NCBI RefSeq assembly: GCF_016827675.1
Contig: NZ_JAERJA010000001.1
Location: forward strand, 62,001 to 126,000
Length of the DNA stretch: 64,000 bases
Origin: Nocardioides limicola
GTDB taxonomy: Bacteria > Actinomycetota > Actinomycetes > Propionibacteriales > Nocardioidaceae
Direction: 5' to 3'
Under the pieces are notes generated by a model, which was not told where the DNA came from, made no database searches, and saw nothing but the letters and a program-made list of their open reading frames with translations. Each line of letters opens with the position of its first letter. Positions within the stretch are counted from its first letter, which is position 1. A program made the position numbers and the translations under genes. Of the stretch, positions 1-64,000 are shown piece after piece.

Positions 1-1523
1 CCGAGGCGCTGACCACCCAGCTGGTGTTGGCGCGGCGCCGGGCCGCGGTACGCCGGGCCGGCGCCCGGCCCCGCGCCGGAGGCGGCGACCTGTTGGCGGC
101 CTTCGACGCGCGGCTTCCCTTCGAGTTGACCACCGGCCAGCGGCAGGTCGGCGAGGAGATCTTCACCGACCTGGCCCAGCCGCACCCGATGAACCGGCTG
201 CTCCAGGGCGAGGTGGGCTCCGGCAAGACCCTGGTCGCGCTGCGGGCGATGCTGCGGGTGGTCGATTCGGGGGGTCAGGCGGCGTTGCTGGCACCTACCG
301 AGGTGCTGGCCGTCCAGCACCACCGCTCGATCACCGCGATGCTCGGGGACCTGGCCGCGGGCGGCATGCTCACGGGCGCGGCCGAGGCGACCTGTGTGGA
401 GCTGCTCACCGGGTCGATGACCAAGGCCCAGCGCACCGGGCCGCTGTCCCGGTTGGCCAGCGGCGAGGCCGGCATCGTGATCGGCACCCACGCGTTGCTC
501 ACCGACCAGGTGTCCTTCGCCGACCTCGGTCTGGTGGTCGTCGACGAACAGCACCGCTTCGGGGTCGAGCAGCGGGCCGCCCTCACCGACAAGGCCGGCA
601 CCCCTCCGCATCTGCTGGTGATGACCGCGACGCCGATCCCGCGGACGGTGGCGATGACGGTCTTCGGCGACCTGGAGACGTCCACGTTGCGCGAACTCCC
701 CGCCGGCCGGGCCGACGTCCAGACCACCGTGGTGCCACTGGCCGAGCAGCCGGGGTGGCTGCCCCGGGTCTGGCAGCGGGTCACCGAGGAGGCAGCCCGC
801 GGACACCAGGTCTTCGTGGTCTGCCCCCGGATCGGTGGCGAGGTGGCCGAAGCCGGCCAGGTCGACCAGGTCGACGTCGACGACGAGGGCGAGGAGGTGC
901 CGGTGACCCGGCCGCTGGCCGCCGTCGAGGAACTCACCGCCCATCTCGCCGAGGGCCCGTTGTCGCAGCTGCGGGTGGCGATGCTGCACGGCCGGCTGCC
1001 GACCGAGGAGAAGGACCAGGTGATGCGCGACTTCGCTGCCGGGGCCATCGACGTGCTCGTCGCGACCACGGTCATCGAGGTCGGCGTCGACGTCCCCAAC
1101 GCCACCACCATGGTGCTGCTCGACGCCGACCGGTTCGGCGTCTCCCAACTGCACCAGCTCCGTGGCCGGGTCGGGCGCGGTGGGCTGCCGGGCTTGTGTC
1201 TGTTGGTCACCCATGCCGACCCCGACTCTCCGGCCCGGGAGCGACTGGACGCCGTGGCAGCCACCCGGGACGGCTTCGAGCTGGCCCGCGTCGACCTGGA
1301 GCAGCGCCGCGAGGGTGACGTGCTCGGGGCCTCCCAGTCCGGCTTCCGGTCGTCGCTGCAGAACCTTCGGGTGCTGCGCGACGAGCAGACGATCCTGGCT
1401 GCCCGCGAGGAGGCCGACCTGTTGCTGGCCGAGGACGCCGAACTGGCTCGTTGGCCGGGGCTGGCCGCCGAGGTGGCTGCCCTGGAGGAGTCCGCGGCCT
1501 CTGAGTTCCTGGAGCGGTCGTGA
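1..1523 (+). CDS. recG: ATP-dependent DNA helicase RecG, C-terminal part
   Basis: RecG remodels stalled replication forks and Holliday junctions. About 506 residues are visible; the N-terminal wedge region lies before the window, because the frame is open to the left edge (base 3) and the family is usually 700 or more residues. Visible are the Walker A box GEVGSGKT (about 207-230), the DEQH box (about 543-554) followed by RFGVEQR, motif III-like TATPIPRT, and the late helicase motifs IEVGVDVPNA and QLRGRVGRG. The stop overlaps the start of rsmD (GTGA), so the two are translationally coupled. Assignment is firm; the first in-frame Met in the window is internal, not the start. Confidence 0.96.
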   Translation, partial: EALTTQLVLARRRAAVRRAGARPRAGGGDLLAAFDARLPFELTTGQRQVGEEIFTDLAQPHPMNRLLQGEVGSGKTLVALRAMLRVVDSGGQAALLAPTEVLAVQHHRSITAMLGDLAAGGMLTGAAEATCVELLTGSMTKAQRTGPLSRLASGEAGIVIGTHALLTDQVSFADLGLVVVDEQHRFGVEQRAALTDKAGTPPHLLVMTATPIPRTVAMTVFGDLETSTLRELPAGRADVQTTVVPLAEQPGWLPRVWQRVTEEAARGHQVFVVCPRIGGEVAEAGQVDQVDVDDEGEEVPVTRPLAAVEELTAHLAEGPLSQLRVAMLHGRLPTEEKDQVMRDFAAGAIDVLVATTVIEVGVDVPNATTMVLLDADRFGVSQLHQLRGRVGRGGLPGLCLLVTHADPDSPARERLDAVAATRDGFELARVDLEQRREGDVLGASQSGFRSSLQNLRVLRDEQTILAAREEADLLLAEDAELARWPGLAAEVAALEESAASEFLERS

Positions 1524-2101
1524 CCCGGATCATCGCCGGCGTGGCCGGCGGTCGCCGCCTGCAGACACCCCGAGGGTTGGACACCCGGCCGACCTCGGAT
1601 CGGGTCAGGGAGGCCCTGTTCTCGGCCCTGGAGGCCTGGTCGGGACTGGCCGGGGTCCGGTTCCTCGATCTGTACGCCGGCACCGGCGCGGTCGGCCTGG
1701 AGGCCTGGTCCCGCGGGGCCAGTTGGGTGACCCTGGTCGAGTCGGACCGGCGTACCGCAGCCCTGATCACCGCGAACGCCCGCAGCATCGGCTGTGACCT
1801 GGCCCGGGTGGTCGCCGGGCCGGTGGCCGCGACGCTGGCCCGAGGCGCCGACCACGGGTACGACATCGTCTTCGCCGACCCGCCGTACCCGCTGCCCGAC
1901 GACGACGTGGCGGGGGATCTGGCCGCGCTGGTCTCCGGGGGGTGGCTGGCCGAGGACGCCCTGGTGGTGGTGGAACGCTCCGGCCGCAGCCGCGAGCCAC
2001 GCTGGCCGGCCGGGCTCACTGCCCAGCGCCGGCGTCGCTATGGTGAGACGACGCTGTGGTTCGCGACCGCGCCCACGGGCGAAGCTGAGGAGAGTCGATG
2101 A
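1520..2101 (+). CDS. rsmD: 16S rRNA (guanine(966)-N2)-methyltransferase RsmD
   Basis: This 193-residue SAM-dependent methyltransferase modifies G966 of 16S rRNA in the small subunit. It begins MTRIIAGVAGGRRL and has the family motif RPTSDRVREALF, the SAM-binding loop DLYAGTGAVGLEA (about residues 50-62) and the catalytic DPPY motif at about residue 121. The GTG start overlaps the recG stop, and its own stop overlaps the coaD start (ATGA). RsmD followed by CoaD is a very common bacterial pair. Length is normal for the family. Confidence 0.96.
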   Translation: MTRIIAGVAGGRRLQTPRGLDTRPTSDRVREALFSALEAWSGLAGVRFLDLYAGTGAVGLEAWSRGASWVTLVESDRRTAALITANARSIGCDLARVVAGPVAATLARGADHGYDIVFADPPYPLPDDDVAGDLAALVSGGWLAEDALVVVERSGRSREPRWPAGLTAQRRRRYGETTLWFATAPTGEAEESR

Positions 2102-2604
2102 GTGATCGTGTCCGTCGTGCCGTCTGCCCGGGTTCGTTCGACCCCGTCACCAACGGGCACATCGACATCATCTCCCGCGCTGCGGGCCTCTTCGACGAGG
2201 TCGTCGTCGCGGTCGGTGTGAACAAGTCGAAGTCGTCGAACCGGCTCTTCTCCGCAGAGGAACGGATGGCGATGCTCCGGCGTGCCTGCGCCGACTACCC
2301 GAACGTCACCGTGGACGGGTTCTCGGGGCTGTTGACCACCTTCTGCGTCGAACGGGACATCATCGCGATCGTGAAGGGGCTGCGCGCGGTCAGCGACTTC
2401 GACTACGAACTGCAGATGGCGCAGATGAACTCCAGCCTCACCGCCGTGGAGACGGTCTTCGTGCCGACCAGCCCGGAGTACTCGTTCCTGGCCTCCAGTC
2501 TCGTCAAGGAGGTGGCGGCCTTCGGTGGGGACGTCTCCTCCCTGGTGCCGGGCTTCGTCAACGACGCGCTGACCGAGAGGCTCGCCGCGAGCAACGGCGG
2601 GTGA
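2098..2604 (+). CDS. coaD: Phosphopantetheine adenylyltransferase
   Basis: CoaD transfers AMP from ATP to 4'-phosphopantetheine, the penultimate step of coenzyme A synthesis. At 168 residues it is standard size. The nucleotidyltransferase motif GSFDPVTNGHIDII, a TxGH-type site here NGH, is near the N terminus, and the downstream segment SSLVKEVAAFGGDVSSLVP matches the second conserved CoaD block. The start overlaps the rsmD stop by four bases. A weak inverted repeat (CCGGGT with ACCCGG, about 2613-2630) follows the stop and may end the recG-rsmD-coaD transcript. Confidence 0.97.
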   Translation: MSDRVRRAVCPGSFDPVTNGHIDIISRAAGLFDEVVVAVGVNKSKSSNRLFSAEERMAMLRRACADYPNVTVDGFSGLLTTFCVERDIIAIVKGLRAVSDFDYELQMAQMNSSLTAVETVFVPTSPEYSFLASSLVKEVAAFGGDVSSLVPGFVNDALTERLAASNGG

Positions 2605-2688
2605 CGCCCCGACCGGGTTTGGTGACCCGGGTGCTGGGCCGGTAGTCTGTGCGGTCGACCTGTCGTGTCCGGAATCAGGAGTGACACC

Positions 2689-3231
2689 TTGAGCAATCTG
2701 GACCCGAGAGCGCCGTTCGTGCTCGATACACGCGAGCTCGGACGCCGCCCGGGGTCCGATCGTCAGATGTCGTTCACGGCACCGGCGCCGGCAGGTCTGG
2801 GCATCGAAGTCCTCTCCATCGCGGAAGGCTCGCCGGTCGAGGTCGACCTGCGGCTGGAAGCAGTGGTGGAGGGGGTTCTGGTCACCGGATCGGCGTACGC
2901 CGACCTGGTCGGCGAGTGCGTACGGTGCCTGGCAGAGGTGGCCGAGGAGATCTCGGTGCCGCTCCAGGAGCTGTACTTCTACGACGACCGCGATCAGGAC
3001 CCCGAGGACGACGAGGTCAGCCGGCTCGAGGGCGACTTGCTTGACCTGGAGCCGGTGTTGCGGGACGCGGTGGTGCTGGCACTGCCGTTCCAGCCCGTGT
3101 GCACCGAGGACTGCCCGGGGTTGTGCATCGAGTGTGGTGCCCGACTCGCGGACGACCCGGACCATGCTCACGAAGCTGCGATCGACCCGCGGTGGTCCGC
3201 TCTGGCGGATCTCCAGCAGGACCAGGACTGA
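2689..3231 (+). CDS. YceD/DUF177 family protein
   Basis: This 180-residue protein belongs to the DUF177 family usually found directly upstream of rpmF and thought to act in rRNA or ribosome biogenesis. The C-terminal half carries the cysteine clusters CVRC and [13 protein letters not shown], which look metal-binding. I chose TTG 2689 because AGGAG at 2677-2681 lies 7 bases before it and it gives the start [23 protein letters not shown] 2665 in the same frame is the alternative. A promoter-like TAGTCT lies at 2643-2648, separating this gene from coaD transcription. The DUF177-rpmF pairing is the strongest support. Confidence 0.9.
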
Positions 3232-3280
3232 CCAACACAGGCAGTGGCGAGGGCCACCGGCCGAGTATGAGGAGATTGAA

Positions 3281-3466
3281 GTGGCTGTTCCGAAGCGGAA
3301 GATGTCGCGCAGCAACACGCGTCACCGTCGCTCGCAGTGGAAGGCCGTCGTGCCGACCCTGGTGACCTGTGCCAACGCTGCCTGCGGTGCCAAGCACCTC
3401 CCGCACCGTGCCTGCGGTGAGTGTGGTCAGTACGGCGCTCGTGCGGACCGTCGCCAGGTTCTGTAG
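3281..3466 (+). CDS. rpmF: 50S ribosomal protein L32
   Basis: L32 is a 61-residue zinc-ribbon protein of the large subunit. The start [20 protein letters not shown] is canonical. It has two cysteine pairs (CANAAC and CGEC), so it is the zinc-containing C+ type. GTG 3281 is preceded by GGAG at 3271-3274. It lies 49 bases after yceD, very probably in the same transcript, and 9 bases before rnc. Confidence 0.96.
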
Positions 3467-3475
3467 CACTCGCGT

Positions 3476-4219
3476 ATGACCGCCGCCGCCGGCGCTGACA
3501 AGCCCGGGGAGGACGACTACGTCGCCCTCCGTGCCGCACTCGGCCACCCCGTCCTGGACGCCGAGTTGCTCGAGCGCGCTCTGACCCACCGGTCGTACGC
3601 GTACGAGAACGGCGGCCTGCCCACCAACGAGCGCCTCGAGTTCCTCGGCGACTCGGTGCTCGGGGTGGTGGTCACCGAGACGCTGTACCGCACCCACCCG
3701 GACCTGTCCGAGGGACGGCTGGCGAAGCTGCGGGCTGCCGTCGTCAACGCGCGGGCGCTGGCCGGAGTCGCTCGCCAGATCGGTCTCGGGGAGCACGTGA
3801 TGCTCGGCCGCGGTGAGGAGGCCACCGGCGGCCGGGAGAAGGCGTCGATCCTCTCCGACACCGTCGAGGCCGTGATCGGCGCCATCCACCTGTCCGGTGG
3901 CTTCGCCGCCTCCGACCCGGTGGTGCACCGACTCTTCGACGACCTGATGACCGAGGCAGCCGACATGGGTGCCGGCCTGGACTGGAAGACGTCGCTGCAG
4001 GAACTCTCCGCCGAGCGGACCCTCGGGGTGCCGGAGTACGTGATCGAGGACTTCGGTCCCGACCACATGAAGACCTTCCATGCCCGGGTCCGCGTCGCCG
4101 GGGAGCTCTACGGCGCCGGCGAGGGGCGCTCCAAGAAGGAAGCCGAGCAGCAGGCGGCCGAGACCGCCTACCGCGAGATCGTCGCGGCCGACGACCCGGC
4201 GGTCAGTCAGGCCGACTGA
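3476..4219 (+). CDS. rnc: Ribonuclease III
   Basis: RNase III cleaves double-stranded RNA during rRNA processing and mRNA decay. At 247 residues it has the catalytic signature [13 protein letters not shown] at residues 51-63, with acidic residues E52, E55 and D59, and a C-terminal double-stranded RNA binding domain (about 165-240) ending in [20 protein letters not shown] 3476 follows rpmF by 9 bases with no clear ribosome binding site. The rpmF-rnc-mutM order is typical of Actinobacteria. Confidence 0.97.
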
Positions 4220-4222
4220 CCG

Positions 4223-5083
4223 GTGCCCGAACTCCCCGAGGTCGAGGTGGTTCGTGCCGGCCTGGACCGGCACGTCGTCGGTGCCGTCATCGACGCCGTG
4301 GAGGTCCTGCACCCCCGGCCGGTACGACGCGACCCGCTCGGCCCGCACGGCTTCGCCGCAGCGCTGACCGGGCGCACCCTGACCGCGGCCCGGCGCCGGG
4401 GCAAGTATCTGTGGCTCGCGCTGGACGACACCGACGCGCTGCTGGCCCATCTGGGGATGAGCGGCCAGATGCTGGTGCAGGCCGCCGCGGTCGAGGACGA
4501 GCGACACCTGCGGGTCCGGTTCCACCTGAGCCGGGCCGGTGAGCCGCTGCAACTGCGGTTCGTCGACCAGCGGATGTTCGGCGGCCTCCTGGTCTCGGCC
4601 GGTGGGGCTAGCCTGCCGGAGCAGATCGCCCACATCGCCCGGGACCCGATCGACTCGCAGTTCGACGACGACGCCTTCATCGCCCGGGTACGGCGCCGTC
4701 GCTCGGGCATCAAACGGCAGCTCCTCGACCAGCAGCTGATCTCCGGGGTCGGCAACATCTACGCCGACGAGGCGCTGTGGCGGACCCGGCTGCACGGTGA
4801 GCGGCCCGGCGACCGGCTGACCCGGACCCAGGTGGCCGAACTGCTCGGTCACGTCCGGGAGGTGATGCGGCAGGCGCTTGCCGAGGGAGGCACCTCGTTC
4901 GACGCCCTCTACGTGAACGTCAACGGCGCCAGCGGCTATTTCGACCGGTCGCTGCGCGCCTACGGCCGTGAGGGGGAGCCGTGCCAGCGCTGCGGCACGT
5001 CGATCCGGCGTACCGCGTTCATGAACCGGTCCTCGTTCTGGTGTCCGGCGTGTCAGCGCAAACCGCGGCAGACCGGGCTCTGA
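4223..5083 (+). CDS. mutM: Formamidopyrimidine-DNA glycosylase
   Basis: MutM (Fpg) removes 8-oxoguanine and formamidopyrimidines and nicks the backbone. At 286 residues it starts [10 protein letters not shown], so the catalytic Pro2 and Glu3 are intact and GTG 4223 is certain. It contains RRGKYLWL with the conserved Lys, [16 protein letters not shown] of the H2TH region, and a C-terminal zinc finger made of CQRC and CPAC. Three bases separate it from rnc, so the two are cotranscribed. Confidence 0.97.
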
Positions 5084-5194
5084 GGGGCGTCGTGGGCTTG
5101 CCCTGAGCGCCCACACGTGGGACTCTGGTAGATGGCCGGTATCGCCCCGGCCCGGTGTCATCACACCGCACCTTCACATCTTCGGAGGCTCTTT

Positions 5195-5407
5195 ATGGCC
5201 AAGGCGCTGATCGGTTACATGAACAGCGACCTGCGTACCCCCGTCCACCTCGTGGCCGAGAACAGCCGACTGCGCGCCCGCGTGGTCGAGCTTCAAGAAC
5301 TCGTGCTGCGGCTCAAGGACGAGAACGACGCGCTGGTATCTGCCCAGGAGGCATCCTCCCTCGACCTGGAGACGCTCGAACTCTCCAACGAGATGCAGCC
5401 TGCCTGA
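5195..5407 (+). CDS. Small coiled-coil protein of unknown function
   Basis: A 70-residue acidic protein. ATG 5195 has a strong ribosome binding site (CGGAGG, 5183-5188). After MAKALIGYMNSDLRTP it forms one predicted coiled coil (about residues 20-48, ENSRLRARVVELQELVLRLK) and ends in an acidic tail. There is no signal peptide or membrane segment. It resembles in layout small actinobacterial proteins that start MAKALLGY-like and continue into a coiled coil, but I cannot name a function. It stands alone between mutM and the MFS gene. The upstream stretch 5084-5194 has a short inverted repeat (GTGGGC with GCCCAC). Confidence 0.72.
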   Translation: MAKALIGYMNSDLRTPVHLVAENSRLRARVVELQELVLRLKDENDALVSAQEASSLDLETLELSNEMQPA

Positions 5408-5452
5408 ACCAGCCCTCAACAAATTGAGGTGCGCACCGGGGGAGTGGCTGAG

Positions 5453-5458
5453 TACGCT
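5453..5458 (+). promoter_or_regulatory. Leaderless promoter -10 (TACGCT) of the MFS gene
   Basis: TACGCT lies 8 bases before GTG 5467, so transcription should start at or next to the start codon. No ribosome binding site is present, which agrees with a leaderless message. Confidence 0.55.
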
Positions 5459-5466
5459 CACCGGTT

Positions 5467-6690
5467 GTGAGAAGTCCGGTTGAGGTCGTCGCCCCGCGAC
5501 GTCTGGGCACCAGTTTTCGCTGGCTCTTCAGTGCCTCGGTCTTCACCAACATCGGCGATGGGATCGCGCTCGCCGCGGGCCCGCTGCTGATCGCCTCGCA
5601 GACGTCGGACCCACGGCTGGTGGCGATGGCGCTCTTCGTCCAGCGCCTGCCGTTCCTGCTTCTCGGGCTGTTCGCCGGGGTGCTCACCGACCGGCTCGAC
5701 CGTCGGCTGATCGTGGTCACCGGCAACACCATCCGGGTGCTGCTGCTGATTGGCCTCGTCGCGGTCATCGCCACCGGCTCGGTCAGTGTGGTGGCGGTGC
5801 TGGCCGCGCTCTTCCTGCTCGGTGTCGCCGAGACCTTCGTGGACACCACCCAGGGGGCGCTGCTGCCGATGATGGTGGCGAAGCCGGACCTGGGCATCGC
5901 CAACGCTCGGATGATGGGGTCGTTCCTGACCGCAAATCAGCTGGTCGGGCCGCCGATCGGGGCCGCCCTCTTCGCGATCGGGATGGTCTGGCCGTTCGCC
6001 GTCGAAGCGGTGCTGATGGCCGCCGGCGCGGTGCTGGTCTCCCGGATCCGGATCCCCGGCCCGGAGGCGCGCACCGCCCGGACCTCCGTGCTGGCCGACG
6101 TCCGCGCCGGGGTCCGGTGGCTGGTCGCACACCCGGCGATGCGGACGCTGGCGTTGACCGTGCTGGCCTTCAACATCACCTTCGGGGCGGCCTGGGCGAT
6201 GCTGGTGCTGCTCGCCGACCAGCGGCTCGGGCTCAATGAGGTCGGCTATGGCCTGCTGCTCACCGCGATGGCGGTGGGTGGCATCGCCGCCACCTTCACC
6301 TTCGGCTGGCTGGAACGGTTCGTCTCGTTCGCCACCTTGATGCGGGTCGGCCTGATCGTGGAGACGCTCACCCACCTGATCCTGGCCACCACCACCTGGG
6401 CCTGGTTGGCCGGCCTGACCCTGGTCGCCTTCGGCGCCCACGCGTTCATCTGGGGCACCATCGCGAACACCATCCGGCAGCGGGCCGTGCCGACGTCCTA
6501 TCAGGGGCGGGTCACCAGCGTCACCCACCTGTGCAGCATCGGCGGGCTGCTGATCGGCGCCGCCCTCGGCGGTGTGATCGCCGGCTGGTTCTCGATCACC
6601 GCGCCGTTCTGGTTCGCTTTCGTCGGCTCCGCGGTGGTGCTGGCACTGATCTGGCGGCAGCTGGACCACATCGCGCACGCCGACTCGTGA
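5467..6690 (+). CDS. MFS transporter, EntS/MFS_3-like
   Basis: A 407-residue integral membrane protein of the major facilitator superfamily with about 12 hydrophobic segments. The loop GVLTDRLDRRLIVVTGNTIRV after the second helix is the MFS signature (GxLxDRxxRR). The pattern, including SVFTNIGDGIALAAGPLL near the start and NTIRQRAVPTSYQGRV in the second half, fits the EntS-like exporter group, whose substrates are varied (siderophores, drugs). The substrate cannot be read from the sequence. It is a single gene with its own leaderless promoter and is followed by the smc promoter. Confidence 0.88.
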   Translation: MRSPVEVVAPRRLGTSFRWLFSASVFTNIGDGIALAAGPLLIASQTSDPRLVAMALFVQRLPFLLLGLFAGVLTDRLDRRLIVVTGNTIRVLLLIGLVAVIATGSVSVVAVLAALFLLGVAETFVDTTQGALLPMMVAKPDLGIANARMMGSFLTANQLVGPPIGAALFAIGMVWPFAVEAVLMAAGAVLVSRIRIPGPEARTARTSVLADVRAGVRWLVAHPAMRTLALTVLAFNITFGAAWAMLVLLADQRLGLNEVGYGLLLTAMAVGGIAATFTFGWLERFVSFATLMRVGLIVETLTHLILATTTWAWLAGLTLVAFGAHAFIWGTIANTIRQRAVPTSYQGRVTSVTHLCSIGGLLIGAALGGVIAGWFSITAPFWFAFVGSAVVLALIWRQLDHIAHADS

Positions 6691-6721
6691 CCGCCTCCCG
6701 CGGGCACGGTCCGCGGGCGAG

Positions 6722-6766
6722 TAGGGTGTGGCGTGCCGAGCTTCCCCTCGATCGGCACGCCACACC
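6722..6766 (+). promoter_or_regulatory. smc promoter with 15-bp inverted repeat
   Basis: TAGGGT at 6722-6727 is a good -10. A perfect 15-bp inverted repeat overlaps and follows it: arm GGTGTGGCGTGCCGA at 6725-6739 and its exact complement at 6752-6766, with a 12-base spacer. Because the left arm overlaps the -10, an operator is as likely as an RNA hairpin. The start codon of smc lies 30 bases further on. Confidence 0.7.
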
Positions 6767-6796
6767 GCCGACACGCATCACCCCCGGGAGCCGTCC

Positions 6797-9700
6797 TTGT
6801 ACCTCAAGACCCTGACGCTCAAGGGCTTCAAGTCCTTCGCCTCCGCCACCACGCTGCAGCTGGAGCCGGGCATCACCTGCATCGTCGGGCCCAACGGGTC
6901 CGGCAAGTCGAACGTCGTCGACGCGTTGGCCTGGGTGATGGGGGAGCAGGGCGCCAAGTCGCTGCGCGGCGGCAAGATGGAGGACGTCATCTTCGCCGGC
7001 ACCGCCGGCCGTCCGCCGCTGGGCCGGGCCGAGGTGTCGCTGACCATCGACAACTCCGACGGTGCGCTGCCGATCGAGTACGCCGAGGTGACGATCACCC
7101 GGACGATGTTCCGCAACGGCGGCTCCGAGTACGCCATCAACGGCAGCTCCTGCCGACTGCTCGACGTCCAGGAACTGCTCAGCGACTCCGGCATCGGCCG
7201 CGAGATGCACGTCATCGTCGGCCAGGGCCAACTCGACTCGATCCTGCACGCCACCCCCGAGGACCGGCGCGGGTTCATCGAGGAGGCCGCCGGCGTCCTC
7301 AAGCACCGCAAGCGCAAGGAGAAGGCGCTCCGCAAGCTCGATGCGACCGAGGGCAACCTGACCCGGCTGGCCGACCTGCTCACCGAGATCCGGCGACAGC
7401 TCAAGCCGTTGGGTCGGCAGGCGGAGGTGGCCCGCCGGGCCGCCATGGTGCAGGCCGACGTCCGGGACGCGCGAGCCCGGCTGCTCGCCGACGACATGGT
7501 CACCGCCACCACCGCCCTGGAGCAGGAGATGGCCGACGAGTCGGTGCTGCTGGAGCGCCGCGCCCAGGTCGAGGCCGAGCTCGCCGCCGCCCGGGAGCAG
7601 GAGGCGGCGCTGGAGGCCGGGCTCGCCGAGCGGCTGCCCGACCTGGCCCGCGCCCAGGAGACCTGGTTCGCCCTCTCCGGGCTGCGCGAACGGCTGCGCG
7701 GCACCCGGGCGCTGGCCGCCGAGCGGGTCCGCAACGCCGCCGACTCCGAGGCGTCCCCGGTCGACACCGGCGGCCGCGACCCCGACCAGCTCGAGGCGGA
7801 GGCCGAGCAGGCCGCCCAGGCCGAGGCCGCGATCACGGCCGAAGTGGGCACCCTCAAGGAGCGCCTCGACGAGGCGGTCGCGGCTCGGGTCGCCGCCGAG
7901 GAGGCCGCCGCGGCCGAGGACCGGCGGATCGCCGGCCTGCAACGAGCCGCCGCCGACCGGCGCGAAGGGCTGGCCCGGCTGCACGGCCAGGTCAACGCCG
8001 GCAGATCCCGGGTGGCCGCAGCCGACGACGAGATCGGCCGACTGACCAGCGCCCGCGAGGAGGCACTCGCCCGCGCCGACCGTGCCCAGCACGACTTCAC
8101 CGCCCTGGAGACCCAGGTCGCCGGGCTGGACGCAGGCGAGGAGGGCCTCGACGCCGAACACGAAGCAGCGTCAGCGGCCCTGGACGAGATCGAGGAACGA
8201 CTCAGCAAACTCCGCGAGGAGGCCCAGCAGGCCGAACGTAGCCGGTCCGCGTCGGCTGCCCGCAAGGAGGGTCTGGAGGTCGGCCTGGACCGCAAGGACG
8301 GCGCCGGCGCCCTGCTGGCCGCCTCGGAGCCGATCTCCGGGCTGCTCGGCTCGGTCGCCGCACTGCTGTCGGTGCGCCCCGGCCACGAGGCCGCGATCGC
8401 CGCGGCGCTGGGCCAGGCCGCGGACGCGGTCGCGGTCACCGACCCGGACGCGGCACTGGCCGCGTTGGCGCTGCTCAAGACCGAGGACCTCGGCAGGGCC
8501 GGCCTGGTGCTCTCCCGGGGGATCGCCGAGACCACCGACGACGCCGCCTGGCCCGGTCTGCCCAGCCATGCGTCGTACGCGGTGGATCTGGTGGAGGCAC
8601 CCGAGGAGGTCCGGCCCGCGCTGACCCGGCTGCTCTTCAAGACTGCCGTGGTCGGCGATGTGACCCAGGCACGCGAGTTGGTGGCTGCCCTCCCCGACGT
8701 CACCGCGGTCACCGCCGACGGGGACGTGCTCGGGGCTCACTTCGCCATCGGCGGCTCCAGCAGCCGGCCGAGCCTGATCGAGGTGCAGGCCGCCGTCGAC
8801 GAGGCCGCCGCTCAGCTCGCCGCCGCGATCGCGGACACCGAGCGGCTCGGCTTCGAGATCGCCGGACTCGACAACGAACGCACCGCCGCCAAGCAGCGGG
8901 TGGATGTGGCCCTGGCCCGGCTGCACGAGTCCGACGCGACCCTGGCCGCGGTGGCCGAGGAGTTGGGCCAGTACGGCGCGACCGCGCGCTCGGCCCGGGC
9001 CGAGGCCGAGCGGCTCGGCGCCTCGATCGCCTCCGCCCAGCAGGCACGGGAGCAGGCGCAGGTGGCCCTTCAGGAGCTCACCGCCCGGCTGGACGCCGCC
9101 GAGGAGGCCCCGGACGAGGAACCGGACACCGCCGGTCGCGAAGAACTCATCGAAGCCTCCCGGTCCGCGCGCCAGAGCGAGATGGAGGCCCGGCTGGGGC
9201 TGCGCACGGCCGAGGAGCGGGCCCGTGCCCTGCACGGCCGCGCCGACTCGCTCCGCCGCGCTGCCCGCTCCGAACGTGAGGCCCGGGCCAAGGCCGCCGA
9301 ACGACGGGAACGGCTGATCCGTGAAGGTCAGGCCGCACGCGCCGTCGGGGTGGCCGTGGAGCACGTGTTGAACCGACTCGAGAGGTCGATCGACCTGGCC
9401 GCGGTGGCCCGCGGCGAGGTGGAGGAGTCCCGGCGGGCCAGCGAGCAGGAGTTGCTCGCGGTGCGCGGGCGGCTGCGGGACCTGACCGCGGAGCACGACT
9501 CCCTGGTGGCGTCGGTGCATCGCGACGAGATGGCTCGCACCCAGCAGCGGATGCGGATCGAGCAGCTCACCGAACGGGCCATGGACGAGCTCGGCCTCGA
9601 TGCCGAGGCCCTGGTCCGCGACTACGGGCCCGACGTACCGGTGCCGGTGGCCCGCGCGGACGATGAGACGGACGGCGAGACGGGCGGCGCCGACGACACC

Positions 9701-10399
9701 GGAAGCGACGAGCAGCAACCCCAGACGATCCCGTACGTCCGCGAAGAACAGGTCAAGCGCCTGCGCGCCGCCGAGCGTGGCCTGGCGATGCTCGGCCGGG
9801 TCAACCCGTTGGCGCTGGAGGAGTTCTCCGCAATGGAGGAGCGGCACAAGTTCCTCACCGAGCAGTTGGAGGACCTCAAGCGCACCCGCAAGGACCTGAT
9901 GGAGATCGTCCACGAGGTCGACCAGCGGGTGGAACAGGTCTTCACCGAGGCCTACCGGGACGTGGAGAAGGCGTTCGAGGAGACCTTCTCCCGGCTCTTC
10001 CCCGGCGGCGAGGGGCGGTTGGTGCTCACTGACCCGGGCAACATGTTGGCCACCGGTGTGGAGGTGGAGGCGAGACCGCCGGGCAAGAAGGTCAAGCGGC
10101 TGTCGCTGCTGTCAGGTGGTGAGCGCTCGCTGGTGGCGGTGGCGTTCCTGGTCGCGCTCTTCAAGGCCCGGCCGAGCCCGTTCTACATCCTCGACGAGGT
10201 CGAGGCGGCGCTGGACGACACGAACCTGGGCCGGCTGCTGCAGATCTACGAAGAGCTGCGGACCCACTCCCAACTGCTGGTGATCACTCACCAGAAGCGC
10301 ACCATGGAGGTCGGGGACGCGCTGTACGGCGTGACGATGCGCGGCGACGGGGTGTCCGCGGTGATCAGCCAGCGGCTCCGCGAGGCCGAGTCGGCCTGA
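6797..10399 (+). CDS. smc: Chromosome segregation protein SMC
   Basis: SMC is the ATPase of the condensin complex that compacts and segregates the chromosome with ScpA and ScpB. At 1200 residues it is full length: Walker A GPNGSGKS at residues 31-38, a long first coiled coil, a hinge at roughly 500-650, a second coiled coil, the LSGGE signature and Walker B FYILDEVEAALDD near the C terminus. TTG 6797 was chosen because it gives MYLKTLTLKGFKSF, the canonical start, and GGGAG at 6786-6790 precedes it by 6 bases; an in-frame ATG at 6728 is too early. The insert about residues 950-975 is very acidic. The gene end is duplicated (see 10386). Confidence 0.97.
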   Translation: MYLKTLTLKGFKSFASATTLQLEPGITCIVGPNGSGKSNVVDALAWVMGEQGAKSLRGGKMEDVIFAGTAGRPPLGRAEVSLTIDNSDGALPIEYAEVTITRTMFRNGGSEYAINGSSCRLLDVQELLSDSGIGREMHVIVGQGQLDSILHATPEDRRGFIEEAAGVLKHRKRKEKALRKLDATEGNLTRLADLLTEIRRQLKPLGRQAEVARRAAMVQADVRDARARLLADDMVTATTALEQEMADESVLLERRAQVEAELAAAREQEAALEAGLAERLPDLARAQETWFALSGLRERLRGTRALAAERVRNAADSEASPVDTGGRDPDQLEAEAEQAAQAEAAITAEVGTLKERLDEAVAARVAAEEAAAAEDRRIAGLQRAAADRREGLARLHGQVNAGRSRVAAADDEIGRLTSAREEALARADRAQHDFTALETQVAGLDAGEEGLDAEHEAASAALDEIEERLSKLREEAQQAERSRSASAARKEGLEVGLDRKDGAGALLAASEPISGLLGSVAALLSVRPGHEAAIAAALGQAADAVAVTDPDAALAALALLKTEDLGRAGLVLSRGIAETTDDAAWPGLPSHASYAVDLVEAPEEVRPALTRLLFKTAVVGDVTQARELVAALPDVTAVTADGDVLGAHFAIGGSSSRPSLIEVQAAVDEAAAQLAAAIADTERLGFEIAGLDNERTAAKQRVDVALARLHESDATLAAVAEELGQYGATARSARAEAERLGASIASAQQAREQAQVALQELTARLDAAEEAPDEEPDTAGREELIEASRSARQSEMEARLGLRTAEERARALHGRADSLRRAARSEREARAKAAERRERLIREGQAARAVGVAVEHVLNRLERSIDLAAVARGEVEESRRASEQELLAVRGRLRDLTAEHDSLVASVHRDEMARTQQRMRIEQLTERAMDELGLDAEALVRDYGPDVPVPVARADDETDGETGGADDTGSDEQQPQTIPYVREEQVKRLRAAERGLAMLGRVNPLALEEFSAMEERHKFLTEQLEDLKRTRKDLMEIVHEVDQRVEQVFTEAYRDVEKAFEETFSRLFPGGEGRLVLTDPGNMLATGVEVEARPPGKKVKRLSLLSGGERSLVAVAFLVALFKARPSPFYILDEVEAALDDTNLGRLLQIYEELRTHSQLLVITHQKRTMEVGDALYGVTMRGDGVSAVISQRLREAESA

Positions 10400-10423
10400 G
10401 GGAGCCGAGTCCGCCTGAGGGAT
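10386..10423 (+). repeat. Two-copy 19-bp tandem repeat at the smc stop
   Basis: Copy 1 (10386-10404) contains the last smc codons and TGA; copy 2 (10405-10423) repeats it with 2 changes, including a second TGA. The shared part reads CCGAGTCSGCCTGAGGGA. It is one of six gene ends in the window with a stop-anchored tandem repeat. Confidence 0.8.
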
Positions 10424-10557
10424 GGGCGAGATCACATCGCCGGGTTGGTGATGTTGTGGGCTGGCTGGGCTAGCCTTCCGGATGGATCACCTCGATCCCG
10501 CGGCGCCGTCACGGTGGCCGCTCTCGGTCTGTCGAATCCTCCCGGAGGCGAACCCCC

Positions 10558-10758
10558 ATGCTGCCCATCGTGCTGACCATGCTCGTGGTGCTGCTCGTCA
10601 GCGGAGCCGTCGTCGTGTACGTCGCCTTCCCGCACCGTGGCCTGGAGGTTCCCGCAGCCCCGTGGTTGGGCGAGGCGCTGCGCAAGGCCGTCGAGCCGCT
10701 GCCGGTCCTCGACGAGGCCGAGCGGGGCGCGGAGCTCAGCCGATCCAGCCGCGCCTAG
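10558..10758 (+). CDS. Small single-pass membrane protein of unknown function
   Basis: A 66-residue protein with one N-terminal membrane helix (about residues 2-24, MLPIVLTMLVVLLVSGAVVV) followed by a short hydrophilic part with PHRG and APWLGEALRKAVE. ATG 10558 has a good ribosome binding site (GGAGG, 10544-10548). A promoter-like TAGCCT lies at 10471-10476, giving a leader of about 75 bases. It sits between smc and ftsY, two genes linked to chromosome and membrane work, but nothing in its sequence shows a function. I believe it is real from the ribosome binding site, helix and amino-acid composition. Confidence 0.7.
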   Translation: MLPIVLTMLVVLLVSGAVVVYVAFPHRGLEVPAAPWLGEALRKAVEPLPVLDEAERGAELSRSSRA

Positions 10759-10910
10759 CGCGCAGGGGTCCCGAAGACCTGGGACGATGCCGTCGCGCTG
10801 GCCACGGAGCGTGGTCGATCCACGGACTGAGCTGGTGACCGGGCGGCTCACCGGAAGTCCACGCCACGGCCGCAGCTCGACGACTGGCTCCATCTGGTTG
10901 GATTGCGCCC

Positions 10911-12032
10911 ATGGCTCTTGAGTGGATTCTGCTGATCGTCGGCATCGCCGTCGTCGGCCTGCTGGTCCTGGTCGGACTGCTCCGCAGTGGGCGGGGCGAC
11001 AAGGTCGACACTCCGACCGTTCAGCCGACCCAGGCACCTGGCACCGACCTGCTGGAACCACCCGAGTCGGTCACCGAGCCGGAGCCCAGCGCGCCCACGT
11101 TGGAGCGACCCGAGGGCCGCGAGTCCCGGCTGGTCCGGCTGCGGCAGCGGTTGTCCGGTTCCCAAGGCGCCTTGGGCCGTGGGCTGCTGGCGCTGCTGAG
11201 CCGAGACCGGTTGGACTCCGACACCTGGGAGGACATCGAAGACACCCTGCTCACCGCCGACATCGGCGTCGCCCCCACCCAGGAACTGGTGGACCGACTG
11301 CGCTCCCGGCTGCGCGTCGAAGGCGGCGAAGCCCCCGACCCGCGCACCGTGCTGCGCGAAGAGCTGCTCACCCTGCTCAACCCCGAGGCCGACCGTCGCC
11401 TCGCTGTCTCCGGTGCGGACGGCCAGCCGGGCATCGTGCTGGTGGTCGGGGTGAACGGTGCCGGCAAGACCACCACCGTGGGCAAGATCGCCCGGATCCT
11501 GGTGGCCGAGGATCGCACTGTCCTGTTGGGGGCCGCCGACACGTTCCGAGCCGCCGCGGTCGAGCAGTTGGCCACCTGGGGTGATCGCGTCGGTGTCGAG
11601 GTGGTGCGCGGTCCCGAGGGCACCGACCCGGCAAGCGTCGCCTTCGACGCGGTCAAGCAGGGCATCGACGCCGGAGTGGACACGGTGCTGGTGGACACCG
11701 CCGGCCGGCTGCAGAACAAGGCCGGCCTGATGGACGAGCTCGGCAAGGTCAAGCGGGTCATCGAGAAGCAGGCGCCGGTCACCGAGGTGCTGCTGGTCCT
11801 GGACGCCACCACGGGCCAGAACGGCATGGTCCAGGCCCGCGTGTTCAGCGAGGTCGTGGACGTCACCGGGATCGTGTTGACCAAGCTGGACGGCTCGGCC
11901 AAGGGCGGCATCGTGGTCGCCGTACAGCGCCAACTCGGCGTACCCGTGAAGCTGGTCGGCGTCGGGGAGGGGCCCGACGACCTCGCCCCCTTCGACCCGG
12001 AAGCCTTCGTCGACGCCCTGCTCGGCGGATAA
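10911..12032 (+). CDS. ftsY: Signal recognition particle receptor FtsY
   Basis: FtsY is the membrane-bound SRP receptor GTPase that docks ribosome-SRP complexes to SecYEG. At 373 residues it begins with a membrane anchor (about residues 3-24, LEWILLIVGIAVVGLLVLVG), unlike the peripheral E. coli form, then a short acidic linker. The NG domain starts around residue 80 and has G1 GVNGAGKTTT (about residue 181), DTFRAAAVEQL, G3 DTAGRLQNK and G4 TKLDGSAKGG. The stop TAA lies inside the first copy of a 21-bp repeat. Ffh, its partner, is 4 kb downstream. Confidence 0.97.
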   Translation: MALEWILLIVGIAVVGLLVLVGLLRSGRGDKVDTPTVQPTQAPGTDLLEPPESVTEPEPSAPTLERPEGRESRLVRLRQRLSGSQGALGRGLLALLSRDRLDSDTWEDIEDTLLTADIGVAPTQELVDRLRSRLRVEGGEAPDPRTVLREELLTLLNPEADRRLAVSGADGQPGIVLVVGVNGAGKTTTVGKIARILVAEDRTVLLGAADTFRAAAVEQLATWGDRVGVEVVRGPEGTDPASVAFDAVKQGIDAGVDTVLVDTAGRLQNKAGLMDELGKVKRVIEKQAPVTEVLLVLDATTGQNGMVQARVFSEVVDVTGIVLTKLDGSAKGGIVVAVQRQLGVPVKLVGVGEGPDDLAPFDPEAFVDALLGG

Positions 12033-12098
12033 GGCCCAACTCGGCGCGGATAAGGCCCAAGTCGGCGCGGATGGGGCCCAAGTCGGCGTGATGGGGGT
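12022..12098 (+). repeat. 21-bp tandem repeat overlapping the ftsY stop
   Basis: Copies: 12022-12040 (19 bases, includes the ftsY stop), 12041-12061, 12062-12082 and a partial copy from 12083. The core is GCGGATAAGGCCCAAGTCGG. Copy 12062-12082 is identical over 21 bases to copy 52806-52826 behind the GT4 gene 40 kb away. GGGCCC in successive copies could pair. Confidence 0.9.
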
Positions 12099-12118
12099 GT
12101 AACTTTCGCGGCGGACTC

Positions 12119-12156
12119 GTTACCTGGGTGAAACATTCGAGCGTCGGTGTTGAAAC
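12119..12156 (+). promoter_or_regulatory. Double GlnR box upstream of amtB-glnK-glnD
   Basis: The sequence reads GTTAC-6-GAAAC-6-GCGTC-6-GAAAC with exact 6-base spacers (12119-12123, 12130-12134, 12141-12145, 12152-12156). The actinobacterial GlnR consensus is GTnAC-n6-GAAAC repeated, so three of four half-sites are perfect. A further GTAAC lies at 12099-12103. In Streptomyces GlnR activates amtB-glnK-glnD on nitrogen limitation; the same control is inferred here. Confidence 0.85.
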
Positions 12157-12190
12157 GTCGTCCCAGCAGGGTTGCCGGAACCGGGGGACG

Positions 12191-12220
12191 GTGGCTGCCG
12201 ACACGGCTGTCGGCAGCCGC
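12191..12220 (+). promoter_or_regulatory. Perfect hairpin in the amtB leader
   Basis: Arms GGCTGCCGACA (12193-12203) and TGTCGGCAGCC (12208-12218) form an 11-bp stem with loop CGGC, extendable by a G-U and a G-C pair. It lies between the GlnR box and the amtB start, 40 bases before the ATG. There is no T-tract after it. It may stabilise or attenuate the message. Confidence 0.65.
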
Positions 12221-12259
12221 AGTCCCCGCAGAGTTCGACGCGACGAGGAACTACTGAGC

Positions 12260-13938
<1,679 letters not shown>

Positions 13939-13952
13939 GCGATGCGGCATCG

Positions 13953-13980
13953 GGCCGGGTCGGCGGCAGCCGACCCGGCC
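13953..13980 (+). terminator. 12-bp hairpin between glnK and glnD
   Basis: GGCCGGGTCGGC (13953-13964), loop GGCA, GCCGACCCGGCC (13969-13980): a perfect 12-bp stem 15 bases after the glnK stop and 21 bases before the glnD start. No T-run follows, so it may be a partial terminator or a block to 3' decay that makes glnD expression lower than amtB-glnK. Confidence 0.7.
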
Positions 13981-14001
13981 ACCGTCGTCGGGGGGTGACC
14001 G

Positions 14002-16245
14002 GTGAGCGCAGCCGACCGGGAGCAGCGCACCGAGGCCGCCGACGAGCTGTGCGCGGCCGCCTTCGCCGGAGTGGCCGCCCCGGACTCGGGCGTCGCCCTG
14101 GTCGCGGTCGGTGGCTACGGGCGGCGGGAGCTGGCGCCGTACTCCGACCTCGACCTGGTGCTGGTCCATGCCGACGACGTCGAGCCTGGCGACTGGGCCA
14201 CCGCACTCTGGTACCCGCTCTGGGACTCCGGCCACAAGATCGACCACGCGGTGCGCAGCCTGACCGGCACCATCGAGGCGGCCGACGAGGACCTCAAGGT
14301 GGCGCTGGGGCTGCTCGATGCCCGGCACGTCGCCGGTGACCCCAACCTGACCCTGCAACTGCGCACCGCCGTCCTGGGCCGGTGGCGCCGGCATGCCCGG
14401 GACCGGCTGCCCCGACTCCACGAGCTGGTGCTCAACCGACACCGGTTGGCCGGCGAACTCGCCCACGAATCGGTCCCGGACATCAAGGAGGCCGAGGGCG
14501 GCCTCCGCGACGCCGGTGTGCTGCGCGCCCTGGTCGCCACCTGGCTGGTCGACGTGCCGCACCAGGAGATGGAGCGCTCCCGGCAGGCACTCCTCGACTT
14601 CCGCGACCAGATGCACGAGCACGCCGGTCGGGCGGGAGACCGGGTCGCTCCGGAGATGTGGCCGGAGTTGGCCGAGCGGCTCGGGTTCGACGACGTGGTG
14701 GCCGTGCAGATGCACGTACGACGCGCCGGTCGCCGGCTCACTCACCTGTCCCGGCTCACCTGGCAGCGGGTGGACCGGCTCACCGAGCGGCGAGCGACGC
14801 TGCGGGGGAGCCGTAGGCCGGCGCTGGAGCCGATCGCCCCGGGCGTGGCGCTGAGTCGGGGAGAGGTGGTCCTGGACAAGGGTGCCCCGGTGGCCGGGGA
14901 TCCGCTGCTGCTGCTTCGGGCAGCCGCCGAGGCCGCCGAACGCGGGGCAGTGCTGGCTCCGGCCACCGTGTCCCGACTGGTCCGTGACGGCGCCCGACTC
15001 CCCGAGCCGTGGCCGGCCGAGGCCCGGCAACTCCTCGTCAGGCTGCTCGCCGCCGGCAGGTCGCTGCTGCCGGTCTGGGAGACCCTGGAGGAGACGGGGG
15101 CGACCGACCTGATCCTGCCCGAGTGGGAACGCATCAGGCTGCTGCCGCACGCCTCGGCGATCCACCGGTTCACCGTCGACCGGCACGTCGTCGAGACCTG
15201 CATCGAGGCCTCCGCGCTGATCCGCCGGGTGGCCCGCCCCGACGTACTGCTGGTGGCCGCCCTGCTGCACGACATCGGCAAGGGCGACCTCACCGAGCAC
15301 AGCATCGCCGGCGAGCCGATCGCCCGTGAGGTGGCCGCGCGGATCGGCTTCGACGCCGAGGAGGCCGATCTGATCGGCACCCTGGTCCGCTGGCACCTGC
15401 TGCTCGGCGAGGTGGCCACCACCCGCGACCCCGACGATCCGGCGACCATCGAGCACGTGGTGGCCAGGCTCGGCACCGCGGAGGCGGCGTCACTACTGCT
15501 CGCGCTGACCGAGGCGGACGCCCGTTCGGCGTCGGCGAAGGCCTGGTCCTCGTGGCGCGCCGGGCTGGTGCGGCAGGTGGGCACCCGGGCGCACGCGGCG
15601 CTGCTGGCGCGAGCCGCGGGCGCCTCGGCACCGCGGATCGCCGAACCGGAGATGGTCATCCCCGCTGCCGTGCTCGCCGACCCCGGGGCGGTGCACGTCG
15701 GCGTGGAGGCCACCGGCGACGGCTCTCGGGTGCTGGTGGTCTCCGGGGACCGGGTGGGGCTGCTGGCCGATGCGGCCGCGATGCTCGCGGTGCTCAGGAT
15801 CGGCATCCGGGCAGCGCGGGCCTGGACCCAGGGCCAGTACGGGTTGTCGGTGTGGGAGGTCGCCGAGCAGCACCTCGACCCCGGCGCGCTGCACGACCGA
15901 CTCTCCGGCATCGCCGCCGGCCGGGTGGATGTGTCCAGGCGGCTGGCCCGTAGGGCCCCGTCCCGGCTGGAGCCGACGGTCCAGATCCGCCCCGGCGCCT
16001 CGGCGACCGCGACCGTGCTGGAGGTGCGGATGGATGACCGCCAAGGAGTGGTGCATCTGGTCTGCTCGGTGCTGGCCGGGTTGGGCATGTCGGTGCGCTC
16101 GGCGCACGTGTCGACGCTCGGCCCACAGGCGGTCGACGTCTTCTATGTGCAGGAGGAGGGCGCCGGCATCTTGTCGGAGGAGCGGGCCGCGGAGGCCGCC
16201 CACGCCGTCCGGGAGGCGGTCAGTGCCCTGGTGGAGACCGGCTGA
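14002..16245 (+). CDS. glnD: PII nucleotidylyltransferase/removing enzyme GlnD
   Basis: GlnD modifies and demodifies the PII protein according to glutamine level. At 747 residues it is on the short side for the family. Domains in order: nucleotidyltransferase with GGYGRRELAPYSDLDLVL (residues 37-54; D49 and D51 bind metal), the GlnD helical region with IKEAEGGLRD, an HD phosphohydrolase domain with LLHDIGKGDLTEHS near residue 423, and two ACT domains in the last about 190 residues. GTG 14002 lacks a strong ribosome binding site. It is the third gene of the amtB-glnK-glnD operon, separated from glnK by a strong hairpin. Confidence 0.95.
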   Translation: MSAADREQRTEAADELCAAAFAGVAAPDSGVALVAVGGYGRRELAPYSDLDLVLVHADDVEPGDWATALWYPLWDSGHKIDHAVRSLTGTIEAADEDLKVALGLLDARHVAGDPNLTLQLRTAVLGRWRRHARDRLPRLHELVLNRHRLAGELAHESVPDIKEAEGGLRDAGVLRALVATWLVDVPHQEMERSRQALLDFRDQMHEHAGRAGDRVAPEMWPELAERLGFDDVVAVQMHVRRAGRRLTHLSRLTWQRVDRLTERRATLRGSRRPALEPIAPGVALSRGEVVLDKGAPVAGDPLLLLRAAAEAAERGAVLAPATVSRLVRDGARLPEPWPAEARQLLVRLLAAGRSLLPVWETLEETGATDLILPEWERIRLLPHASAIHRFTVDRHVVETCIEASALIRRVARPDVLLVAALLHDIGKGDLTEHSIAGEPIAREVAARIGFDAEEADLIGTLVRWHLLLGEVATTRDPDDPATIEHVVARLGTAEAASLLLALTEADARSASAKAWSSWRAGLVRQVGTRAHAALLARAAGASAPRIAEPEMVIPAAVLADPGAVHVGVEATGDGSRVLVVSGDRVGLLADAAAMLAVLRIGIRAARAWTQGQYGLSVWEVAEQHLDPGALHDRLSGIAAGRVDVSRRLARRAPSRLEPTVQIRPGASATATVLEVRMDDRQGVVHLVCSVLAGLGMSVRSAHVSTLGPQAVDVFYVQEEGAGILSEERAAEAAHAVREAVSALVETG

Positions 16246-16318
16246 CCACAGCCCGCGACCCGGCAGCCATTAGGCTGGGGCAGTCCTGCTCCATCGTCGT
16301 TGACCGAGGAAGACCACC

Positions 16319-17884
16319 TTGTTCGCCACCCTGTCCGACCGTCTGGCCGACACCTTCAAGAACCTCCGCGGCAAGGGTCGCCTCTCCGAGGCCGACATCG
16401 ACGCAACCGCGCGCGAGATCCGGATCGCGCTGCTGGAGGCCGACGTCGCGCTGCCGGTGGTCAAGCAGTTCGTGGGCGCGGTCAAGGAGCGGGCCCGTGG
16501 CGAGGAGGTCAGCGGCGCGCTGAACCCCGCCCAGCAGGTCATCAAGATCGTCAACGAGGAACTGGTGGCGATCCTCGGCGGCGAGACCCGGCGACTCCGC
16601 TACGCCAAGTCCGGCCCGACGGTGATCATGCTGGCCGGCCTGCAGGGTGCAGGCAAGACGACCCTGGCCGCCAAACTGGCCCTCTGGCTCAAGGAGCAGG
16701 ACAAGCAGCCGCTGCTGGTGGCCGCGGACCTGCAGCGCCCGAACGCGGTCAACCAGCTCCAGGTCAACGGTGAGCGGGTCGGCGTCAAGGTGTTCGCCCC
16801 CGAACCCGGCAACGGCGTCGGCGACCCGGTGAAGGTGGCCCGGGACGCGATCGAGGAGGCCAAGCGCACCCTGCACGACGTGGTCATCGTCGACACCGCC
16901 GGCCGGCTCGGCGTGGACGCGGAGATGATGCAGCAGGCCGCGGACATCCGGGACGCGGTCAACCCCGACGAGGTGCTCTTCGTCGTGGACGCGATGATCG
17001 GTCAGGACGCGGTCACCACCGCCCAGGCCTTCCTCGACGGTGTCGGGTACGACGGCGTCGTCCTCACCAAGCTCGACGGCGACGCCCGCGGTGGTGCCGC
17101 GCTGTCGATCGCCTCGATCACCGGCCGACCGGTGATGTTCGCCTCGGCGGGCGAGAAGATGACCGACTTCGATCTCTTCCACCCCGACCGGATGGCGTCC
17201 CGGATCCTCGACATGGGCGACATGCTCACCCTGATCGAGCAGGCCGAGAAGACCTTCGATGCCGAGCAGGCGATGAAGGCGGCCGACAAGCTGGCCGGCA
17301 GGGGAGGGGAGTTCACCCTCACCGACTTCCTCGAGCAGATGCAGCAGGTCCGCAAGCTCGGCTCGCTCTCCAAGATCATGGGGATGCTGCCCGGGATGGC
17401 GCAGTTCCGCGACCAGTTGGAGAACTTCGACGAGCGCGAGATCGACCGGATCGAGGCGATCATCTGCTCGATGACCCCGGCCGAGCGGGCCAACCCCAAG
17501 CTGATCGACGGCTCCCGCCGGGCCCGGATCGCCAAGGGCTCGGGACGCCAGGTCTCCGACGTGAACACGCTGGTGGACCGGTTCTTCGAAGCCCGCAAGA
17601 TGATGGAGCAGATGGCCCGTGGCGGCGGGATGCCCGGCATGCCGGGGATGCCGGGGATGCCCGGGCAGGGCAAGCGGGCCAAGGCCAAGCAGGCGCCGAA
17701 GAAGGGCAAGAGCAAGCGCGTCTCCGGCAACCCCGCCAAGGCGGCCGCCCAGAAGCGGTCCCAGGAACAGCAGGAGTCGCAGCGGCCGGCGAACCCGTTC
17801 GGCGCGCCGATGGACCCGGCCGACCTCGAGAAGGCCGCCAAGGAGTTCCAGCTCCCCGAGGACTTCTCCAAGTTCCTGAAGTGA
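16319..17884 (+). CDS. ffh: Signal recognition particle protein Ffh
   Basis: Ffh (SRP54) binds signal sequences and 4.5S RNA and delivers ribosomes to FtsY. At 521 residues it has the N domain, G domain motifs GLQGAGKTTLAAK (about residues 107-119), DTAGRLGVD and TKLDGDARGG, and a methionine-rich M domain containing MPGMPGMPGMPG repeats and basic KRAKAKQAPKKGKSKR. TTG 16319 gives the canonical MFATLSDRLADTFKNLRGKG; GAGGAAG precedes it. TAGGCT at about 16271-16276 is a likely -10. The stop codon lies in the first unit of a 16-bp tandem repeat. Confidence 0.97.
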   Translation: MFATLSDRLADTFKNLRGKGRLSEADIDATAREIRIALLEADVALPVVKQFVGAVKERARGEEVSGALNPAQQVIKIVNEELVAILGGETRRLRYAKSGPTVIMLAGLQGAGKTTLAAKLALWLKEQDKQPLLVAADLQRPNAVNQLQVNGERVGVKVFAPEPGNGVGDPVKVARDAIEEAKRTLHDVVIVDTAGRLGVDAEMMQQAADIRDAVNPDEVLFVVDAMIGQDAVTTAQAFLDGVGYDGVVLTKLDGDARGGAALSIASITGRPVMFASAGEKMTDFDLFHPDRMASRILDMGDMLTLIEQAEKTFDAEQAMKAADKLAGRGGEFTLTDFLEQMQQVRKLGSLSKIMGMLPGMAQFRDQLENFDEREIDRIEAIICSMTPAERANPKLIDGSRRARIAKGSGRQVSDVNTLVDRFFEARKMMEQMARGGGMPGMPGMPGMPGQGKRAKAKQAPKKGKSKRVSGNPAKAAAQKRSQEQQESQRPANPFGAPMDPADLEKAAKEFQLPEDFSKFLK

Positions 17885-17952
17885 TCTAGTCCTGAAGTGA
17901 TCGAGTCCTGAAGTGATCGAGTCCTGAAGTGAGCAAGTTCCTCAAGTGAGCA
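17876..17952 (+). repeat. 16-bp tandem repeat over the ffh stop and next start
   Basis: Units CTGAAGTGATCGAGTC: 17876-17891 (one change, includes the ffh TGA), 17892-17907, 17908-17923 (identical), 17924-17940 (17 bases, diverged) and a partial fifth unit from 17941 that contributes the GTG start and AGTGAGC of the next gene. The array is the whole intergenic region. Confidence 0.9.
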
Positions 17953-18314
17953 GCGTGCTCGTCGTCGACGCCGCCAATGTGGTCGGCAGCCGGCCCGACG
18001 GCTGGTGGAAGGACCGGGCCGGTGCGGCCCGACGCCTGCACGAGCGGTTGTGTGTCGCGGATCTCGGCTACGACGAGGTGGTGCTGGTCCTCGAAGGCGG
18101 CGCCAAGGCGGGCGTGCCGGCCGGCCGGGACGGGCACCTGCGCACCGTGCACGCACCCCGGGACGGCGACGCCAGCATCATCGCCGAAGCCCGGGCGGCA
18201 GCGGCGGAGGGACGCCGGGTCGGGGTGGTCACTGCCGACCGGGCGCTGGCCGCCAACACGGGCGCCGGTGTGTTCGTGTTCAGCCCGACCTGGCTGCTGG
18301 ATCAACTCCGATAG
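17946..18314 (+). CDS. NYN/PIN-like domain protein
   Basis: A 122-residue protein with the PIN-like fold pattern of NYN proteins: an N-terminal strand with VLVVDAANVVGS, WWKDRAGAA, a middle GDASIIAEA and a C-terminal VVTADRALAAN. The acidic residues (D8, and those in GDAS and TADR) are placed as in metal-dependent PIN/NYN nucleases. Similar actinobacterial proteins are often labelled NTP pyrophosphohydrolase, for which I see no support. GTG 17946 starts inside the last copy of the ffh repeat array. The substrate is unknown. Confidence 0.78.
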   Translation: MSSVLVVDAANVVGSRPDGWWKDRAGAARRLHERLCVADLGYDEVVLVLEGGAKAGVPAGRDGHLRTVHAPRDGDASIIAEARAAAAEGRRVGVVTADRALAANTGAGVFVFSPTWLLDQLR

Positions 18315-18317
18315 CGT
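18312..18317 (+). promoter_or_regulatory. Leaderless promoter -10 (TAGCGT) of the amidohydrolase
   Basis: TAGCGT lies 7 bases before ATG 18325 and overlaps the stop of the NYN gene. No ribosome binding site precedes the ATG. Confidence 0.6.
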
Positions 18318-18324
18318 CGGCCGC

Positions 18325-19398
18325 ATGACCGCATTGCGTTTCACCGGGCCGGTGCTCCCGCACGGACAGACCCGCGACCTGTACGTCGTCGACGGGCGGA
18401 TCAGCTATGAGAAGCCGCTGGGTGCCGAGACGGCTGGGGCCGGCTGGATCGTCCCGGGGTTGGTGGACGCCCACTGCCACCTCGGCCTGGACGACGACGG
18501 GGCCGTCGACGAGCAGACCACCGAGGCCCAGGCGGTCGCGGACCGGGACGGCGGTGCGCTGCTGATCCGCGACTGCGGCTCCGCGGCGGACACCGGGTGG
18601 ATCCATGAACGCGAGGATCTGCCCCGGCTGATCCGGGCCGGTCGGCACATCGCCCGCACCAAGCGCTACATCCGCAACTACGCCCACGAGGTGGAGCCCG
18701 ACGGGCTCGTCGACCAGGTGATCACCGAGGCGGGTCGTGGGGACGGCTGGGTCAAACTGGTCGGCGACTGGATCTCCCGCGACGACGGTGACCTGAGGCC
18801 GTCGTTCCCGGCCGAGACCTTCGCCGCCGCGATCGAGGCTGCGCACGCCCACGGGGCCAAGGTGACCGCACACTGCTTCGGTGGCCAGGTGCTGCCCGGG
18901 CTGCTGGCCGCCGGGATCGACTGCATCGAGCACGGCACCGGCCTCTCTGTCGACCTGATCGAGCAGATGGCGGCCGCCGGCACCGCGTTGGTGCCGACCG
19001 TGATGCAGTTGGAGAAGTTCCCCGGCTACGCCGAGGCCGGCGCCGAGAAGTTCCCGGCGTACGCCGCCACCATGACCGACCTCTTCGACCGCAGGCGAGA
19101 GACACTGATGACCGCCTACGAGGCGGGGGTACCGATGTACGCCGGCTCTGATGGCGGCGGTGTCGCCCGGCACGGCAATCTGGCCGGGGAGGTGCTGGCG
19201 ATGGCCGGTCTCGGGATGCCTGCGGACTACGCCCTGGGAGCCGCCTCCTGGCGAGCCAGGGCCTGGCTCGGGCACGACCCGGACCTGGCCGAAGGCGCCG
19301 AGGCCGACTTCTGTGTCTACCCCGCCGACCCGCTGAAGGACCTCTCGGTGCTGGCCTCGCCGAGCCGGATCGTGCTGCGCGGCCGCGTGGTGGCCTGA
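18325..19398 (+). CDS. Metal-dependent amidohydrolase
   Basis: A 357-residue member of the amidohydrolase superfamily (TIM barrel with flanking beta-sandwich). Metal ligands can be followed: HCH at H50 and H52 in VDAHCHLG, a candidate bridging lysine in WVKLVGDW, histidines in VTAHCFGG and CIEHGTG, and the final aspartate in YAGSDGGG. The set resembles imidazolonepropionase- and prolidase-like amidohydrolases; the substrate is not evident. It has its own leaderless promoter and is followed by a 215-base gap. Confidence 0.86.
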   Translation: MTALRFTGPVLPHGQTRDLYVVDGRISYEKPLGAETAGAGWIVPGLVDAHCHLGLDDDGAVDEQTTEAQAVADRDGGALLIRDCGSAADTGWIHEREDLPRLIRAGRHIARTKRYIRNYAHEVEPDGLVDQVITEAGRGDGWVKLVGDWISRDDGDLRPSFPAETFAAAIEAAHAHGAKVTAHCFGGQVLPGLLAAGIDCIEHGTGLSVDLIEQMAAAGTALVPTVMQLEKFPGYAEAGAEKFPAYAATMTDLFDRRRETLMTAYEAGVPMYAGSDGGGVARHGNLAGEVLAMAGLGMPADYALGAASWRARAWLGHDPDLAEGAEADFCVYPADPLKDLSVLASPSRIVLRGRVVA

Positions 19399-19613
19399 CC
19401 CGTCGCGCACGTCGCTCCAGGCCGGTGACGGCTCGGTTGTGTCACGGGGTGTCTCGCCTTGGTAACAATGCGGTCACCAGTGCTTCCGGTGGGCCGATCC
19501 AAGTGGTTTGGTGGCCTAGTGTCCTGCGACACAAGGCATGCGTTGACCCTGCCTGAGCACAAGACTCCTCGGGCTACAGTCCGCGGGGTTCGGTGAACTA
19601 GATGGAGGATTTC

Positions 19614-21449
19614 GTGAAGCTCAAGAGACTTGCCGCAGTAGCTGCGGCCACGGTGCTCGCGCTCAGCGCGTGCGGCACTCCGCTCGACGATCCGGACACC
19701 CCGGACCCGGGCCCAGGCACCGATGGCGGGGTCGTACCCGGATCCGCTGTCACGGTGGGCTGGAACCAGCCGTTCTTCGCCTACAACACCGACACCTCGA
19801 ACACGCGGGCGACGGCCAACTCGATCATCACCTACATGATGCGTTCGAGCTTCAACCACTACAACCCCGACCTCGAGCTCGTGCCCGACCCCTCGTTCGG
19901 CACCTACGAACTGCTCTCGGATGACCCGCTGGTCGTCGAGTACACGTTCGCCGACACCGCCAAGTGGTCCGACGGCACGCCCGTCGACGCTGCCGACCTG
20001 CTGATCCAGTGGGCCGCCAACGGTGGTCACCTGAACACCATCGAGGCTGCCGACGTCGAGCGCGACGCCGACACCAACTACCCGGTGCTCAACGGCGAGG
20101 TCTACTTCGACACCTCCGGCGTCGCGATGGCCCTGGTCACCCAGACCCCGGAGATCAGTGACGATGGCAAGACCATCACCTTCACCTACGACGAGCCGTA
20201 CGCGGACTGGGAGATCGGCATCGACGTCGAGGTCCCCGCGCACGTGACCGCAATGCGGGCCCTGGACATCGACGACCCGCAGGCAGCCAAGGACGCTCTG
20301 GTCGCCGCGATCAACGACAACGACACCGAGGCGTTGTCGGCGATCTCGGAGTTCTGGAACTCCGGGTTCAACTACAAGTCCCTGCCCGAGGACGAACTGC
20401 TGTACCTGTCCAGCGGCCCCTACCTGATGACCGAGTTCCGGGAGGCGGAGTACATCACGCTGAAGTACAACCCGGAGTACGAAGGCGCCCACCAGCCCAG
20501 CATCGAGACCATCACGGTCCGCTGGAACGAGGACCCGATGTCCCAGGCCCAGGCCTTGGAGAACGGTGAGCTCGACCTGTTCGCCCCGCAGGCCACTGCT
20601 GACCTGCTCGCCGCCCTGCAGAACATCGAGTTCGCTGAGCTGCACCAGGGCATCGAGGGTGTCTACGAGCACATCGACCTGACCTTCGACAACAACGGTC
20701 CGTTCGACCCTGCCACCTACGACGGTGACGAGGAGACCGCACTCAAGGTGCGCCAGGCCTTCCTCTACGCCGTTCCGCGCGAGGAGATCGTGGAGAAGCT
20801 GATCCGGCCATTGGTTCCCGACGCCGAGGTCCGCCACTCGCAGCTGATCGCCCCCGGCGCTCCCGGCTACGACGAGGTTGTCGAGGCCAGCGGCGTGCTC
20901 GAGTACGAGCAGCAGGACATCGCCAAGGCTCAGGCGCTCCTGGAAGAGGCCGGCGTCTCCACGCCGATCGACGTCCGGGTCCTCTTCGCCGAGGGCAACG
21001 TCCGTCGTGAGAACGAGTTCGAGATCATGCAGCCGGCGCTCGCCGAGGCCGGCTTCAACCTGATCAACGAGAGCAGCCCCGACTGGGGTTCGATGCTCGG
21101 CAGCGGTGTCTACGACGCATCCTTCTTCGGATGGCAGTCCACCTCCACTGCGGTCGCGCAGAGCAACCCGACCTACCAGACGGGTGGCGTGAACAACCTC
21201 AGCGGTTACAGCAACCCCGAGGTGGACGCGCTGTTCGACGAGCTCGCGATCACCCCGGACGCGGACGCCCAGCTGGAGCTGCAGAAGCAGATCGAGAAGA
21301 TCCTGGTGGACGACGCCTACGGTCTGACGATCTTCCAGTTCCCGGCGATCGCTGCCTGGAACGCGGAGCGGATCACCAACGTGGCTCCGTCGCCGATCAG
21401 CCCGACGATCTTCTACGGTTTCTGGAACTGGGAGATCCCCTCGGAGTGA
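19614..21449 (+). CDS. Peptide ABC transporter substrate-binding lipoprotein
   Basis: A 611-residue family 5 solute-binding protein (OppA/DppA type) that captures peptides at the cell surface. The signal peptide ends in the lipobox LALSAC (Cys20), so it is a lipoprotein. GTG 19614 is the start because ATGGAGGA just before it is the ribosome binding site, not an ATG start at 19602. Domain hallmarks are KWSDGTPVDAADLL, NPEYEGAH and, near the end, YGLTIFQFPAIAAWNAERI. TACAGT at 19575-19580 is a possible -10. It leads the cluster of two permeases and a fused ATPase. Confidence 0.93.
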   Translation: MKLKRLAAVAAATVLALSACGTPLDDPDTPDPGPGTDGGVVPGSAVTVGWNQPFFAYNTDTSNTRATANSIITYMMRSSFNHYNPDLELVPDPSFGTYELLSDDPLVVEYTFADTAKWSDGTPVDAADLLIQWAANGGHLNTIEAADVERDADTNYPVLNGEVYFDTSGVAMALVTQTPEISDDGKTITFTYDEPYADWEIGIDVEVPAHVTAMRALDIDDPQAAKDALVAAINDNDTEALSAISEFWNSGFNYKSLPEDELLYLSSGPYLMTEFREAEYITLKYNPEYEGAHQPSIETITVRWNEDPMSQAQALENGELDLFAPQATADLLAALQNIEFAELHQGIEGVYEHIDLTFDNNGPFDPATYDGDEETALKVRQAFLYAVPREEIVEKLIRPLVPDAEVRHSQLIAPGAPGYDEVVEASGVLEYEQQDIAKAQALLEEAGVSTPIDVRVLFAEGNVRRENEFEIMQPALAEAGFNLINESSPDWGSMLGSGVYDASFFGWQSTSTAVAQSNPTYQTGGVNNLSGYSNPEVDALFDELAITPDADAQLELQKQIEKILVDDAYGLTIFQFPAIAAWNAERITNVAPSPISPTIFYGFWNWEIPSE

Positions 21450-21474
21450 TTACGGCTGCGCCGTGACACTGGCG

Positions 21475-21515
21475 TAGCCTCGCGGGGTGCCGTCGCCCAC
21501 CGGCGGCGGCACCCC
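21475..21515 (+). promoter_or_regulatory. Promoter and 14-bp hairpin between oppA-like and oppB-like genes
   Basis: TAGCCT at 21475-21480 is a good -10. Just after it, GGGGTGCCGTCGCC (21484-21497) pairs with GGCGGCGGCACCCC (21502-21515), 13 Watson-Crick pairs and one G-U, loop CACC. Such a hairpin after a binding-protein gene commonly sets higher expression of the binding protein than of the permeases; here a promoter may also restart transcription. Confidence 0.65.
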
Positions 21516-21584
21516 AGCACTGTGCCCCAACCCGGGCCGGTCCCCCTCATGTCCCACTCCGAGTGAAGGTCAGAAGCCTCGACG

Positions 21585-23126
<1,542 letters not shown>

Positions 23127-23136
23127 GGGGACTGAG

Positions 23137-24177
23137 ATGACCTTCGATACCCCCCGTCCCGGACACGAGGACGTCGCCGAGAACGCCATCGAACTCAAGG
23201 ACGTCCAGGGGCTCTCCCAGGGCCAGATCGTCTGGCGCCGGTTCCGCCGACACCGCGGCGCGATCGGTGGCCTGCTGGCGCTGCTCGCGGTGGTGGGCCT
23301 GGCGTTCACCTCGATCGGTTTCGGCCCGATCCCGGGCTGGTGGCAGCACACCCCGAGCTCCCGGCTCGACCTGATCAACCCGATGGGCCGGCCGACCATG
23401 GCGTTGCCGACCTGGCTCGGTGGCTCCGGGTTCGCGATCGGCGACGCGCCGTTCGGCCAGGACGAGATCGGCCGGGACATCTTCGCCCGCACCATGCGTG
23501 GGGTGCAGACGTCGGTGCAGGTGATGGTGATCATCGGACTGGTCTCCGCCGTGCTCGGCGTGCTGATCGGTGCCTGCGCCGGCTTCTACCGGGGCTGGAT
23601 CGACCAGGGTCTGATGCGGCTGACCGACCTGATCATCACCTTCCCACTGGTGGTCGTCGGCGCGGTGCTGGGCAAGATCGCCGGTGGCGGCAACGTGGCG
23701 CTGCTGGCACTCTTCCTCGGGCTGCTGATCTGGCCGGGCATGGCCCGACTCGTCCGAGGCGACTTCCTCAGCCTGCGCGAGCGCGAGTTCGTGGACGCCG
23801 CCCGGGTGGCCGGGGCCAGCGACTGGCGGATCATCCGCAAGCACATGATCCCCAACGCGATGGGCGTCATCATCGTCAACCTGACCCTGGTGATGTCGGC
23901 CGCCATCCTGCTCGAGGCGGCGCTGAGCTACCTCGGCTTCGGAGTGCAGACCCCGAACGTCTCACTGGGCCTGATGATCTCCCAGTACCAGTCGGCATTC
24001 AGCACCCGACCGTGGCTCTTCTGGTGGCCCGGCTTCTTCATCATCGTGTTGGTGCTCAGCATCAACTTCATCGGTGACGGGCTGCGCGATGCCTTCGACC
24101 CACGTCAGAAGAAGGTGCCCACCGCCCGCCAGATGGCCCGCGCCGCCCGCAAGATCGAAAAGGGAGCCCCCCAGTGA
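23137..24177 (+). CDS. Peptide ABC transporter permease (OppC/DppC type)
   Basis: A 346-residue permease with a hydrophilic N terminus, a first helix around residues 45-65, and the EAA-loop motif EFVDAARVAGASDWRIIRKH. PFGQDEIGRDIFARTMRG is the conserved DppC periplasmic block. ATG 23137 has GAGGGG 7-12 bases upstream. A ring of three 22-bp repeats starts directly after the stop. Together with the preceding permease it forms the transmembrane channel. Confidence 0.94.
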   Translation: MTFDTPRPGHEDVAENAIELKDVQGLSQGQIVWRRFRRHRGAIGGLLALLAVVGLAFTSIGFGPIPGWWQHTPSSRLDLINPMGRPTMALPTWLGGSGFAIGDAPFGQDEIGRDIFARTMRGVQTSVQVMVIIGLVSAVLGVLIGACAGFYRGWIDQGLMRLTDLIITFPLVVVGAVLGKIAGGGNVALLALFLGLLIWPGMARLVRGDFLSLREREFVDAARVAGASDWRIIRKHMIPNAMGVIIVNLTLVMSAAILLEAALSYLGFGVQTPNVSLGLMISQYQSAFSTRPWLFWWPGFFIIVLVLSINFIGDGLRDAFDPRQKKVPTARQMARAARKIEKGAPQ

Positions 24178-24243
24178 CCGCCGAAGTGGGGTTTGTGGCC
24201 CGCCGAGGTGGGGTTTGTGGCCCGCCGAGGTGGGGTTTGTGGC
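24178..24243 (+). repeat. Three 22-bp tandem repeats filling a convergent gap
   Basis: Copies 24178-24199, 24200-24221 and 24222-24243; the core is CCGAGGTGGGGTTTGTGGCC, with GAAGTG in the first copy. The array begins at the base after the oppC stop and ends 2 bases before the stop of the convergent PH-like gene, so it is the entire intergenic region. Confidence 0.92.
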
Positions 24244-24245
24244 CG

Positions 24246-24779
24246 TCAGCCGAGCGCCAGCAGGCCCAGCATCGCGACCACGACCACACCAGCGGTCACC
24301 ACAGCCAGCTGATCCCACTGCACGACCGGACGGTCGGCGTCGTTGGACTCCGTGCGCGTGAGATCGGTATGCGCCCGGACCCGCTCCAGTCGCTGCCGCA
24401 CCATCACGGCCGCCTCGGTCTCCTCGGCGGCGGCCCGGGCCCGACCCATCGGCGCGGGGACCGCCCACGCGTTGAAGTCGCCGTACCTGGTCTCCACCCG
24501 CAGCCCGTAGCGACTGTGCGCCTCCAGCACGCACGACCAGGGCAGGTGCACGCTGCGGAAGACGTTGCGCAGCAGTACGCCGCGCTCGTCCAGCACCAGG
24601 TGCGGGCGCCAGAAGGCCAGCCAGGCCGTCGCGGCGACCGCCAGCAGGCCGGCCGACAGCCTCGGCTGACCGTCGTAGGCCATCGCCACCGCACCGCCGG
24701 CGCCGAGAACCGTCACCGCGGCGCCCACCACCCGGGCGAAGCTCGACCGATACACCTGTGTCCACTGGCTCTCACCCAT
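24246..24779 (-). CDS. PH-domain-like (bPH6/DUF-type) membrane protein
   Basis: A 177-residue protein on the opposite strand inside the ABC cluster. It starts MGESQWTQVYRSSFARVVGA, has two N-terminal membrane segments (about 15-52), a soluble middle with LVLDERGVLLRNVFRSVHLPWSCV and YGDFNAWAVP, and a C-terminal membrane helix. This layout matches the bacterial PH_6 family of small actinobacterial membrane proteins, function unknown. ATG 24779 was taken over the upstream in-frame start at 24830 because the latter would reach towards the divergent ATPase promoter. It interrupts the transporter operon. Confidence 0.75.
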   Translation of the reverse strand: MGESQWTQVYRSSFARVVGAAVTVLGAGGAVAMAYDGQPRLSAGLLAVAATAWLAFWRPHLVLDERGVLLRNVFRSVHLPWSCVLEAHSRYGLRVETRYGDFNAWAVPAPMGRARAAAEETEAAVMVRQRLERVRAHTDLTRTESNDADRPVVQWDQLAVVTAGVVVVAMLGLLALG

Positions 24780-24844
24780 GGGGCCAGCCTTCCAGACGAC
24801 GCCCGCCGATCGCGGGCCGGTACGCACCACGAGGAGGAGCAGCG

Positions 24845-26575
24845 ATGAGTGCTGACACCCCCCAGTCGCCCACCTCGAAGGCGGGCGAACTCGTCCTCGA
24901 GGTGCAGGATCTCGACGTCTCGTTCTTCGTCGACGGTGAGTGGCACACCGCCGCCACCGAGATCAGTTATGACGTACGCCGCGGCGAGGTGCTCGCCATC
25001 GTCGGTGAGTCCGGATCGGGCAAGACCCAGTCGTCGATGTCGCTGCTCGGTCTGCTGCCCAGCAACGGTCGCGCCGCTGGCAGCGCGAAGCTGCTCGGCA
25101 AGGAGCTGATCGGGCTCCGTGGGCCGGACCTGCGGCGGGTCCGCGGCAAGGACATCGCGGTGATCTTCCAGGAGCCGATGACCGCGCTCAACCCGGTGTA
25201 CACGATCGGCTTCCAGATCTCCGAGGCGCTGCGCTCGCACCTGCCGATGGACCCGAGCCAGGCCAGGGCGCGTGCCCTGGAACTGCTCCGGATGGTCGAG
25301 ATCCCGGAGCCGGAGCGGCGCTACGACGCGTTCCCGCACCAACTCTCCGGGGGGCAGCGCCAGCGGGCGATGATCGCCCAGTCGCTCGCCTGCGACCCGA
25401 CGCTGCTCATCGCCGACGAGCCGACGACCGCCCTGGACGTGACCGTGCAGGCGGAGATCCTCAAGCTGATCCGCGACCTCAAGGACCGCATCGACTCCGG
25501 CATCGTGCTGATCACCCACGATATGGGGGTCGTCGCCGACATGGCGGACCGGATCATCGTGATGAAGCAGGGCCGGATCGTCGAGTCCGGGGACGCCCAC
25601 CAGATCTTCCACGATCCACAACACCCCTACACCCGCACCCTGCTCGATGCGGTGCCGCACTTCGGCAGCTACTCCGACCCCAAGAGCGCCACCGCCGTGC
25701 CGGTCGGACCTCCGGTGCAGGAACCGTCGGTCGAGCCGGACAACGCGGTGCTGGACCTGCGGCACCTGGTCCTGGAGTACCCCAAGCAGGGGAGTCAGCC
25801 GGCCTTCCGGGCCATCGACGACGTCTCGTTCCACGTCGACCGGGGCGAGGTGGTCGGCCTGGTGGGGGAGTCGGGCTCCGGCAAGACCACGATCGGCCGC
25901 GCCGCGGTCGGGCTGCTCAAGGTGAAGTCCGGCAGCCTCCGGGTGGCCGGAGTGGACATGGCCACCGCCCGCCGTCGGGACCTGAAGCCGCTGCGCCGCA
26001 AGGTCGGCATCGTCTTCCAGGACCCGGGGTCGTCACTGAACCCCCGGCTGCCGATCGGGGAATCCATCGGCGAGCCGCTCTACCTGCACGAGAAGATGCG
26101 CGGGGCAGAACTGAGCCGGCGGGTCGAGGCGCTGCTGGACAGCGTCGAACTCGCCCGGGACATGCGCAACCGGTATCCGCACGAACTGTCGGGTGGTCAA
26201 CGCCAGCGGGTCGGCATCGCCCGGTCACTGGCCCTGGAGCCGGACTTCCTGGTGGCGGACGAGCCCACCTCGGCCCTGGACGTGTCGGTGCAGGCGAAGG
26301 TGCTCAAACTCTTCCTGGACCTACAGCGCGAGCACGGTTTCGGCTGCCTGTTCATCAGCCACGACCTGGCGGTGGTGGAGATGCTGGCACAGCGGATCGC
26401 GGTGCTCAACCACGGGAAGCTGGTCGAGATCGGGCCCCGCGAACAGGTGGTGCACAACCCGCAGGATCCGTACACCCGGCGACTGGTCGCCGCGGTGCCG
26501 GTGCCGGATCCCGACGAGCAGGCCGCCCGCCGGATCCGCCGCGACGAGTTGATCGCTGCCTCCGGGGTCTCCTGA
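24845..26575 (+). CDS. Peptide ABC transporter ATPase, OppD-OppF fusion
   Basis: A 576-residue protein with two complete ABC ATPase domains in tandem. First half: Walker A GESGSGKTQ, signature LSGGQRQR, Walker B LLIADEPTTALD. Second half: GESGSGKTT, LSGGQRQR, FLVADEPTSALD. The linker after the first domain (HPYTRTLLDAVPHFG) is the oligopeptide_HPY motif, repeated as DPYTRRLVAAVP at the C terminus. ATG 24845 has a very strong ribosome binding site (AGGAGGAG). It energises the two permeases upstream, but must be transcribed from its own promoter or through the antisense gene. Confidence 0.94.
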   Translation: MSADTPQSPTSKAGELVLEVQDLDVSFFVDGEWHTAATEISYDVRRGEVLAIVGESGSGKTQSSMSLLGLLPSNGRAAGSAKLLGKELIGLRGPDLRRVRGKDIAVIFQEPMTALNPVYTIGFQISEALRSHLPMDPSQARARALELLRMVEIPEPERRYDAFPHQLSGGQRQRAMIAQSLACDPTLLIADEPTTALDVTVQAEILKLIRDLKDRIDSGIVLITHDMGVVADMADRIIVMKQGRIVESGDAHQIFHDPQHPYTRTLLDAVPHFGSYSDPKSATAVPVGPPVQEPSVEPDNAVLDLRHLVLEYPKQGSQPAFRAIDDVSFHVDRGEVVGLVGESGSGKTTIGRAAVGLLKVKSGSLRVAGVDMATARRRDLKPLRRKVGIVFQDPGSSLNPRLPIGESIGEPLYLHEKMRGAELSRRVEALLDSVELARDMRNRYPHELSGGQRQRVGIARSLALEPDFLVADEPTSALDVSVQAKVLKLFLDLQREHGFGCLFISHDLAVVEMLAQRIAVLNHGKLVEIGPREQVVHNPQDPYTRRLVAAVPVPDPDEQAARRIRRDELIAASGVS

Positions 26576-26599
26576 TTTCCCCACCGTGGCCGCCTCTGG

Positions 26600-26634
26600 C
26601 AGAATGTCCGGCTGAGTCGTCACACGTGCCGGAC
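26600..26634 (+). promoter_or_regulatory. Promoter region of the rpsP operon with inverted repeat
   Basis: CAGAAT at 26600-26605 (TGG before it) is a possible -10. GTCCGGC (26606-26612) and GCCGGAC (26628-26634) form an inverted repeat with a 15-base spacer right after it. About 105-130 bases of leader follow before rpsP. Confidence 0.5.
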
Positions 26635-26739
26635 CCTCTCATCCGTCACGTGCAGCGCCCATTCCGGAGTCGTGATGCGGACCCCACCCGTCGTCGCTGC
26701 TCCACCACACCACAGAGCTTGTGAGGAGACACCACAAAC

Positions 26740-27267
26740 GTGGCCGTCAAGATCCGCTTGAAGCGCCTGGGCAAGATCCGGGTCCCGCAGTACCGCATCG
26801 TCGTCGTCGACTCGCGCAAGAAGCGCGACGGTCGAGTGATCGAGGAGATCGGCAAGTACCACCCCAAGGAGGACCCGTCGTACATCGACGTCGTCTCCGA
26901 CCGGGCGCAGTACTGGCTGGGCGTCGGCGCGCAGCCGACCGAGGCCGTCGAGGTCCTCCTGAAGATCACCGGCGACTGGCAGAAGTTCAAGGGCGAGCCT
27001 GGTGCCGAGGGCACGCTGAGGGTCGCCGAGCCGAAGCAGGACAAGTTGGCCCGCTTCAACGAGGCACTCAAGGACGCGCAGAGCGCGCCCAAGGAGGCCA
27101 TCGCGCCGAAGGCCGCTGAGAAGGCTGAGCCGAAGGCTGACAAGGCCGAGGAGAAGGCTGAGCCCAAGGCTGAGGAGAAGGCCGAGGAGAAGCCCGCCGC
27201 CGAGGCAGCGTCCGAGGAGCCCACCGAGGCCAAGGGCGACGAGGCCGAGACCCCGGCCGAGGCCTGA
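26740..27267 (+). CDS. rpsP: 30S ribosomal protein S16 with long acidic/Lys-Ala tail
   Basis: S16 assembles early into the 30S subunit. The conserved core is the first about 88 residues ([20 protein letters not shown], with HPKEDPSYI). The remaining about 87 residues are low-complexity, rich in Ala, Glu, Lys and Pro (repeats of AEKAEPKA type). Such extensions are usual in Actinobacteria. GTG 26740 is preceded by GAGGAG. First gene of rpsP-khpA-rimM-trmD. Confidence 0.96.
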
Positions 27268-27269
27268 GG

Positions 27270-27515
27270 ATGGTCCTGGCCGAGGCGCTGGAGCACCTGG
27301 TTCGTGGCGTCGTCGACAACCCCGACGACGTCACCGTCACCGACCGTGAGTTGCGACGCGGCCCGCTGCTGGAGGTGCGGGTCCATCCCGACGACCTCGG
27401 CAAGGTGATCGGTCGCGGCGGTCGCACCGCCACCGCGTTCCGCACCGTCATCTCGGCGCTCGCCGGCCGTGGCGGCGCCAGGATCGATTTCGTCGACGTC
27501 GACCGTCGGCGCTGA
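27270..27515 (+). CDS. khpA: KH-domain RNA-binding protein KhpA
   Basis: An 81-residue single KH-domain protein. The GxxG loop that contacts RNA is GRGG in DDLGKVIGRGGRTATAFR. KhpA works with KhpB (Jag) in several Gram-positives; in this gene position between rpsP and rimM it is nearly universal in Actinobacteria. Two bases separate it from rpsP and 6 from rimM. Confidence 0.95.
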   Translation: MVLAEALEHLVRGVVDNPDDVTVTDRELRRGPLLEVRVHPDDLGKVIGRGGRTATAFRTVISALAGRGGARIDFVDVDRRR

Positions 27516-27521
27516 TCAACA

Positions 27522-28067
27522 GTGCCCGAGGTCGTCGTCGGCCGGATCGGAAAGCCGCACGGACTCCGCGGTGAGATGACCGTGGACGTGCGCACCGACG
27601 AGCCGGATCTTCGGTTCGCCGCCGGTTCGGTGCTACGCGCCGAACCACCTCGAGATGCTGCCCCGACTCTCCCCGCCACCATCACGGTGGCGGGGAGTCG
27701 GTGGCATGGCAACGTCTTGTTGTTGAGGCTCGACCAGGTCCCCGACCGGACGGCCGCGGAGGCGGTGCGCGGCACCCTTCTGCACGCCACCCTCGCGGAC
27801 GACGTCACTCCCGAGGACCCCGACGAGTACTACGCCCACCAGATCGAGGGACTCACTGCGGTCGACACCGACGGTCGCGAGCTCGGTGTGGTGACGCGCC
27901 TGTTCACCGGCGCTGCCCAGGACCTGCTCACCGTGCGTACGCCGGAGGGCCGGGATGCGCTGGTCCCGTTCGTCTCCGCGCTGGTCCCCGAGGTCGACCT
28001 GAGGACTGGTCGGATCGTGATCGCCGACCGTCCCGGGCTGGTGACCCCGTTCCCGGACGAGACCTGA
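27522..28067 (+). CDS. rimM: Ribosome maturation factor RimM
   Basis: RimM binds S19 and helps mature the 30S head. At 181 residues it has the N-terminal RimM domain ([20 protein letters not shown]) and a C-terminal PRC barrel containing [11 protein letters not shown] and [17 protein letters not shown] 27522 follows khpA by 6 bases. Confidence 0.95.
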
Positions 28068-28077
28068 GGCGGATCGC

Positions 28078-28758
28078 GTGCAGATCGACGTGCTGACGAT
28101 CTTCCCCGACTACCTCGCTCCGCTGGAGCTCTCACTGACCGGCAAGGCCCGTGAGCGCGGCCTGCTCGACATCGGTGTCCACGACCTGCGCGGCTGGACC
28201 CATGACCGGCATCGAACGGTCGACGACGCCCCCTACGGCGGCGGTGCCGGGATGGTGATGCGCCCCGAGCCGTGGGGTGAGGCCTTCGACGAGCTCGAGA
28301 TCGACGGCGCGACGGTGGTGATCCCCACCCCCTCCGGCCCGCTGTTCACCCAGCAGACGGCGCGGGAACTGGCCGCCGAGGAGCGCCTCGTCTTCGCCTG
28401 CGGGCGGTACGAGGGCATCGACGCCCGGGTCGCCGAGCACGCCCGGACCCGGGCCCAGGTCCGGGAGCTGTCGATCGGCGACTACGTGTTGAACGGGGGA
28501 GAGGTGGCCGCGATGGTGATGATCGAGGCGATCGCCAGGCTGATCCCCGGGTTCATGGGCAACCCCGACTCCTTGGTCGAGGAGTCGCACGAGGACGGCC
28601 TGCTCGAGTACCCCGTCTTCACCCGCCCGGCCCGTTGGCGTGGGCTTGAGGTGCCGGAGGTCCTCCTCGGCGGCAACCACGGCGCGATCGCGGCCTGGCG
28701 GCGCGACCAGGCGATCCGGCGTACCGCTGAGAATCGGCCGGACCTGCTCGGGGAGTGA
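28078..28758 (+). CDS. trmD: tRNA (guanine(37)-N1)-methyltransferase TrmD
   Basis: TrmD methylates G37 of tRNAs reading CNN and GGN codons and prevents frameshifting. It is 226 residues with the SPOUT-knot motifs [30 protein letters not shown] and [14 protein letters not shown] 28078 lies 10 bases after rimM. Fourth gene of the rpsP operon; rplS, the usual next gene, lies 3 kb further on behind amt and fic, which look inserted between trmD and rplS. Confidence 0.96.
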
Positions 28759-28785
28759 GCCGGATCCGCTCGGTGTGAGCGATCG

Positions 28786-28832
28786 GTAACGGTGCCGTGA
28801 GGTTTCAGCCGATTCTGATACACAAGCGAAAC
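28786..28832 (+). promoter_or_regulatory. GlnR-like site upstream of the second amt
   Basis: GATAC-6-GAAAC (28817-28832) matches nine of ten bases of one GlnR box (consensus GTnAC-n6-GAAAC). A separate GTAAC is at 28786-28790, at the wrong spacing for a standard double box. A 12-bp palindrome CGAACGCGTTCG lies at 28876-28887. Nitrogen control is plausible but weaker than at 12119. Confidence 0.5.
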
Positions 28833-28939
28833 AATCGCGGGGTTCGGGCTTAACGCGTCGCGGGCACGATTCCATCGAACGCGTTCGGCAGCAATGGAGC
28901 TGCGGGCGCCTAGTGCTCCCCGAGGCAAAAGAGGTAGGT

Positions 28940-30166
28940 ATGTCCACCGATCTTGCGTGGCTTCTGTTGTGCACGGCCCTGGTGATCTTCATGACGCCGG
29001 GTCTGGCCTTCTTCTACGGCGGTCTGGTCAAGTCCAAGTCCGTCGTCTCCATGATGATGCTGAGCTTCGGCTCGCTCGGCCTGATCACCGTGCTGTGGGT
29101 GCTGTACGGCGCCACCGGTATCGGCACCCTGGGCGACGGGCCGATCAGCCAGTTCTTCGGCAACCCGTTCCAGGACTTCGCCCTCACCGAGGCGGTCCAG
29201 GCTGACGACGACACCCTGGGCGGCATCGCCTTCGGTGCGTCCTTCGCGATCATCACCGTGGCGCTGATCTCCGGCGCCATCGCCGACCGTGCCCGCTTCT
29301 TCCCGTGGCTGCTCTTCGCCGGCATCTGGGCCACCCTGGTCTACTTCCCCGGCCAGGCCTGGGTCTGGGGCGACGGCGGCTGGATCATCGAAGGCAAGGG
29401 CATCCTCAACGGTGTCGGCGCCCTCGACTGGGCCGGCGGCACCATCGTCCACCAGGCCTCCGGTGCGGCGGCTCTCGCTCTCGCGCTGGTGCTGGGCAAG
29501 CGGAAGGTCGGCTTCTCCAAGGAGGAGTCCGCTCCGCACAACGTCCCGTTGGTGCTCATCGGTGCCTCGATCCTGTGGTTCGGCTGGTTCGGCTTCAACA
29601 CCGGCGCGCACGCCGACACCGAGGCCCAGACGAGCCTGATCTTCCTCAACACCCTGATCGCTCCGGCCGCTGCGATGCTCGGCTGGCTCGTGGTCGAGCA
29701 CTTCCGTGAGGGCAAGGCCACCGCGGTGGGCGCGGCTTCCGGCATTGTCGCCGGCCTGGTCGTCATCACCCCGGCCTGTGCGCACATCGACCCGTGGGTC
29801 GCGATCGTCCTCGGCGCTCTGGCCGGTGCGGTCTGCGCCGTCGCGATCGACCTGAAGTTCAAGCTCGGCTTCGACGACACCCTGGACGTGGTGGGCATCC
29901 ACCTCGTCGCCGGATTCCTCGGCTGCATCGCGCTCGGCTTCGTGGCCAAGTACGACGCTGAGGGCCTGTTCTACGGCGGCGGCTTCGGTCAGCTCTGGTC
30001 GCAGTTCGCCTCGTCGATCGTCGTGATCGCCTGGGCGTTCGGAGTCGCCTTCGTGGTCGGCACGCTGATCGAGAAGACGATCGGCCTCCGCGCCAAGGAG
30101 GAGGACGAGATCGCAGGTATCGACCTGGTGCTGCACGGTGAGGGCTACGCCCTCAACAACCAGTGA
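28940..30166 (+). CDS. amt: Second ammonium transporter
   Basis: A 408-residue Amt-family channel. It has the same opening pattern as the first copy (LVIFMTPGLAFFYGGLVKSKS), both pore histidines (in TIVHQASGAAAL and in VVGIHLVAGFLG) and about 11 helices. ATG 28940 is preceded by GAGGTAGGT. Unlike amtB at 12260 it has no glnK partner and sits alone between trmD and fic. A strong bidirectional terminator follows. The two copies may serve different ammonium ranges, an inference only. Confidence 0.95.
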   Translation: MSTDLAWLLLCTALVIFMTPGLAFFYGGLVKSKSVVSMMMLSFGSLGLITVLWVLYGATGIGTLGDGPISQFFGNPFQDFALTEAVQADDDTLGGIAFGASFAIITVALISGAIADRARFFPWLLFAGIWATLVYFPGQAWVWGDGGWIIEGKGILNGVGALDWAGGTIVHQASGAAALALALVLGKRKVGFSKEESAPHNVPLVLIGASILWFGWFGFNTGAHADTEAQTSLIFLNTLIAPAAAMLGWLVVEHFREGKATAVGAASGIVAGLVVITPACAHIDPWVAIVLGALAGAVCAVAIDLKFKLGFDDTLDVVGIHLVAGFLGCIALGFVAKYDAEGLFYGGGFGQLWSQFASSIVVIAWAFGVAFVVGTLIEKTIGLRAKEEDEIAGIDLVLHGEGYALNNQ

Positions 30167-30189
30167 GTCTGTGCCCCTAGGTCACCGAC

Positions 30190-30229
30190 CCGCAGGCCCG
30201 TCCCGGTTCGTCCGGGGCGGGCCTGCGGC
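30190..30229. terminator. Bidirectional terminator between amt and fic
   Basis: CGCAGGCCCGTCCCGG (30191-30206) pairs with CCGGGGCGGGCCTGCG (30212-30227) with a single mismatch, loop TTCGT. It lies between the convergent ends of the second amt and the fic gene. Confidence 0.8.
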
Positions 30230-30249
30230 CTTGTGGGGTGACGCCGGGC

Positions 30250-31479
30250 TCAACGAGGCAGGGGGCGGACCCGGCGGCTGGCGGTCTGGATCCGCACGCT
30301 GAGCTCGTGCACGTCGTCGAGCATCTGCTGGGCCAGCCACACCGGGGCTCGCCGGGAACGCTTGGCCCTGGTCAGGACGCCGGCGTCCACCAGGGTCGCG
30401 ATGGTCTCCTCGGCCTCGGCCGCGCCGACACCGAGGCTGTCGGTGACCAGGGCCAGGTTGATGATCGGCTGCTCGGTGAGCAGGTCGAGCAGCCGATGCA
30501 ACGGGGTGCCGGGTCGGGAGCCACCGACGGCGTCGTGCCACTGGTCGCGGGTGGCGTGGATGCTCTCGGCGGTGCGCCACGACTCCGCTGTGGCGTTGCT
30601 GGTCGCCGATGCCAGCATCGCCACCAGCATCCGGGCGGAGCCGTCCCGGTAGTGGTTCAGGGCCTCGAAGTAGAGCTCCCGATGGGCGACCAGTGCGGAC
30701 GCGATCGGCACGGTCAGGTGGCGCGTCGCCCGCCGGCGTCGCAGCACGGCATGGATCAGCGCCCTGCCGATCCGCCCGTTGCCGTCGATGAAGGGGTGGA
30801 TGGACTCGAACTGGGCGTGCACGATCGCTGCCTGCGCCAGCGCGGGCAGGTCGTCCCGGTTGGCGAACGCGAAGAGATCGTCCAGGTAGTCCGGCACCGT
30901 GTCGGGAGGCGGTGGCACGTGCATGGCGTCACGGGGCGAGTAGTCGCTGCCGCCCACCCAGTTCTGGGTACGTCGTACCTGACCGGCCCGGTGGGCCTCG
31001 TCGGGGTGTCGGCGGAACAGGTCGTGGTGGGCGCGCAGCATCGCCTCGAGACGCAGAGTCCGCGTGGTGTCGGCGTCCTCGATCATCCGGGTCATCGCCC
31101 GGGTCGCCGAGGCCATCGACACGGCCGAGGCGTTCCCGCCCTCGCCGAGCAGGGCACGGCCGTAGTCGGCCAGGCTGGCGTCGACGTTCTCGATCTTCGA
31201 GGAGTCCACCGCCTCGGTGCGGATCTGCAGGTGGTTGAGAGCGGCGAGAGTGCGTCCGTGGACGAGATCGAGGTGCTTGAGGTTGCCGGCACTGGCCGCT
31301 GTCATCGCCGAGAGCGAGCGGTCCATCGGATAGTCCAGGTCCCGGATCAGCGGCGGCAGCATCACGGTGATCTCCTGCACCTGCCGGTCAACCCGTGGCC
31401 CCCGCGGGTGCTGCTGCCGCCACGGCCGCCGCTCGCTGGTGTGCGGCATCCAGTCGGCCGGGTGGTCGGGAGCGATCAC
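30250..31479 (-). CDS. Fic-domain protein with N-terminal inhibitory motif and C-terminal winged helix
   Basis: Fic enzymes usually transfer AMP to protein hydroxyl groups. This 409-residue protein has the catalytic motif HPFIDGNGRIGR complete at residues 228-239. The inhibitory motif (S/T)xxxE(G/N) is present N-terminally as SSKIEN at 93-98, making it a class II, self-inhibited Fic. A Fic_N region (about 40-130) precedes, and a winged-helix-like C-terminal domain (about 320-400) follows. GTG 31479 has GAGGA 7 bases upstream; the open frame extends earlier without support. It lies alone on the minus strand between amt and rplS. Confidence 0.92.
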   Translation of the reverse strand: MIAPDHPADWMPHTSERRPWRQQHPRGPRVDRQVQEITVMLPPLIRDLDYPMDRSLSAMTAASAGNLKHLDLVHGRTLAALNHLQIRTEAVDSSKIENVDASLADYGRALLGEGGNASAVSMASATRAMTRMIEDADTTRTLRLEAMLRAHHDLFRRHPDEAHRAGQVRRTQNWVGGSDYSPRDAMHVPPPPDTVPDYLDDLFAFANRDDLPALAQAAIVHAQFESIHPFIDGNGRIGRALIHAVLRRRRATRHLTVPIASALVAHRELYFEALNHYRDGSARMLVAMLASATSNATAESWRTAESIHATRDQWHDAVGGSRPGTPLHRLLDLLTEQPIINLALVTDSLGVGAAEAEETIATLVDAGVLTRAKRSRRAPVWLAQQMLDDVHELSVRIQTASRRVRPLPR

Positions 31480-31670
31480 GGCGCCATCCTCGCACGACCG
31501 GCCGGCCCCGGATTTCGGACTCGGTGACCGGATGTGGCATCCTTGATCGCTGGTGCACGTCGCCTCTGCCACAGGGGAATCGTCGTCATGCACCGACCAC
31601 GATCCTTTCGCCCCCTTGCCGGGCGGCGACCGAGTCCGCGGCTGACCTGTGGCATCCGTGAGGAGCAACG

Positions 31671-32021
31671 ATGACCAACGCCATCAACGATCTGGCAGCT
31701 GCCAGCCTGCGCACCGACCTCCCCGACTTCCGGGCCGGCGACACCGTCAAGGTGCACGTCAAGGTGGTCGAGGGCAGCCGCTCCCGCGTCCAGGTCTTCC
31801 AGGGTGTGGTGATCCGCATCCACGGCTCCGGCATCGGCCGCACCTTCACCGTCCGCAAGGTCTCCTTCGGTGTCGGCGTCGAGCGGACCTTCCCGTTGCA
31901 CTCGCCGATCTTCGAGGAGATCGAGGTCGTCACCCGCGGTGACGTCCGTCGCGCCAAGCTGTACTACCTGCGCAACGTCCGCGGCAAGGCCGCCAAGATC
32001 AAGGAACGTCGCGAGCTCTGA
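31671..32021 (+). CDS. rplS: 50S ribosomal protein L19
   Basis: L19 lies at the 30S-50S interface. At 116 residues it contains [29 protein letters not shown] and the C-terminal [20 protein letters not shown] 31671 is preceded by GAGGAGC. The 191 bases upstream carry the divergent starts of fic and rplS, with a short inverted repeat (GGTGCA with TGCACC) in the rplS leader. Confidence 0.97.
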
Positions 32022-32033
32022 CCGGTCGCTGGC

Positions 32034-32039
32034 TACGCT
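32034..32039 (+). promoter_or_regulatory. Leaderless promoter -10 (TACGCT) of lepB
   Basis: TACGCT lies 6 bases before GTG 32046, within the short gap after rplS. No ribosome binding site is present. Confidence 0.55.
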
Positions 32040-32045
32040 GACTTC

Positions 32046-32771
32046 GTGACCACCGAGGACACCGACCGCAAGGTCGGCAGGAAGCCATCCGTGCCCTGGT
32101 GGCTGGAGACCGTGCTTCTGGTCTGCTTCGCCCTCGGCCTCGCTGCGCTGATCAAGGCCACCCTGCTGCAGGCCTTCTACATCCCGTCGGAGTCGATGGA
32201 GCCGGGACTGGTCACCAACGACCGGATCCTGGTGCAGAAGGTCTCCTACTGGGGGTCCAGCGAGCCCGAACGTGGCGACGTGGTGGTCTTCGCCGACCCC
32301 GGGGGCTGGCTCGGGTCGCACCAGCACCTGGGACCGCCCAACCTGCTGGCCGAGGCGCTGTCGGTGATCGGCCTCTATCCCACGGGCGGTCACCTGGTGA
32401 AGCGGGTCATCGGCGTGGCCGGCGACCGGATCGCCTGCTGCGACGACGAAGGGCGCCTGCTCGTCAACGGAGTCCCGTTGGACGAGGCCGACTACATTCG
32501 CGAGCAGCGCCGGTGCAACGGTCCGATGACCGGCGACTGTGACTGGACCGTCGAGGAGGTGCCCGAGGGCACCGTCTTCGTGATGGGCGACAACCGCAGT
32601 CAGTCCGCAGACTCCAGCGTGCACCTGTGTGCCGCGTCGCGCCCGAACTGTGACGAGTCCGAAGCATTCGTGCCCGTCGACCACGTGGTCGGCAAGGTCT
32701 TCGCGCTGGTCTGGCCACTGGACCGGATCTCTCTGGTGAAGCGCCCAGCCGTGCACGACGCCGCCCGCTGA
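32046..32771 (+). CDS. lepB: Signal peptidase I
   Basis: Type I signal peptidase, which cleaves exported preproteins outside the membrane. The 241-residue protein has one N-terminal membrane helix (about 17-38), box B with the catalytic serine in PSESMEPGL, box D lysine in KRVIGVAGDRI and box E GDNRSQSADS. Extra cysteines occur in CCDDEG, RRCNGPMTGDC and HLCAASRPNC. Its neighbour is a paralogue with cysteines in the same places. Confidence 0.94.
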   Translation: MTTEDTDRKVGRKPSVPWWLETVLLVCFALGLAALIKATLLQAFYIPSESMEPGLVTNDRILVQKVSYWGSSEPERGDVVVFADPGGWLGSHQHLGPPNLLAEALSVIGLYPTGGHLVKRVIGVAGDRIACCDDEGRLLVNGVPLDEADYIREQRRCNGPMTGDCDWTVEEVPEGTVFVMGDNRSQSADSSVHLCAASRPNCDESEAFVPVDHVVGKVFALVWPLDRISLVKRPAVHDAAR

Positions 32772-32792
32772 CACCGGACCCCGAGGGCAGCA

Positions 32793-33494
32793 GTGAATGA
32801 CACCGACACCCCCCGCGGCGTTCGCCTGAACTGGTGGCAGGAGGCGGTCGTCCTGACCGTGGCCGCGATCACCGTGGCCGTGCTGGTCAAGGTGTTCGTG
32901 ATGCAGGCCTTCCACATCCCGTCTGAGTCGATGGAACCCGCCCTGGTCGCGGGGGACCGGATCGTCGTCGAGAAGTGGGCGACCGGCACGCCTCGGCGTG
33001 GTGACGTGGTGGTCTTCACCGACCCGGGTGGCTGGTTGCCGGTGGCCACGAGTGAACCGTCGGGGCTCGAGCAGTTGCTCACCCTGATCGGGGTACGCCC
33101 CGCTGACGGGCACTTGGTGAAGCGGGTGGTCGGAGTGCCCGGAGACGTCATTGAGTGCTGTGACGCCCAGGGGCGTCTGCAGGTGAACGAGATCGCCGTC
33201 GCCGAGGAGCCGCTGCTGCGCCCCGGCGCCGCCTGTGCCGGGCCGATGATCGACAACTGTCGCTGGAGTGCCGGCCCGGTCCCCGAAGGTCACGTGTTCG
33301 TGATGGGGGACCATCGGTCGAGGTCGGCGGACTCGACGGCGCAGATGTGCCGGCAGTCCCAGACCGAGTGCGCAGGTGGCCGGGAGTTCGTCTCCGTCGA
33401 GCGGGTGGTGGGACGCGTCCTCGCTGTCGCCTGGCCGCCCTCGCGCTGGCAGCGGGTGCCACGCCCGGACCTCTACCGAGTCCTCGATGAGTGA
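32793..33494 (+). CDS. Signal peptidase I, second tandem copy
   Basis: A 233-residue paralogue of the preceding gene, 21 bases downstream. Catalytic boxes: PSESMEPAL (serine), KRVVGVPGDVI (lysine) and GDHRSRSADS, with His replacing Asn in the GDNR box. Cysteines in ECCDAQG, AACAGPMIDNC and QMCRQSQTEC align with those of the first copy. Its stop overlaps the rnhB start by 8 bases. Two type I peptidases in tandem suggest a split of substrates, not shown by the sequence. Confidence 0.93.
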   Translation: MNDTDTPRGVRLNWWQEAVVLTVAAITVAVLVKVFVMQAFHIPSESMEPALVAGDRIVVEKWATGTPRRGDVVVFTDPGGWLPVATSEPSGLEQLLTLIGVRPADGHLVKRVVGVPGDVIECCDAQGRLQVNEIAVAEEPLLRPGAACAGPMIDNCRWSAGPVPEGHVFVMGDHRSRSADSTAQMCRQSQTECAGGREFVSVERVVGRVLAVAWPPSRWQRVPRPDLYRVLDE

Positions 33495-34161
33495 CCTGCC
33501 CCGGGGTGCGACGGTGCGCCGCGACGCCGGCCTCTACGGGTATGAGCGTGCCCTGCGGCGGGCTGGCATCGACCCGATCGCCGGCGTGGACGAGGCGGGA
33601 CGCGGCGCCTGCGCCGGTCCTTTGGTGGCCGCCGCGGTGATCCTGCCCGAGGGGACACGTGGCCGGGTCCCCGGGCTCGCCGACTCCAAACTGCTCACCG
33701 CCCGGGCGCGGGAACGCTGCTACGCCGAGATCCAGCGCCGGGCGGTGGCCTGGTCGGCGGTGGTCGTCGAGTCCGGGGAGTGCGACGAGTTGGGCATGCA
33801 CGTCGCGAACATCGAGGCGCTGCGACGGGCGGTGGCCAAACTGGCCGAGCGGCCGGCGTACGTGCTCACCGACGGGTTCGGGGTGGATGGGCTCGGCGTC
33901 CCCGGATTGGCGGTGTGGAAGGGCGACCGGGTCGCCGCCTGCATCGCGGCGGCATCGGTGATCGCGAAGGTCACCCGGGACCGGCTGATGGCCGACCTGG
34001 ACCGTGCCCACCCGGCGTACGGCTTTGCGGTGCACAAGGGCTACGTCACCGCCGGCCACTCCGAGGCGCTCCAGCGCCATGGACCCTCACCGGTCCACCG
34101 GATGCGTTTCGAGAACGTCCGCCGCGCCGCGGCGGCGATGAACCCGAACGCCACACCCTAG
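33487..34161 (+). CDS. rnhB: Ribonuclease HII
   Basis: RNase HII removes ribonucleotides and RNA primers from DNA. At 224 residues it has GVDEAGRGACAGPLVAAAV (catalytic Asp and Glu), LTDGF and VIAKVTRDRLM. ATG 33487 overlaps the end of the second signal peptidase gene, an order (lepB-rnhB) usual in Actinobacteria. The upstream in-frame ATG is inside that gene. Confidence 0.95.
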   Translation: MSDLPRGATVRRDAGLYGYERALRRAGIDPIAGVDEAGRGACAGPLVAAAVILPEGTRGRVPGLADSKLLTARARERCYAEIQRRAVAWSAVVVESGECDELGMHVANIEALRRAVAKLAERPAYVLTDGFGVDGLGVPGLAVWKGDRVAACIAAASVIAKVTRDRLMADLDRAHPAYGFAVHKGYVTAGHSEALQRHGPSPVHRMRFENVRRAAAAMNPNATP

Positions 34162-34164
34162 GAT
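34159..34164 (+). promoter_or_regulatory. Leaderless promoter -10 (TAGGAT) of the DUF2469 gene
   Basis: TAGGAT starts inside the rnhB stop and lies 6 bases before GTG 34171. No ribosome binding site is present. Confidence 0.6.
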
Positions 34165-34170
34165 GAAGCG

Positions 34171-34479
34171 GTGAGTGCCGAGGAGCTCGAGAAGTACGAG
34201 ACCGAGATGGAGCTGACGCTCTATCGCGAGTACCGCGACGTGGTGAAGATCTTCAAGTACGTCGTGGAGACCGACCGTCGCTTCTACCTGTGCAACGCCG
34301 TCGACGTGAAGGCGCGCACCGAGGCCGGTGACGTCTTCTTCGAGGTGACGATGTCGGATGCCTGGGTGTGGGACATCTACCGACCGGCGCGGTTCGCGAA
34401 GACCGTCAAGGTGCTCACCTTCAAGGACGTGAACGTGGAGGAACTGGCAGCCCCGGACATGGAGCCCCCGGATTCCTGA
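34171..34479 (+). CDS. DUF2469 family protein
   Basis: A 102-residue acidic protein of the DUF2469 family, a small conserved actinobacterial protein found after rnhB. Visible are MSAEELEKYETEMELTLYRE, RFYLCNAVDVKAR and SDAWVWDIYRPARFAKTVKV. It has no membrane segment and its function is unknown. The position and sequence make the family call firm. Confidence 0.92.
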   Translation: MSAEELEKYETEMELTLYREYRDVVKIFKYVVETDRRFYLCNAVDVKARTEAGDVFFEVTMSDAWVWDIYRPARFAKTVKVLTFKDVNVEELAAPDMEPPDS

Positions 34480-34582
34480 TTCCCGGCCTGGGACGTCGGG
34501 GCGTTGCCGAATCTTTACCTGTGACCGGCGTCATGCATGCCCATCGGTCACCGTTACTAGGACGAACGTCCCGTATACGTCG

Positions 34583-34588
34583 TAGGGT
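34583..34588 (+). promoter_or_regulatory. Promoter -10 (TAGGGT) of the first TadE-like gene
   Basis: TAGGGT at 34583-34588 gives a predicted leader of about 42 bases before ATG 34637, which has GGAGGGA as ribosome binding site. The 157-base gap after DUF2469 holds only this. Confidence 0.5.
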
Positions 34589-34636
34589 TGGCCCCGGGCG
34601 GATGAGGGCCGCCTGGCATCTGGGAGGGAACCACAT

Positions 34637-35071
34637 ATGAGTAGGTTGCGTCGACGCGACCGGGAGACCGGTGCGGCTGCAGTGGAGTTCGCGCTCGTGG
34701 TGCTGCCGCTGCTGATCATCGTCTTCGGGATCATCACCTTCGGGTACATGCTGAGCTTCCGTCAGGCGATGAGCCAGGCCGCCGCGGAGGGGGCTCGCGC
34801 CGCCGCGGTGGCGATGCCGAACACGCCCAGCGCCGAACGGGTGACCCGAGCCACCGACGCGGTGAATGCCGCGGTCGGGTACGGCGTCGACTGTGACCAC
34901 CCCGGCATGACCTGCGCGATCGTCGTGGACTCCTCCTGTGGGGCGAACGGGTGCATCCGGGTCACGCTGACCTATGCCTACCGGGCGAATCCGCTCACCC
35001 CCCTCTTCCCGGGTCTGGGGCTGGCGATGCCCGAGCAGTTGAGCTACACCGCGATGGCGGAGGTCAGCTGA
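34637..35071 (+). CDS. TadE-like pilus/export protein (pair 1)
   Basis: A 144-residue pseudopilin-type protein. The N terminus RRRDRETGAAAVEFALVVLPLL has the TadE motif (Gly-Ala-x-x-Val-Glu-Phe-Ala) leading into a single membrane helix (about 14-38). The outer part has three cysteines near positions 83-101. TadE/TadF proteins act in Tad (Flp) pilus assembly. The stop is one base before the next gene. No tadA, tadB, tadC or flp gene is in the window. Confidence 0.88.
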   Translation: MSRLRRRDRETGAAAVEFALVVLPLLIIVFGIITFGYMLSFRQAMSQAAAEGARAAAVAMPNTPSAERVTRATDAVNAAVGYGVDCDHPGMTCAIVVDSSCGANGCIRVTLTYAYRANPLTPLFPGLGLAMPEQLSYTAMAEVS

Positions 35072-35072
35072 G

Positions 35073-36686
35073 ATGGCACGCCAGGGGAGTTCACGCAGGG
35101 ATGAGCAGGGCGCCGTCGCGCCGATGGTGGCCATCATGCTGGTGGTGCTGGTGATGTTCGCGGCGTTCGCCGTCGACCTCGGCATGCAGCGAGTGGTGGC
35201 CCGGGACATGCAGGCGCTCGCGGACCTGGCAGCCCTCGACGCGGCCCGGCAACTCGACGGCCGTGCGGCCAACGATTCCTCGCTGATCGCTGACGTCGAA
35301 GCAGCCGTCGCCGCCAGCGTGGTGCGCAACGCCACCACGTTGGGCACGCTGGACGGTCAGCCCACCGTCCGCCTCGGCACCCTCGACGCGGCCGGCAACT
35401 TCCTGCCCGGGGGCAACCCCGCCACCGCCGTCGAGGTCACCGCCCGATCCACCGTCGGCTTCGTCTTCGCCCAGGTGGGAGGCGGCCCCAGCGAGGGGTC
35501 GGCGACCCGGAGCGCGGTGGCCGAGGCGACCACCTCGGCATGTTTCCGGATGGGCTCCTACGCGTTGCAGTTGGCCACCAACGACTCGATCCTGGCCGCG
35601 TTGCTCGGGAATGCCGCCGCCACCCGCGTGCTGGGCTATCAGGGTCTGGCCACTGCCGAGGTCTCGCTGCTCGGCCTGGCCACCGAACTGGGTCTGGGCA
35701 GCCCCCACGAGCTGGTCGACGCCAACCTGACCCTGGGCGAGCTTCTGGACGCTGCCGCCGTGGTGCTGAACCAGGAGGGCGAGTCCGGGCTGGCCGCGGA
35801 GTTGCTCACACTCAAGACCGATCTGGGGGCGCGGGCCAACGCTCAGGTCGACCTCGGGGAGCTGCTGGATCTGGGGGTCGGCACCGGCTCCGTGGCCACC
35901 GCTTCGGTGAACCTGTTGCACCTGATCACCGGCACCGTGATGGTCGCCAACGGCGAGAACCTGATCCGCATCGCCGACCTGGATGTGAACGCGGGTGGGA
36001 CCACGCTGCGTGCCAACCTGAGGGTCATCGAGGTGCCGCGGCTCGCCTGCAACGACGGGGAAGCCCGCACCGGGCAGATCCAGTTGAGGCTCCAGGCGAT
36101 GGGGCCGGTGAAACTGTTGCCGACCAGCGGGCTGAACTCGCTGCTGGGCCTGCTCGGCTTGAACCTGACCACGGTGGATCTGGAGGTCCGCAACCTGCTC
36201 GTCACGTTGGATGCGGCGTCGGCGAAGGCCCGGCTCACGCCCGACCTGACCTGTGGGTCGGGGTCGGTCAGCGTCGATGTCTACGAGATGGCGCTGGCGG
36301 ATGTGACGCTCACCGGCTCCGTGTGGCTGGGAACCCTGCGCCTGCTGCCGCCGGGCACGACCTGGACCGAGCTCGCACGCCTGGTCGATGTCGGCACCGC
36401 CCCCTATCCGGGCGGCACCCATCAACTGCTGATCCCCGAGCACTACGACACCCCGCTGACCGTAGGGCCTGCCGTGCCACCCTCGGTGACGCTGAGCAGC
36501 GGCGAGGTGGTGCTACTGGGGTCGGTCAACCTGGGGCCGCTCGTCAACCTGGTCAACAGCGTGCTGGCGCCGGTGCAGAACCTGCTGCTGGGCCCGGTCT
36601 TCGATGCCTTGGGCATCAGCGTGGCAGGCGCCGACCTGTGGGCGGTCCGGCAACCGACCTGCCAGCACCCCGCGCTCCGCGGCTGA
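35073..36686 (+). CDS. TadG-like exported protein (pair 1)
   Basis: A 537-residue protein whose N terminus (RRDEQGAVAPMVAIMLVVLVMFAAFAVDLG) is the Tad/TadG-like membrane domain, followed by QALADLAALDAARQL. The rest is predicted extracellular, rich in Leu, Gly, Val and Thr, with many LGL and DLG segments and a few cysteines. The family is thought to be envelope-anchored and linked to Tad pili. Cotranscribed with TadE-like 1. The C-terminal half matches no domain I know. Confidence 0.82.
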   Translation: MARQGSSRRDEQGAVAPMVAIMLVVLVMFAAFAVDLGMQRVVARDMQALADLAALDAARQLDGRAANDSSLIADVEAAVAASVVRNATTLGTLDGQPTVRLGTLDAAGNFLPGGNPATAVEVTARSTVGFVFAQVGGGPSEGSATRSAVAEATTSACFRMGSYALQLATNDSILAALLGNAAATRVLGYQGLATAEVSLLGLATELGLGSPHELVDANLTLGELLDAAAVVLNQEGESGLAAELLTLKTDLGARANAQVDLGELLDLGVGTGSVATASVNLLHLITGTVMVANGENLIRIADLDVNAGGTTLRANLRVIEVPRLACNDGEARTGQIQLRLQAMGPVKLLPTSGLNSLLGLLGLNLTTVDLEVRNLLVTLDAASAKARLTPDLTCGSGSVSVDVYEMALADVTLTGSVWLGTLRLLPPGTTWTELARLVDVGTAPYPGGTHQLLIPEHYDTPLTVGPAVPPSVTLSSGEVVLLGSVNLGPLVNLVNSVLAPVQNLLLGPVFDALGISVAGADLWAVRQPTCQHPALRG

Positions 36687-36766
36687 GTCGGGACCTTGGT
36701 CCTGTCATTGTCCTGACTCTGGCCAGCACCCTCCCGGTACGGCGGCGGACAGGGGAGAATCTGTGC

Positions 36767-37549
36767 ATGGGAGGGGTGCAGCAGTTCGCCGAGCAGGCCG
36801 CTGCGCCGGTCGCAACCTGGGACGCCGAGCTGGTACTGGCCGAGGCGGCTCGTGAGTTCCGACAGGCGCAATGGATGCCACTGCGTGCCTTCTGCATCCG
36901 GGTCTATGCCGCCACCGGCGTGCCCGCCCAGGTGGTGCATCAGCAGGTTGCCGATCACCCTGATCATTTCGCGGTGATCGGGTCGCTCGGCAACGAAATG
37001 GTCGGCCTCACGCGCAGGTATGCCCATCAGGCCGCGGCCGATGACTCGGGCCGGGTCTGGTTCGAGCTGGTGAGTCGACTCGAGGTCGCTCCGCCGGTGA
37101 CGTTGCTGGTGCCCAGTCGTTCCGGCTCGGGTGACCTGACACGGGTCCGGTTCGATCGTGTCGAAGCGGACGGAGCGCCGGAGTACTGGATGACCCTGCA
37201 CGCGCCCACCCCCCAGGTGTGGGACCGGGTGGCGTCCGGTGCCTGGGTGCCGGTCGAGTCGGACTCGGATGCCCCCGAGTGGTGGCCGCTGCTGCCAGCA
37301 CCCACCGCACCCACCCCGGCCGGGCTCCTCGCCTGGCGTTCCCTGGATGCGAGCCGGTGCGCAGCGCGGGCACGGGCGCTGCTGGTGGGGCGCCTGGACC
37401 TGGCCGGGGGGCGGATGTCCCTCACCGAACCGGAACCACGCCACGGAGGGTCGATCACCGCGCGGCAATGGTGGGCGCTGGTGACCGGCACCGCCCGGGT
37501 GCCGGCGCAGTCAGCTGTCCTTCGGGTCGAGGGCCCGCCGCCAAGGTAA
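36767..37549 (+). CDS. Hypothetical protein between two Tad pairs
   Basis: A 260-residue protein I do not recognise. It begins MGGVQQFAEQAAAPVATWDA and has no signal peptide or membrane helix. It is rich in Trp in the second half (WMTLHAPTPQVWDRV, EWWPLLPAPTAPTP) and ends near a strongly basic tail. ATG 36767 has GGGGAGAA 8 bases upstream; GAGAAT six bases before the ATG could also be a leaderless -10. An earlier open frame from 35540 is a shadow of the TadG-like gene. Its place between the pairs suggests, but does not show, a link with Tad functions. Confidence 0.7.
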   Translation: MGGVQQFAEQAAAPVATWDAELVLAEAAREFRQAQWMPLRAFCIRVYAATGVPAQVVHQQVADHPDHFAVIGSLGNEMVGLTRRYAHQAAADDSGRVWFELVSRLEVAPPVTLLVPSRSGSGDLTRVRFDRVEADGAPEYWMTLHAPTPQVWDRVASGAWVPVESDSDAPEWWPLLPAPTAPTPAGLLAWRSLDASRCAARARALLVGRLDLAGGRMSLTEPEPRHGGSITARQWWALVTGTARVPAQSAVLRVEGPPPR

Positions 37550-37646
37550 AGCCTTGGCCAAAGCCGGATCCATCCACAGTGCCCCTCGTTAACGTGGTAC
37601 CAGTCGCGCACCACGAAGACGTATGGGCTCGTGGAAGGAGACTCAA

Positions 37647-38099
37647 TTGTTCGCGCCACTGACGGGGAGGCGCACGCGGCGGAGCGGCGAGCGCGGGGCC
37701 ACCGCAGTGGAGTTCGCGCTCATCGTGCCGCTGTTGCTTCTCCTCGTGTTCGGAACCATCCAGTTCGGCCTCTATCTGTGGTCGGTCCAGGCTGGTACCT
37801 CGGCGACCGCCCATGCGGCCCGGCGGATGGCGGTCGGCGACTGTCGTACCGAAGCTGAGGTGCGCAATGTCGTGAGGGCACGGCTCGGGGCACTTGCCCC
37901 GGCGAACAACAATCAAATCGGCGTGACCATGAACCTCCCCGATGAGATCGGCGCCCAACTCACCCTCCGGGTGACCTTCCCCGGCTTCGACCTCGGGTTG
38001 CCGTTCATCCCGATGCCGAACAACGGTCAGGTGATCCGGGAGTACGCCGCCCGCGTCGAGAGCACGGAGTCGCTCAACGGAGGCTGCCAGCCATGGTGA
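37647..38099 (+). CDS. TadE-like pilus/export protein (pair 2)
   Basis: A 150-residue protein with GERGATAVEFALIVPLLLLLVF, the TadE motif leading into a membrane helix at about residues 22-45, then a short outer domain. TTG 37647 was preferred because AAGGAG (37635-37640) lies 6 bases before it; ATG 37623 is an alternative. The stop overlaps the next start. It repeats the arrangement of pair 1 with a different outer domain. Confidence 0.85.
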   Translation: MFAPLTGRRTRRSGERGATAVEFALIVPLLLLLVFGTIQFGLYLWSVQAGTSATAHAARRMAVGDCRTEAEVRNVVRARLGALAPANNNQIGVTMNLPDEIGAQLTLRVTFPGFDLGLPFIPMPNNGQVIREYAARVESTESLNGGCQPW

Positions 38100-39835
38100 G
38101 ACGCGATCGCGACGAGCAGGGCGCCACCGCAGTCATTGTGGCGATGATGGCCCTGGTGCTCTTGGGGAGTGCGGCCTTCGCCATTGACCTCGGCCGCGCG
38201 GTGGTCAGCAAACACAGCCTGCAGCATGTGGCCGACTTCGCCGCCCTCACCGCCGGCGCCGACGATGCCCTGCCGGCGCAGGGTGGACCGGGGTGCGGTG
38301 CCTGGATCCAGCCGTCGTCCGAGGTGGCCAGCCGTGCCGCCGAGTACCTCACCGAGAACCTGCCTGGCGCCACATCGGCAGGACAGTTGATGAACTGCGA
38401 TCTGGCCGACGGCGAGGTGATCCACGGCTGGATCGAGAGCGACGGCACCATCCATCCGCACCGCAACATGCTCACTGTGGTGTCTCCCGGTCAAGACATC
38501 GACTTCGGGTTGGGGCGGATGATGGGAAGTGATGGGGTCACCGTCTCGGCGCATGCCACCGTCGAAGTGCGTTCGCCAGTGATGAGGACGATGCCCGTCT
38601 ACGCGTACGACGGCTGTGACTGGGGGCAGCAGACCCTGATCAATCCCAGCAACGGCCACGCCACCGACGTCGTGCTCGCTCTGGCGGGACACACCAACGG
38701 CAAGATCCCGTTCGACATCGTCACCAACCCCGCCTCCTCCCCGGCGCAGGTGCCGGTCGGGTCCACGGACACGATCGTGCTCCGTCGCCAGGGGAACCAG
38801 GGTGACGCCTTCGACGAAGAGCCGCTGGTGACCCACGTCGGCTTCTTCGAGGCCGGCGGGCATGCCCCGGTGGTGGTCACACCGGCATCGGTCACCGCCA
38901 ACGAGGTGGCCATCGTGCTGCCGCTGAGCGTCACCGGCGTCCAGACCACGTGGTACGTGCGGGTGGGCGTCGAGGTGGACGGGACGATCACCTGGTCCCA
39001 GGTGATCGTGGGCAGCGGCAACAACGCACGCCTGGCGGCGATCCCGCTGTCGATCGGGGAACCGGTGCTGACCTGTGACGAGGGTTCGAGCGAGGGCAAC
39101 TTCGGCAGCTTGGTTCTTGAGCACCCGCAGGGTCCGAATGGGCAGGATGCCAACATCGCCTACAACATGGCGGCCGGGCTGAGCAACCCGCTGGCGATCC
39201 ACCCGATCCCGCCGGGGTCGGCGACCTGCCACGACAACCCGCCGGGCACCGTGATGTGGCGCAACGACGGCACCAACTGTGTCCAGGCCAGGGTGGGGCT
39301 GACGCTCAGCGTCGCGGAGGATGGCCTGATCGACGGGGTCGGTGGCCAACCTGGCCGACTGCGGGACACTTCCTCGGGCGTGATGTGCTCGACCGGGAAC
39401 ACGGTCACCCGTCAGGGCAAGACCCTCAACAACGACCCGCTCAGTTGCTGGTTCAAGGAGTCGGGGGTGAACGTCGCCGATGTGCGCAGTCCGTCGTACT
39501 CGGGGGGCGTGGTCCTGGACGGCGGGATCTTCGAGTCACCACGCTTCTCCTTCGTCCCGCTGCTGGCCGTGCGTCCCGGACCGGGGACCAGCCAGCGCTA
39601 CAAGATCGTCGGCTTCCGGCCCGCCTACATCACCGATGAGCCGGGCTCGGCGACGAAGGGCTACTCCGACAACAGCAGGCTGCTGGGCATCGGGTTCACC
39701 AACAACAACAAGGTGGAGCGGATGGTGGTGACCTTCATCCATCCCGACGCCCTGCCCCCCGTGCCAGTGACCGAGACCACCGTCTACACCGACCCGACCG
39801 GACTGGCACCCAAGGTGCTGCTGATGGTGGACTGA
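38093..39835 (+). CDS. TadG-like exported protein (pair 2)
   Basis: A 580-residue protein starting RRDRDEQGATAVIVAMMALVLL, the TadG-like N-terminal helix, then AIDLGRAVVSKHSLQHVADFAALTAG. The long outer part has beta-rich segments and several cysteines (CGAW, CDWGQQ, CDEGSSEG, CHDNP, CSTGN, CWFKES) that could form disulfides. Its start overlaps TadE-like 2 by 7 bases. It differs fully from the outer part of the pair 1 protein. A hairpin follows at 39886. Confidence 0.83.
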   Translation: MVRRDRDEQGATAVIVAMMALVLLGSAAFAIDLGRAVVSKHSLQHVADFAALTAGADDALPAQGGPGCGAWIQPSSEVASRAAEYLTENLPGATSAGQLMNCDLADGEVIHGWIESDGTIHPHRNMLTVVSPGQDIDFGLGRMMGSDGVTVSAHATVEVRSPVMRTMPVYAYDGCDWGQQTLINPSNGHATDVVLALAGHTNGKIPFDIVTNPASSPAQVPVGSTDTIVLRRQGNQGDAFDEEPLVTHVGFFEAGGHAPVVVTPASVTANEVAIVLPLSVTGVQTTWYVRVGVEVDGTITWSQVIVGSGNNARLAAIPLSIGEPVLTCDEGSSEGNFGSLVLEHPQGPNGQDANIAYNMAAGLSNPLAIHPIPPGSATCHDNPPGTVMWRNDGTNCVQARVGLTLSVAEDGLIDGVGGQPGRLRDTSSGVMCSTGNTVTRQGKTLNNDPLSCWFKESGVNVADVRSPSYSGGVVLDGGIFESPRFSFVPLLAVRPGPGTSQRYKIVGFRPAYITDEPGSATKGYSDNSRLLGIGFTNNNKVERMVVTFIHPDALPPVPVTETTVYTDPTGLAPKVLLMVD

Positions 39836-39885
39836 ACCGCTCGGCCACTTGCCGTCCACAGCCGTTGAACCCCGGCCGGTTCTCC

Positions 39886-39907
39886 ACAGGCCCTGAATCG
39901 GGCCTGT
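39886..39907. terminator. Hairpin after the second TadG-like gene
   Basis: ACAGGCCC (39886-39893), loop TGAATC, GGGCCTGT (39900-39907): a perfect 8-bp stem 51 bases after the stop and 46 bases before yraN. No T-run follows. Confidence 0.6.
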
Positions 39908-39952
39908 CGCCAGGGCACCGATCCCGGTTGGCTTCCTGTCCAGGAGGTCAAC

Positions 39953-40315
39953 ATGAGGACGATGGCTCGACAGGCGCTCGGCGCCTATGGGGAAGGGCTC
40001 GCAGCCCGCACGCTGAGCGAGACCGGGATGGTGGTGCTGGACCGCAACTGGCGTTGCGACGCCGGCGAGATCGACCTGGTGCTGCGCGACGGCAACACCC
40101 TGGTGATCTGCGAGGTCAAGACCCGCACCAGCGATGAGTTCGGGTCACCACTGGAGGCCGTGGACGCCACGAAACTCGCCCGGCTGCGACGACTCGGGGC
40201 CCGGTGGGTCACTGAGCACGGCATTCGCCCCGACGACATCCGGATCGACCTGGTCGGGATCGTGCGGCCACGCCGCGGACCCGCGGTCATCGATCATGTG
40301 CCGGGGGTGGGTTGA
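39953..40315 (+). CDS. yraN: YraN family (UPF0102) endonuclease-like protein
   Basis: A 120-residue protein of the UPF0102 family, restriction-endonuclease-like fold. The motif [21 protein letters not shown] carries the Asp and the Glu-x-Lys of the PD-(D/E)xK site. ATG 39953 has CCAGGAGG upstream. It is followed by comM one base later, the usual yraN-comM-dprA order. Confidence 0.94.
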
Positions 40316-40316
40316 G

Positions 40317-41915
40317 ATGCCCGTCGCCACCGCAACCACCCTCTCACTCGCCGGTGCCGTGGGACATCTCATCGACGTCCAGGTCGACGTCTCCCAGGGC
40401 ATGGTCGGCACCACGCTCGTGGGGCGTGCGGACGCCACCCTCAACGAGGCGAAGGACCGCTGCCGGATGGCGATCGCCAACACCAAGGTCGAGGGAGCGG
40501 ACTGGCCGACCACCAGACGCGTCACGATCTTGTTGTCGCCGGCCGACCTGCCTAAGACCGGCACCCACTTCGACCTCGCGATCGCGGTGGCCATCCTCGG
40601 GGCGCAGGGTGCCTTGCCCGCCGACTGCCTCGATGGCACCGTCTTCATCGGCGAGCTGACGCTGGCCGGAGGGCTGCGGTCGGTGCCGGGAGTGCTACCG
40701 ATGGTGATGGCCGCAGCCAACCGCGGCCTCCGTCGGGTGTTCGTCCCCGAACCGCAGGCCTCCGAGGCAGCGATGGTGCCCGGCGTCTCCGTCTTCGGGA
40801 TGCGCTCCCTGGCCCAGGTGATCTGTGAGTTGCGCGGTGTGGAGCTGCCGGAGGCGCCACCTGTGGCACCGATGTCCGGAGCCCGCCTGCTGGCCTGGCG
40901 GGGACAGGACCGGTTCGAGGAACACGACCTCGCCGACGTGCTCGGGATGAAGGACGCCAGGTTCGCCCTGGAGGTGGCCGCGGCGGGCGGACACCACCTG
41001 ATGCTCAGCGGCCCCCGCGGTGCCGGCAAGACCACACTGGCCGAGCGGATCCCGGGCATCCTGCCACCGCTCGGCGACGAAGAGGCCCTCGAACTCACCG
41101 CCATCCACTCGCTGGCCGGCGCTCTCGAACCGGGGGACCGGATGCTGACCTCGGCCCCGTTCTTCGCGCCGCACCACGACGCGAGCAAGGCGAGCCTGCT
41201 CGGCGGCGGCACCGGCCGGGTCCGGCCGGGCGAGCTCAGCCGCGCGCATTCGGGGGTGCTCTTCCTCGATGAGTTCCCGCTGTTCCGTGCCGACGTGATC
41301 GAGGCCCTGCGCCAGCCCCTGGAGAGTGGCGAGATCACCATCGCTCGCGGTGAACAGTCCGCGACCTTCCCGGCCCGAGGCATCGTCGTGCTGGCCGCGA
41401 ACCCGTGTCCGTGCGGGGACTTCCACCCCGACATCTCCCTCGACGGATGTCGCTGCTCGGAGGTGCGCCGCCGGGAGTACCGCGCCAAGTTCACCGGGCC
41501 GGTGGCGGACCGGATCGACATCACCCGACACCTGACCCCGGTCCGTGCCCACGAGATCCCCGAACCGTTCGGTCCCGGCCCGGAGACATCCGCGCAGGTC
41601 CGGACCCGGGTGATTGCGGCTCGGCAGCGACAGCAGCAGCGCTACGCGGGCAGGTCCTGGCGGCTGAACGGACAGGCTCCCGGCCCGGTGCTGCGTGAGG
41701 AGTTCCCGCTCACCGACCTCGCGAACCGACGCCTGGACGCCGAGACCTACACCGGGCGACTCACCCGGCGCGGCGCCACCCGGGTGCATCGGCTGGCCTG
41801 GACCGTCGCCGATCTGCGGCACCAGGATCAGCCCGGCGAGGCGGAGGTCGACATCGCCTTGAGGTTGCGCACCGGCGAGCCGTTGATGATGTCCACCCTG
41901 GAGCGCTCGGCGTGA
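40317..41915 (+). CDS. comM: YifB/ComM family Mg-chelatase-like AAA+ ATPase
   Basis: ComM is a hexameric helicase that helps integrate transformed DNA. At 532 residues it has an N-terminal Lon-S5-like domain (about 1-180), a AAA+ domain with Walker A GPRGAGKTTLAERIPGIL and Walker B VLFLDEFPLF, the NPCPCGDF segment, and a C-terminal Mg-chelatase-like domain. ATG 40317 lies one base after the yraN stop. The stop overlaps dprA (GTGA). Confidence 0.95.
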   Translation: MPVATATTLSLAGAVGHLIDVQVDVSQGMVGTTLVGRADATLNEAKDRCRMAIANTKVEGADWPTTRRVTILLSPADLPKTGTHFDLAIAVAILGAQGALPADCLDGTVFIGELTLAGGLRSVPGVLPMVMAAANRGLRRVFVPEPQASEAAMVPGVSVFGMRSLAQVICELRGVELPEAPPVAPMSGARLLAWRGQDRFEEHDLADVLGMKDARFALEVAAAGGHHLMLSGPRGAGKTTLAERIPGILPPLGDEEALELTAIHSLAGALEPGDRMLTSAPFFAPHHDASKASLLGGGTGRVRPGELSRAHSGVLFLDEFPLFRADVIEALRQPLESGEITIARGEQSATFPARGIVVLAANPCPCGDFHPDISLDGCRCSEVRRREYRAKFTGPVADRIDITRHLTPVRAHEIPEPFGPGPETSAQVRTRVIAARQRQQQRYAGRSWRLNGQAPGPVLREEFPLTDLANRRLDAETYTGRLTRRGATRVHRLAWTVADLRHQDQPGEAEVDIALRLRTGEPLMMSTLERSA

Positions 41916-43045
41916 CCAGCACCGACGACCGGCTGGCCCGGCTCGCCCTCACGCTGCTGACCGAGCCCGGCGACCCACGGCTCTCCGATCTGGTCGAAGA
42001 GATCGGGGCGGCCGAAGTTCGCGACCACCTGCTCGCCGAACGCGACCTGAACGGAGTGCGCAGCGATATCGCGACCCGGCTCGATGACATCGATCCCGCG
42101 CGGGTGCTGCGCGAGGCCACCGAGCGGGGGATGAGGTTCCTGATCCCCGGGGACGCCGAATGGCCCACCCAGCTCGACGACCTGCACCACGCCGAGCCTG
42201 TGTTCGACCGAGGAGGGCCACCCTTGGGGCTCTGGGTGCGGGGACCCCTCGACCTGCGCGCCCTGGCTCTCTCGGTGGCCGTGGTGGGTGCCCGCTCCTG
42301 CACCAGTTATGGCGACGAACTCGCCGCCCAGATGTCCGCCGAGGTGGCCCAAGGTGGTGTGGCCGTCGTCTCCGGGGCCGCCTTCGGGATCGATCGGGCC
42401 GCGCACCGTGGCGCCCTGGCAGGAGACGGCCACACCGTCGCCGTGCTGGCCTGCGGGGTCGACCGGGCCTACCCGGCCGCCCACCGCGATCTCCTCGACC
42501 ACCTGGCCCGGCATCACGCGGTCGTCTCCGAGGCCGCTCCCGGCTGGTCGCCCACCAGGATCCGGTTCCTGTCCCGGAACAGGCTGATCGCCGCCCTGTC
42601 CGGGGGCACCGTCGTGGTCGAGGCGGCCGTGCGCAGCGGCTCGTTGAGCACCGCGAACTGGGCCTCCCGCCTCGGCAGGCAGGTGATGGCGGTCCCCGGC
42701 CCGGTCACCAGCGCCCAGTCCGAAGGGGTGCACGAACTGCTTCGTGCCGGCGGTGCCACTGTCGTCAGCCGTGCGGCGCACATCCTGGAGGCGGTCGGCG
42801 GTGTGGGGGAGCACCTCCTCGAGGCGCCTCGGGCCCCGACCCGGCCCAGGGACCGGCTGCCGATCCGGGACCAGCAGGTGCTCGATGCTGTCCCGGTGAG
42901 TCATCCTGCGGCGGCGGCCTCGGTCGCGCGGACCGCCGGTGTGGCCCTGACCGAGGTGCAGCACATCCTCGATCGCTTGGATCAGGCAGGCCTGGTCGTC
43001 CGGCTCGACAGTGGTTGGCGACTCGCCGCGGCGGCCCGGGCCTGA
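41912..43045 (+). CDS. dprA: DNA processing protein DprA
   Basis: DprA loads RecA on incoming single-stranded DNA. The 377-residue protein has a short N-terminal SAM-like part, the Rossmann-like domain with VAVVGARSCTSYG, VSGAAFGIDRAAHRGAL, GGTVVVEAAVRSGSL and a C-terminal winged-helix region. GTG 41912 overlaps comM. Together with comM and yraN it is present in most bacteria, so competence is not implied by this alone. Confidence 0.95.
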   Translation: MTSTDDRLARLALTLLTEPGDPRLSDLVEEIGAAEVRDHLLAERDLNGVRSDIATRLDDIDPARVLREATERGMRFLIPGDAEWPTQLDDLHHAEPVFDRGGPPLGLWVRGPLDLRALALSVAVVGARSCTSYGDELAAQMSAEVAQGGVAVVSGAAFGIDRAAHRGALAGDGHTVAVLACGVDRAYPAAHRDLLDHLARHHAVVSEAAPGWSPTRIRFLSRNRLIAALSGGTVVVEAAVRSGSLSTANWASRLGRQVMAVPGPVTSAQSEGVHELLRAGGATVVSRAAHILEAVGGVGEHLLEAPRAPTRPRDRLPIRDQQVLDAVPVSHPAAAASVARTAGVALTEVQHILDRLDQAGLVVRLDSGWRLAAAARA

Positions 43046-43061
43046 CCCGGACGCGGCGGGC

Positions 43062-43067
43062 TAGGGT
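43062..43067 (+). promoter_or_regulatory. Leaderless promoter -10 (TAGGGT) of xerC
   Basis: TAGGGT lies 6 bases before GTG 43074 in the 28-base gap after dprA; there is no ribosome binding site. Confidence 0.6.
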
Positions 43068-43073
43068 CGGCGT

Positions 43074-44006
43074 GTGGAACCCCAGGTGACCGAGGAGTTG
43101 CCGGAACAGTTCAGCCGGGTGCTGGCTGACTACGAGCGGCACCTCGCCAGCGAGCGCAATCTGGCCCCGCTGACAGTGCGCGCCTACCTGACTGACATCC
43201 ATGGCCTGCTCGAGCATGCCCAACGGCTCGGCATCACCGAGGTGGCCGCCCTCGACCTCCGCGCGCTACGGAGTTGGCTGGCGTTGCAGACCACGAAGGG
43301 TCGGGCCCGGACCACGCTCGCCCGCCGCGCCACCGCAGCCCGGGTGTTCACCGCCTGGCTGGCACGGACCGACAGGATCCGCGTGGACGTGGGCTCCTCA
43401 CTCGGGTCGCCGAAGGCGCACCGCACCCTGCCCCCGGTCTTGGACGAGAGGGAGGCGCGGACGTTGCTGGACGCGGCGGCCGCCCACGCCGACGAGGGAC
43501 CGGTGGCGGTCCGCGACGTCGCCATCCTCGAACTTCTCTACGCCACCGGGATCCGGGTGGGCGAGTTGGCTGCCCTCGACGTCGACGACGTCGACTTCGA
43601 GCGACACGTGGTCCGGGTGTTCGGCAAGGGCCGCAAGGAACGGGTCGTCCCGTTCGGCCAGCCGGCGGCGCAGGCGCTGTTGTCCTGGCTGCGCCACGGA
43701 CGCCCGGCGCTGATCGTCGACGGTGCCGGTGGAGCACTCTTCCTGGGCACCCGTGGTCGACGCATCGACCAGCGGGCGGTGCGGACCATGGTGCACCGCC
43801 GTCTCGCCGACGTGCCCGGTGCTCCCGACCTGGGACCGCACGGGCTCCGGCACACGGCCGCCACCCATCTCCTCGAGGGAGGCGCCGACCTGCGCTCGGT
43901 CCAGGAGATGCTCGGCCACGCCTCCTTGGCGACCACCCAGCTCTACACGCATGTCAGCACCGACCGGCTTCGGCGGGCCTACCGTCAGGCCCACCCCCGC
44001 GCCTGA
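43074..44006 (+). CDS. xerC: Tyrosine recombinase XerC-like
   Basis: Site-specific recombinase that resolves chromosome dimers at dif with XerD. At 310 residues it has the N-terminal SAM-like core-binding domain and a catalytic domain with Arg in ATGIRVGELAAL, Lys in GKGRKERVVPF, HGLRHTAATHLL, GHASLATTQLY with His and the nucleophile Tyr. All catalytic residues are present. The position after dprA fits XerC. The convergent vapC gene ends 41 bases away. Confidence 0.94.
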   Translation: MEPQVTEELPEQFSRVLADYERHLASERNLAPLTVRAYLTDIHGLLEHAQRLGITEVAALDLRALRSWLALQTTKGRARTTLARRATAARVFTAWLARTDRIRVDVGSSLGSPKAHRTLPPVLDEREARTLLDAAAAHADEGPVAVRDVAILELLYATGIRVGELAALDVDDVDFERHVVRVFGKGRKERVVPFGQPAAQALLSWLRHGRPALIVDGAGGALFLGTRGRRIDQRAVRTMVHRRLADVPGAPDLGPHGLRHTAATHLLEGGADLRSVQEMLGHASLATTQLYTHVSTDRLRRAYRQAHPRA

Positions 44007-44047
44007 CCTCGATCCACGGGAGGCTCCACGCCGACCCGGAGTGCGCC

Positions 44048-44434
44048 TCAGGCGGGTGATGCTGTCGGGAGGCCGTGGCTGGTGGCCGCCCCGAGCAGAT
44101 GATGGTCATAGCTGATGATCACGTCGGCGCTGTGTCGCAGTGCCGTGGCTAGGTGCAGTGCATCCAGGGTCCGCAGCGTGGAGCCGGCGAGCAACCCTGC
44201 CTCGGCGAACAGGGACCTCGGTGCATCGACGAGGTTGACCCCGCTCAGCGCAGTGGTGACGTCGGCTTGTGGCAGGTCCATCCGATGAGCCGCTCGACGC
44301 GCCTCCGTCTCCAGCAGGATCGAGGACATATGTTGACCGGACAGGCCGCCGCGGAGTTGTGAGACGAGCGCTGTTGACTCGGGTTCCTCGACCAGGAGCT
44401 TGAGGAAGGCGGAGGTGTCGAGGTAGAGCCTCAT
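44048..44434 (-). CDS. VapC-like PIN-domain toxin
   Basis: A 128-residue PIN-domain protein. The acidic residues that bind metal are visible: Asp6 in LYLDTSAFLKL, Glu42 in LLETEARRA and Asp90 in TLDALHLATAL, with a final ISYDHHL. VapC toxins are ribonucleases that cleave tRNA or rRNA. ATG 44434 overlaps the stop of the antitoxin gene (ATGA), the usual toxin-antitoxin overlap. It lies convergent to xerC. Confidence 0.9.
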   Translation of the reverse strand: MRLYLDTSAFLKLLVEEPESTALVSQLRGGLSGQHMSSILLETEARRAAHRMDLPQADVTTALSGVNLVDAPRSLFAEAGLLAGSTLRTLDALHLATALRHSADVIISYDHHLLGAATSHGLPTASPA

Positions 44435-44688
44435 CGCCGTTCCTCGCGAAGAACATCAAGCACCGCACCTGTCGTATCAAGGACCTTGTGTCGCTTGAGG
44501 TGTTCCCACGGTGCCACCGCAGCCGCTGGCTTGAGCAGCTCCGACTCCCAGAGATCATCGTTCCCCGGTGGGCGCAGCACCGCCACCACCTCGCCGTGGT
44601 TGGTGATCTCGAAGACCTCTCCGGCCGCGACTCGGCGAAGGATCTCGGAGCTGCTGTTCCGCAGCTCGCGGTGTGGGATCCGTTCCAC
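44431..44688 (-). CDS. Phd/YefM-family antitoxin
   Basis: An 85-residue antitoxin. MERIPHRELRNSSSEILRRV and FEITNHGEVVAVLRP match the Phd/YefM DNA-binding part; the C terminus (WEHLKRHKVLDTTG and onward) should wrap the toxin. GTG 44688 was chosen because AAGGAG lies 7 bases before it; the frame is open to 44832, but residues before 44688 do not fit. Twenty bases separate it from the M23-type gene upstream on the same strand. Confidence 0.88.
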   Translation of the reverse strand: MERIPHRELRNSSSEILRRVAAGEVFEITNHGEVVAVLRPPGNDDLWESELLKPAAAVAPWEHLKRHKVLDTTGAVLDVLREERR

Positions 44689-44708
44689 CTCGACACTCCT
44701 TGCGATGC

Positions 44709-45338
44709 TCACGGTTGACCGCCCAGAATACGTAGCAATCGTAGCAACCGCGGCGCGGTCGGCGCAGCTGTCGGGGTGGGCCGGGGAACGGATGCGTCGG
44801 TGTGCTGACTCGGCGGGGGCAGATCGCTCCACAGTGGCAGCAGTCTCACGGGGCGCACCCCGACCAGGCTCAGCGGATCCAGGTACTCCTCACCACGGCG
44901 CCACCCCCAGTGCAGGCAGGAAGTCGGGAAGCAGTGCGACCCGTGCACCTGCAGCACCCCGATCCTGGCCCCGGCGGACACGGTCGTGCCGACGTCCAGC
45001 AACGGCGACACCGGCTCGTACGTCGTACGGGTGCCGTCCGCGTGGGCGACGACCACCACACCGCGACCGGCCAGCGACGCGGCGTAGGTGATCTCCCCGG
45101 GCATCGCCGCCACCACCGGCTGGCCGACCCGTCCCAGCAGGTCGACGCCGCGGTGCCCGGGTTGCCACGGCTGCGCGGGAGGGGAGAAGCCGGTCACCAC
45201 CTGGGGGACCGGCTCCAGCGGCCATTCGCCTCGAGGCTCGGGCGCGGCCGCAAGAGACGGTGCCGACCATCCCGTCAGACACATCGCGAGGCACAGGGTC
45301 AGGGCGGCGAGCCGACACCGGCTCCGGACTCCGTTCAT
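44709..45338 (-). CDS. M23-type (LytM) peptidoglycan peptidase, exported
   Basis: A 209-residue exported protein. The signal peptide runs from MNGVRSRCRLAALTLCLAM to SLAAAPEP. The M23 domain shows GHRGVDLLG (HxxxD), an ADGTRTTYEPVSPLL segment, and CLHWGWRRGEEYLDPLSLVG with the second metal-binding His. ATG 45338 was taken although no clear ribosome binding site is seen; the open frame extends to 45641 without a good start. It lies divergent to rpsB, as is usual in Actinobacteria, and upstream of the antitoxin and toxin genes. Confidence 0.88.
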   Translation of the reverse strand: MNGVRSRCRLAALTLCLAMCLTGWSAPSLAAAPEPRGEWPLEPVPQVVTGFSPPAQPWQPGHRGVDLLGRVGQPVVAAMPGEITYAASLAGRGVVVVAHADGTRTTYEPVSPLLDVGTTVSAGARIGVLQVHGSHCFPTSCLHWGWRRGEEYLDPLSLVGVRPVRLLPLWSDLPPPSQHTDASVPRPTPTAAPTAPRLLRLLRILGGQP

Positions 45339-45698
45339 ACCGAGCAGGGTGCCTGCGACAGGAGGACTGGCGACGCCTCCCGACCGGACCTGTGGAAAAG
45401 GGCGCTCCTCGTTCGGGTTGGGGACGAGAACCGGCCCGGGCAGTCGATTTAGCCGAACCGCCTCGCGTCGACTAGTCTGACGGGTGCAGTTCCCATGCTT
45501 TCGGGCGTGGGTGCTGACTTCGCACGCACGCAGACCACGACGGATCCCACCTGGTGGGGCCCGATCGCCCGTGGGCGTGGCTCCGGTAGTCCTTCGGGTC
45601 GGGCCATGCGCGTCGTCAGGGCATCCACCCGGATGCGGCAACTGAAAACCACAGCGTCATGCCGCCAGGCGTGGCCACATCAGGAAAAGAGACGACAC
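45339..45698 (+). promoter_or_regulatory. Promoter and long leader of rpsB
   Basis: These 360 bases hold no gene. TAGTCT at 45473-45478 is a likely -10, which gives a leader of about 214 bases. In it a near-perfect hairpin forms from GCGTGGGTGC to GCACGCACGC (one mismatch), and another pairs GCGGCA with TGCCGC close to the start. Frames open through it (for example ATG 45495) continue into rpsB but have no family match. The left third may carry the minus-strand promoter of the M23-type gene. Confidence 0.55.
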
Positions 45699-46673
45699 AT
45701 GGCCGTCGTGACCATGCGCCAGCTCCTCGAGAGCGGCGTCCACTTCGGGCACCAGACCCGGCGCTGGAACCCGAAGATGAAGCGCTTCATCATGACCGAG
45801 CGCAACGGCATCTACATCATCGACCTTCAGCAGTCGCTGGCCCACATCGACCGCAGCTACGCGTTCATCAAGGAGACCGTCTCCAAGGGCGGCACCCTGA
45901 TGTTCGTGGGCACCAAGAAGCAGGCCCAGGGCGCGATCGCCGAGCAGGCGACCCGCGTCGGGATGCCGTACGTGAACCAGCGTTGGCTGGGCGGCATGCT
46001 CACCAACTTCCAGACCGTGCTCCAGCGGATCAACCGCCTCAAGGAGCTCGACGAGATCGACTTCGACGACGTCGCCGGCTCCGGTCGCACGAAGAAGGAA
46101 CTCCTGCAGATGAAGCGGGAGCGGGACAAGCTCGACAAGACCCTGGGCGGCATCCGCGAGATGACCCGCACCCCGTCTGCTGTCTGGATCGTGGACACGA
46201 ACAAGGAGCACCTTGCGGTCGAGGAGGCCCGCAAGCTGCGGATCCCGATCATCGCGATCCTGGACTCCAACTGCGACCCGGACCTGGTCGACTTCCCGAT
46301 CCCCGGCAACGATGACGCGATCCGCGCCGTCGGCCTGCTGACCCGCGTGGTGGCCGACGCCGTCGCCGACGGCCTGATCTCGCGCTCCGGCGCCAAGACC
46401 GAGGACACCGCTGCTGAGCCGCTGGCCGAGTGGGAGCGCGAGCTGCTCGGCGCCGACGAGGCGAACGCGCCGGCCGAGGAGACGAAGGCCGCCGAGGCCC
46501 CCGTGGCCGAGGAAGCCGCCGAGGCCCCCGTGGCCGAGGAGGCTCCCGCCGAAGCTCCCGCTGCTGAGGCTCCCGCCGCCGACGCTCCGGCCGCCGACGC
46601 TGCCGCCGAGGAGGCCCCTCAGGCTGCTGACGAGGCCACCGAGGCGCCCGTCGAGGCCCCGGCCGAGTCCTGA
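45699..46673 (+). CDS. rpsB: 30S ribosomal protein S2 with low-complexity tail
   Basis: S2 binds late to the 30S subunit. The core is residues 1-245, with [32 protein letters not shown] and [12 protein letters not shown]. The last about 75 residues are Ala, Glu and Pro rich (repeats of EAPVAEEA type), a common actinobacterial extension. ATG 45699 gives the canonical start. A strong hairpin separates it from tsf. Confidence 0.96.
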
Positions 46674-46679
46674 TCCGTT

Positions 46680-46711
46680 GCGTGGCCGCGCCCGATCGGG
46701 TGCGGCCACGC
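46680..46711 (+). terminator. rpsB-tsf intercistronic hairpin
   Basis: GCGTGGCCGC (46680-46689) pairs exactly with GCGGCCACGC (46702-46711); the inner loop can add CCCG/CGGG. It lies 6 bases after the rpsB stop and 36 bases before tsf. No T-run follows. E. coli also has a partial terminator at this junction. Confidence 0.75.
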
Positions 46712-46747
46712 GTCCATCCTCCACGACCACACCACACAGGGATGAAC

Positions 46748-47557
46748 ATGGCTAACTTCTCCGCCGCCGACGTCAAGAAGCTCCGCGAGCTCACCGGCGC
46801 CGGCATGATGGACTGCAAGAAGGCGCTCGACGAGGCCGCCGGCGACTTCGACAAGGCAGTCGAGGTGCTCCGCGTCAAGGGAGCCGCCAAGGCCGCCAAG
46901 CGCGGCGCCGAGCGAGAGACCTCCGCCGGGCTGGTCGCCTCCGCAGGCAGTGCGCTGGTCGAGCTCAAGAGCGAGACCGACTTCGTGGCCAAGAGCGAGG
47001 GGTTCATCTCCGCCGCTGAGAGCATCGCCGAGGCGGCCCTGGCCGCGCAGGCCACCGACACCGAGTCGCTCAAGGGCGCCCCGCTGGACGGCAAGACCGT
47101 CGCCGAGGTCGTCGAGCAGTTGGCCGTCACTATCGGTGAGAAGATCGAGCTCGGCCGGGCGACGTACTTCGACGGCCAGACGGTGACCTACATGCACAAG
47201 CGTGCCGCCGACCTGCCGCCGGCCGTCGGCGTCCTGGTCGAGTACACCGGTGACAACGCCGACGCTGCCCGCGGTGCCGCGATGCAGATCGCCGCGATGC
47301 GCCCGCAGTACCTGACCCGGGACGAGGTGCCCGCCGAGATCGTCGCCAAGGAGCGCGAGATCGCCGAGGCCACCGCCCGTGAGGAGGGCAAGCCGGAGCA
47401 GGCGATCGCCAAGATCACCGAAGGCCGCGTCAACGGATTCTTCAAGGACGTCGTCCTGCTCGAGCAGCCGTCGGTCACCGAGAACAAGAAGACGGTCAAG
47501 GCAGTTCTCGACGATGCCGGCGTCACCGTGACCCGGTTCGCGCGCTTCGAGGTCTGA
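46748..47557 (+). CDS. tsf: Elongation factor Ts
   Basis: EF-Ts exchanges GDP for GTP on EF-Tu. At 269 residues it starts [19 protein letters not shown] and contains [15 protein letters not shown] and the TDFVAKSE motif typical of the family. ATG 46748 was preferred over 46742 because AGGG lies 7 bases before it and it gives the canonical N terminus. Confidence 0.96.
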
Positions 47558-47617
47558 ACCTGACACACTGACCACAGCCGGGGTCGACGACGACCAGCTC
47601 AGCCGAAAGGACTGCCC

Positions 47618-48334
47618 GTGACCAAGTACCAGCGCGTGTTGCTGAAACTGTCCGGAGAGGCCTTCGGTGGAGGCAAGGTCGGCGTCGACCCCGATGTGGT
47701 GCAGGGCATCGCCCGCGAGATCGCGTCGGTGGCCAACGCCGGCGTACAGGTCGCCGTGGTCACCGGTGGCGGCAACTTCTTCCGCGGCGCCGAACTGCAG
47801 CAACGCGGTATGGACCGTGCCCGCGCGGACTACATGGGCATGCTCGGCATCGTGATGAACTGTCTGGCCCTGCAGGACTTCCTGGAGAAGCTCGGGGTCG
47901 ACACTCGGGTGCAGACCGCCATCACGATGGGGCAGGTCGCCGAGCCCTACATCCCGCGCCGGGCGATCCGGCACATGGAGAAGGGTCGCGTGGTGATCTT
48001 CGGTGCCGGAATGGGGATGCCCTACTTCTCCACCGACACCGTCGCCGTACAACGCGCCCTGGAGAGCAAGTGCGACGTCGTCATGGTCGCCAAGTCCGGC
48101 GTCGACGGCGTCTACACCGCCGACCCCAGGATCGACCCCGACGCGGTCAAGCTCGACCACGTCACCTATGACGAGGCCATCGCCCGAGGCCTGAGGATCA
48201 TGGACCAGACCGCCTTCGCCCTCTGTGGCGAGAACAAACTGCCGATGGTGGTCTTCGGGATGGAACCCGAGGGCACCATCTTGAAGGTGGTCCAAGGTGA
48301 GAAGATCGGAACCCTGGTCAGCGCCCAGGCGTGA
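47618..48334 (+). CDS. pyrH: Uridylate kinase
   Basis: UMP kinase, making UDP. The 238-residue hexameric enzyme has [22 protein letters not shown], the NC..LQDFLE region and [20 protein letters not shown] 47618 is preceded by GAAAGGA. Part of rpsB-tsf-pyrH-frr-cdsA. Confidence 0.96.
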
Positions 48335-48361
48335 CCCGCGCATCCACGAGAAGGAGCAGCC

Positions 48362-48919
48362 GTGATCAACGAGATCCTCAACGAGGCCGACCAGAAGATG
48401 GCCAAGTCGGTGGAAGCGACCCGTGAGGAGTTCGCCGCCATCCGCGCCGGCCGAGCCAACCCCAGCGTGTTCGCCAGGATCACGGCGGACTACTACGGGA
48501 CGCAGACCCCCCTGCAGCAGTTGGCCTCGTTCACGTCCCAGGACGCCCGCACCATCCTGATCGCCCCGTTCGACATGGGCGCGATGGCCGGGATCGAGAA
48601 GGCCATCCGTGACTCCGACCTCGGTGTCAACCCGACCAACGACGGCCAGGTGCTGCGCTGCGCGTTCCCGGAGCTGACCGAGGAGCGCCGCAAGGAGTAC
48701 ATCAAGGTCGCCAAGGGCAAGGCCGAGGACGGCCGGGTGTCGGTGCGCAACATCCGGCGTACCGCCAAGCAGAACCTGGAGAAGCTCGAGAAGGACGGCG
48801 AGGTCGGCAAGGACGACGTCACCGGCGCCGAGAAGCGGCTCGACGGACTCACCAAGAAGCACACCGACGCGATCGACGAGATGCTCAAGACCAAGGAATC
48901 AGAACTGCTCGAGGTCTGA
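48362..48919 (+). CDS. frr: Ribosome recycling factor
   Basis: RRF splits post-termination ribosomes with EF-G. At 185 residues it shows the family pattern: RAGRANPSVFARI near residue 30, QDARTILIAPFD, LTEERRKEYIKVAK and a C-terminal helix ending in MLKTKESELLEV. GTG 48362 has GAAGGAG upstream. It lies 27 bases after pyrH and 7 before cdsA. Confidence 0.96.
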   Translation: MINEILNEADQKMAKSVEATREEFAAIRAGRANPSVFARITADYYGTQTPLQQLASFTSQDARTILIAPFDMGAMAGIEKAIRDSDLGVNPTNDGQVLRCAFPELTEERRKEYIKVAKGKAEDGRVSVRNIRRTAKQNLEKLEKDGEVGKDDVTGAEKRLDGLTKKHTDAIDEMLKTKESELLEV

Positions 48920-48926
48920 GGCCGCG

Positions 48927-49796
48927 ATGAGCACCGACGTACCTCAGAAGAGCCACGGCCGCGCCGGCCGGAACCTGCCTGCGGCCATCGGCTCGGCGGC
49001 CGTCCTGTTGGCCGTCATCGCCGCCTCCCTGTGGTTCTGGAAGCCGGCCTTCATGGTGGTGGTGGTGGCCGCCGTCGCCGTCGCCGTCTGGGAGATGGAG
49101 AAGGGGCTGTCCGCCAAGGGCATTGACCTGCCCCGGGAGCCGCTGCAGGTCGGTGGCGCTGCGATGGTGCTGGTGGCCTTCGTCTGGGGGGCGCCGGCGC
49201 TGGTCACCGCGACCGCGGTGACGGCACTGATCACCATGCTCTGGCTGCTCCGCCGGGGCGTGAACGGCTACGTCCGAGACGCCTCCGCCTCGATCTTCAC
49301 GCTCGTCTACCTGCCCTTCCTGGGCTCGTTCGTGGCGTTGATGCTGGCCGAGGACGGACAGCCGGGCTGGGCCGAGGGCACCAACCTCGACTTCGGCGCC
49401 CTCGGCGTGGTCACCTTCATCCTGGTCACCGTTGCCTCCGACACCGGTGGCTACGTGGCGGGGGTGCTGTTCGGCAAGCATCCGATGGCACCGGTGATCT
49501 CCCCGAAGAAGTCCTGGGAGGGCTTCGCCGGGTCACTGATCGCGTGTGTCGCAGCCGGGTGGGCGCTGGTGGTCTACCTGCTCGGCGGCGACGGGTGGGT
49601 CGGGGTCGTGCTGGGCCTGATCGTGGTGGTGATGGCCACTCTGGGTGACCTCTGCGAGTCGGTGATCAAGCGGGACCTCGGCATCAAGGACATGTCCAAG
49701 ATCATCCCCGGGCACGGCGGGCTGATGGACCGACTCGACTCGCTGTTGGCCACCATCGCGCCCACCTGGCTGCTCCTGCACTACCTTGTCTTCTGA
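48927..49796 (+). CDS. cdsA: Phosphatidate cytidylyltransferase
   Basis: CdsA makes CDP-diacylglycerol for phospholipids. The 289-residue membrane protein has about eight helices and the C-terminal signature DLCESVIKRDLGIKDMSKII followed by PGHGGLMDRLDS. SPKKSWEGFAGS is also conserved. ATG 48927 lies 7 bases after frr. Confidence 0.95.
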   Translation: MSTDVPQKSHGRAGRNLPAAIGSAAVLLAVIAASLWFWKPAFMVVVVAAVAVAVWEMEKGLSAKGIDLPREPLQVGGAAMVLVAFVWGAPALVTATAVTALITMLWLLRRGVNGYVRDASASIFTLVYLPFLGSFVALMLAEDGQPGWAEGTNLDFGALGVVTFILVTVASDTGGYVAGVLFGKHPMAPVISPKKSWEGFAGSLIACVAAGWALVVYLLGGDGWVGVVLGLIVVVMATLGDLCESVIKRDLGIKDMSKIIPGHGGLMDRLDSLLATIAPTWLLLHYLVF

Positions 49797-49827
49797 GGGC
49801 ATCATCAGCGCAGGGGAGGCGGAAAAG

Positions 49828-50145
49828 GTGAACCAGCCACGTGACTGGTGGCACCGCGACCACCCGACGTTCACCGCGCTGACGGGCTTCTTCGTCGGAC
49901 TCCTGTACGTCGCGCTGGTGCCGGGGCTGTGGCTCGCGGCGCTGGACTGGGCCTTCGATGACGAGACGACAGCAGAACTCTTCCCGCTGGTGTTGGTCGG
50001 GCTGGCGCTGCCGACCGCTCTCGCCCTGCTGCCCCGCACGCGCCGGTTCGGCAAGTACATGCTCTTCGGAGTGGCGATCACGCTGGCAGTGGTGGTCGGT
50101 GTCGGCACCACCGTCTTCTGGCTGATGATGCGCTTCCAGGGATGA
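49828..50145 (+). CDS. Small membrane protein of unknown function
   Basis: A 105-residue protein with about three membrane helices (from [17 protein letters not shown] onwards). GTG 49828 has a good ribosome binding site (GGGGAGG, 49813-49819); the open frame from 49786 overlaps cdsA. It lies between cdsA and rlmN, and its stop overlaps ATG 50142, a possible start of rlmN. I do not recognise a family. Confidence 0.75.
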
Positions 50146-50167
50146 CCGCCTCGGCGCCACTCCGGCG

Positions 50168-50173
50168 TAGAAT
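50168..50173 (+). promoter_or_regulatory. Leaderless promoter -10 (TAGAAT) of rlmN
   Basis: TAGAAT lies 7 bases before ATG 50181. It supports 50181 over ATG 50142, which overlaps the previous stop. Both could be used. Confidence 0.65.
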
Positions 50174-50180
50174 CTCGCCG

Positions 50181-51311
50181 ATGGCCGAGCACGGGGCGCC
50201 CAGGACCCTTCCCCTGGTGATGGAGCCCCCCAAGGGGCGCGGCAAGCCGCCGCGGCACTTGGCCGACCTCGACGAGGCCGGACGGAAGGCATTGCTCGAG
50301 GAGATGGGCCTGCCCGGCTTCCGGGCCGCCCAGTTGTCCACCCACTACTTCGGACGTCTGGTCCACGACCCAGCCGAGATGACTGACCTCCCGGCTGCGC
50401 AGCGCGCCGACCTGGTCACCGCACTGCTGCCGGACCTGATGAGCCCGATCCGGAGCCAGTCCGCCGACAAGGGCACCACGGTGAAGACGCTGTGGAAGCT
50501 CTTCGACGGTGCGTTGGTCGAGTCGGTGCTGATGCGGTACACCGACCGGGCCACGATCTGCATCTCCAGTCAGGCCGGCTGTGGCATGGCCTGCCCGTTC
50601 TGCGCCACCGGCCAGGGCGGTCTGCAACGCAACATGTCGACCGCCGAGATCGTGCACCAGGTGGTGGTGGGCGCCCGGGCGATGGCGAACGGTGATGTTG
50701 CCGGCGGTCCGGGCCGGCTCTCCAATGTCGTCTTCATGGGCATGGGCGAGCCGCTGGCCAACTACAACGCGGTCATCGGTGCGGTTCGCCGGCTCACCGA
50801 CCCGGCTCCTGCCGGCCTGGGACTCTCCGCGCGCCACGTGACGGTGTCCACGGTCGGGCTGGTGCCGCGGATGAAGCAGTTGGCCGATGAAGGCATCCCG
50901 GTCACGCTGGCGCTGTCACTGCACGCGCCCGACGACGAGTTGCGCAACGAACTGGTGCCGATCAACACCCGCTTCTCGGTCGCCGAGACCGTCGATGCGG
51001 CGTACGAGTACTTCGAGAAGACCGGCCGCCGGGTCTCCATCGAGTACGCGATGATGCGTGACATCAACGACCAGGCCTGGCGTGCGGACCTGCTTGCCGA
51101 CGTACTCATCGAGCGGGGCGGGCGACACTGGGTGCACATCAACCCGATCCCGCTCAACGAGGTGCGTGGCTCACGGTTCACCCGCTCGAGGGACGAGGAC
51201 ATGGCCGAGTTCGTCCGCCGACTCGAGGCGAAGGGCATCTCCACGTCGATGCGGGACACCCGTGGCAGCGACATCGACGCGGCGTGTGGCCAACTGGCTG
51301 CCAGCGGCTAG
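50181..51311 (+). CDS. rlmN: 23S rRNA/tRNA adenosine(C2)-methyltransferase RlmN
   Basis: RlmN is a radical SAM enzyme that methylates A2503 of 23S rRNA and A37 of some tRNAs. The 376-residue protein has CGMACPFC (the three cysteines of the iron-sulfur cluster), [31 protein letters not shown] and the final CG in DAACGQL. Start 50181 follows the leaderless promoter. Confidence 0.95.
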
Positions 51312-51470
51312 CTGTACCCGGCCTAATCCCGTGCGTTGCGCACCGTTCTCGGCGCATTTCCATGCGGAACGTACGGGAATCGGACCTCGACCCGTCCACA
51401 GGGCAGATCAGTCTCCCCCTGTTCACGTGCCGTCCACAGCCCCTCACCGATCCGTTCGGATGCGGCACCT

Positions 51471-51507
51471 ACCTTCCCGATCAGAGGCAACTCACGATCG
51501 GGAAGGT
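51471..51507 (+). promoter_or_regulatory. Inverted repeat enclosing the ribosome binding site of the GT4 gene
   Basis: ACCTTCCCGATC (51471-51482) and GATCGGGAAGGT (51496-51507) are exact complements with a 13-base spacer. The right arm contains GGAAGG (51501-51506), the ribosome binding site for ATG 51514. TACCTT at 51470-51475 overlaps the left arm and could be a -10, so an operator is also possible. Confidence 0.75.
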
Positions 51508-51513
51508 GAAGCG

Positions 51514-52755
51514 ATGCTCGAATCTCACTCGGCAGGGGTCGGAGCCGGTCGACCCCCCAGGTCGCTGTCCAGGCGGGCATCCCGCAAGGTCGTCCGGCTG
51601 CCGCGCCCGGCGCAGCCCGCGAAACTTCGGGTGCTGGTGGTCGCGGAGTCCTTCTTGCCACAGGTCAACGGGGTCACCAACTCGGTCCGGCGGGTGCTGG
51701 ACCACCTGGCGTCCCACGGTCACGTCGCGCACCTGGTCGCGCCGACCGGCCCGGAGGAGTACGCCGGCTTCGCGGTCACCAAGGTCCGTGGGGCCAGCCT
51801 GCCGTTCTACGCGGACTTCCGGATCGGCCTGGAGACCCGGCGACGGCTCCGCGCGCTGATGCTTGAGTTCCAGCCCGATGTGGTCCACCTCGCCTCACCG
51901 GCGACGCTGGGCTACCAGGCAGCCAGAGCCGCCCGCGAACTCGACATCCCCACGGTCGCGATCTATCAGACCGATCTGGTCGGATTCGCGGACGGCTACC
52001 GGATCCCTGGCGGAGCAGCAGCGATGTCCCGCCTCACCCGGCGCATCCACTGCCAGGTGGATCGCACCCTGGCCCCGTCCACGGCGAGTCTGCGGCAGCT
52101 CGAGGCACTCGACGTGCCAGGGCTGGCCAAGTGGCCCAGGGGAGTGGACCTGACCCAGTTCGATCCCTCGCACCGCTGTGCGGCGTTGCGCCGGGAGTTG
52201 GCGCCGCACGGCCAGAAGCTGGTCGGGTACGTCGGCCGGTTGGCCCCCGAGAAGGAACTGGAGCTGCTGGTGCACGCGGCCCGGATCCCCGGTGTCAAGG
52301 TGGTGGTGGTCGGGGGTGGCCCCGAGGAGGCTCGGCTGCGCCGGCTGCTGCCGGAGGCAGCGTTCCTGGGCGTGTTGCATGGCGCCGATCTGGGCCGTGC
52401 CTATGCGTCCCTCGACGTGTTCGTGCACACCGGTCGACACGAGACCTACTGCCAGGCGGCCCAAGAGGCACTCGCCTCCGGGGTGCCGGTGGTGGCTCCT
52501 CGGGCGGGCGGTCCGATCGACGTGGTCGACGATCAGGTGACCGGGTTCCTGTACGCCCCCGGGGAGGGGGCGGAGATGGCCGCGCTCGTGAAGAGTCTGG
52601 TCCGCAACCCGACGCTCAGGCAGCGGATGGGCCACGATGCCCGTCGCCGAGTCGAAGGCAGGTCCTGGGAGGCGGTCATCGACCTGCTGCTCGAGCACTA
52701 CCGCGACGCGCTGGCTCATCGTCGTACGTCGTCAGGCGGTCGCAGCGTCGCCTAG
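51514..52755 (+). CDS. Glycosyltransferase family 4, MgtA/PimB-like
   Basis: A 413-residue GT-B glycosyltransferase. The acceptor side has VVAESFLPQVNGVTNSVRRV and PDVVHLASPATLGYQA; the donor side has VGYVGRLAPEKELELLVHA and the EX7E motif in HETYCQAAQEALASG. This matches actinobacterial alpha-mannosyltransferases of the MgtA/PimB group, which build mannosylated glycolipids. ATG 51514 is set by GGAAGG. It is a single gene; the 202 bases upstream hold the inverted repeat and nothing else clear. The stop lies at the start of a 21-bp repeat array. Confidence 0.86.
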   Translation: MLESHSAGVGAGRPPRSLSRRASRKVVRLPRPAQPAKLRVLVVAESFLPQVNGVTNSVRRVLDHLASHGHVAHLVAPTGPEEYAGFAVTKVRGASLPFYADFRIGLETRRRLRALMLEFQPDVVHLASPATLGYQAARAARELDIPTVAIYQTDLVGFADGYRIPGGAAAMSRLTRRIHCQVDRTLAPSTASLRQLEALDVPGLAKWPRGVDLTQFDPSHRCAALRRELAPHGQKLVGYVGRLAPEKELELLVHAARIPGVKVVVVGGGPEEARLRRLLPEAAFLGVLHGADLGRAYASLDVFVHTGRHETYCQAAQEALASGVPVVAPRAGGPIDVVDDQVTGFLYAPGEGAEMAALVKSLVRNPTLRQRMGHDARRRVEGRSWEAVIDLLLEHYRDALAHRRTSSGGRSVA

Positions 52756-52833
52756 TGCCCAGGTCGATGCGTGTAAGGCCCAAGTCGATGCGGATAGGGC
52801 CCAAGTCGGCGCGGATGGGGCCCAAGTCGATCA
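52748..52833 (+). repeat. 21-bp tandem repeat filling the GT4/LOG convergent gap
   Basis: Copies at 52764-52784, 52785-52805 and 52806-52826, with partial copies before (including the GT4 stop) and after (including the LOG stop). The core is GCGGATAGGGCCCAAGTCG. Copy 52806-52826 is identical over 21 bases to copy 12062-12082 behind ftsY. Confidence 0.92.
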
Positions 52834-53910
52834 GGTGAGGAGGGCTGCAACCTCGTCGGTGGTGTCCACCAGGTGCACCCGGTCGGCCATGTGCCGCCCG
52901 GACGCCAACGCCTGCAGCAGCGGCCAGGCCGGCAGCGTCTCGGTCCAGTACTGGCGCCCGACCAGCACCATCGGCGAGGTCGCGGACTCGTCGGCGTAGT
53001 AGTTCTCGCAGGCATCGGTGAAGATCTCCTGCACGGTGCCTGCGGCGCCGGGGAGGAAGACGATCCCGGCATTGCAGATCTGCAGCAGCACCGCTTCGCG
53101 TTGGGGGTTGGCGAAGTACTTGGCGATCGAGGTGGCGAACGGGTTCGGCGGCTCGTGGCCGTAGTGCCAGGTCGGCACCCCCAGTGACTCCGCTCCGTCG
53201 GGGAACCGGTCACGCACACCGAACGCAGCGTCGGCCCAGGCACCGATCGACGGCGTGAACGACGGCACCGTGCCCAGCATCCGCACCGCCTCGCCGAGTT
53301 CGGCCGCGTCGCGGTCCCGCATCCAGGCGCCCAGGTTCGCCGCCTCCATGGCCCCGGGACCGCCGCCGGTGGCGACGGTGTGCGCGCCGGCGAGGCGTTG
53401 GCCGAGCTCGGCCGCCTGGAGGTACGACGTACCTCCGCGCCGCAGGCTGTGACCACCCATCACCCCCACGAGGCTGCGTCCCACGACGTACTGCTCCACC
53501 GCATCGTCGATCGCGTGGTCGTGCAACGCCTGGGCGAGGGTGACGTCGAGGTTGCGCACCTGCTGTGACCAGGCGTAGGCGCACGCGTCCAGGCTGTCCT
53601 GGTAGTCGCCCGAGCCGAACAGTTCGGTCGGCGTGTACAGCGTCGTCCGGTAGGTGTCGATCGGCAGGCCGGGAAGCTCGGGGAAGACGATCGCGCCCCG
53701 CGCCCGCACCGAGACGGCGTCGGCCTCGGTCAGTCGACAGCCCAGGAAGAGGGCGCCGGCCACGTCCAGTGACCGCAGCGCGGTGCCGCGCTCGGTCAGG
53801 TCGACCCCCTGCAGGTGCCAGCCGCTCATCGACGTGGCTCCCAGCCGGAGTCTTCGGTCGAATTGTCCGATCGTCTCGACTTCGATGATCCTGCCGCGAA
53901 CGTGTCTCAC
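52831..53910 (-). CDS. LOG-family (TIGR00730-like) Rossmann nucleotide-binding protein
   Basis: A 359-residue protein with a Rossmann-like fold. The two LOG motifs are TGGGPGAMEAAN and, altered, LPGAAGTVQEIF (the usual PGGxGTxxE has Gly in the third position). It is longer than typical LOG proteins (about 190 residues), with about 130 extra N-terminal residues; such long actinobacterial forms are known to me only as uncharacterised proteins. GTG 53910 has a leaderless promoter. Family members hydrolyse cytokinin or nucleoside monophosphates; the altered motif makes activity uncertain. Confidence 0.82.
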   Translation of the reverse strand: MRHVRGRIIEVETIGQFDRRLRLGATSMSGWHLQGVDLTERGTALRSLDVAGALFLGCRLTEADAVSVRARGAIVFPELPGLPIDTYRTTLYTPTELFGSGDYQDSLDACAYAWSQQVRNLDVTLAQALHDHAIDDAVEQYVVGRSLVGVMGGHSLRRGGTSYLQAAELGQRLAGAHTVATGGGPGAMEAANLGAWMRDRDAAELGEAVRMLGTVPSFTPSIGAWADAAFGVRDRFPDGAESLGVPTWHYGHEPPNPFATSIAKYFANPQREAVLLQICNAGIVFLPGAAGTVQEIFTDACENYYADESATSPMVLVGRQYWTETLPAWPLLQALASGRHMADRVHLVDTTDEVAALLT

Positions 53911-53917
53911 GACCGCG

Positions 53918-53923
53918 AGCCTA
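53918..53923 (-). promoter_or_regulatory. Leaderless promoter -10 (TAGGCT) of the LOG gene
   Basis: On the minus strand TAGGCT (53923 to 53918) lies 7 bases before GTG 53910. It is separated by only four bases from the -10 of the divergent M1 gene. Confidence 0.65.
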
Positions 53924-53927
53924 GACG

Positions 53928-53933
53928 TAGGGT
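53928..53933 (+). promoter_or_regulatory. Leaderless promoter -10 (TAGGGT) of the M1 peptidase
   Basis: TAGGGT lies 7 bases before GTG 53941. The two start codons are 30 bases apart, so the divergent promoters must share sequence. Confidence 0.65.
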
Positions 53934-53940
53934 GAGCCGC

Positions 53941-55416
53941 GTGAACGCATCGCGGCTGAGGTGGCTGCTGGTCACCGTGCTGGGTCTGGCGCTGGTGGCT
54001 GCGCCACTGGCGCCGCAGCAGTCCGCCGTCGTGTCACCGGCCCTGTCGCCGGTGCTGGTCTCCGCAGCGACCGGCTCGCCGGGATCTGCTGGGATCGGAG
54101 ACCCGTACTTCCGGCTCGACGGCAACGGCGGCTACCGGGTGCGTTCCTACTCGATCCGCAACCGCTACCGATTCGCGGGCAGCCGCCCGGCCGGCCGACT
54201 CACCGGCCGCACCCGGATCGTGGCTCGCGCCGGCAAGGACCTGTCCCGGTTCAACCTCGACCTGCTGCTCCCGGTGAAATGGGTGAAGGTCAACGGTCGG
54301 CGAGTCACCTGGAGCAAACCCAATCGGCACGAACTGCGGGTCCACCCCCGGAAGGTGCTGCGCAAGGGGGAGCGGTTCGTGGTGGTCGTGGCCTACGACG
54401 GCCGCCCGGCGCGGATCTCGTGGCGCGGCGAGACCAACTTCCACGAGAACCACATCGAAGCGCTCGCGATGCACCAGCCGCACGTCGCCCCGTGGTGGTT
54501 CCCGTCCAACAACCATCCCCGCAACAAGGCGCGGATGGACATCCGGATCACCGTGCCGCGCGGGCGTCAGGCGATCGCCAACGGTGAACTGGTCAGCCGC
54601 CGACTCGTCGGCCAGAACCTGGTCCGGTGGCACTGGCGGGCCAAGGAACCGATGGCGCCGTACCTGGCCTTCTTCGCCGCCGGCCGGTTCCGGATCCAAC
54701 AGGGCACCGACCACGGGGTTCCGTGGCTGGTCGCGGTCTCCAAGCAGTTCCCCCGAGACCGCCGCCGCACCCTGCTGCGCGACCTGAGGCGTAGCGCCGA
54801 GGTGGTCAGCTGGGCCGAGTCCGAGTTCGGCCCGCACCCGTTCTCGATCACCGGGGGAGTGGCCACGTCCCTGTACGTCGAGTTCGCGCTGGAGAACCAG
54901 ACCAGGCCGGTCTACCCCGGGATCTTCGGGATCCCCGAATGGCTGCTGGTCCACGAACTGGCCCACCAGTGGTTCGGCAACCACGTCAGCGTGCGCCGAT
55001 GGCGCGACATCTGGCTCAACGAGGGGCTGTCCACCTGGGTGGAGAAGCGGCACGCCGAGGTCCACCGGGGCCGGTCCGCCTCAGCGTGGTTGCGCAGTGA
55101 GTACGACAGACGGCCCGCCAACGCTGCGTTCTGGAAGGTGCGCCTGGACAACCCGGGTCCCGACAAGATGTTCCATCAGGCGATCTATGTGCGCGGGGCG
55201 ATGGCGGTGCAGGCGCTCCGGGAGCGGATCGGGGTGCAGAAGCACACCGAACTGCTGCGGTTGTGGGTGCAGAAGTACGGCGGCGGCACCGCCCGGGTCG
55301 AGGACTTCATCGCGCTGGCCGAGCAGGTCTCAGGTCAGAACCTGGGTGGCTTCTTCGATGCCTGGCTGACCAGCACCACCAAGCCGGCCGACACCGCCGC
55401 CAACGGTCTGGGCTGA
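53941..55416 (+). CDS. Exported M1-family metallopeptidase
   Basis: A 491-residue aminopeptidase-like protein. The signal peptide spans about residues 1-30 (LRWLLVTVLGLALVAAPLA). The zinc site is HELAHQW (about residue 338) with the third ligand in WLNEGLSTW 18 residues later. An ALENQ motif, counterpart of GxMEN, precedes it. No clear membrane anchor follows, so it is secreted. The N-terminal part before the catalytic domain is beta-rich as in M1 enzymes. The convergent deacetylase gene ends 5 bases away. Confidence 0.9.
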   Translation: MNASRLRWLLVTVLGLALVAAPLAPQQSAVVSPALSPVLVSAATGSPGSAGIGDPYFRLDGNGGYRVRSYSIRNRYRFAGSRPAGRLTGRTRIVARAGKDLSRFNLDLLLPVKWVKVNGRRVTWSKPNRHELRVHPRKVLRKGERFVVVVAYDGRPARISWRGETNFHENHIEALAMHQPHVAPWWFPSNNHPRNKARMDIRITVPRGRQAIANGELVSRRLVGQNLVRWHWRAKEPMAPYLAFFAAGRFRIQQGTDHGVPWLVAVSKQFPRDRRRTLLRDLRRSAEVVSWAESEFGPHPFSITGGVATSLYVEFALENQTRPVYPGIFGIPEWLLVHELAHQWFGNHVSVRRWRDIWLNEGLSTWVEKRHAEVHRGRSASAWLRSEYDRRPANAAFWKVRLDNPGPDKMFHQAIYVRGAMAVQALRERIGVQKHTELLRLWVQKYGGGTARVEDFIALAEQVSGQNLGGFFDAWLTSTTKPADTAANGLG

Positions 55417-55421
55417 CCCGA

Positions 55422-56945
55422 TCACTGGGCAGGCCGGACCGCCACCTTGGTCCACTCGTCAGTGGCCCGTGCGTGGCTGGTCCGGACGACCCACACCCTC
55501 AGTCGGGCCGTCTCAGACCGCCGTACCCGGGGCATCTCCACGGGCACGGTGACCTCACGGCTGCCTGCCGGGATCACCACCCGCTGGGTCCAGGTCAGCC
55601 CGGAACGGCGAGCGGGCTGAAGCACCACCACGGCTCGGCGACCGCTGACCCGACCCAGTCGGACGGTCACCTCGCCGGTCCGGTCCCGGGACGGCTCCGA
55701 GGCCCGGGTGATCCCACCGATCAGGCGCACCCGGGGCGGGCGCATCGACTCCACGATCCTGCCCGGCACCTGCGCGGTCCCGATCACCAGGCCGCGCGCG
55801 GCGCTGAGTTCGACGGTGAGTCTGGTGTCGGCTCGATAGACGTCATCCGCGGTGGTCGGGATCCGCACCGTCGCCGTGGTCCGACCCGGCCGGAACCTCA
55901 CTCGGGTGGAGACGGGCTGGTAGTGGACGCCGGCCACCGCTGACCCATCCCGCGTCCGCACCCGCACGCTGGTCGGCTCGATCGTGGCTGCGTTCAGCCG
56001 AAGCCGGACCACCAGGTCCTCACCCTCGGTCCGGGGTGCGATCGACGCGGTCACCCGCGGGGTCGGCAGCACCGGCCGGCCGGCGTCGTCGAGGGTGCCG
56101 AAGCAGTAGCCCCGATTCCGGGCCTGTCGGACGATCCGCGGCACCGCCGCGATAGACGCCGGCGAGTTCCGGATCCCGTCGTGCTGGAGCACGATGTTGC
56201 GACCTCCGGGCTGCAGCCTGGCCAGCACCCGGTCCGCGATCTGCTGGGTCGTCCACCGCTCCCAGTCGCGCGGATCCACGTCCCACATCACCGGCACCAG
56301 GCCTGCACCGCGGATCACTCGCTCGACCCGCGCGTCCATGTCTCCGTACGGCGGTCGCATCAGCGGAGTGGGTCGCACCCCGGCGGCCCTGAGTTCGGTA
56401 TCGGTGCGTCGCAGGGTGCTCCGGATGGCGGCGTTGGTCTGCTTGGTCATCTGGTCGTGGGCGTAGGAGTGGTTGGCGATCCGGTGCCCGGCCCGATGCG
56501 CCGCGCGCGCCGTCCCGGGCGTCTGGGCCACTCGGCGGCCGACCATGAAGAAGACGGCCGGCACGTTGAGGTCGTCCAGCGTGCGCAGCAACCGCCGGGT
56601 CAGTTCGGCGTCCGGTCCGTCGTCGAACGTGAGCACCACCACGCCCGACGGGCAGGCACCCCGATCGGCCCGGGCGAGCCCGTCGTCGACCGGGGCGGAC
56701 ACCTGCGGGAACACCCACGGCCCCGATGCCTCGCCGGCAGGCTCATCGACGCCGGCTTCGTCGGCGGCGACCAGCAGGGGATCCTCAGCGGGGGGCGCAG
56801 CGGTGGGCAGATCGGTGCTGGCCAGCACCAGGGTGGTGCTCATCAGCAGGGCGAGCACGCCGACGGCGCCCCACCGTGTCGATGAGGCCCATCGTGTCGA
56901 CGAACCCCATCGTGTCGACGAACCCCACCGTGTCGACCAACCCAT
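55422..56945 (-). CDS. Exported polysaccharide deacetylase (NodB) with Calx-beta domain
   Basis: A 507-residue protein. After four Ser-Thr-Arg-Trp repeats (residues 4-26) and a signal or anchor helix (about 27-44) comes a NodB domain: TFDDGP at 106-111, NHSYAH, RPPYGDMD and VLQHDGI, the metal and catalytic set. From about residue 300 follows a Calx-beta domain (GSAVAGVHYQPVSTRVRF, then TVELSAARGLVIG) and a further beta-rich part. It probably removes N-acetyl groups from peptidoglycan or another glycan. ATG 56945 is the only start in frame but has no good ribosome binding site. Confidence 0.86.
   Translation of the reverse strand: MGWSTRWGSSTRWGSSTRWASSTRWGAVGVLALLMSTTLVLASTDLPTAAPPAEDPLLVAADEAGVDEPAGEASGPWVFPQVSAPVDDGLARADRGACPSGVVVLTFDDGPDAELTRRLLRTLDDLNVPAVFFMVGRRVAQTPGTARAAHRAGHRIANHSYAHDQMTKQTNAAIRSTLRRTDTELRAAGVRPTPLMRPPYGDMDARVERVIRGAGLVPVMWDVDPRDWERWTTQQIADRVLARLQPGGRNIVLQHDGIRNSPASIAAVPRIVRQARNRGYCFGTLDDAGRPVLPTPRVTASIAPRTEGEDLVVRLRLNAATIEPTSVRVRTRDGSAVAGVHYQPVSTRVRFRPGRTTATVRIPTTADDVYRADTRLTVELSAARGLVIGTAQVPGRIVESMRPPRVRLIGGITRASEPSRDRTGEVTVRLGRVSGRRAVVVLQPARRSGLTWTQRVVIPAGSREVTVPVEMPRVRRSETARLRVWVVRTSHARATDEWTKVAVRPAQ
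56876..56945 (-). repeat. In-frame 18-bp tandem repeat at the deacetylase N terminus
   Basis: Four copies on the plus strand: 56876-56893, 56894-56911, 56912-56929, 56930-56945 (last incomplete), core GTGTCGACGAACCCCATC. On the minus strand they encode repeated STRWGS-type hexapeptides that supply the positive charges before the signal helix. All four copies are in the same frame. Confidence 0.88.
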
Positions 56946-57046
56946 GCCCCCAGCATCCCATCAGCGCTGCCTCGCTCCGGCACCGGCGTCGGCGAGTCCA
57001 CGCTAGGCTCGGCGGCGACAGGCATCGACCATCGGGAGGAGGCGCC

Positions 57047-57682
57047 GTGGAGCTGTTCGCGGCGTTGGAGGAGTTCGTCCTTCACATGGCCGGGTCCTGG
57101 TGGATCCTGCTCGCACTCTTCCTGTTGTGCCTGATCGACGGGTTCTTCCCGCCGGTGCCGAGCGAGTCGGTGGTGATCGCGCTGGCGGTGCTGTCGGCGG
57201 GTGGGAACGGGCCGAACCTCGGCTGGGTGATCGTGCTCGCCGGCCTCGGCGCGTTCATCGGCGACAACATCGCCTACCTGATCGGTCGCCGGGTGCCGGT
57301 GCGGCGGGTGTGGCTGCTCAGGTCGACGACCGGGCAGCGGGCGTTGGCCGGGGCGCAACGCCAACTGGCCCACCGTGGCGGCGTCTACATCCTGGCCGGC
57401 CGTTTCGTGCCGCTGGGGCGGGTGGCGGTGAACATGACGGCCGGGGCGGTGGCCTACCCACGGCCGCGTTTCATGGGCTTCGCCGCGGCTGCGGCGGTCG
57501 TGTGGGCGTCGTACTCGGCGGTCCTGGGTCGCAGCGCCGGGGAGGCGCTGCACGCGCAGCCGCTGCTCGCGGTGGCGGTGGGCATCACCGGTGGCGTCCT
57601 GATCGGCGTGGTGGCCGATCGGCTGCTGGCCGCCGTGCGGGGGCGCGGCGTCGACCCGGAGCCTGAGAAGATGCCCCAGTGA
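57047..57682 (+). CDS. DedA family membrane protein
   Basis: A 211-residue DedA/SNARE-associated protein with about five helices. [19 protein letters not shown] and [16 protein letters not shown] are the characteristic conserved loops. Members flip or transport undecaprenyl-phosphate or other lipids. GTG 57047 has GGGAGGAGG; TAGGCT at 57004-57009 is a likely -10. The stop overlaps the dxr start by four bases. Confidence 0.9.
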
Positions 57683-58788
57683 GAGATGTGGTGATCCTCG
57701 GGTCCACCGGTTCCATCGGCACCCAGGCGCTGGACCTGGTCCGCGCCAACCCGGACCGTTTCCGGGTGGTCGGCCTGACCGCCGGCGGTTCGGACCCCGA
57801 CGCGTTCGAGCGGCAGGTGGCCGAGTTCTCCCCGGCGTATGCGGGCCTGGGGGAGCAGGCCAGTTGCGAGGCTGCGTCGATGGACGCCGACGTGGTGTTG
57901 AACGGGATCACCGGCGCCGTCGGTCTGCTGCCGACGCTTGCGGCTCTCGACGCCGGTACCACCCTGGCGCTGGCCAACAAGGAGTCGCTGATCATGGGCG
58001 GCCCACTGGTCCTCGACCGGGCGGCCCCCGGCCAGATCGTGCCGGTCGATTCGGAGCACTCCGCGATCGCCCAGTGCCTGCGTGGCGGCAACCGCGACGA
58101 GGTACGCCGGCTGGTGCTGACCGCCAGCGGCGGTCCGTTCCGTGGCCGCAGCCGTGCCGACCTCCTCGACGTGACCCGGGAGCAGGCGTTGGCGCATCCG
58201 ACCTGGGCGATGGGTCCGGTGATCACCATCAACTCCGCCACCTTGGTCAACAAGGGGCTGGAGGTGATCGAGGCGCACCTGCTCTTCGGCATCGACTTCG
58301 ACGACATCGAGGTGGTCGTGCACCCGACGTCTGTGGTGCATTCGATGGTGGAGTTCATTGATGGATCCACCCTGGTCCAGGCGAGCCCGCCGACGATGAT
58401 GATCCCGATCGCGCTGGGCCTGAACTGGCCGGACCGGGTGCCGGCGGCCGCACCGGCCGTGGACTGGACCCGGGCCGAGACGTGGGAGTTCAGCCCTCTC
58501 GACGACGAGGCCTTCCCTGCCGTCTCGCTGGCTCGCGCCGCCGGAGCAGCGGGCGGAACCCGGCCGGCGATCTACAACGCGGCGAACGAGGCCTGCGTGG
58601 ACGCGTTCCTCGGCGGCGGGTTGGCGTTCGTGGAGATCGTCGACGTGGTCGCTGAAGTGCTCGGAAACGCTGCCGACGGCGTACCCTCGAAGCAGGAGTT
58701 GACCCCGGACGGCATCCTTGCTGCGGACGCTTGGGCTCGTGCCGAGGCAACCCGACTCATCGACTCGCGCGTGACCGAGAGGACGTGA
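57679..58788 (+). CDS. dxr: 1-deoxy-D-xylulose 5-phosphate reductoisomerase
   Basis: Dxr is the committed step of the MEP isoprenoid pathway. The 369-residue enzyme has [14 protein letters not shown] (NADPH site), [24 protein letters not shown], the SGGPFRGRS loop and [20 protein letters not shown] 57679 overlaps the DedA gene. IspG of the same pathway follows at 60208 with RseP between. Confidence 0.96.
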
Positions 58789-58793
58789 CCTGC

Positions 58794-60155
58794 GTGGCTG
58801 TGCTGTTCTACACGCTCGGCGTGCTCGTCTTCGTGGTCGCGATCCTGGTCTCGATCGGCCTGCACGAGCTCGGCCACATGATCCCGGCCAAGAGGTTCGG
58901 CGCCAAGGTCACCCAGTACTTCGTCGGCTTCGGTCCGACGGTGTGGTCGAAGCAGGTCGGCGAGACCGAGTACGGCGTCAAGGCGATCCCGCTGGGCGGC
59001 TACGTGAAGATCGTCGGGATGCTGCCGCCCGGTGCCGAGGAGGCGGAGGCCGAGCTGGTCGAGGTCGACGAGCGTGGCGAGCCGGTCTACCGGATCCGCA
59101 AGTCCAACACCGGGTTGTTCACCCAGCTCATCTCCGACGCCCGCGCTGCCGAATGGGAACTCGTCGGCGAAGAGGACCACGACCGGCTCTTCTACCGGAT
59201 GGCGTGGTGGAAGAAGGTCATCGTGATGGCCGGCGGCCCGTCGGTGAACGTCGCCATCGCGTTCGTGATCTTCGCCTCCGTCTTCGCCACGTTCGGCAAT
59301 CGCGGCGACATCGAGGCGGTCCCCGGCCCGCCCACCCTGGAGTACGTCGCCGAGTGTGTGATCGCCTGGACCGACGAACGCTCCCGAGAGTGCACCGACG
59401 CCGACCCGATCGCCCCGGCGGCCGCCGCCGGCCTGAAGCCCGGCGACACGATCGTCGAGTTCAACGGCACCCGGGTGCAGGAGTGGAGCCAGTTCCAGGA
59501 GCTCGTCCGCGGCAACGACGACGGCGAGGCGACCATCGTCTATGAGCGGGACGGGCTGCAGCTCACCGCCACCACCAACACCACCGTCACCGCGCGGCCG
59601 CTGACCGACGGGGACGAGACGCTGACCGAGGTCGGCTTCCTCGGTGTCAGCCCGTACGTGCAGCCGGTCACCGGCGGCCTGCTCTACACGGCCGGCGAGA
59701 TGGCCGACATGACGATGCTCACCCTGAACGCCCTGGTACGGCTGCCGGTCAAGGTGTACGACGTATCGCTGGCCATCGTCGGCATCAACGAGCGGGCCGA
59801 CGACTCGCCGGTCTCCATCGTCGGTGGCGGCCGGATCGCCGGAGAGGTGGCCTCCCACGACGGGTTCCCGGTGTGGGACCGGATCATCTTCCTGCTGATG
59901 CTGATCGCCGGGTTCAACCTGTTCATCGGCCTGTTCAACTTCGTGCCGCTGCTGCCGCTCGACGGCGGCCACATCGCCGGTGCCCTCTATGAGGCGGTCC
60001 GCCGCGGCTTCGCGCGCCTGCGCGGCCGCCCCGACCCGGGGCATGTGGACGTCGCGAAACTCCTCCCCGTCGCCTACGTGGTCGCCGCCTGTCTACTGGT
60101 GATGGGCGTGATCCTGATCGTCGCCGACCTGGTTGTCCCGATCCGCATCATCTGA
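58794..60155 (+). CDS. rseP: Site-2 protease RseP-like (M50)
   Basis: RseP-type intramembrane protease. The 453-residue protein has HELGH in the first helix (about residues 23-27), [14 protein letters not shown], one PDZ domain (about 190-270) and the second metal motif LPLDGGH near the C terminus. GTG 58794 was preferred; GTG 58785 overlaps the dxr stop and is also possible. In Actinobacteria the family cleaves anti-sigma factors and other membrane proteins. Confidence 0.94.
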
Positions 60156-60194
60156 GGGCCACCCGGCGCCGGAAGGGTGTCGGGGACCGGGGCA

Positions 60195-60200
60195 TAGGAT
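60195..60200 (+). promoter_or_regulatory. Leaderless promoter -10 (TAGGAT) of ispG
   Basis: TAGGAT lies 7 bases before ATG 60208. No ribosome binding site is present. Confidence 0.65.
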
Positions 60201-60207
60201 TCCCACC

Positions 60208-61359
60208 ATGACGTCTGTGAGCCTTGGCATGCCTGCGGCCCCGCCGCCGGTCCTCGCGCCGCGCCGGCCGACCCGCCAGATCCAGGTCGGCAAGGTCGGC
60301 GTCGGCAGCGACCACCCGATCTCGGTGCAGTCGATGACCACCACGCTGACCTCGGACGTCAACAGCACCCTGCAGCAGATCGCGGAACTCACCGCTGCCG
60401 GCTGTGACATCGTCCGGGTGGCCTGCCCGAGCCAGGACGACGCCGACGCGCTCGCCGAGATCGCCCAGCACTCGCAGATCCCGGTGATCGCGGACATCCA
60501 CTTCCAGCCCCGCTACGTCTTCGCGGCCATCGACGCCGGCTGTGCCGCGGTTCGGGTCAACCCCGGCAACATCAAGAAGTTCGACGACCAGATCAAGGAG
60601 ATCGCCCAGGCGGCCGCCGACCGGGGCACCTCGATCCGGATCGGCGTCAACGCCGGCAGCCTCGACAAGCGACTGATGGAGAAGTACGGCAAGGCCACCC
60701 CCGAGGCGCTGGTGGAGTCGGCGGTCTGGGAGGCGGGTCTCTTCGAGGAGCACGGCTTCCGCGACTTCAAGATCTCGGTCAAGCACAACGACCCGGTGGT
60801 GATGGTGCGCGCCTACGAGCTGCTGGCCGAGTCCGGCGACTGGCCGTTGCACCTGGGTGTCACCGAGGCGGGGCCCGCGTTCCAGGGCACCATCAAGTCC
60901 GCGACCGCGTTCGGGGCGCTGCTCAGCAAGGGCATCGGCGACACCATCCGGGTCTCCCTGTCCGCGCCGCCGGTCGAAGAGGTCAAGGTCGGCCTGCAGA
61001 TCCTGGAGTCGCTGAACCTGCGCCCCCGCCGGCTCGAGATCGTCTCCTGCCCCTCCTGCGGCCGCGCCCAGGTCGACGTCTACAAGTTGGCCGAGGAGGT
61101 CACCGCCGGCCTGGACGGCCTCGAGGTGCCGCTGCGGGTGGCGGTGATGGGGTGTGTGGTCAACGGCCCCGGGGAGGCCCGCGAGGCCGACCTCGGCGTC
61201 GCCTCGGGCAACGGCAAGGGGCAGATCTTCGTCAAGGGCGAGGTGATCAAGACCGTCCCCGAGTCGCAGATCGTGGAGACACTGATCGAGGAGGCGATGC
61301 GGATCGCCGAATCGATGGAGCCACAGGACGGCGCCGAACCCTCTGTCACCGTCTCCTGA
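60208..61359 (+). CDS. ispG: 4-hydroxy-3-methylbut-2-enyl-diphosphate synthase (flavodoxin)
   Basis: IspG makes HMBPP in the MEP pathway with an iron-sulfur cluster. At 383 residues it has the TIM-barrel part ([26 protein letters not shown]) and the cluster cysteines in SCPSCGR and [13 protein letters not shown]. It carries a leaderless promoter and ends in a 22-bp repeat array. The order dxr-rseP-ispG is standard in Actinobacteria. Confidence 0.96.
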
Positions 61360-61444
61360 CGAAGTGTCAAATCTCGCCCGACGAGGTGTCACATCTCGCC
61401 CGACGAGGTGTTAGATCTCGCGCGACGAGGTGTTAGATCTCGCG
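61357..61444 (+). repeat. Four 22-bp tandem repeats after the ispG stop
   Basis: Copies 61357-61378 (starts with the ispG TGA), 61379-61400, 61401-61422 and 61423-61444; the last two are identical. The core is GACGAGGTGTTAGATCTCGC; the first copy has GAAGTG where the later ones have GAGGTG. The SHOCT gene promoter follows after 11 bases. Confidence 0.93.
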
Positions 61445-61455
61445 CGTTGGCGCAC

Positions 61456-61461
61456 TAGACT
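61456..61461 (+). promoter_or_regulatory. Leaderless promoter -10 (TAGACT) of the SHOCT gene
   Basis: TAGACT lies 6 bases before ATG 61468. No ribosome binding site is present. Confidence 0.65.
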
Positions 61462-61467
61462 CACGCC

Positions 61468-61872
61468 ATGAACGATCTCGGGGATGACGAGTTCGGCTTC
61501 GATGAGTTCGGGCCGGGGCTGACGGGGATGAACGACGGGTTCGGGGACGGGTTCCTCGCGCTCTTCGCGCTGGTGGCGATCGCCGGGGTGGCGGTCACGA
61601 TCTGGAAGGTGTCGGAGTCGCGGAAGATGGCCCGCGAGGCGGGCATCGACCCCGGCCGGGCCACCGCGATGACGCTGCTCACCGACGACGGGTTCGAGGC
61701 GACCTATCTGGCCTCGGCGTTGAAGTCGCCCACGCCGGGGCAGCCTCGCGAGGAGCCGGCACCCGCCGACCCTGCCACCCGCCTGAAGACCCTCGACGAG
61801 CTGCGGTCCCGAGGGCTGGTGACCGGCGCGGAGTACGCCGAACGGCGGGCCGCGATCATCGCCGAACTCTGA
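61468..61872 (+). CDS. SHOCT-domain membrane protein
   Basis: A 134-residue protein with an acidic, Gly/Phe-rich N terminus, one membrane helix (about 28-46, FLALFALVAIAGVAVTIW), a linker rich in Pro and Ala, and a C-terminal SHOCT domain (RLKTLDELRSRGLVTGAEYA). SHOCT domains mediate oligomerisation. Function is not known. It stands alone with a leaderless promoter. Confidence 0.82.
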   Translation: MNDLGDDEFGFDEFGPGLTGMNDGFGDGFLALFALVAIAGVAVTIWKVSESRKMAREAGIDPGRATAMTLLTDDGFEATYLASALKSPTPGQPREEPAPADPATRLKTLDELRSRGLVTGAEYAERRAAIIAEL

Positions 61873-61913
61873 CCGCGGGCGGGTCACGACGCGGCACGGG
61901 CGCGGCGGCAGCC

Positions 61914-61919
61914 TAGGCT
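61914..61919 (+). promoter_or_regulatory. Leaderless promoter -10 (TAGGCT) of galE
   Basis: TAGGCT lies 6 bases before ATG 61926 and is embedded in a 12-bp palindrome (CAGCCTAGGCTG, 61909-61920). No ribosome binding site is present. Confidence 0.65.
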
Positions 61920-61925
61920 GGCTCC

Positions 61926-62945
61926 ATGCGCGTTCTGGTTGCCGGGGGAGCCGGCTACATCGGGTCCCATACGGTGCTGTCGCTGGTGGCCGACGGCCAC
62001 GAGGTGGTCATCGCCGACGACTTCTCCAACGCCAAGCCCACCGTCCTGCCCCGACTCGAAGAGCTGGCGGGCACCACGCTCACCAGTCACAGGATCGACC
62101 TGACCGACCGGGTGGCCACCGATCGGCTCTTCGCCACCGAGCGACTCGACGCAGTGATCCACTTCGCCGGCCTCAAGGCGGTGGGGGAGAGCGCCGAGAA
62201 GCCGCTGGCCTACTACGACACGAACCTCTCCTCGACCTTCTCGCTGCTGGCCGCGATGCGCGCCCACGACGTACGCCGGTTCGTCTTCTCGTCCTCGGCC
62301 ACCGTCTACGGGGACTCTGCCCCGGTGCCGTACCACGAGGACTACCGGCCGCTGGATGCCTCCAGCCCCTACGGCAGCACCAAGGTGATGATCGAGCGGG
62401 TGCTCAGCGACGTCGCCCACGCCGAGGGCTTCCGGGTGGCTCTGCTGCGCTACTTCAACCCGGTCGGCGCCCACGAGTCCGGCACCATCGGCGAAGACCC
62501 CCAGGGCATCCCCAACAACCTGATGCCGTTCATCGCCCAGGTCGCCGTCGGCCGGCGGGAGCGGCTCACGGTCTTCGGTGCCGACTACCCGACCCTGGAC
62601 GGGACCTGCCGGCGCGACTACATCCACGTCGCCGACCTCGCGGACGGCCACGTCGCCGCGCTGGACCACCTCGACCAGATGTCCGCACCGGTGCGGGCCT
62701 TCAACCTCGGCTCCGGCGAACCCAGCAGCGTCCTGGAGATGATCGCTGCCTTCGAGCGGGCGTCCGGCCGCCAGATCCCGTACGACGTGGGGCCACGGCG
62801 GGCCGGGGACCTGGCGGAGTTCTGGGGGGACCCCGCCAGAGCAGCGACCGAACTCGGCTGGCGCACCAGCCGCAGCATCGACGACATGTGTGCCGACACC
62901 TGGCGGTGGCAGTCGGCGAACCCCCACGGCTACCCGGACGCGTGA
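61926..62945 (+). CDS. galE: UDP-glucose 4-epimerase
   Basis: GalE interconverts UDP-glucose and UDP-galactose. The 339-residue short-chain dehydrogenase-type enzyme has GGAGYIGSH (NAD site), SSSATVYG and YGSTK (catalytic Ser/Thr, Tyr, Lys), and RYFNPVGAH. The stop is one base before the GNAT gene. The order ispG-galE-GNAT is not the standard one; galE looks like a local insertion. Confidence 0.94.
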   Translation: MRVLVAGGAGYIGSHTVLSLVADGHEVVIADDFSNAKPTVLPRLEELAGTTLTSHRIDLTDRVATDRLFATERLDAVIHFAGLKAVGESAEKPLAYYDTNLSSTFSLLAAMRAHDVRRFVFSSSATVYGDSAPVPYHEDYRPLDASSPYGSTKVMIERVLSDVAHAEGFRVALLRYFNPVGAHESGTIGEDPQGIPNNLMPFIAQVAVGRRERLTVFGADYPTLDGTCRRDYIHVADLADGHVAALDHLDQMSAPVRAFNLGSGEPSSVLEMIAAFERASGRQIPYDVGPRRAGDLAEFWGDPARAATELGWRTSRSIDDMCADTWRWQSANPHGYPDA

Positions 62946-62946
62946 C

Positions 62947-63792
62947 GTGGCCGACCACCTGCGCCGCCTGGGTCCCGGCGACCTGACCGCGTTGCTGGGG
63001 TTGGCGTCAGCCGATCCGGTGGTCAACGTCTTCGTCGAGTCCCGGCTCCGGCAGGGCGGCTTGGACCAACGCTGGCTGGGCGGTCAGGTGTGGGGCCGGT
63101 TCGTCGGCGACGAACTCGTCGCCGGGTGCTACGTCGGCGCCAACCTGGTGCCGATCGGCGCCGACCCCGACTCGATGCGGGCGTTCGGCGACCATGCGGC
63201 CGGCCAGCGGCGGACCAGCTCCACGATCGTCGGCCGGACCGAACTGGTCCGGCCGTTCTGGGAGGCGCTGGACGGCGCCTGGGGTGAGCCTCGCGAGCTC
63301 CGCTGGCGCCAGCCCCACCTGGAGTTGCGGCGTACCGACGTCGACAGCACCGTCGAGCGTGACCTGCAGGTGCGCCGGACCAGCGCCGAGGAGGTGCCGG
63401 TGGTCTTTCCGGCGTGCGTGGCCATGTACACCGAGGAGGTCGGCGTCAGCCCCGCCGACTCCGGCGGCGAGGGGCTCTACCGGGCTCGGATCGAGCAACT
63501 CGTCGGCCGCGGCTGGTCGTTCTCCCGGATCGAGGACGACGACGTGGTCTTCAAGGCCGAGGTGTCCTGCGCGACCGGCGCCGCGGCCCAGGTGCAGGGT
63601 GTCTGGGTGGCCCCGCACCGACGCGGCCAGGGGCTGGGGACCCGCGGCATGGCCGCTGTGGTCGACGTCGTCCTGGCCGAGATCGCCCCGACCGTCTCCC
63701 TCTACGTCAACGAATGGAACACCGCCGCCCGGGCGGCGTACCAGCGGATCGGCTTCCAGCAGACCGCGATGTTCAGCACGCTGATGTTCTAG
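62947..63792 (+). CDS. DUF4081/GNAT family acetyltransferase
   Basis: A 281-residue protein. The N-terminal half (MADHLRRLGPGDLTALLGLA, then VESRLRQGGLD and VGANLVPIGAD) matches the DUF4081 domain, and the C-terminal half is a GNAT domain with the acetyl-CoA loop RRGQGLGTRGMAAVVD. This two-domain protein is common after ispG in Actinobacteria. Substrate unknown. GTG 62947 overlaps no gene and lies one base after galE. Confidence 0.86.
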   Translation: MADHLRRLGPGDLTALLGLASADPVVNVFVESRLRQGGLDQRWLGGQVWGRFVGDELVAGCYVGANLVPIGADPDSMRAFGDHAAGQRRTSSTIVGRTELVRPFWEALDGAWGEPRELRWRQPHLELRRTDVDSTVERDLQVRRTSAEEVPVVFPACVAMYTEEVGVSPADSGGEGLYRARIEQLVGRGWSFSRIEDDDVVFKAEVSCATGAAAQVQGVWVAPHRRGQGLGTRGMAAVVDVVLAEIAPTVSLYVNEWNTAARAAYQRIGFQQTAMFSTLMF

Positions 63793-63836
63793 AAAGGGCG
63801 AGTGCGCCCACTGGAGTCATCTGTGAGGATGTGGCC

Positions 63837-64000
63837 ATGGTCACCAGCTATGCCGACGCCTTCGACCGCTCGGTCACCGAGCCCGAGGCCTTCTGGGCCG
63901 CCGCAGCCGAGGCGGTCGACTGGTTCTCCAAGCCGACCCGGATCCTGGACTCGTCGCGGCCGCCTTTCCACCGATGGTTCGTCGACGGCACTCTGAACAC
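63837..64000 (+). CDS. Acyl-CoA synthetase, PrpE-like, N-terminal fragment
   Basis: The first about 54 residues of a gene cut by the window end. SYADAFDRSVTEPEAFWAAA and PPFHRWFVDGTLNT match the N terminus of acetyl/propionyl-CoA synthetases, closest to PrpE (propionyl-CoA synthetase). ATG 63837 is preceded by GAGGAT at 63825-63830, which can be read as a ribosome binding site or as a leaderless -10 six bases away. Catalytic motifs lie beyond the window. Confidence 0.8.
   Translation, partial: MVTSYADAFDRSVTEPEAFWAAAAEAVDWFSKPTRILDSSRPPFHRWFVDGTLN

Follow-up and report, generated by a model that had tools for sequence, protein, structure and literature searches.

Tandem arrays at the ends of six genes

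The window analysed here, a 64,000-nucleotide stretch of the 3.72-Mb genome of Nocardioides limicola, carries short tandem arrays at the 3′ ends of smc, ftsY, ffh, an oppC-like permease gene (23137-24177), a GT4 glycosyltransferase gene (51631-52755) and ispG. A sequence-only reading had named these six arrays, and all were recovered by TRF and confirmed in the letters. The gene names also hold, with SMC, FtsY, Ffh and IspG scoring above NCBIfam cut-offs and the oppC-like and GT4 genes matching related NCBIfam models below cut-off. Arrays with a period of 14-26 bp and a score of at least 69 number 8 in the window, whereas 60 dinucleotide shuffles yielded 0.03 on average and never more than 1. 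Those scoring at least 85 number 6, compared with none in the same shuffles. These counts do not coincide with the six gene-end arrays, since five of the six reach 85 and smc scores 69, the rest being an array at 56869-56943 and coding repeats. That array (18 bp × 4.2 copies, score 108) adjoins the start of a minus-strand gene and may be coding, as its period is divisible by three and a longer open reading frame (55422-56945) covers it. The statement that no array lies in the middle of a gene is correct only if in-frame coding repeats, such as those at 27109-27192 and 46451-46615, are set aside. No Rfam family matched the window at gathering score.

The arrays are of two sorts. Those of smc and ffh are local duplications, and the other four belong to dispersed families. 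The smc array (10385-10422, plus strand) consists of 2.0 copies of a 19-bp unit, with a TRF score of 69, and spans the smc stop codon, while the ffh array (17874-17949, plus strand; 16 bp × 4.7) starts within the final codons of ffh and includes its stop. In both, as the letters show, the repeat unit corresponds to the end of the gene itself, including the stop codon. At E ≤ 10 the ffh array matches nowhere else in the genome; assignment to a local, non-shared class is based on this genome-wide search for ffh and on the letters for smc.

The dispersed family F1 has a 22-bp unit, CGARGTG-N15, and its members in the window lie past oppC and ispG. TRF places the former at 24178-24244 (22 bp × 3.0) and the latter at 61358-61443 (22 bp × 3.9). 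As F1 arrays they comprise, respectively, three plus-strand units at 24182..24247 (genome C11:86182-86247), with the head, that is the CGA end, 4 nt past the oppC-like stop, and four plus-strand units at 61360..61447 (genome C11:123360-123447), with the head directly past the ispG stop (TGA). The oppC array lies between convergent genes, the minus-strand partner (24246-24779) being our own gene call without an NCBIfam match. Family F2 has a 21-bp unit, CGASTTGGGCC-N10, and is read on the minus strand at the ftsY and GT4 sites. The ftsY array (TRF 12025-12088/12096, 21 bp × 3.0-3.5) has three F2 units at 12023..12085 (genome C11:74023-74085), its tail at the ftsY stop and its head facing amt (12260-13603). 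The GT4 array (TRF 52753-52831, 21 bp × 3.8) likewise has three F2 units at 52767..52829 (genome C11:114767-114829), with the tail 11 nt from the GT4 stop and the head 1 nt past the stop of a minus-strand gene (52831-53829).

These assignments change several features of the initial description. Its view that units differ between loci fails for ftsY and GT4, which form a single family once read on the minus strand with the CGA end as head. The arrays were also said to start at or near the stop codons of the six genes; in the minus-strand reading, the GT4 array instead starts at the stop of the opposite gene, and the ftsY array meets the ftsY stop with its tail. Of the GAAGTG motif noted in the first copies of three arrays, the ispG and oppC instances are the F1 core, but in ffh it falls within the final codons and stop of the gene itself, which we regard as coincidence. 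A dispersed repeat family, one of the origins initially considered, is borne out for oppC, ispG, ftsY and GT4 but not for smc and ffh. In the N. limicola genome, the two-core F1 pattern CGARGTG-N15-CGARGTG gives 99 hits against 0 for a reversed control, the ispG unit 18 hits against 0, and the F2 pattern (≤3 mismatches) 143 hits against 19 for the reversed control.

Replication slippage, another of the origins considered, fits two of the six arrays, smc and ffh. In 1.2 Mb of the same genome, 32 local arrays are non-coding and 17 of them extend across a stop codon, compared with about 28% by our geometric estimate (p=0.002); two of the 32 (C15:278819 and C16:236852) resemble decayed F1. Within predicted genes, the period is divisible by three in 60 of 63 local arrays. 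Both the excess of stop-spanning arrays and the periods in genes are what would be expected from slippage plus selection on reading frame. Control stretches agree with this: in the Nocardioides genome G036, where F1 gives a single hit, four of the six non-coding arrays in 200 kb touch a stop codon or follow one by at most 8 nt; non-coding arrays made up 6 of 41 arrays in the G036 control stretch, 11 of 26 in G072, 6 of 36 in G055 and 6 of 56 in G071. The smc and ffh arrays are thus probably ordinary local duplications, tolerated across the stop codon.

A third repeat (F3), GGTCGAGTGCCG, has units of 21-24 bp and occurs near gene ends in the N. limicola genome at C11:1118-1213, C15:89421-89492, C15:323006-323110 and C11:195158-195284. 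We take it to resemble a repeat common in actinobacterial genomes. In G055 (3.0-3.2 Mb stretch), a 20-bp unit that includes TTCGTCGTCCAA forms arrays at 121123-121161 and 122230-122274, 20 and 36 nt past the end of a plus-strand gene, and these two arrays perhaps represent another gene-end family.

Position and orientation relative to genes

Within 1.2 Mb of the N. limicola genome there are 24 F1 and F2 arrays, of which 21 are non-coding and three fall in the interior of genes predicted by our own codon-usage finder, whose calls may be wrong. Of the three intragenic cases, one is an F1 pair that looks like a chance match, and the other two are F2 arrays that look genuine (C11:353565-353627 and C15:40364-40468). 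Both F2 arrays are located inside predicted minus-strand genes and are either gene-call errors or in-frame 21-bp insertions. In 17 of the 21 non-coding arrays, the head lies where a gene on the same strand ends, at distances from the stop of 0, 0, 0, 0, 1, 1, 1, 4, 4, 5, 7, 8, 8, 11, 20, 27 and 91 nt, 14 of them within 12 nt. For the 12 arrays with enough spacer, the position of the head departs from uniform with p=1e-9. None of the 21 arrays lies in a divergent spacer, although such spacers make up 25% of spacer length (p=0.002), whereas seven lie in convergent spacers, which make up 11.6% (p=0.007). Four of the 21 heads, including that of the ftsY array facing amt, point toward a gene start.

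The same preference is seen when other Nocardioides are included. The multi-genome distance count drops arrays less than 300 bp from a locus end, together with L122, L128, L133, L134, L152 and L173 (other genera or unclear metagenome-assembled genomes), L174, L175 and L184 (repeats of fetched stretches) and the remaining non-Nocardioides scan loci; L100-L119 and L121-L198 were selected for holding the F1 core. Among 124 array rows, 11 F1 and two F2 rows are inside genes, and some two-core hits in genes are chance matches because chaining permits one missing unit. A same-strand stop lies upstream of 86 of the 104 non-coding F1 arrays and of none of the other 18. Measured from the stop, the 86 heads lie between −16 and 17 nt in 74 cases, at 26-28 nt in three, at 63-91 nt in eight and at 131 nt in one, and none is found at 29-62 nt. 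By eye, several of the 18 arrays without an upstream stop face the start of an opposite-strand gene, in many cases forming the second member of a head-outward pair. Convergent genes in G055, G051 and others commonly have an array each. The proposed link with gene 3′ ends is supported by 17 of 21 heads in N. limicola and 74 of 86 across genomes, and the F1 and F2 arrays do not fall at random relative to stop codons, the outcome that would have spoken against it.

Anatomy of the F1 unit

Each F1 unit contains box A (CGARGTG), which the dialects have in common, and box B, a further conserved segment that changes from one dialect to another. Independently of any core search, box A is present in TRF period-22 arrays in 11 of 15 cases in N. 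limicola, 15 of 15 in G055, 15 of 16 in G051 and two of two in G033, one of the last being doubtful. Units of G055 scarcely vary at positions 1-7 and 15-20 (TTCTCC) but do so in between, and those of G051 (N. immobilis) scarcely vary at positions 1-9 and 14-17 (TTGG), the stretches from both genomes having been chosen because F1 is present. Units in N. limicola are more uniform, varying mainly at positions 20-22, so that box and linker are less distinct. Of 73 arrays, 48 have CGAAGTG as their first core and 61 have CGAGGTG as their last. Phased DNA bending was considered and is disfavoured (mean p of 0.35 for 98 F1 units, which are non-independent, and 0.74 for five F2 units), an 11-bp phasing of roll giving a weak signal in F1 and none in F2.

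Hairpins and RNA folding

In all eight cases where the head lies 63-91 nt past the stop, the segment from stop to head folds at −35.7 to −53.9 kcal/mol. In seven of these the stem is uninterrupted over 15-21 bp, and the head begins 9-26 nt beyond it; the eighth, from N. limicola, has an interrupted hairpin (−45.2 kcal/mol). Stems of at least 12 bp occur at 42 of 369 array-free gene ends in N. limicola and at six of 74 ends with a near array. The head therefore appears to follow the end of the transcript, as predicted from sequence, either after the stop codon or after a strong hairpin.

The arrays themselves fold unremarkably as sense RNA in 39 of 41 cases (z of −2.7 to 1.3), the exceptions being two N. 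daeguensis arrays (−7.4 and −3.7). These lie at L118:8450-8603 and 8650-8737 and consist of F1 units with strong RNA folding. A hairpin or transcript-stability role of the arrays, the latter among the options proposed initially, thus receives no support from folding, and an RNA hairpin or terminator role is further weakened by non-significant compensation tests.

Spread and turnover among genomes

Among 118 sampled Nocardioides genomes, F1 core pairs number 23-99 in 13, 10-13 in two and at most six in 103, with a reversed control giving at most three. The distribution is therefore patchy and two-peaked, and whatever function F1 may have is not essential to the genus, given the 103 genomes with at most six hits. 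Across a phylum-wide sample of 396 genomes, the three-core F1 pattern is found in one, that of N. limicola. In a scan of named genomes, the 80 loci among the matches listed comprise 39 from Nocardioides or Pimelobacter, one from a Propionibacteriales metagenome-assembled genome and 40 scattered widely. Two of the six opened loci outside Nocardioides and Pimelobacter start at most 9 nt past a called stop: in Brevibacterium antiquum (L128:2681-2746) and Streptomyces narbonensis (L173:6737-6846), CGAGGTG arrays of period 22 lie 9 and 1 nt, respectively, past the stop. Five viral contigs contain the three-core pattern, with CGARGTG arrays of period 22 at L328:7198-7270 and in L325 and L327. The ispG array, the one compared with plasmids, had no match there.

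Individual arrays turn over rapidly. At ispG, the one junction compared, none of 29 relatives has an array within 120 nt past the stop, so the absence from relatives that had been proposed as a refutation is found there. G000 and G033 (Nocardioides sp. Root190) have 106 reciprocal best hits, among which all six array-bearing G000 genes are array-less in G033 and the one array-bearing G033 gene is array-less in G000; four of the six G000 pairs are 51-67% identical and possibly not orthologues. Relatives share the habit of gene-end arrays and not the individual junctions. The region past ispG is closely alike in G014 and G034 (N. daeguensis), yet these genomes have 0 and 10 F1 hits, respectively.

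Candidate partner genes were also sought. Y1_Tnp, the RAYT domain, was found in none of the 118 Nocardioides at E ≤ 0.001 (the control was positive in five of 14 known genomes), which weakens mobility of the RAYT/REP type. RVT_1 was not found in the N. limicola genome and is present in 32 of the 118, including only three of the 13 F1-rich genomes, which weakens reverse transcription at transcript ends. DUF222/HNH is uninformative as a partner, since DUF222 is present in 117 of the 118 genomes.

Discussion

The pattern of the repeats suggests binding sites that mark gene boundaries. We propose, with a probability of about 0.45, that F1 and F2 are a BIME-like, gene-oriented family of putative protein-binding arrays at the ends of transcription units. 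Each array would be a row of sites for a predicted sequence-specific DNA-binding protein that acts at the level of DNA, and would mark or insulate the end of a transcription unit. Positive supercoils are described as gathering at gene 3′ ends, most of all where genes converge (PMC8360656), and BIME-2 elements as binding gyrase (PMC2817692). The arrays would most likely work by handling the positive supercoiling that collects at the unit end, as has been suggested for gyrase-binding BIMEs, or might seat a nucleoid protein, and new arrays may be seeded from old ones by recombination. Several observations argue against the protein-binding reading, namely that an upstream stop on the same strand is missing for 18 of the 104 F1 arrays outside genes, that four of 21 N. 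limicola heads face a gene start and two F2 arrays lie inside predicted genes, that box and linker are less distinct in N. limicola and F1 shows little phased roll and F2 none, and that 103 of 118 Nocardioides have at most six F1 hits while many F1 loci outside N. limicola were selected by their core.

A more far-reaching form of this proposal, which we advance tentatively and would not expect to hold in full, is that the arrays are a new class of boundary element. In this form they would be polar arrays of two-box putative sites spanning two helical turns, recognized by a dedicated putative protein whose specificity for box A is fixed while that for box B evolves fast. Located genome-wide at the ends of transcripts (past the stop, or past a terminator if present), they would insulate neighbouring and above all convergent genes, either topologically or by blocking polymerase in one direction.

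The main rival is that the arrays are selfish or mobile tandem repeats, copied by a putative recombination enzyme and tolerated only past the end of the transcript, with the boxes as recognition sites of the enzyme and the dialects reflecting its divergence. We consider this unlikely, albeit with an appreciable chance of being correct. Fast turnover (six of six and one of one array-bearing genes between G000 and G033, and the ispG array absent in 29 of 29 relatives), the patchy, two-peaked spread in the genus and the head-outward pairs are all consistent with such elements. However, Y1_Tnp was found in 0 of 118 genomes and RVT_1 not in N. limicola and in only three of the 13 F1-rich genomes, no cargo or target duplication was noticed in the course of an unsystematic inspection, and tolerance alone would not place heads a few nucleotides from the stop.

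The orientation with genes, the location at 3′ ends and the enrichment between convergent genes would also suit transcription terminators, in which the array would stop the polymerase through RNA hairpins or, with greater likelihood, through a bound protein acting as a one-way roadblock. At convergent ends, a 50-nt window folding at −28 kcal/mol or below is found in none of seven with arrays compared with 47 of 187 without, although the difference is non-significant (p=0.20) and has little power at n=7. Codirectional ends show no such deficit (two of nine with arrays compared with 40 of 226 without, p=0.66), sense folding is unremarkable in 39 of 41 arrays, and eight of 86 arrays follow a strong hairpin, which is about the share of long stems at array-free ends (42 of 369). 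We therefore judge a terminator role improbable.

Less probable again are neutral minisatellites, functionless products of slippage kept where frame is irrelevant. They account well for the local arrays, both in N. limicola (17 of 32 stop-spanning, 60 of 63 in genes with periods divisible by three) and near stops in F1-poor G036 (four of six non-coding arrays in 200 kb). For F1 and F2 they are already disfavoured, as the units are common to many loci and genomes, are oriented with genes and have constrained boxes. Signals for uptake or self-recognition, which like DNA uptake sequences would have dialects with a common core, resemble the arrays in this and in gene-end placement as described for Neisseriaceae (PMC3630211), but are very improbable here because the Neisseriaceae signals are described as numbering in the thousands and as commonly intragenic (PMC3630211), compared with 99 core pairs mostly outside genes.

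If the proposed binding of a protein at transcription-unit ends is correct, the arrays offer a sequence handle on how neighbouring transcription units are kept separate and on torsion between convergent genes. Since the sampled Nocardioides have either many or almost no F1 arrays, the question can be addressed by comparing natural strains.

Comparison with known systems

Repeats gathered at the 3′ ends of bacterial genes are already known as a kind, in the form of uptake sequences or of the REP/BIME palindromes. In the open-access literature searched, in part among top-ranked matches only, no description was recognized of direct arrays that are oriented with genes and have two boxes and dialects. 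Mycobacterial interspersed repetitive units are tandem repeats of actinobacteria that abut stop and start codons, and are set apart by longer units and a location within operons.

Tandem direct repeats that evolve rapidly are also described in prokaryotes for Borgs, but these are extrachromosomal elements of archaea (PMC9879509). The ribosome termination structure resembles the arrays in lying directly past the stop codon, but is described as an RNA structure (PMC7518266), whereas F1 and F2 arrays show no systematic folding. Nor do the arrays, those of N. daeguensis excepted, form the stable hairpin of an intrinsic terminator. The DNA uptake sequences of Neisseriaceae, as described, share with F1 a constant core within variable dialects and an association with gene ends (PMC3630211), box A being constant and box B variable in F1 loci that were mostly found by their core. 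They differ as single 10-12-mers with thousands of copies that are also intragenic (PMC3630211), compared with 99 two-core hits in 22-bp arrays in the N. limicola genome, a count that covers core pairs and not single cores.

The closest parallel is with REP/BIME elements. REPs are described as GTAG- or CGTC-tagged palindromes tied to RAYT transposases (PMC2817692), whereas F1 and F2 units are direct, asymmetric and oriented with genes, with unremarkable folding in 39 of 41 arrays, unlike a palindromic stem-loop, and with Y1_Tnp found in none of the 118 Nocardioides. Nevertheless, REPs are also described as dispersed, intergenic and located downstream of coding regions, mostly between unidirectional or convergent genes, where they sometimes supply the stop codon (PMC3733652), and BIME-2 elements as tandem arrays that bind gyrase (PMC2817692). 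The F1 and F2 arrays share this placement, lying downstream of genes by 17 of 21 heads and avoiding divergent spacers (0 of 21).
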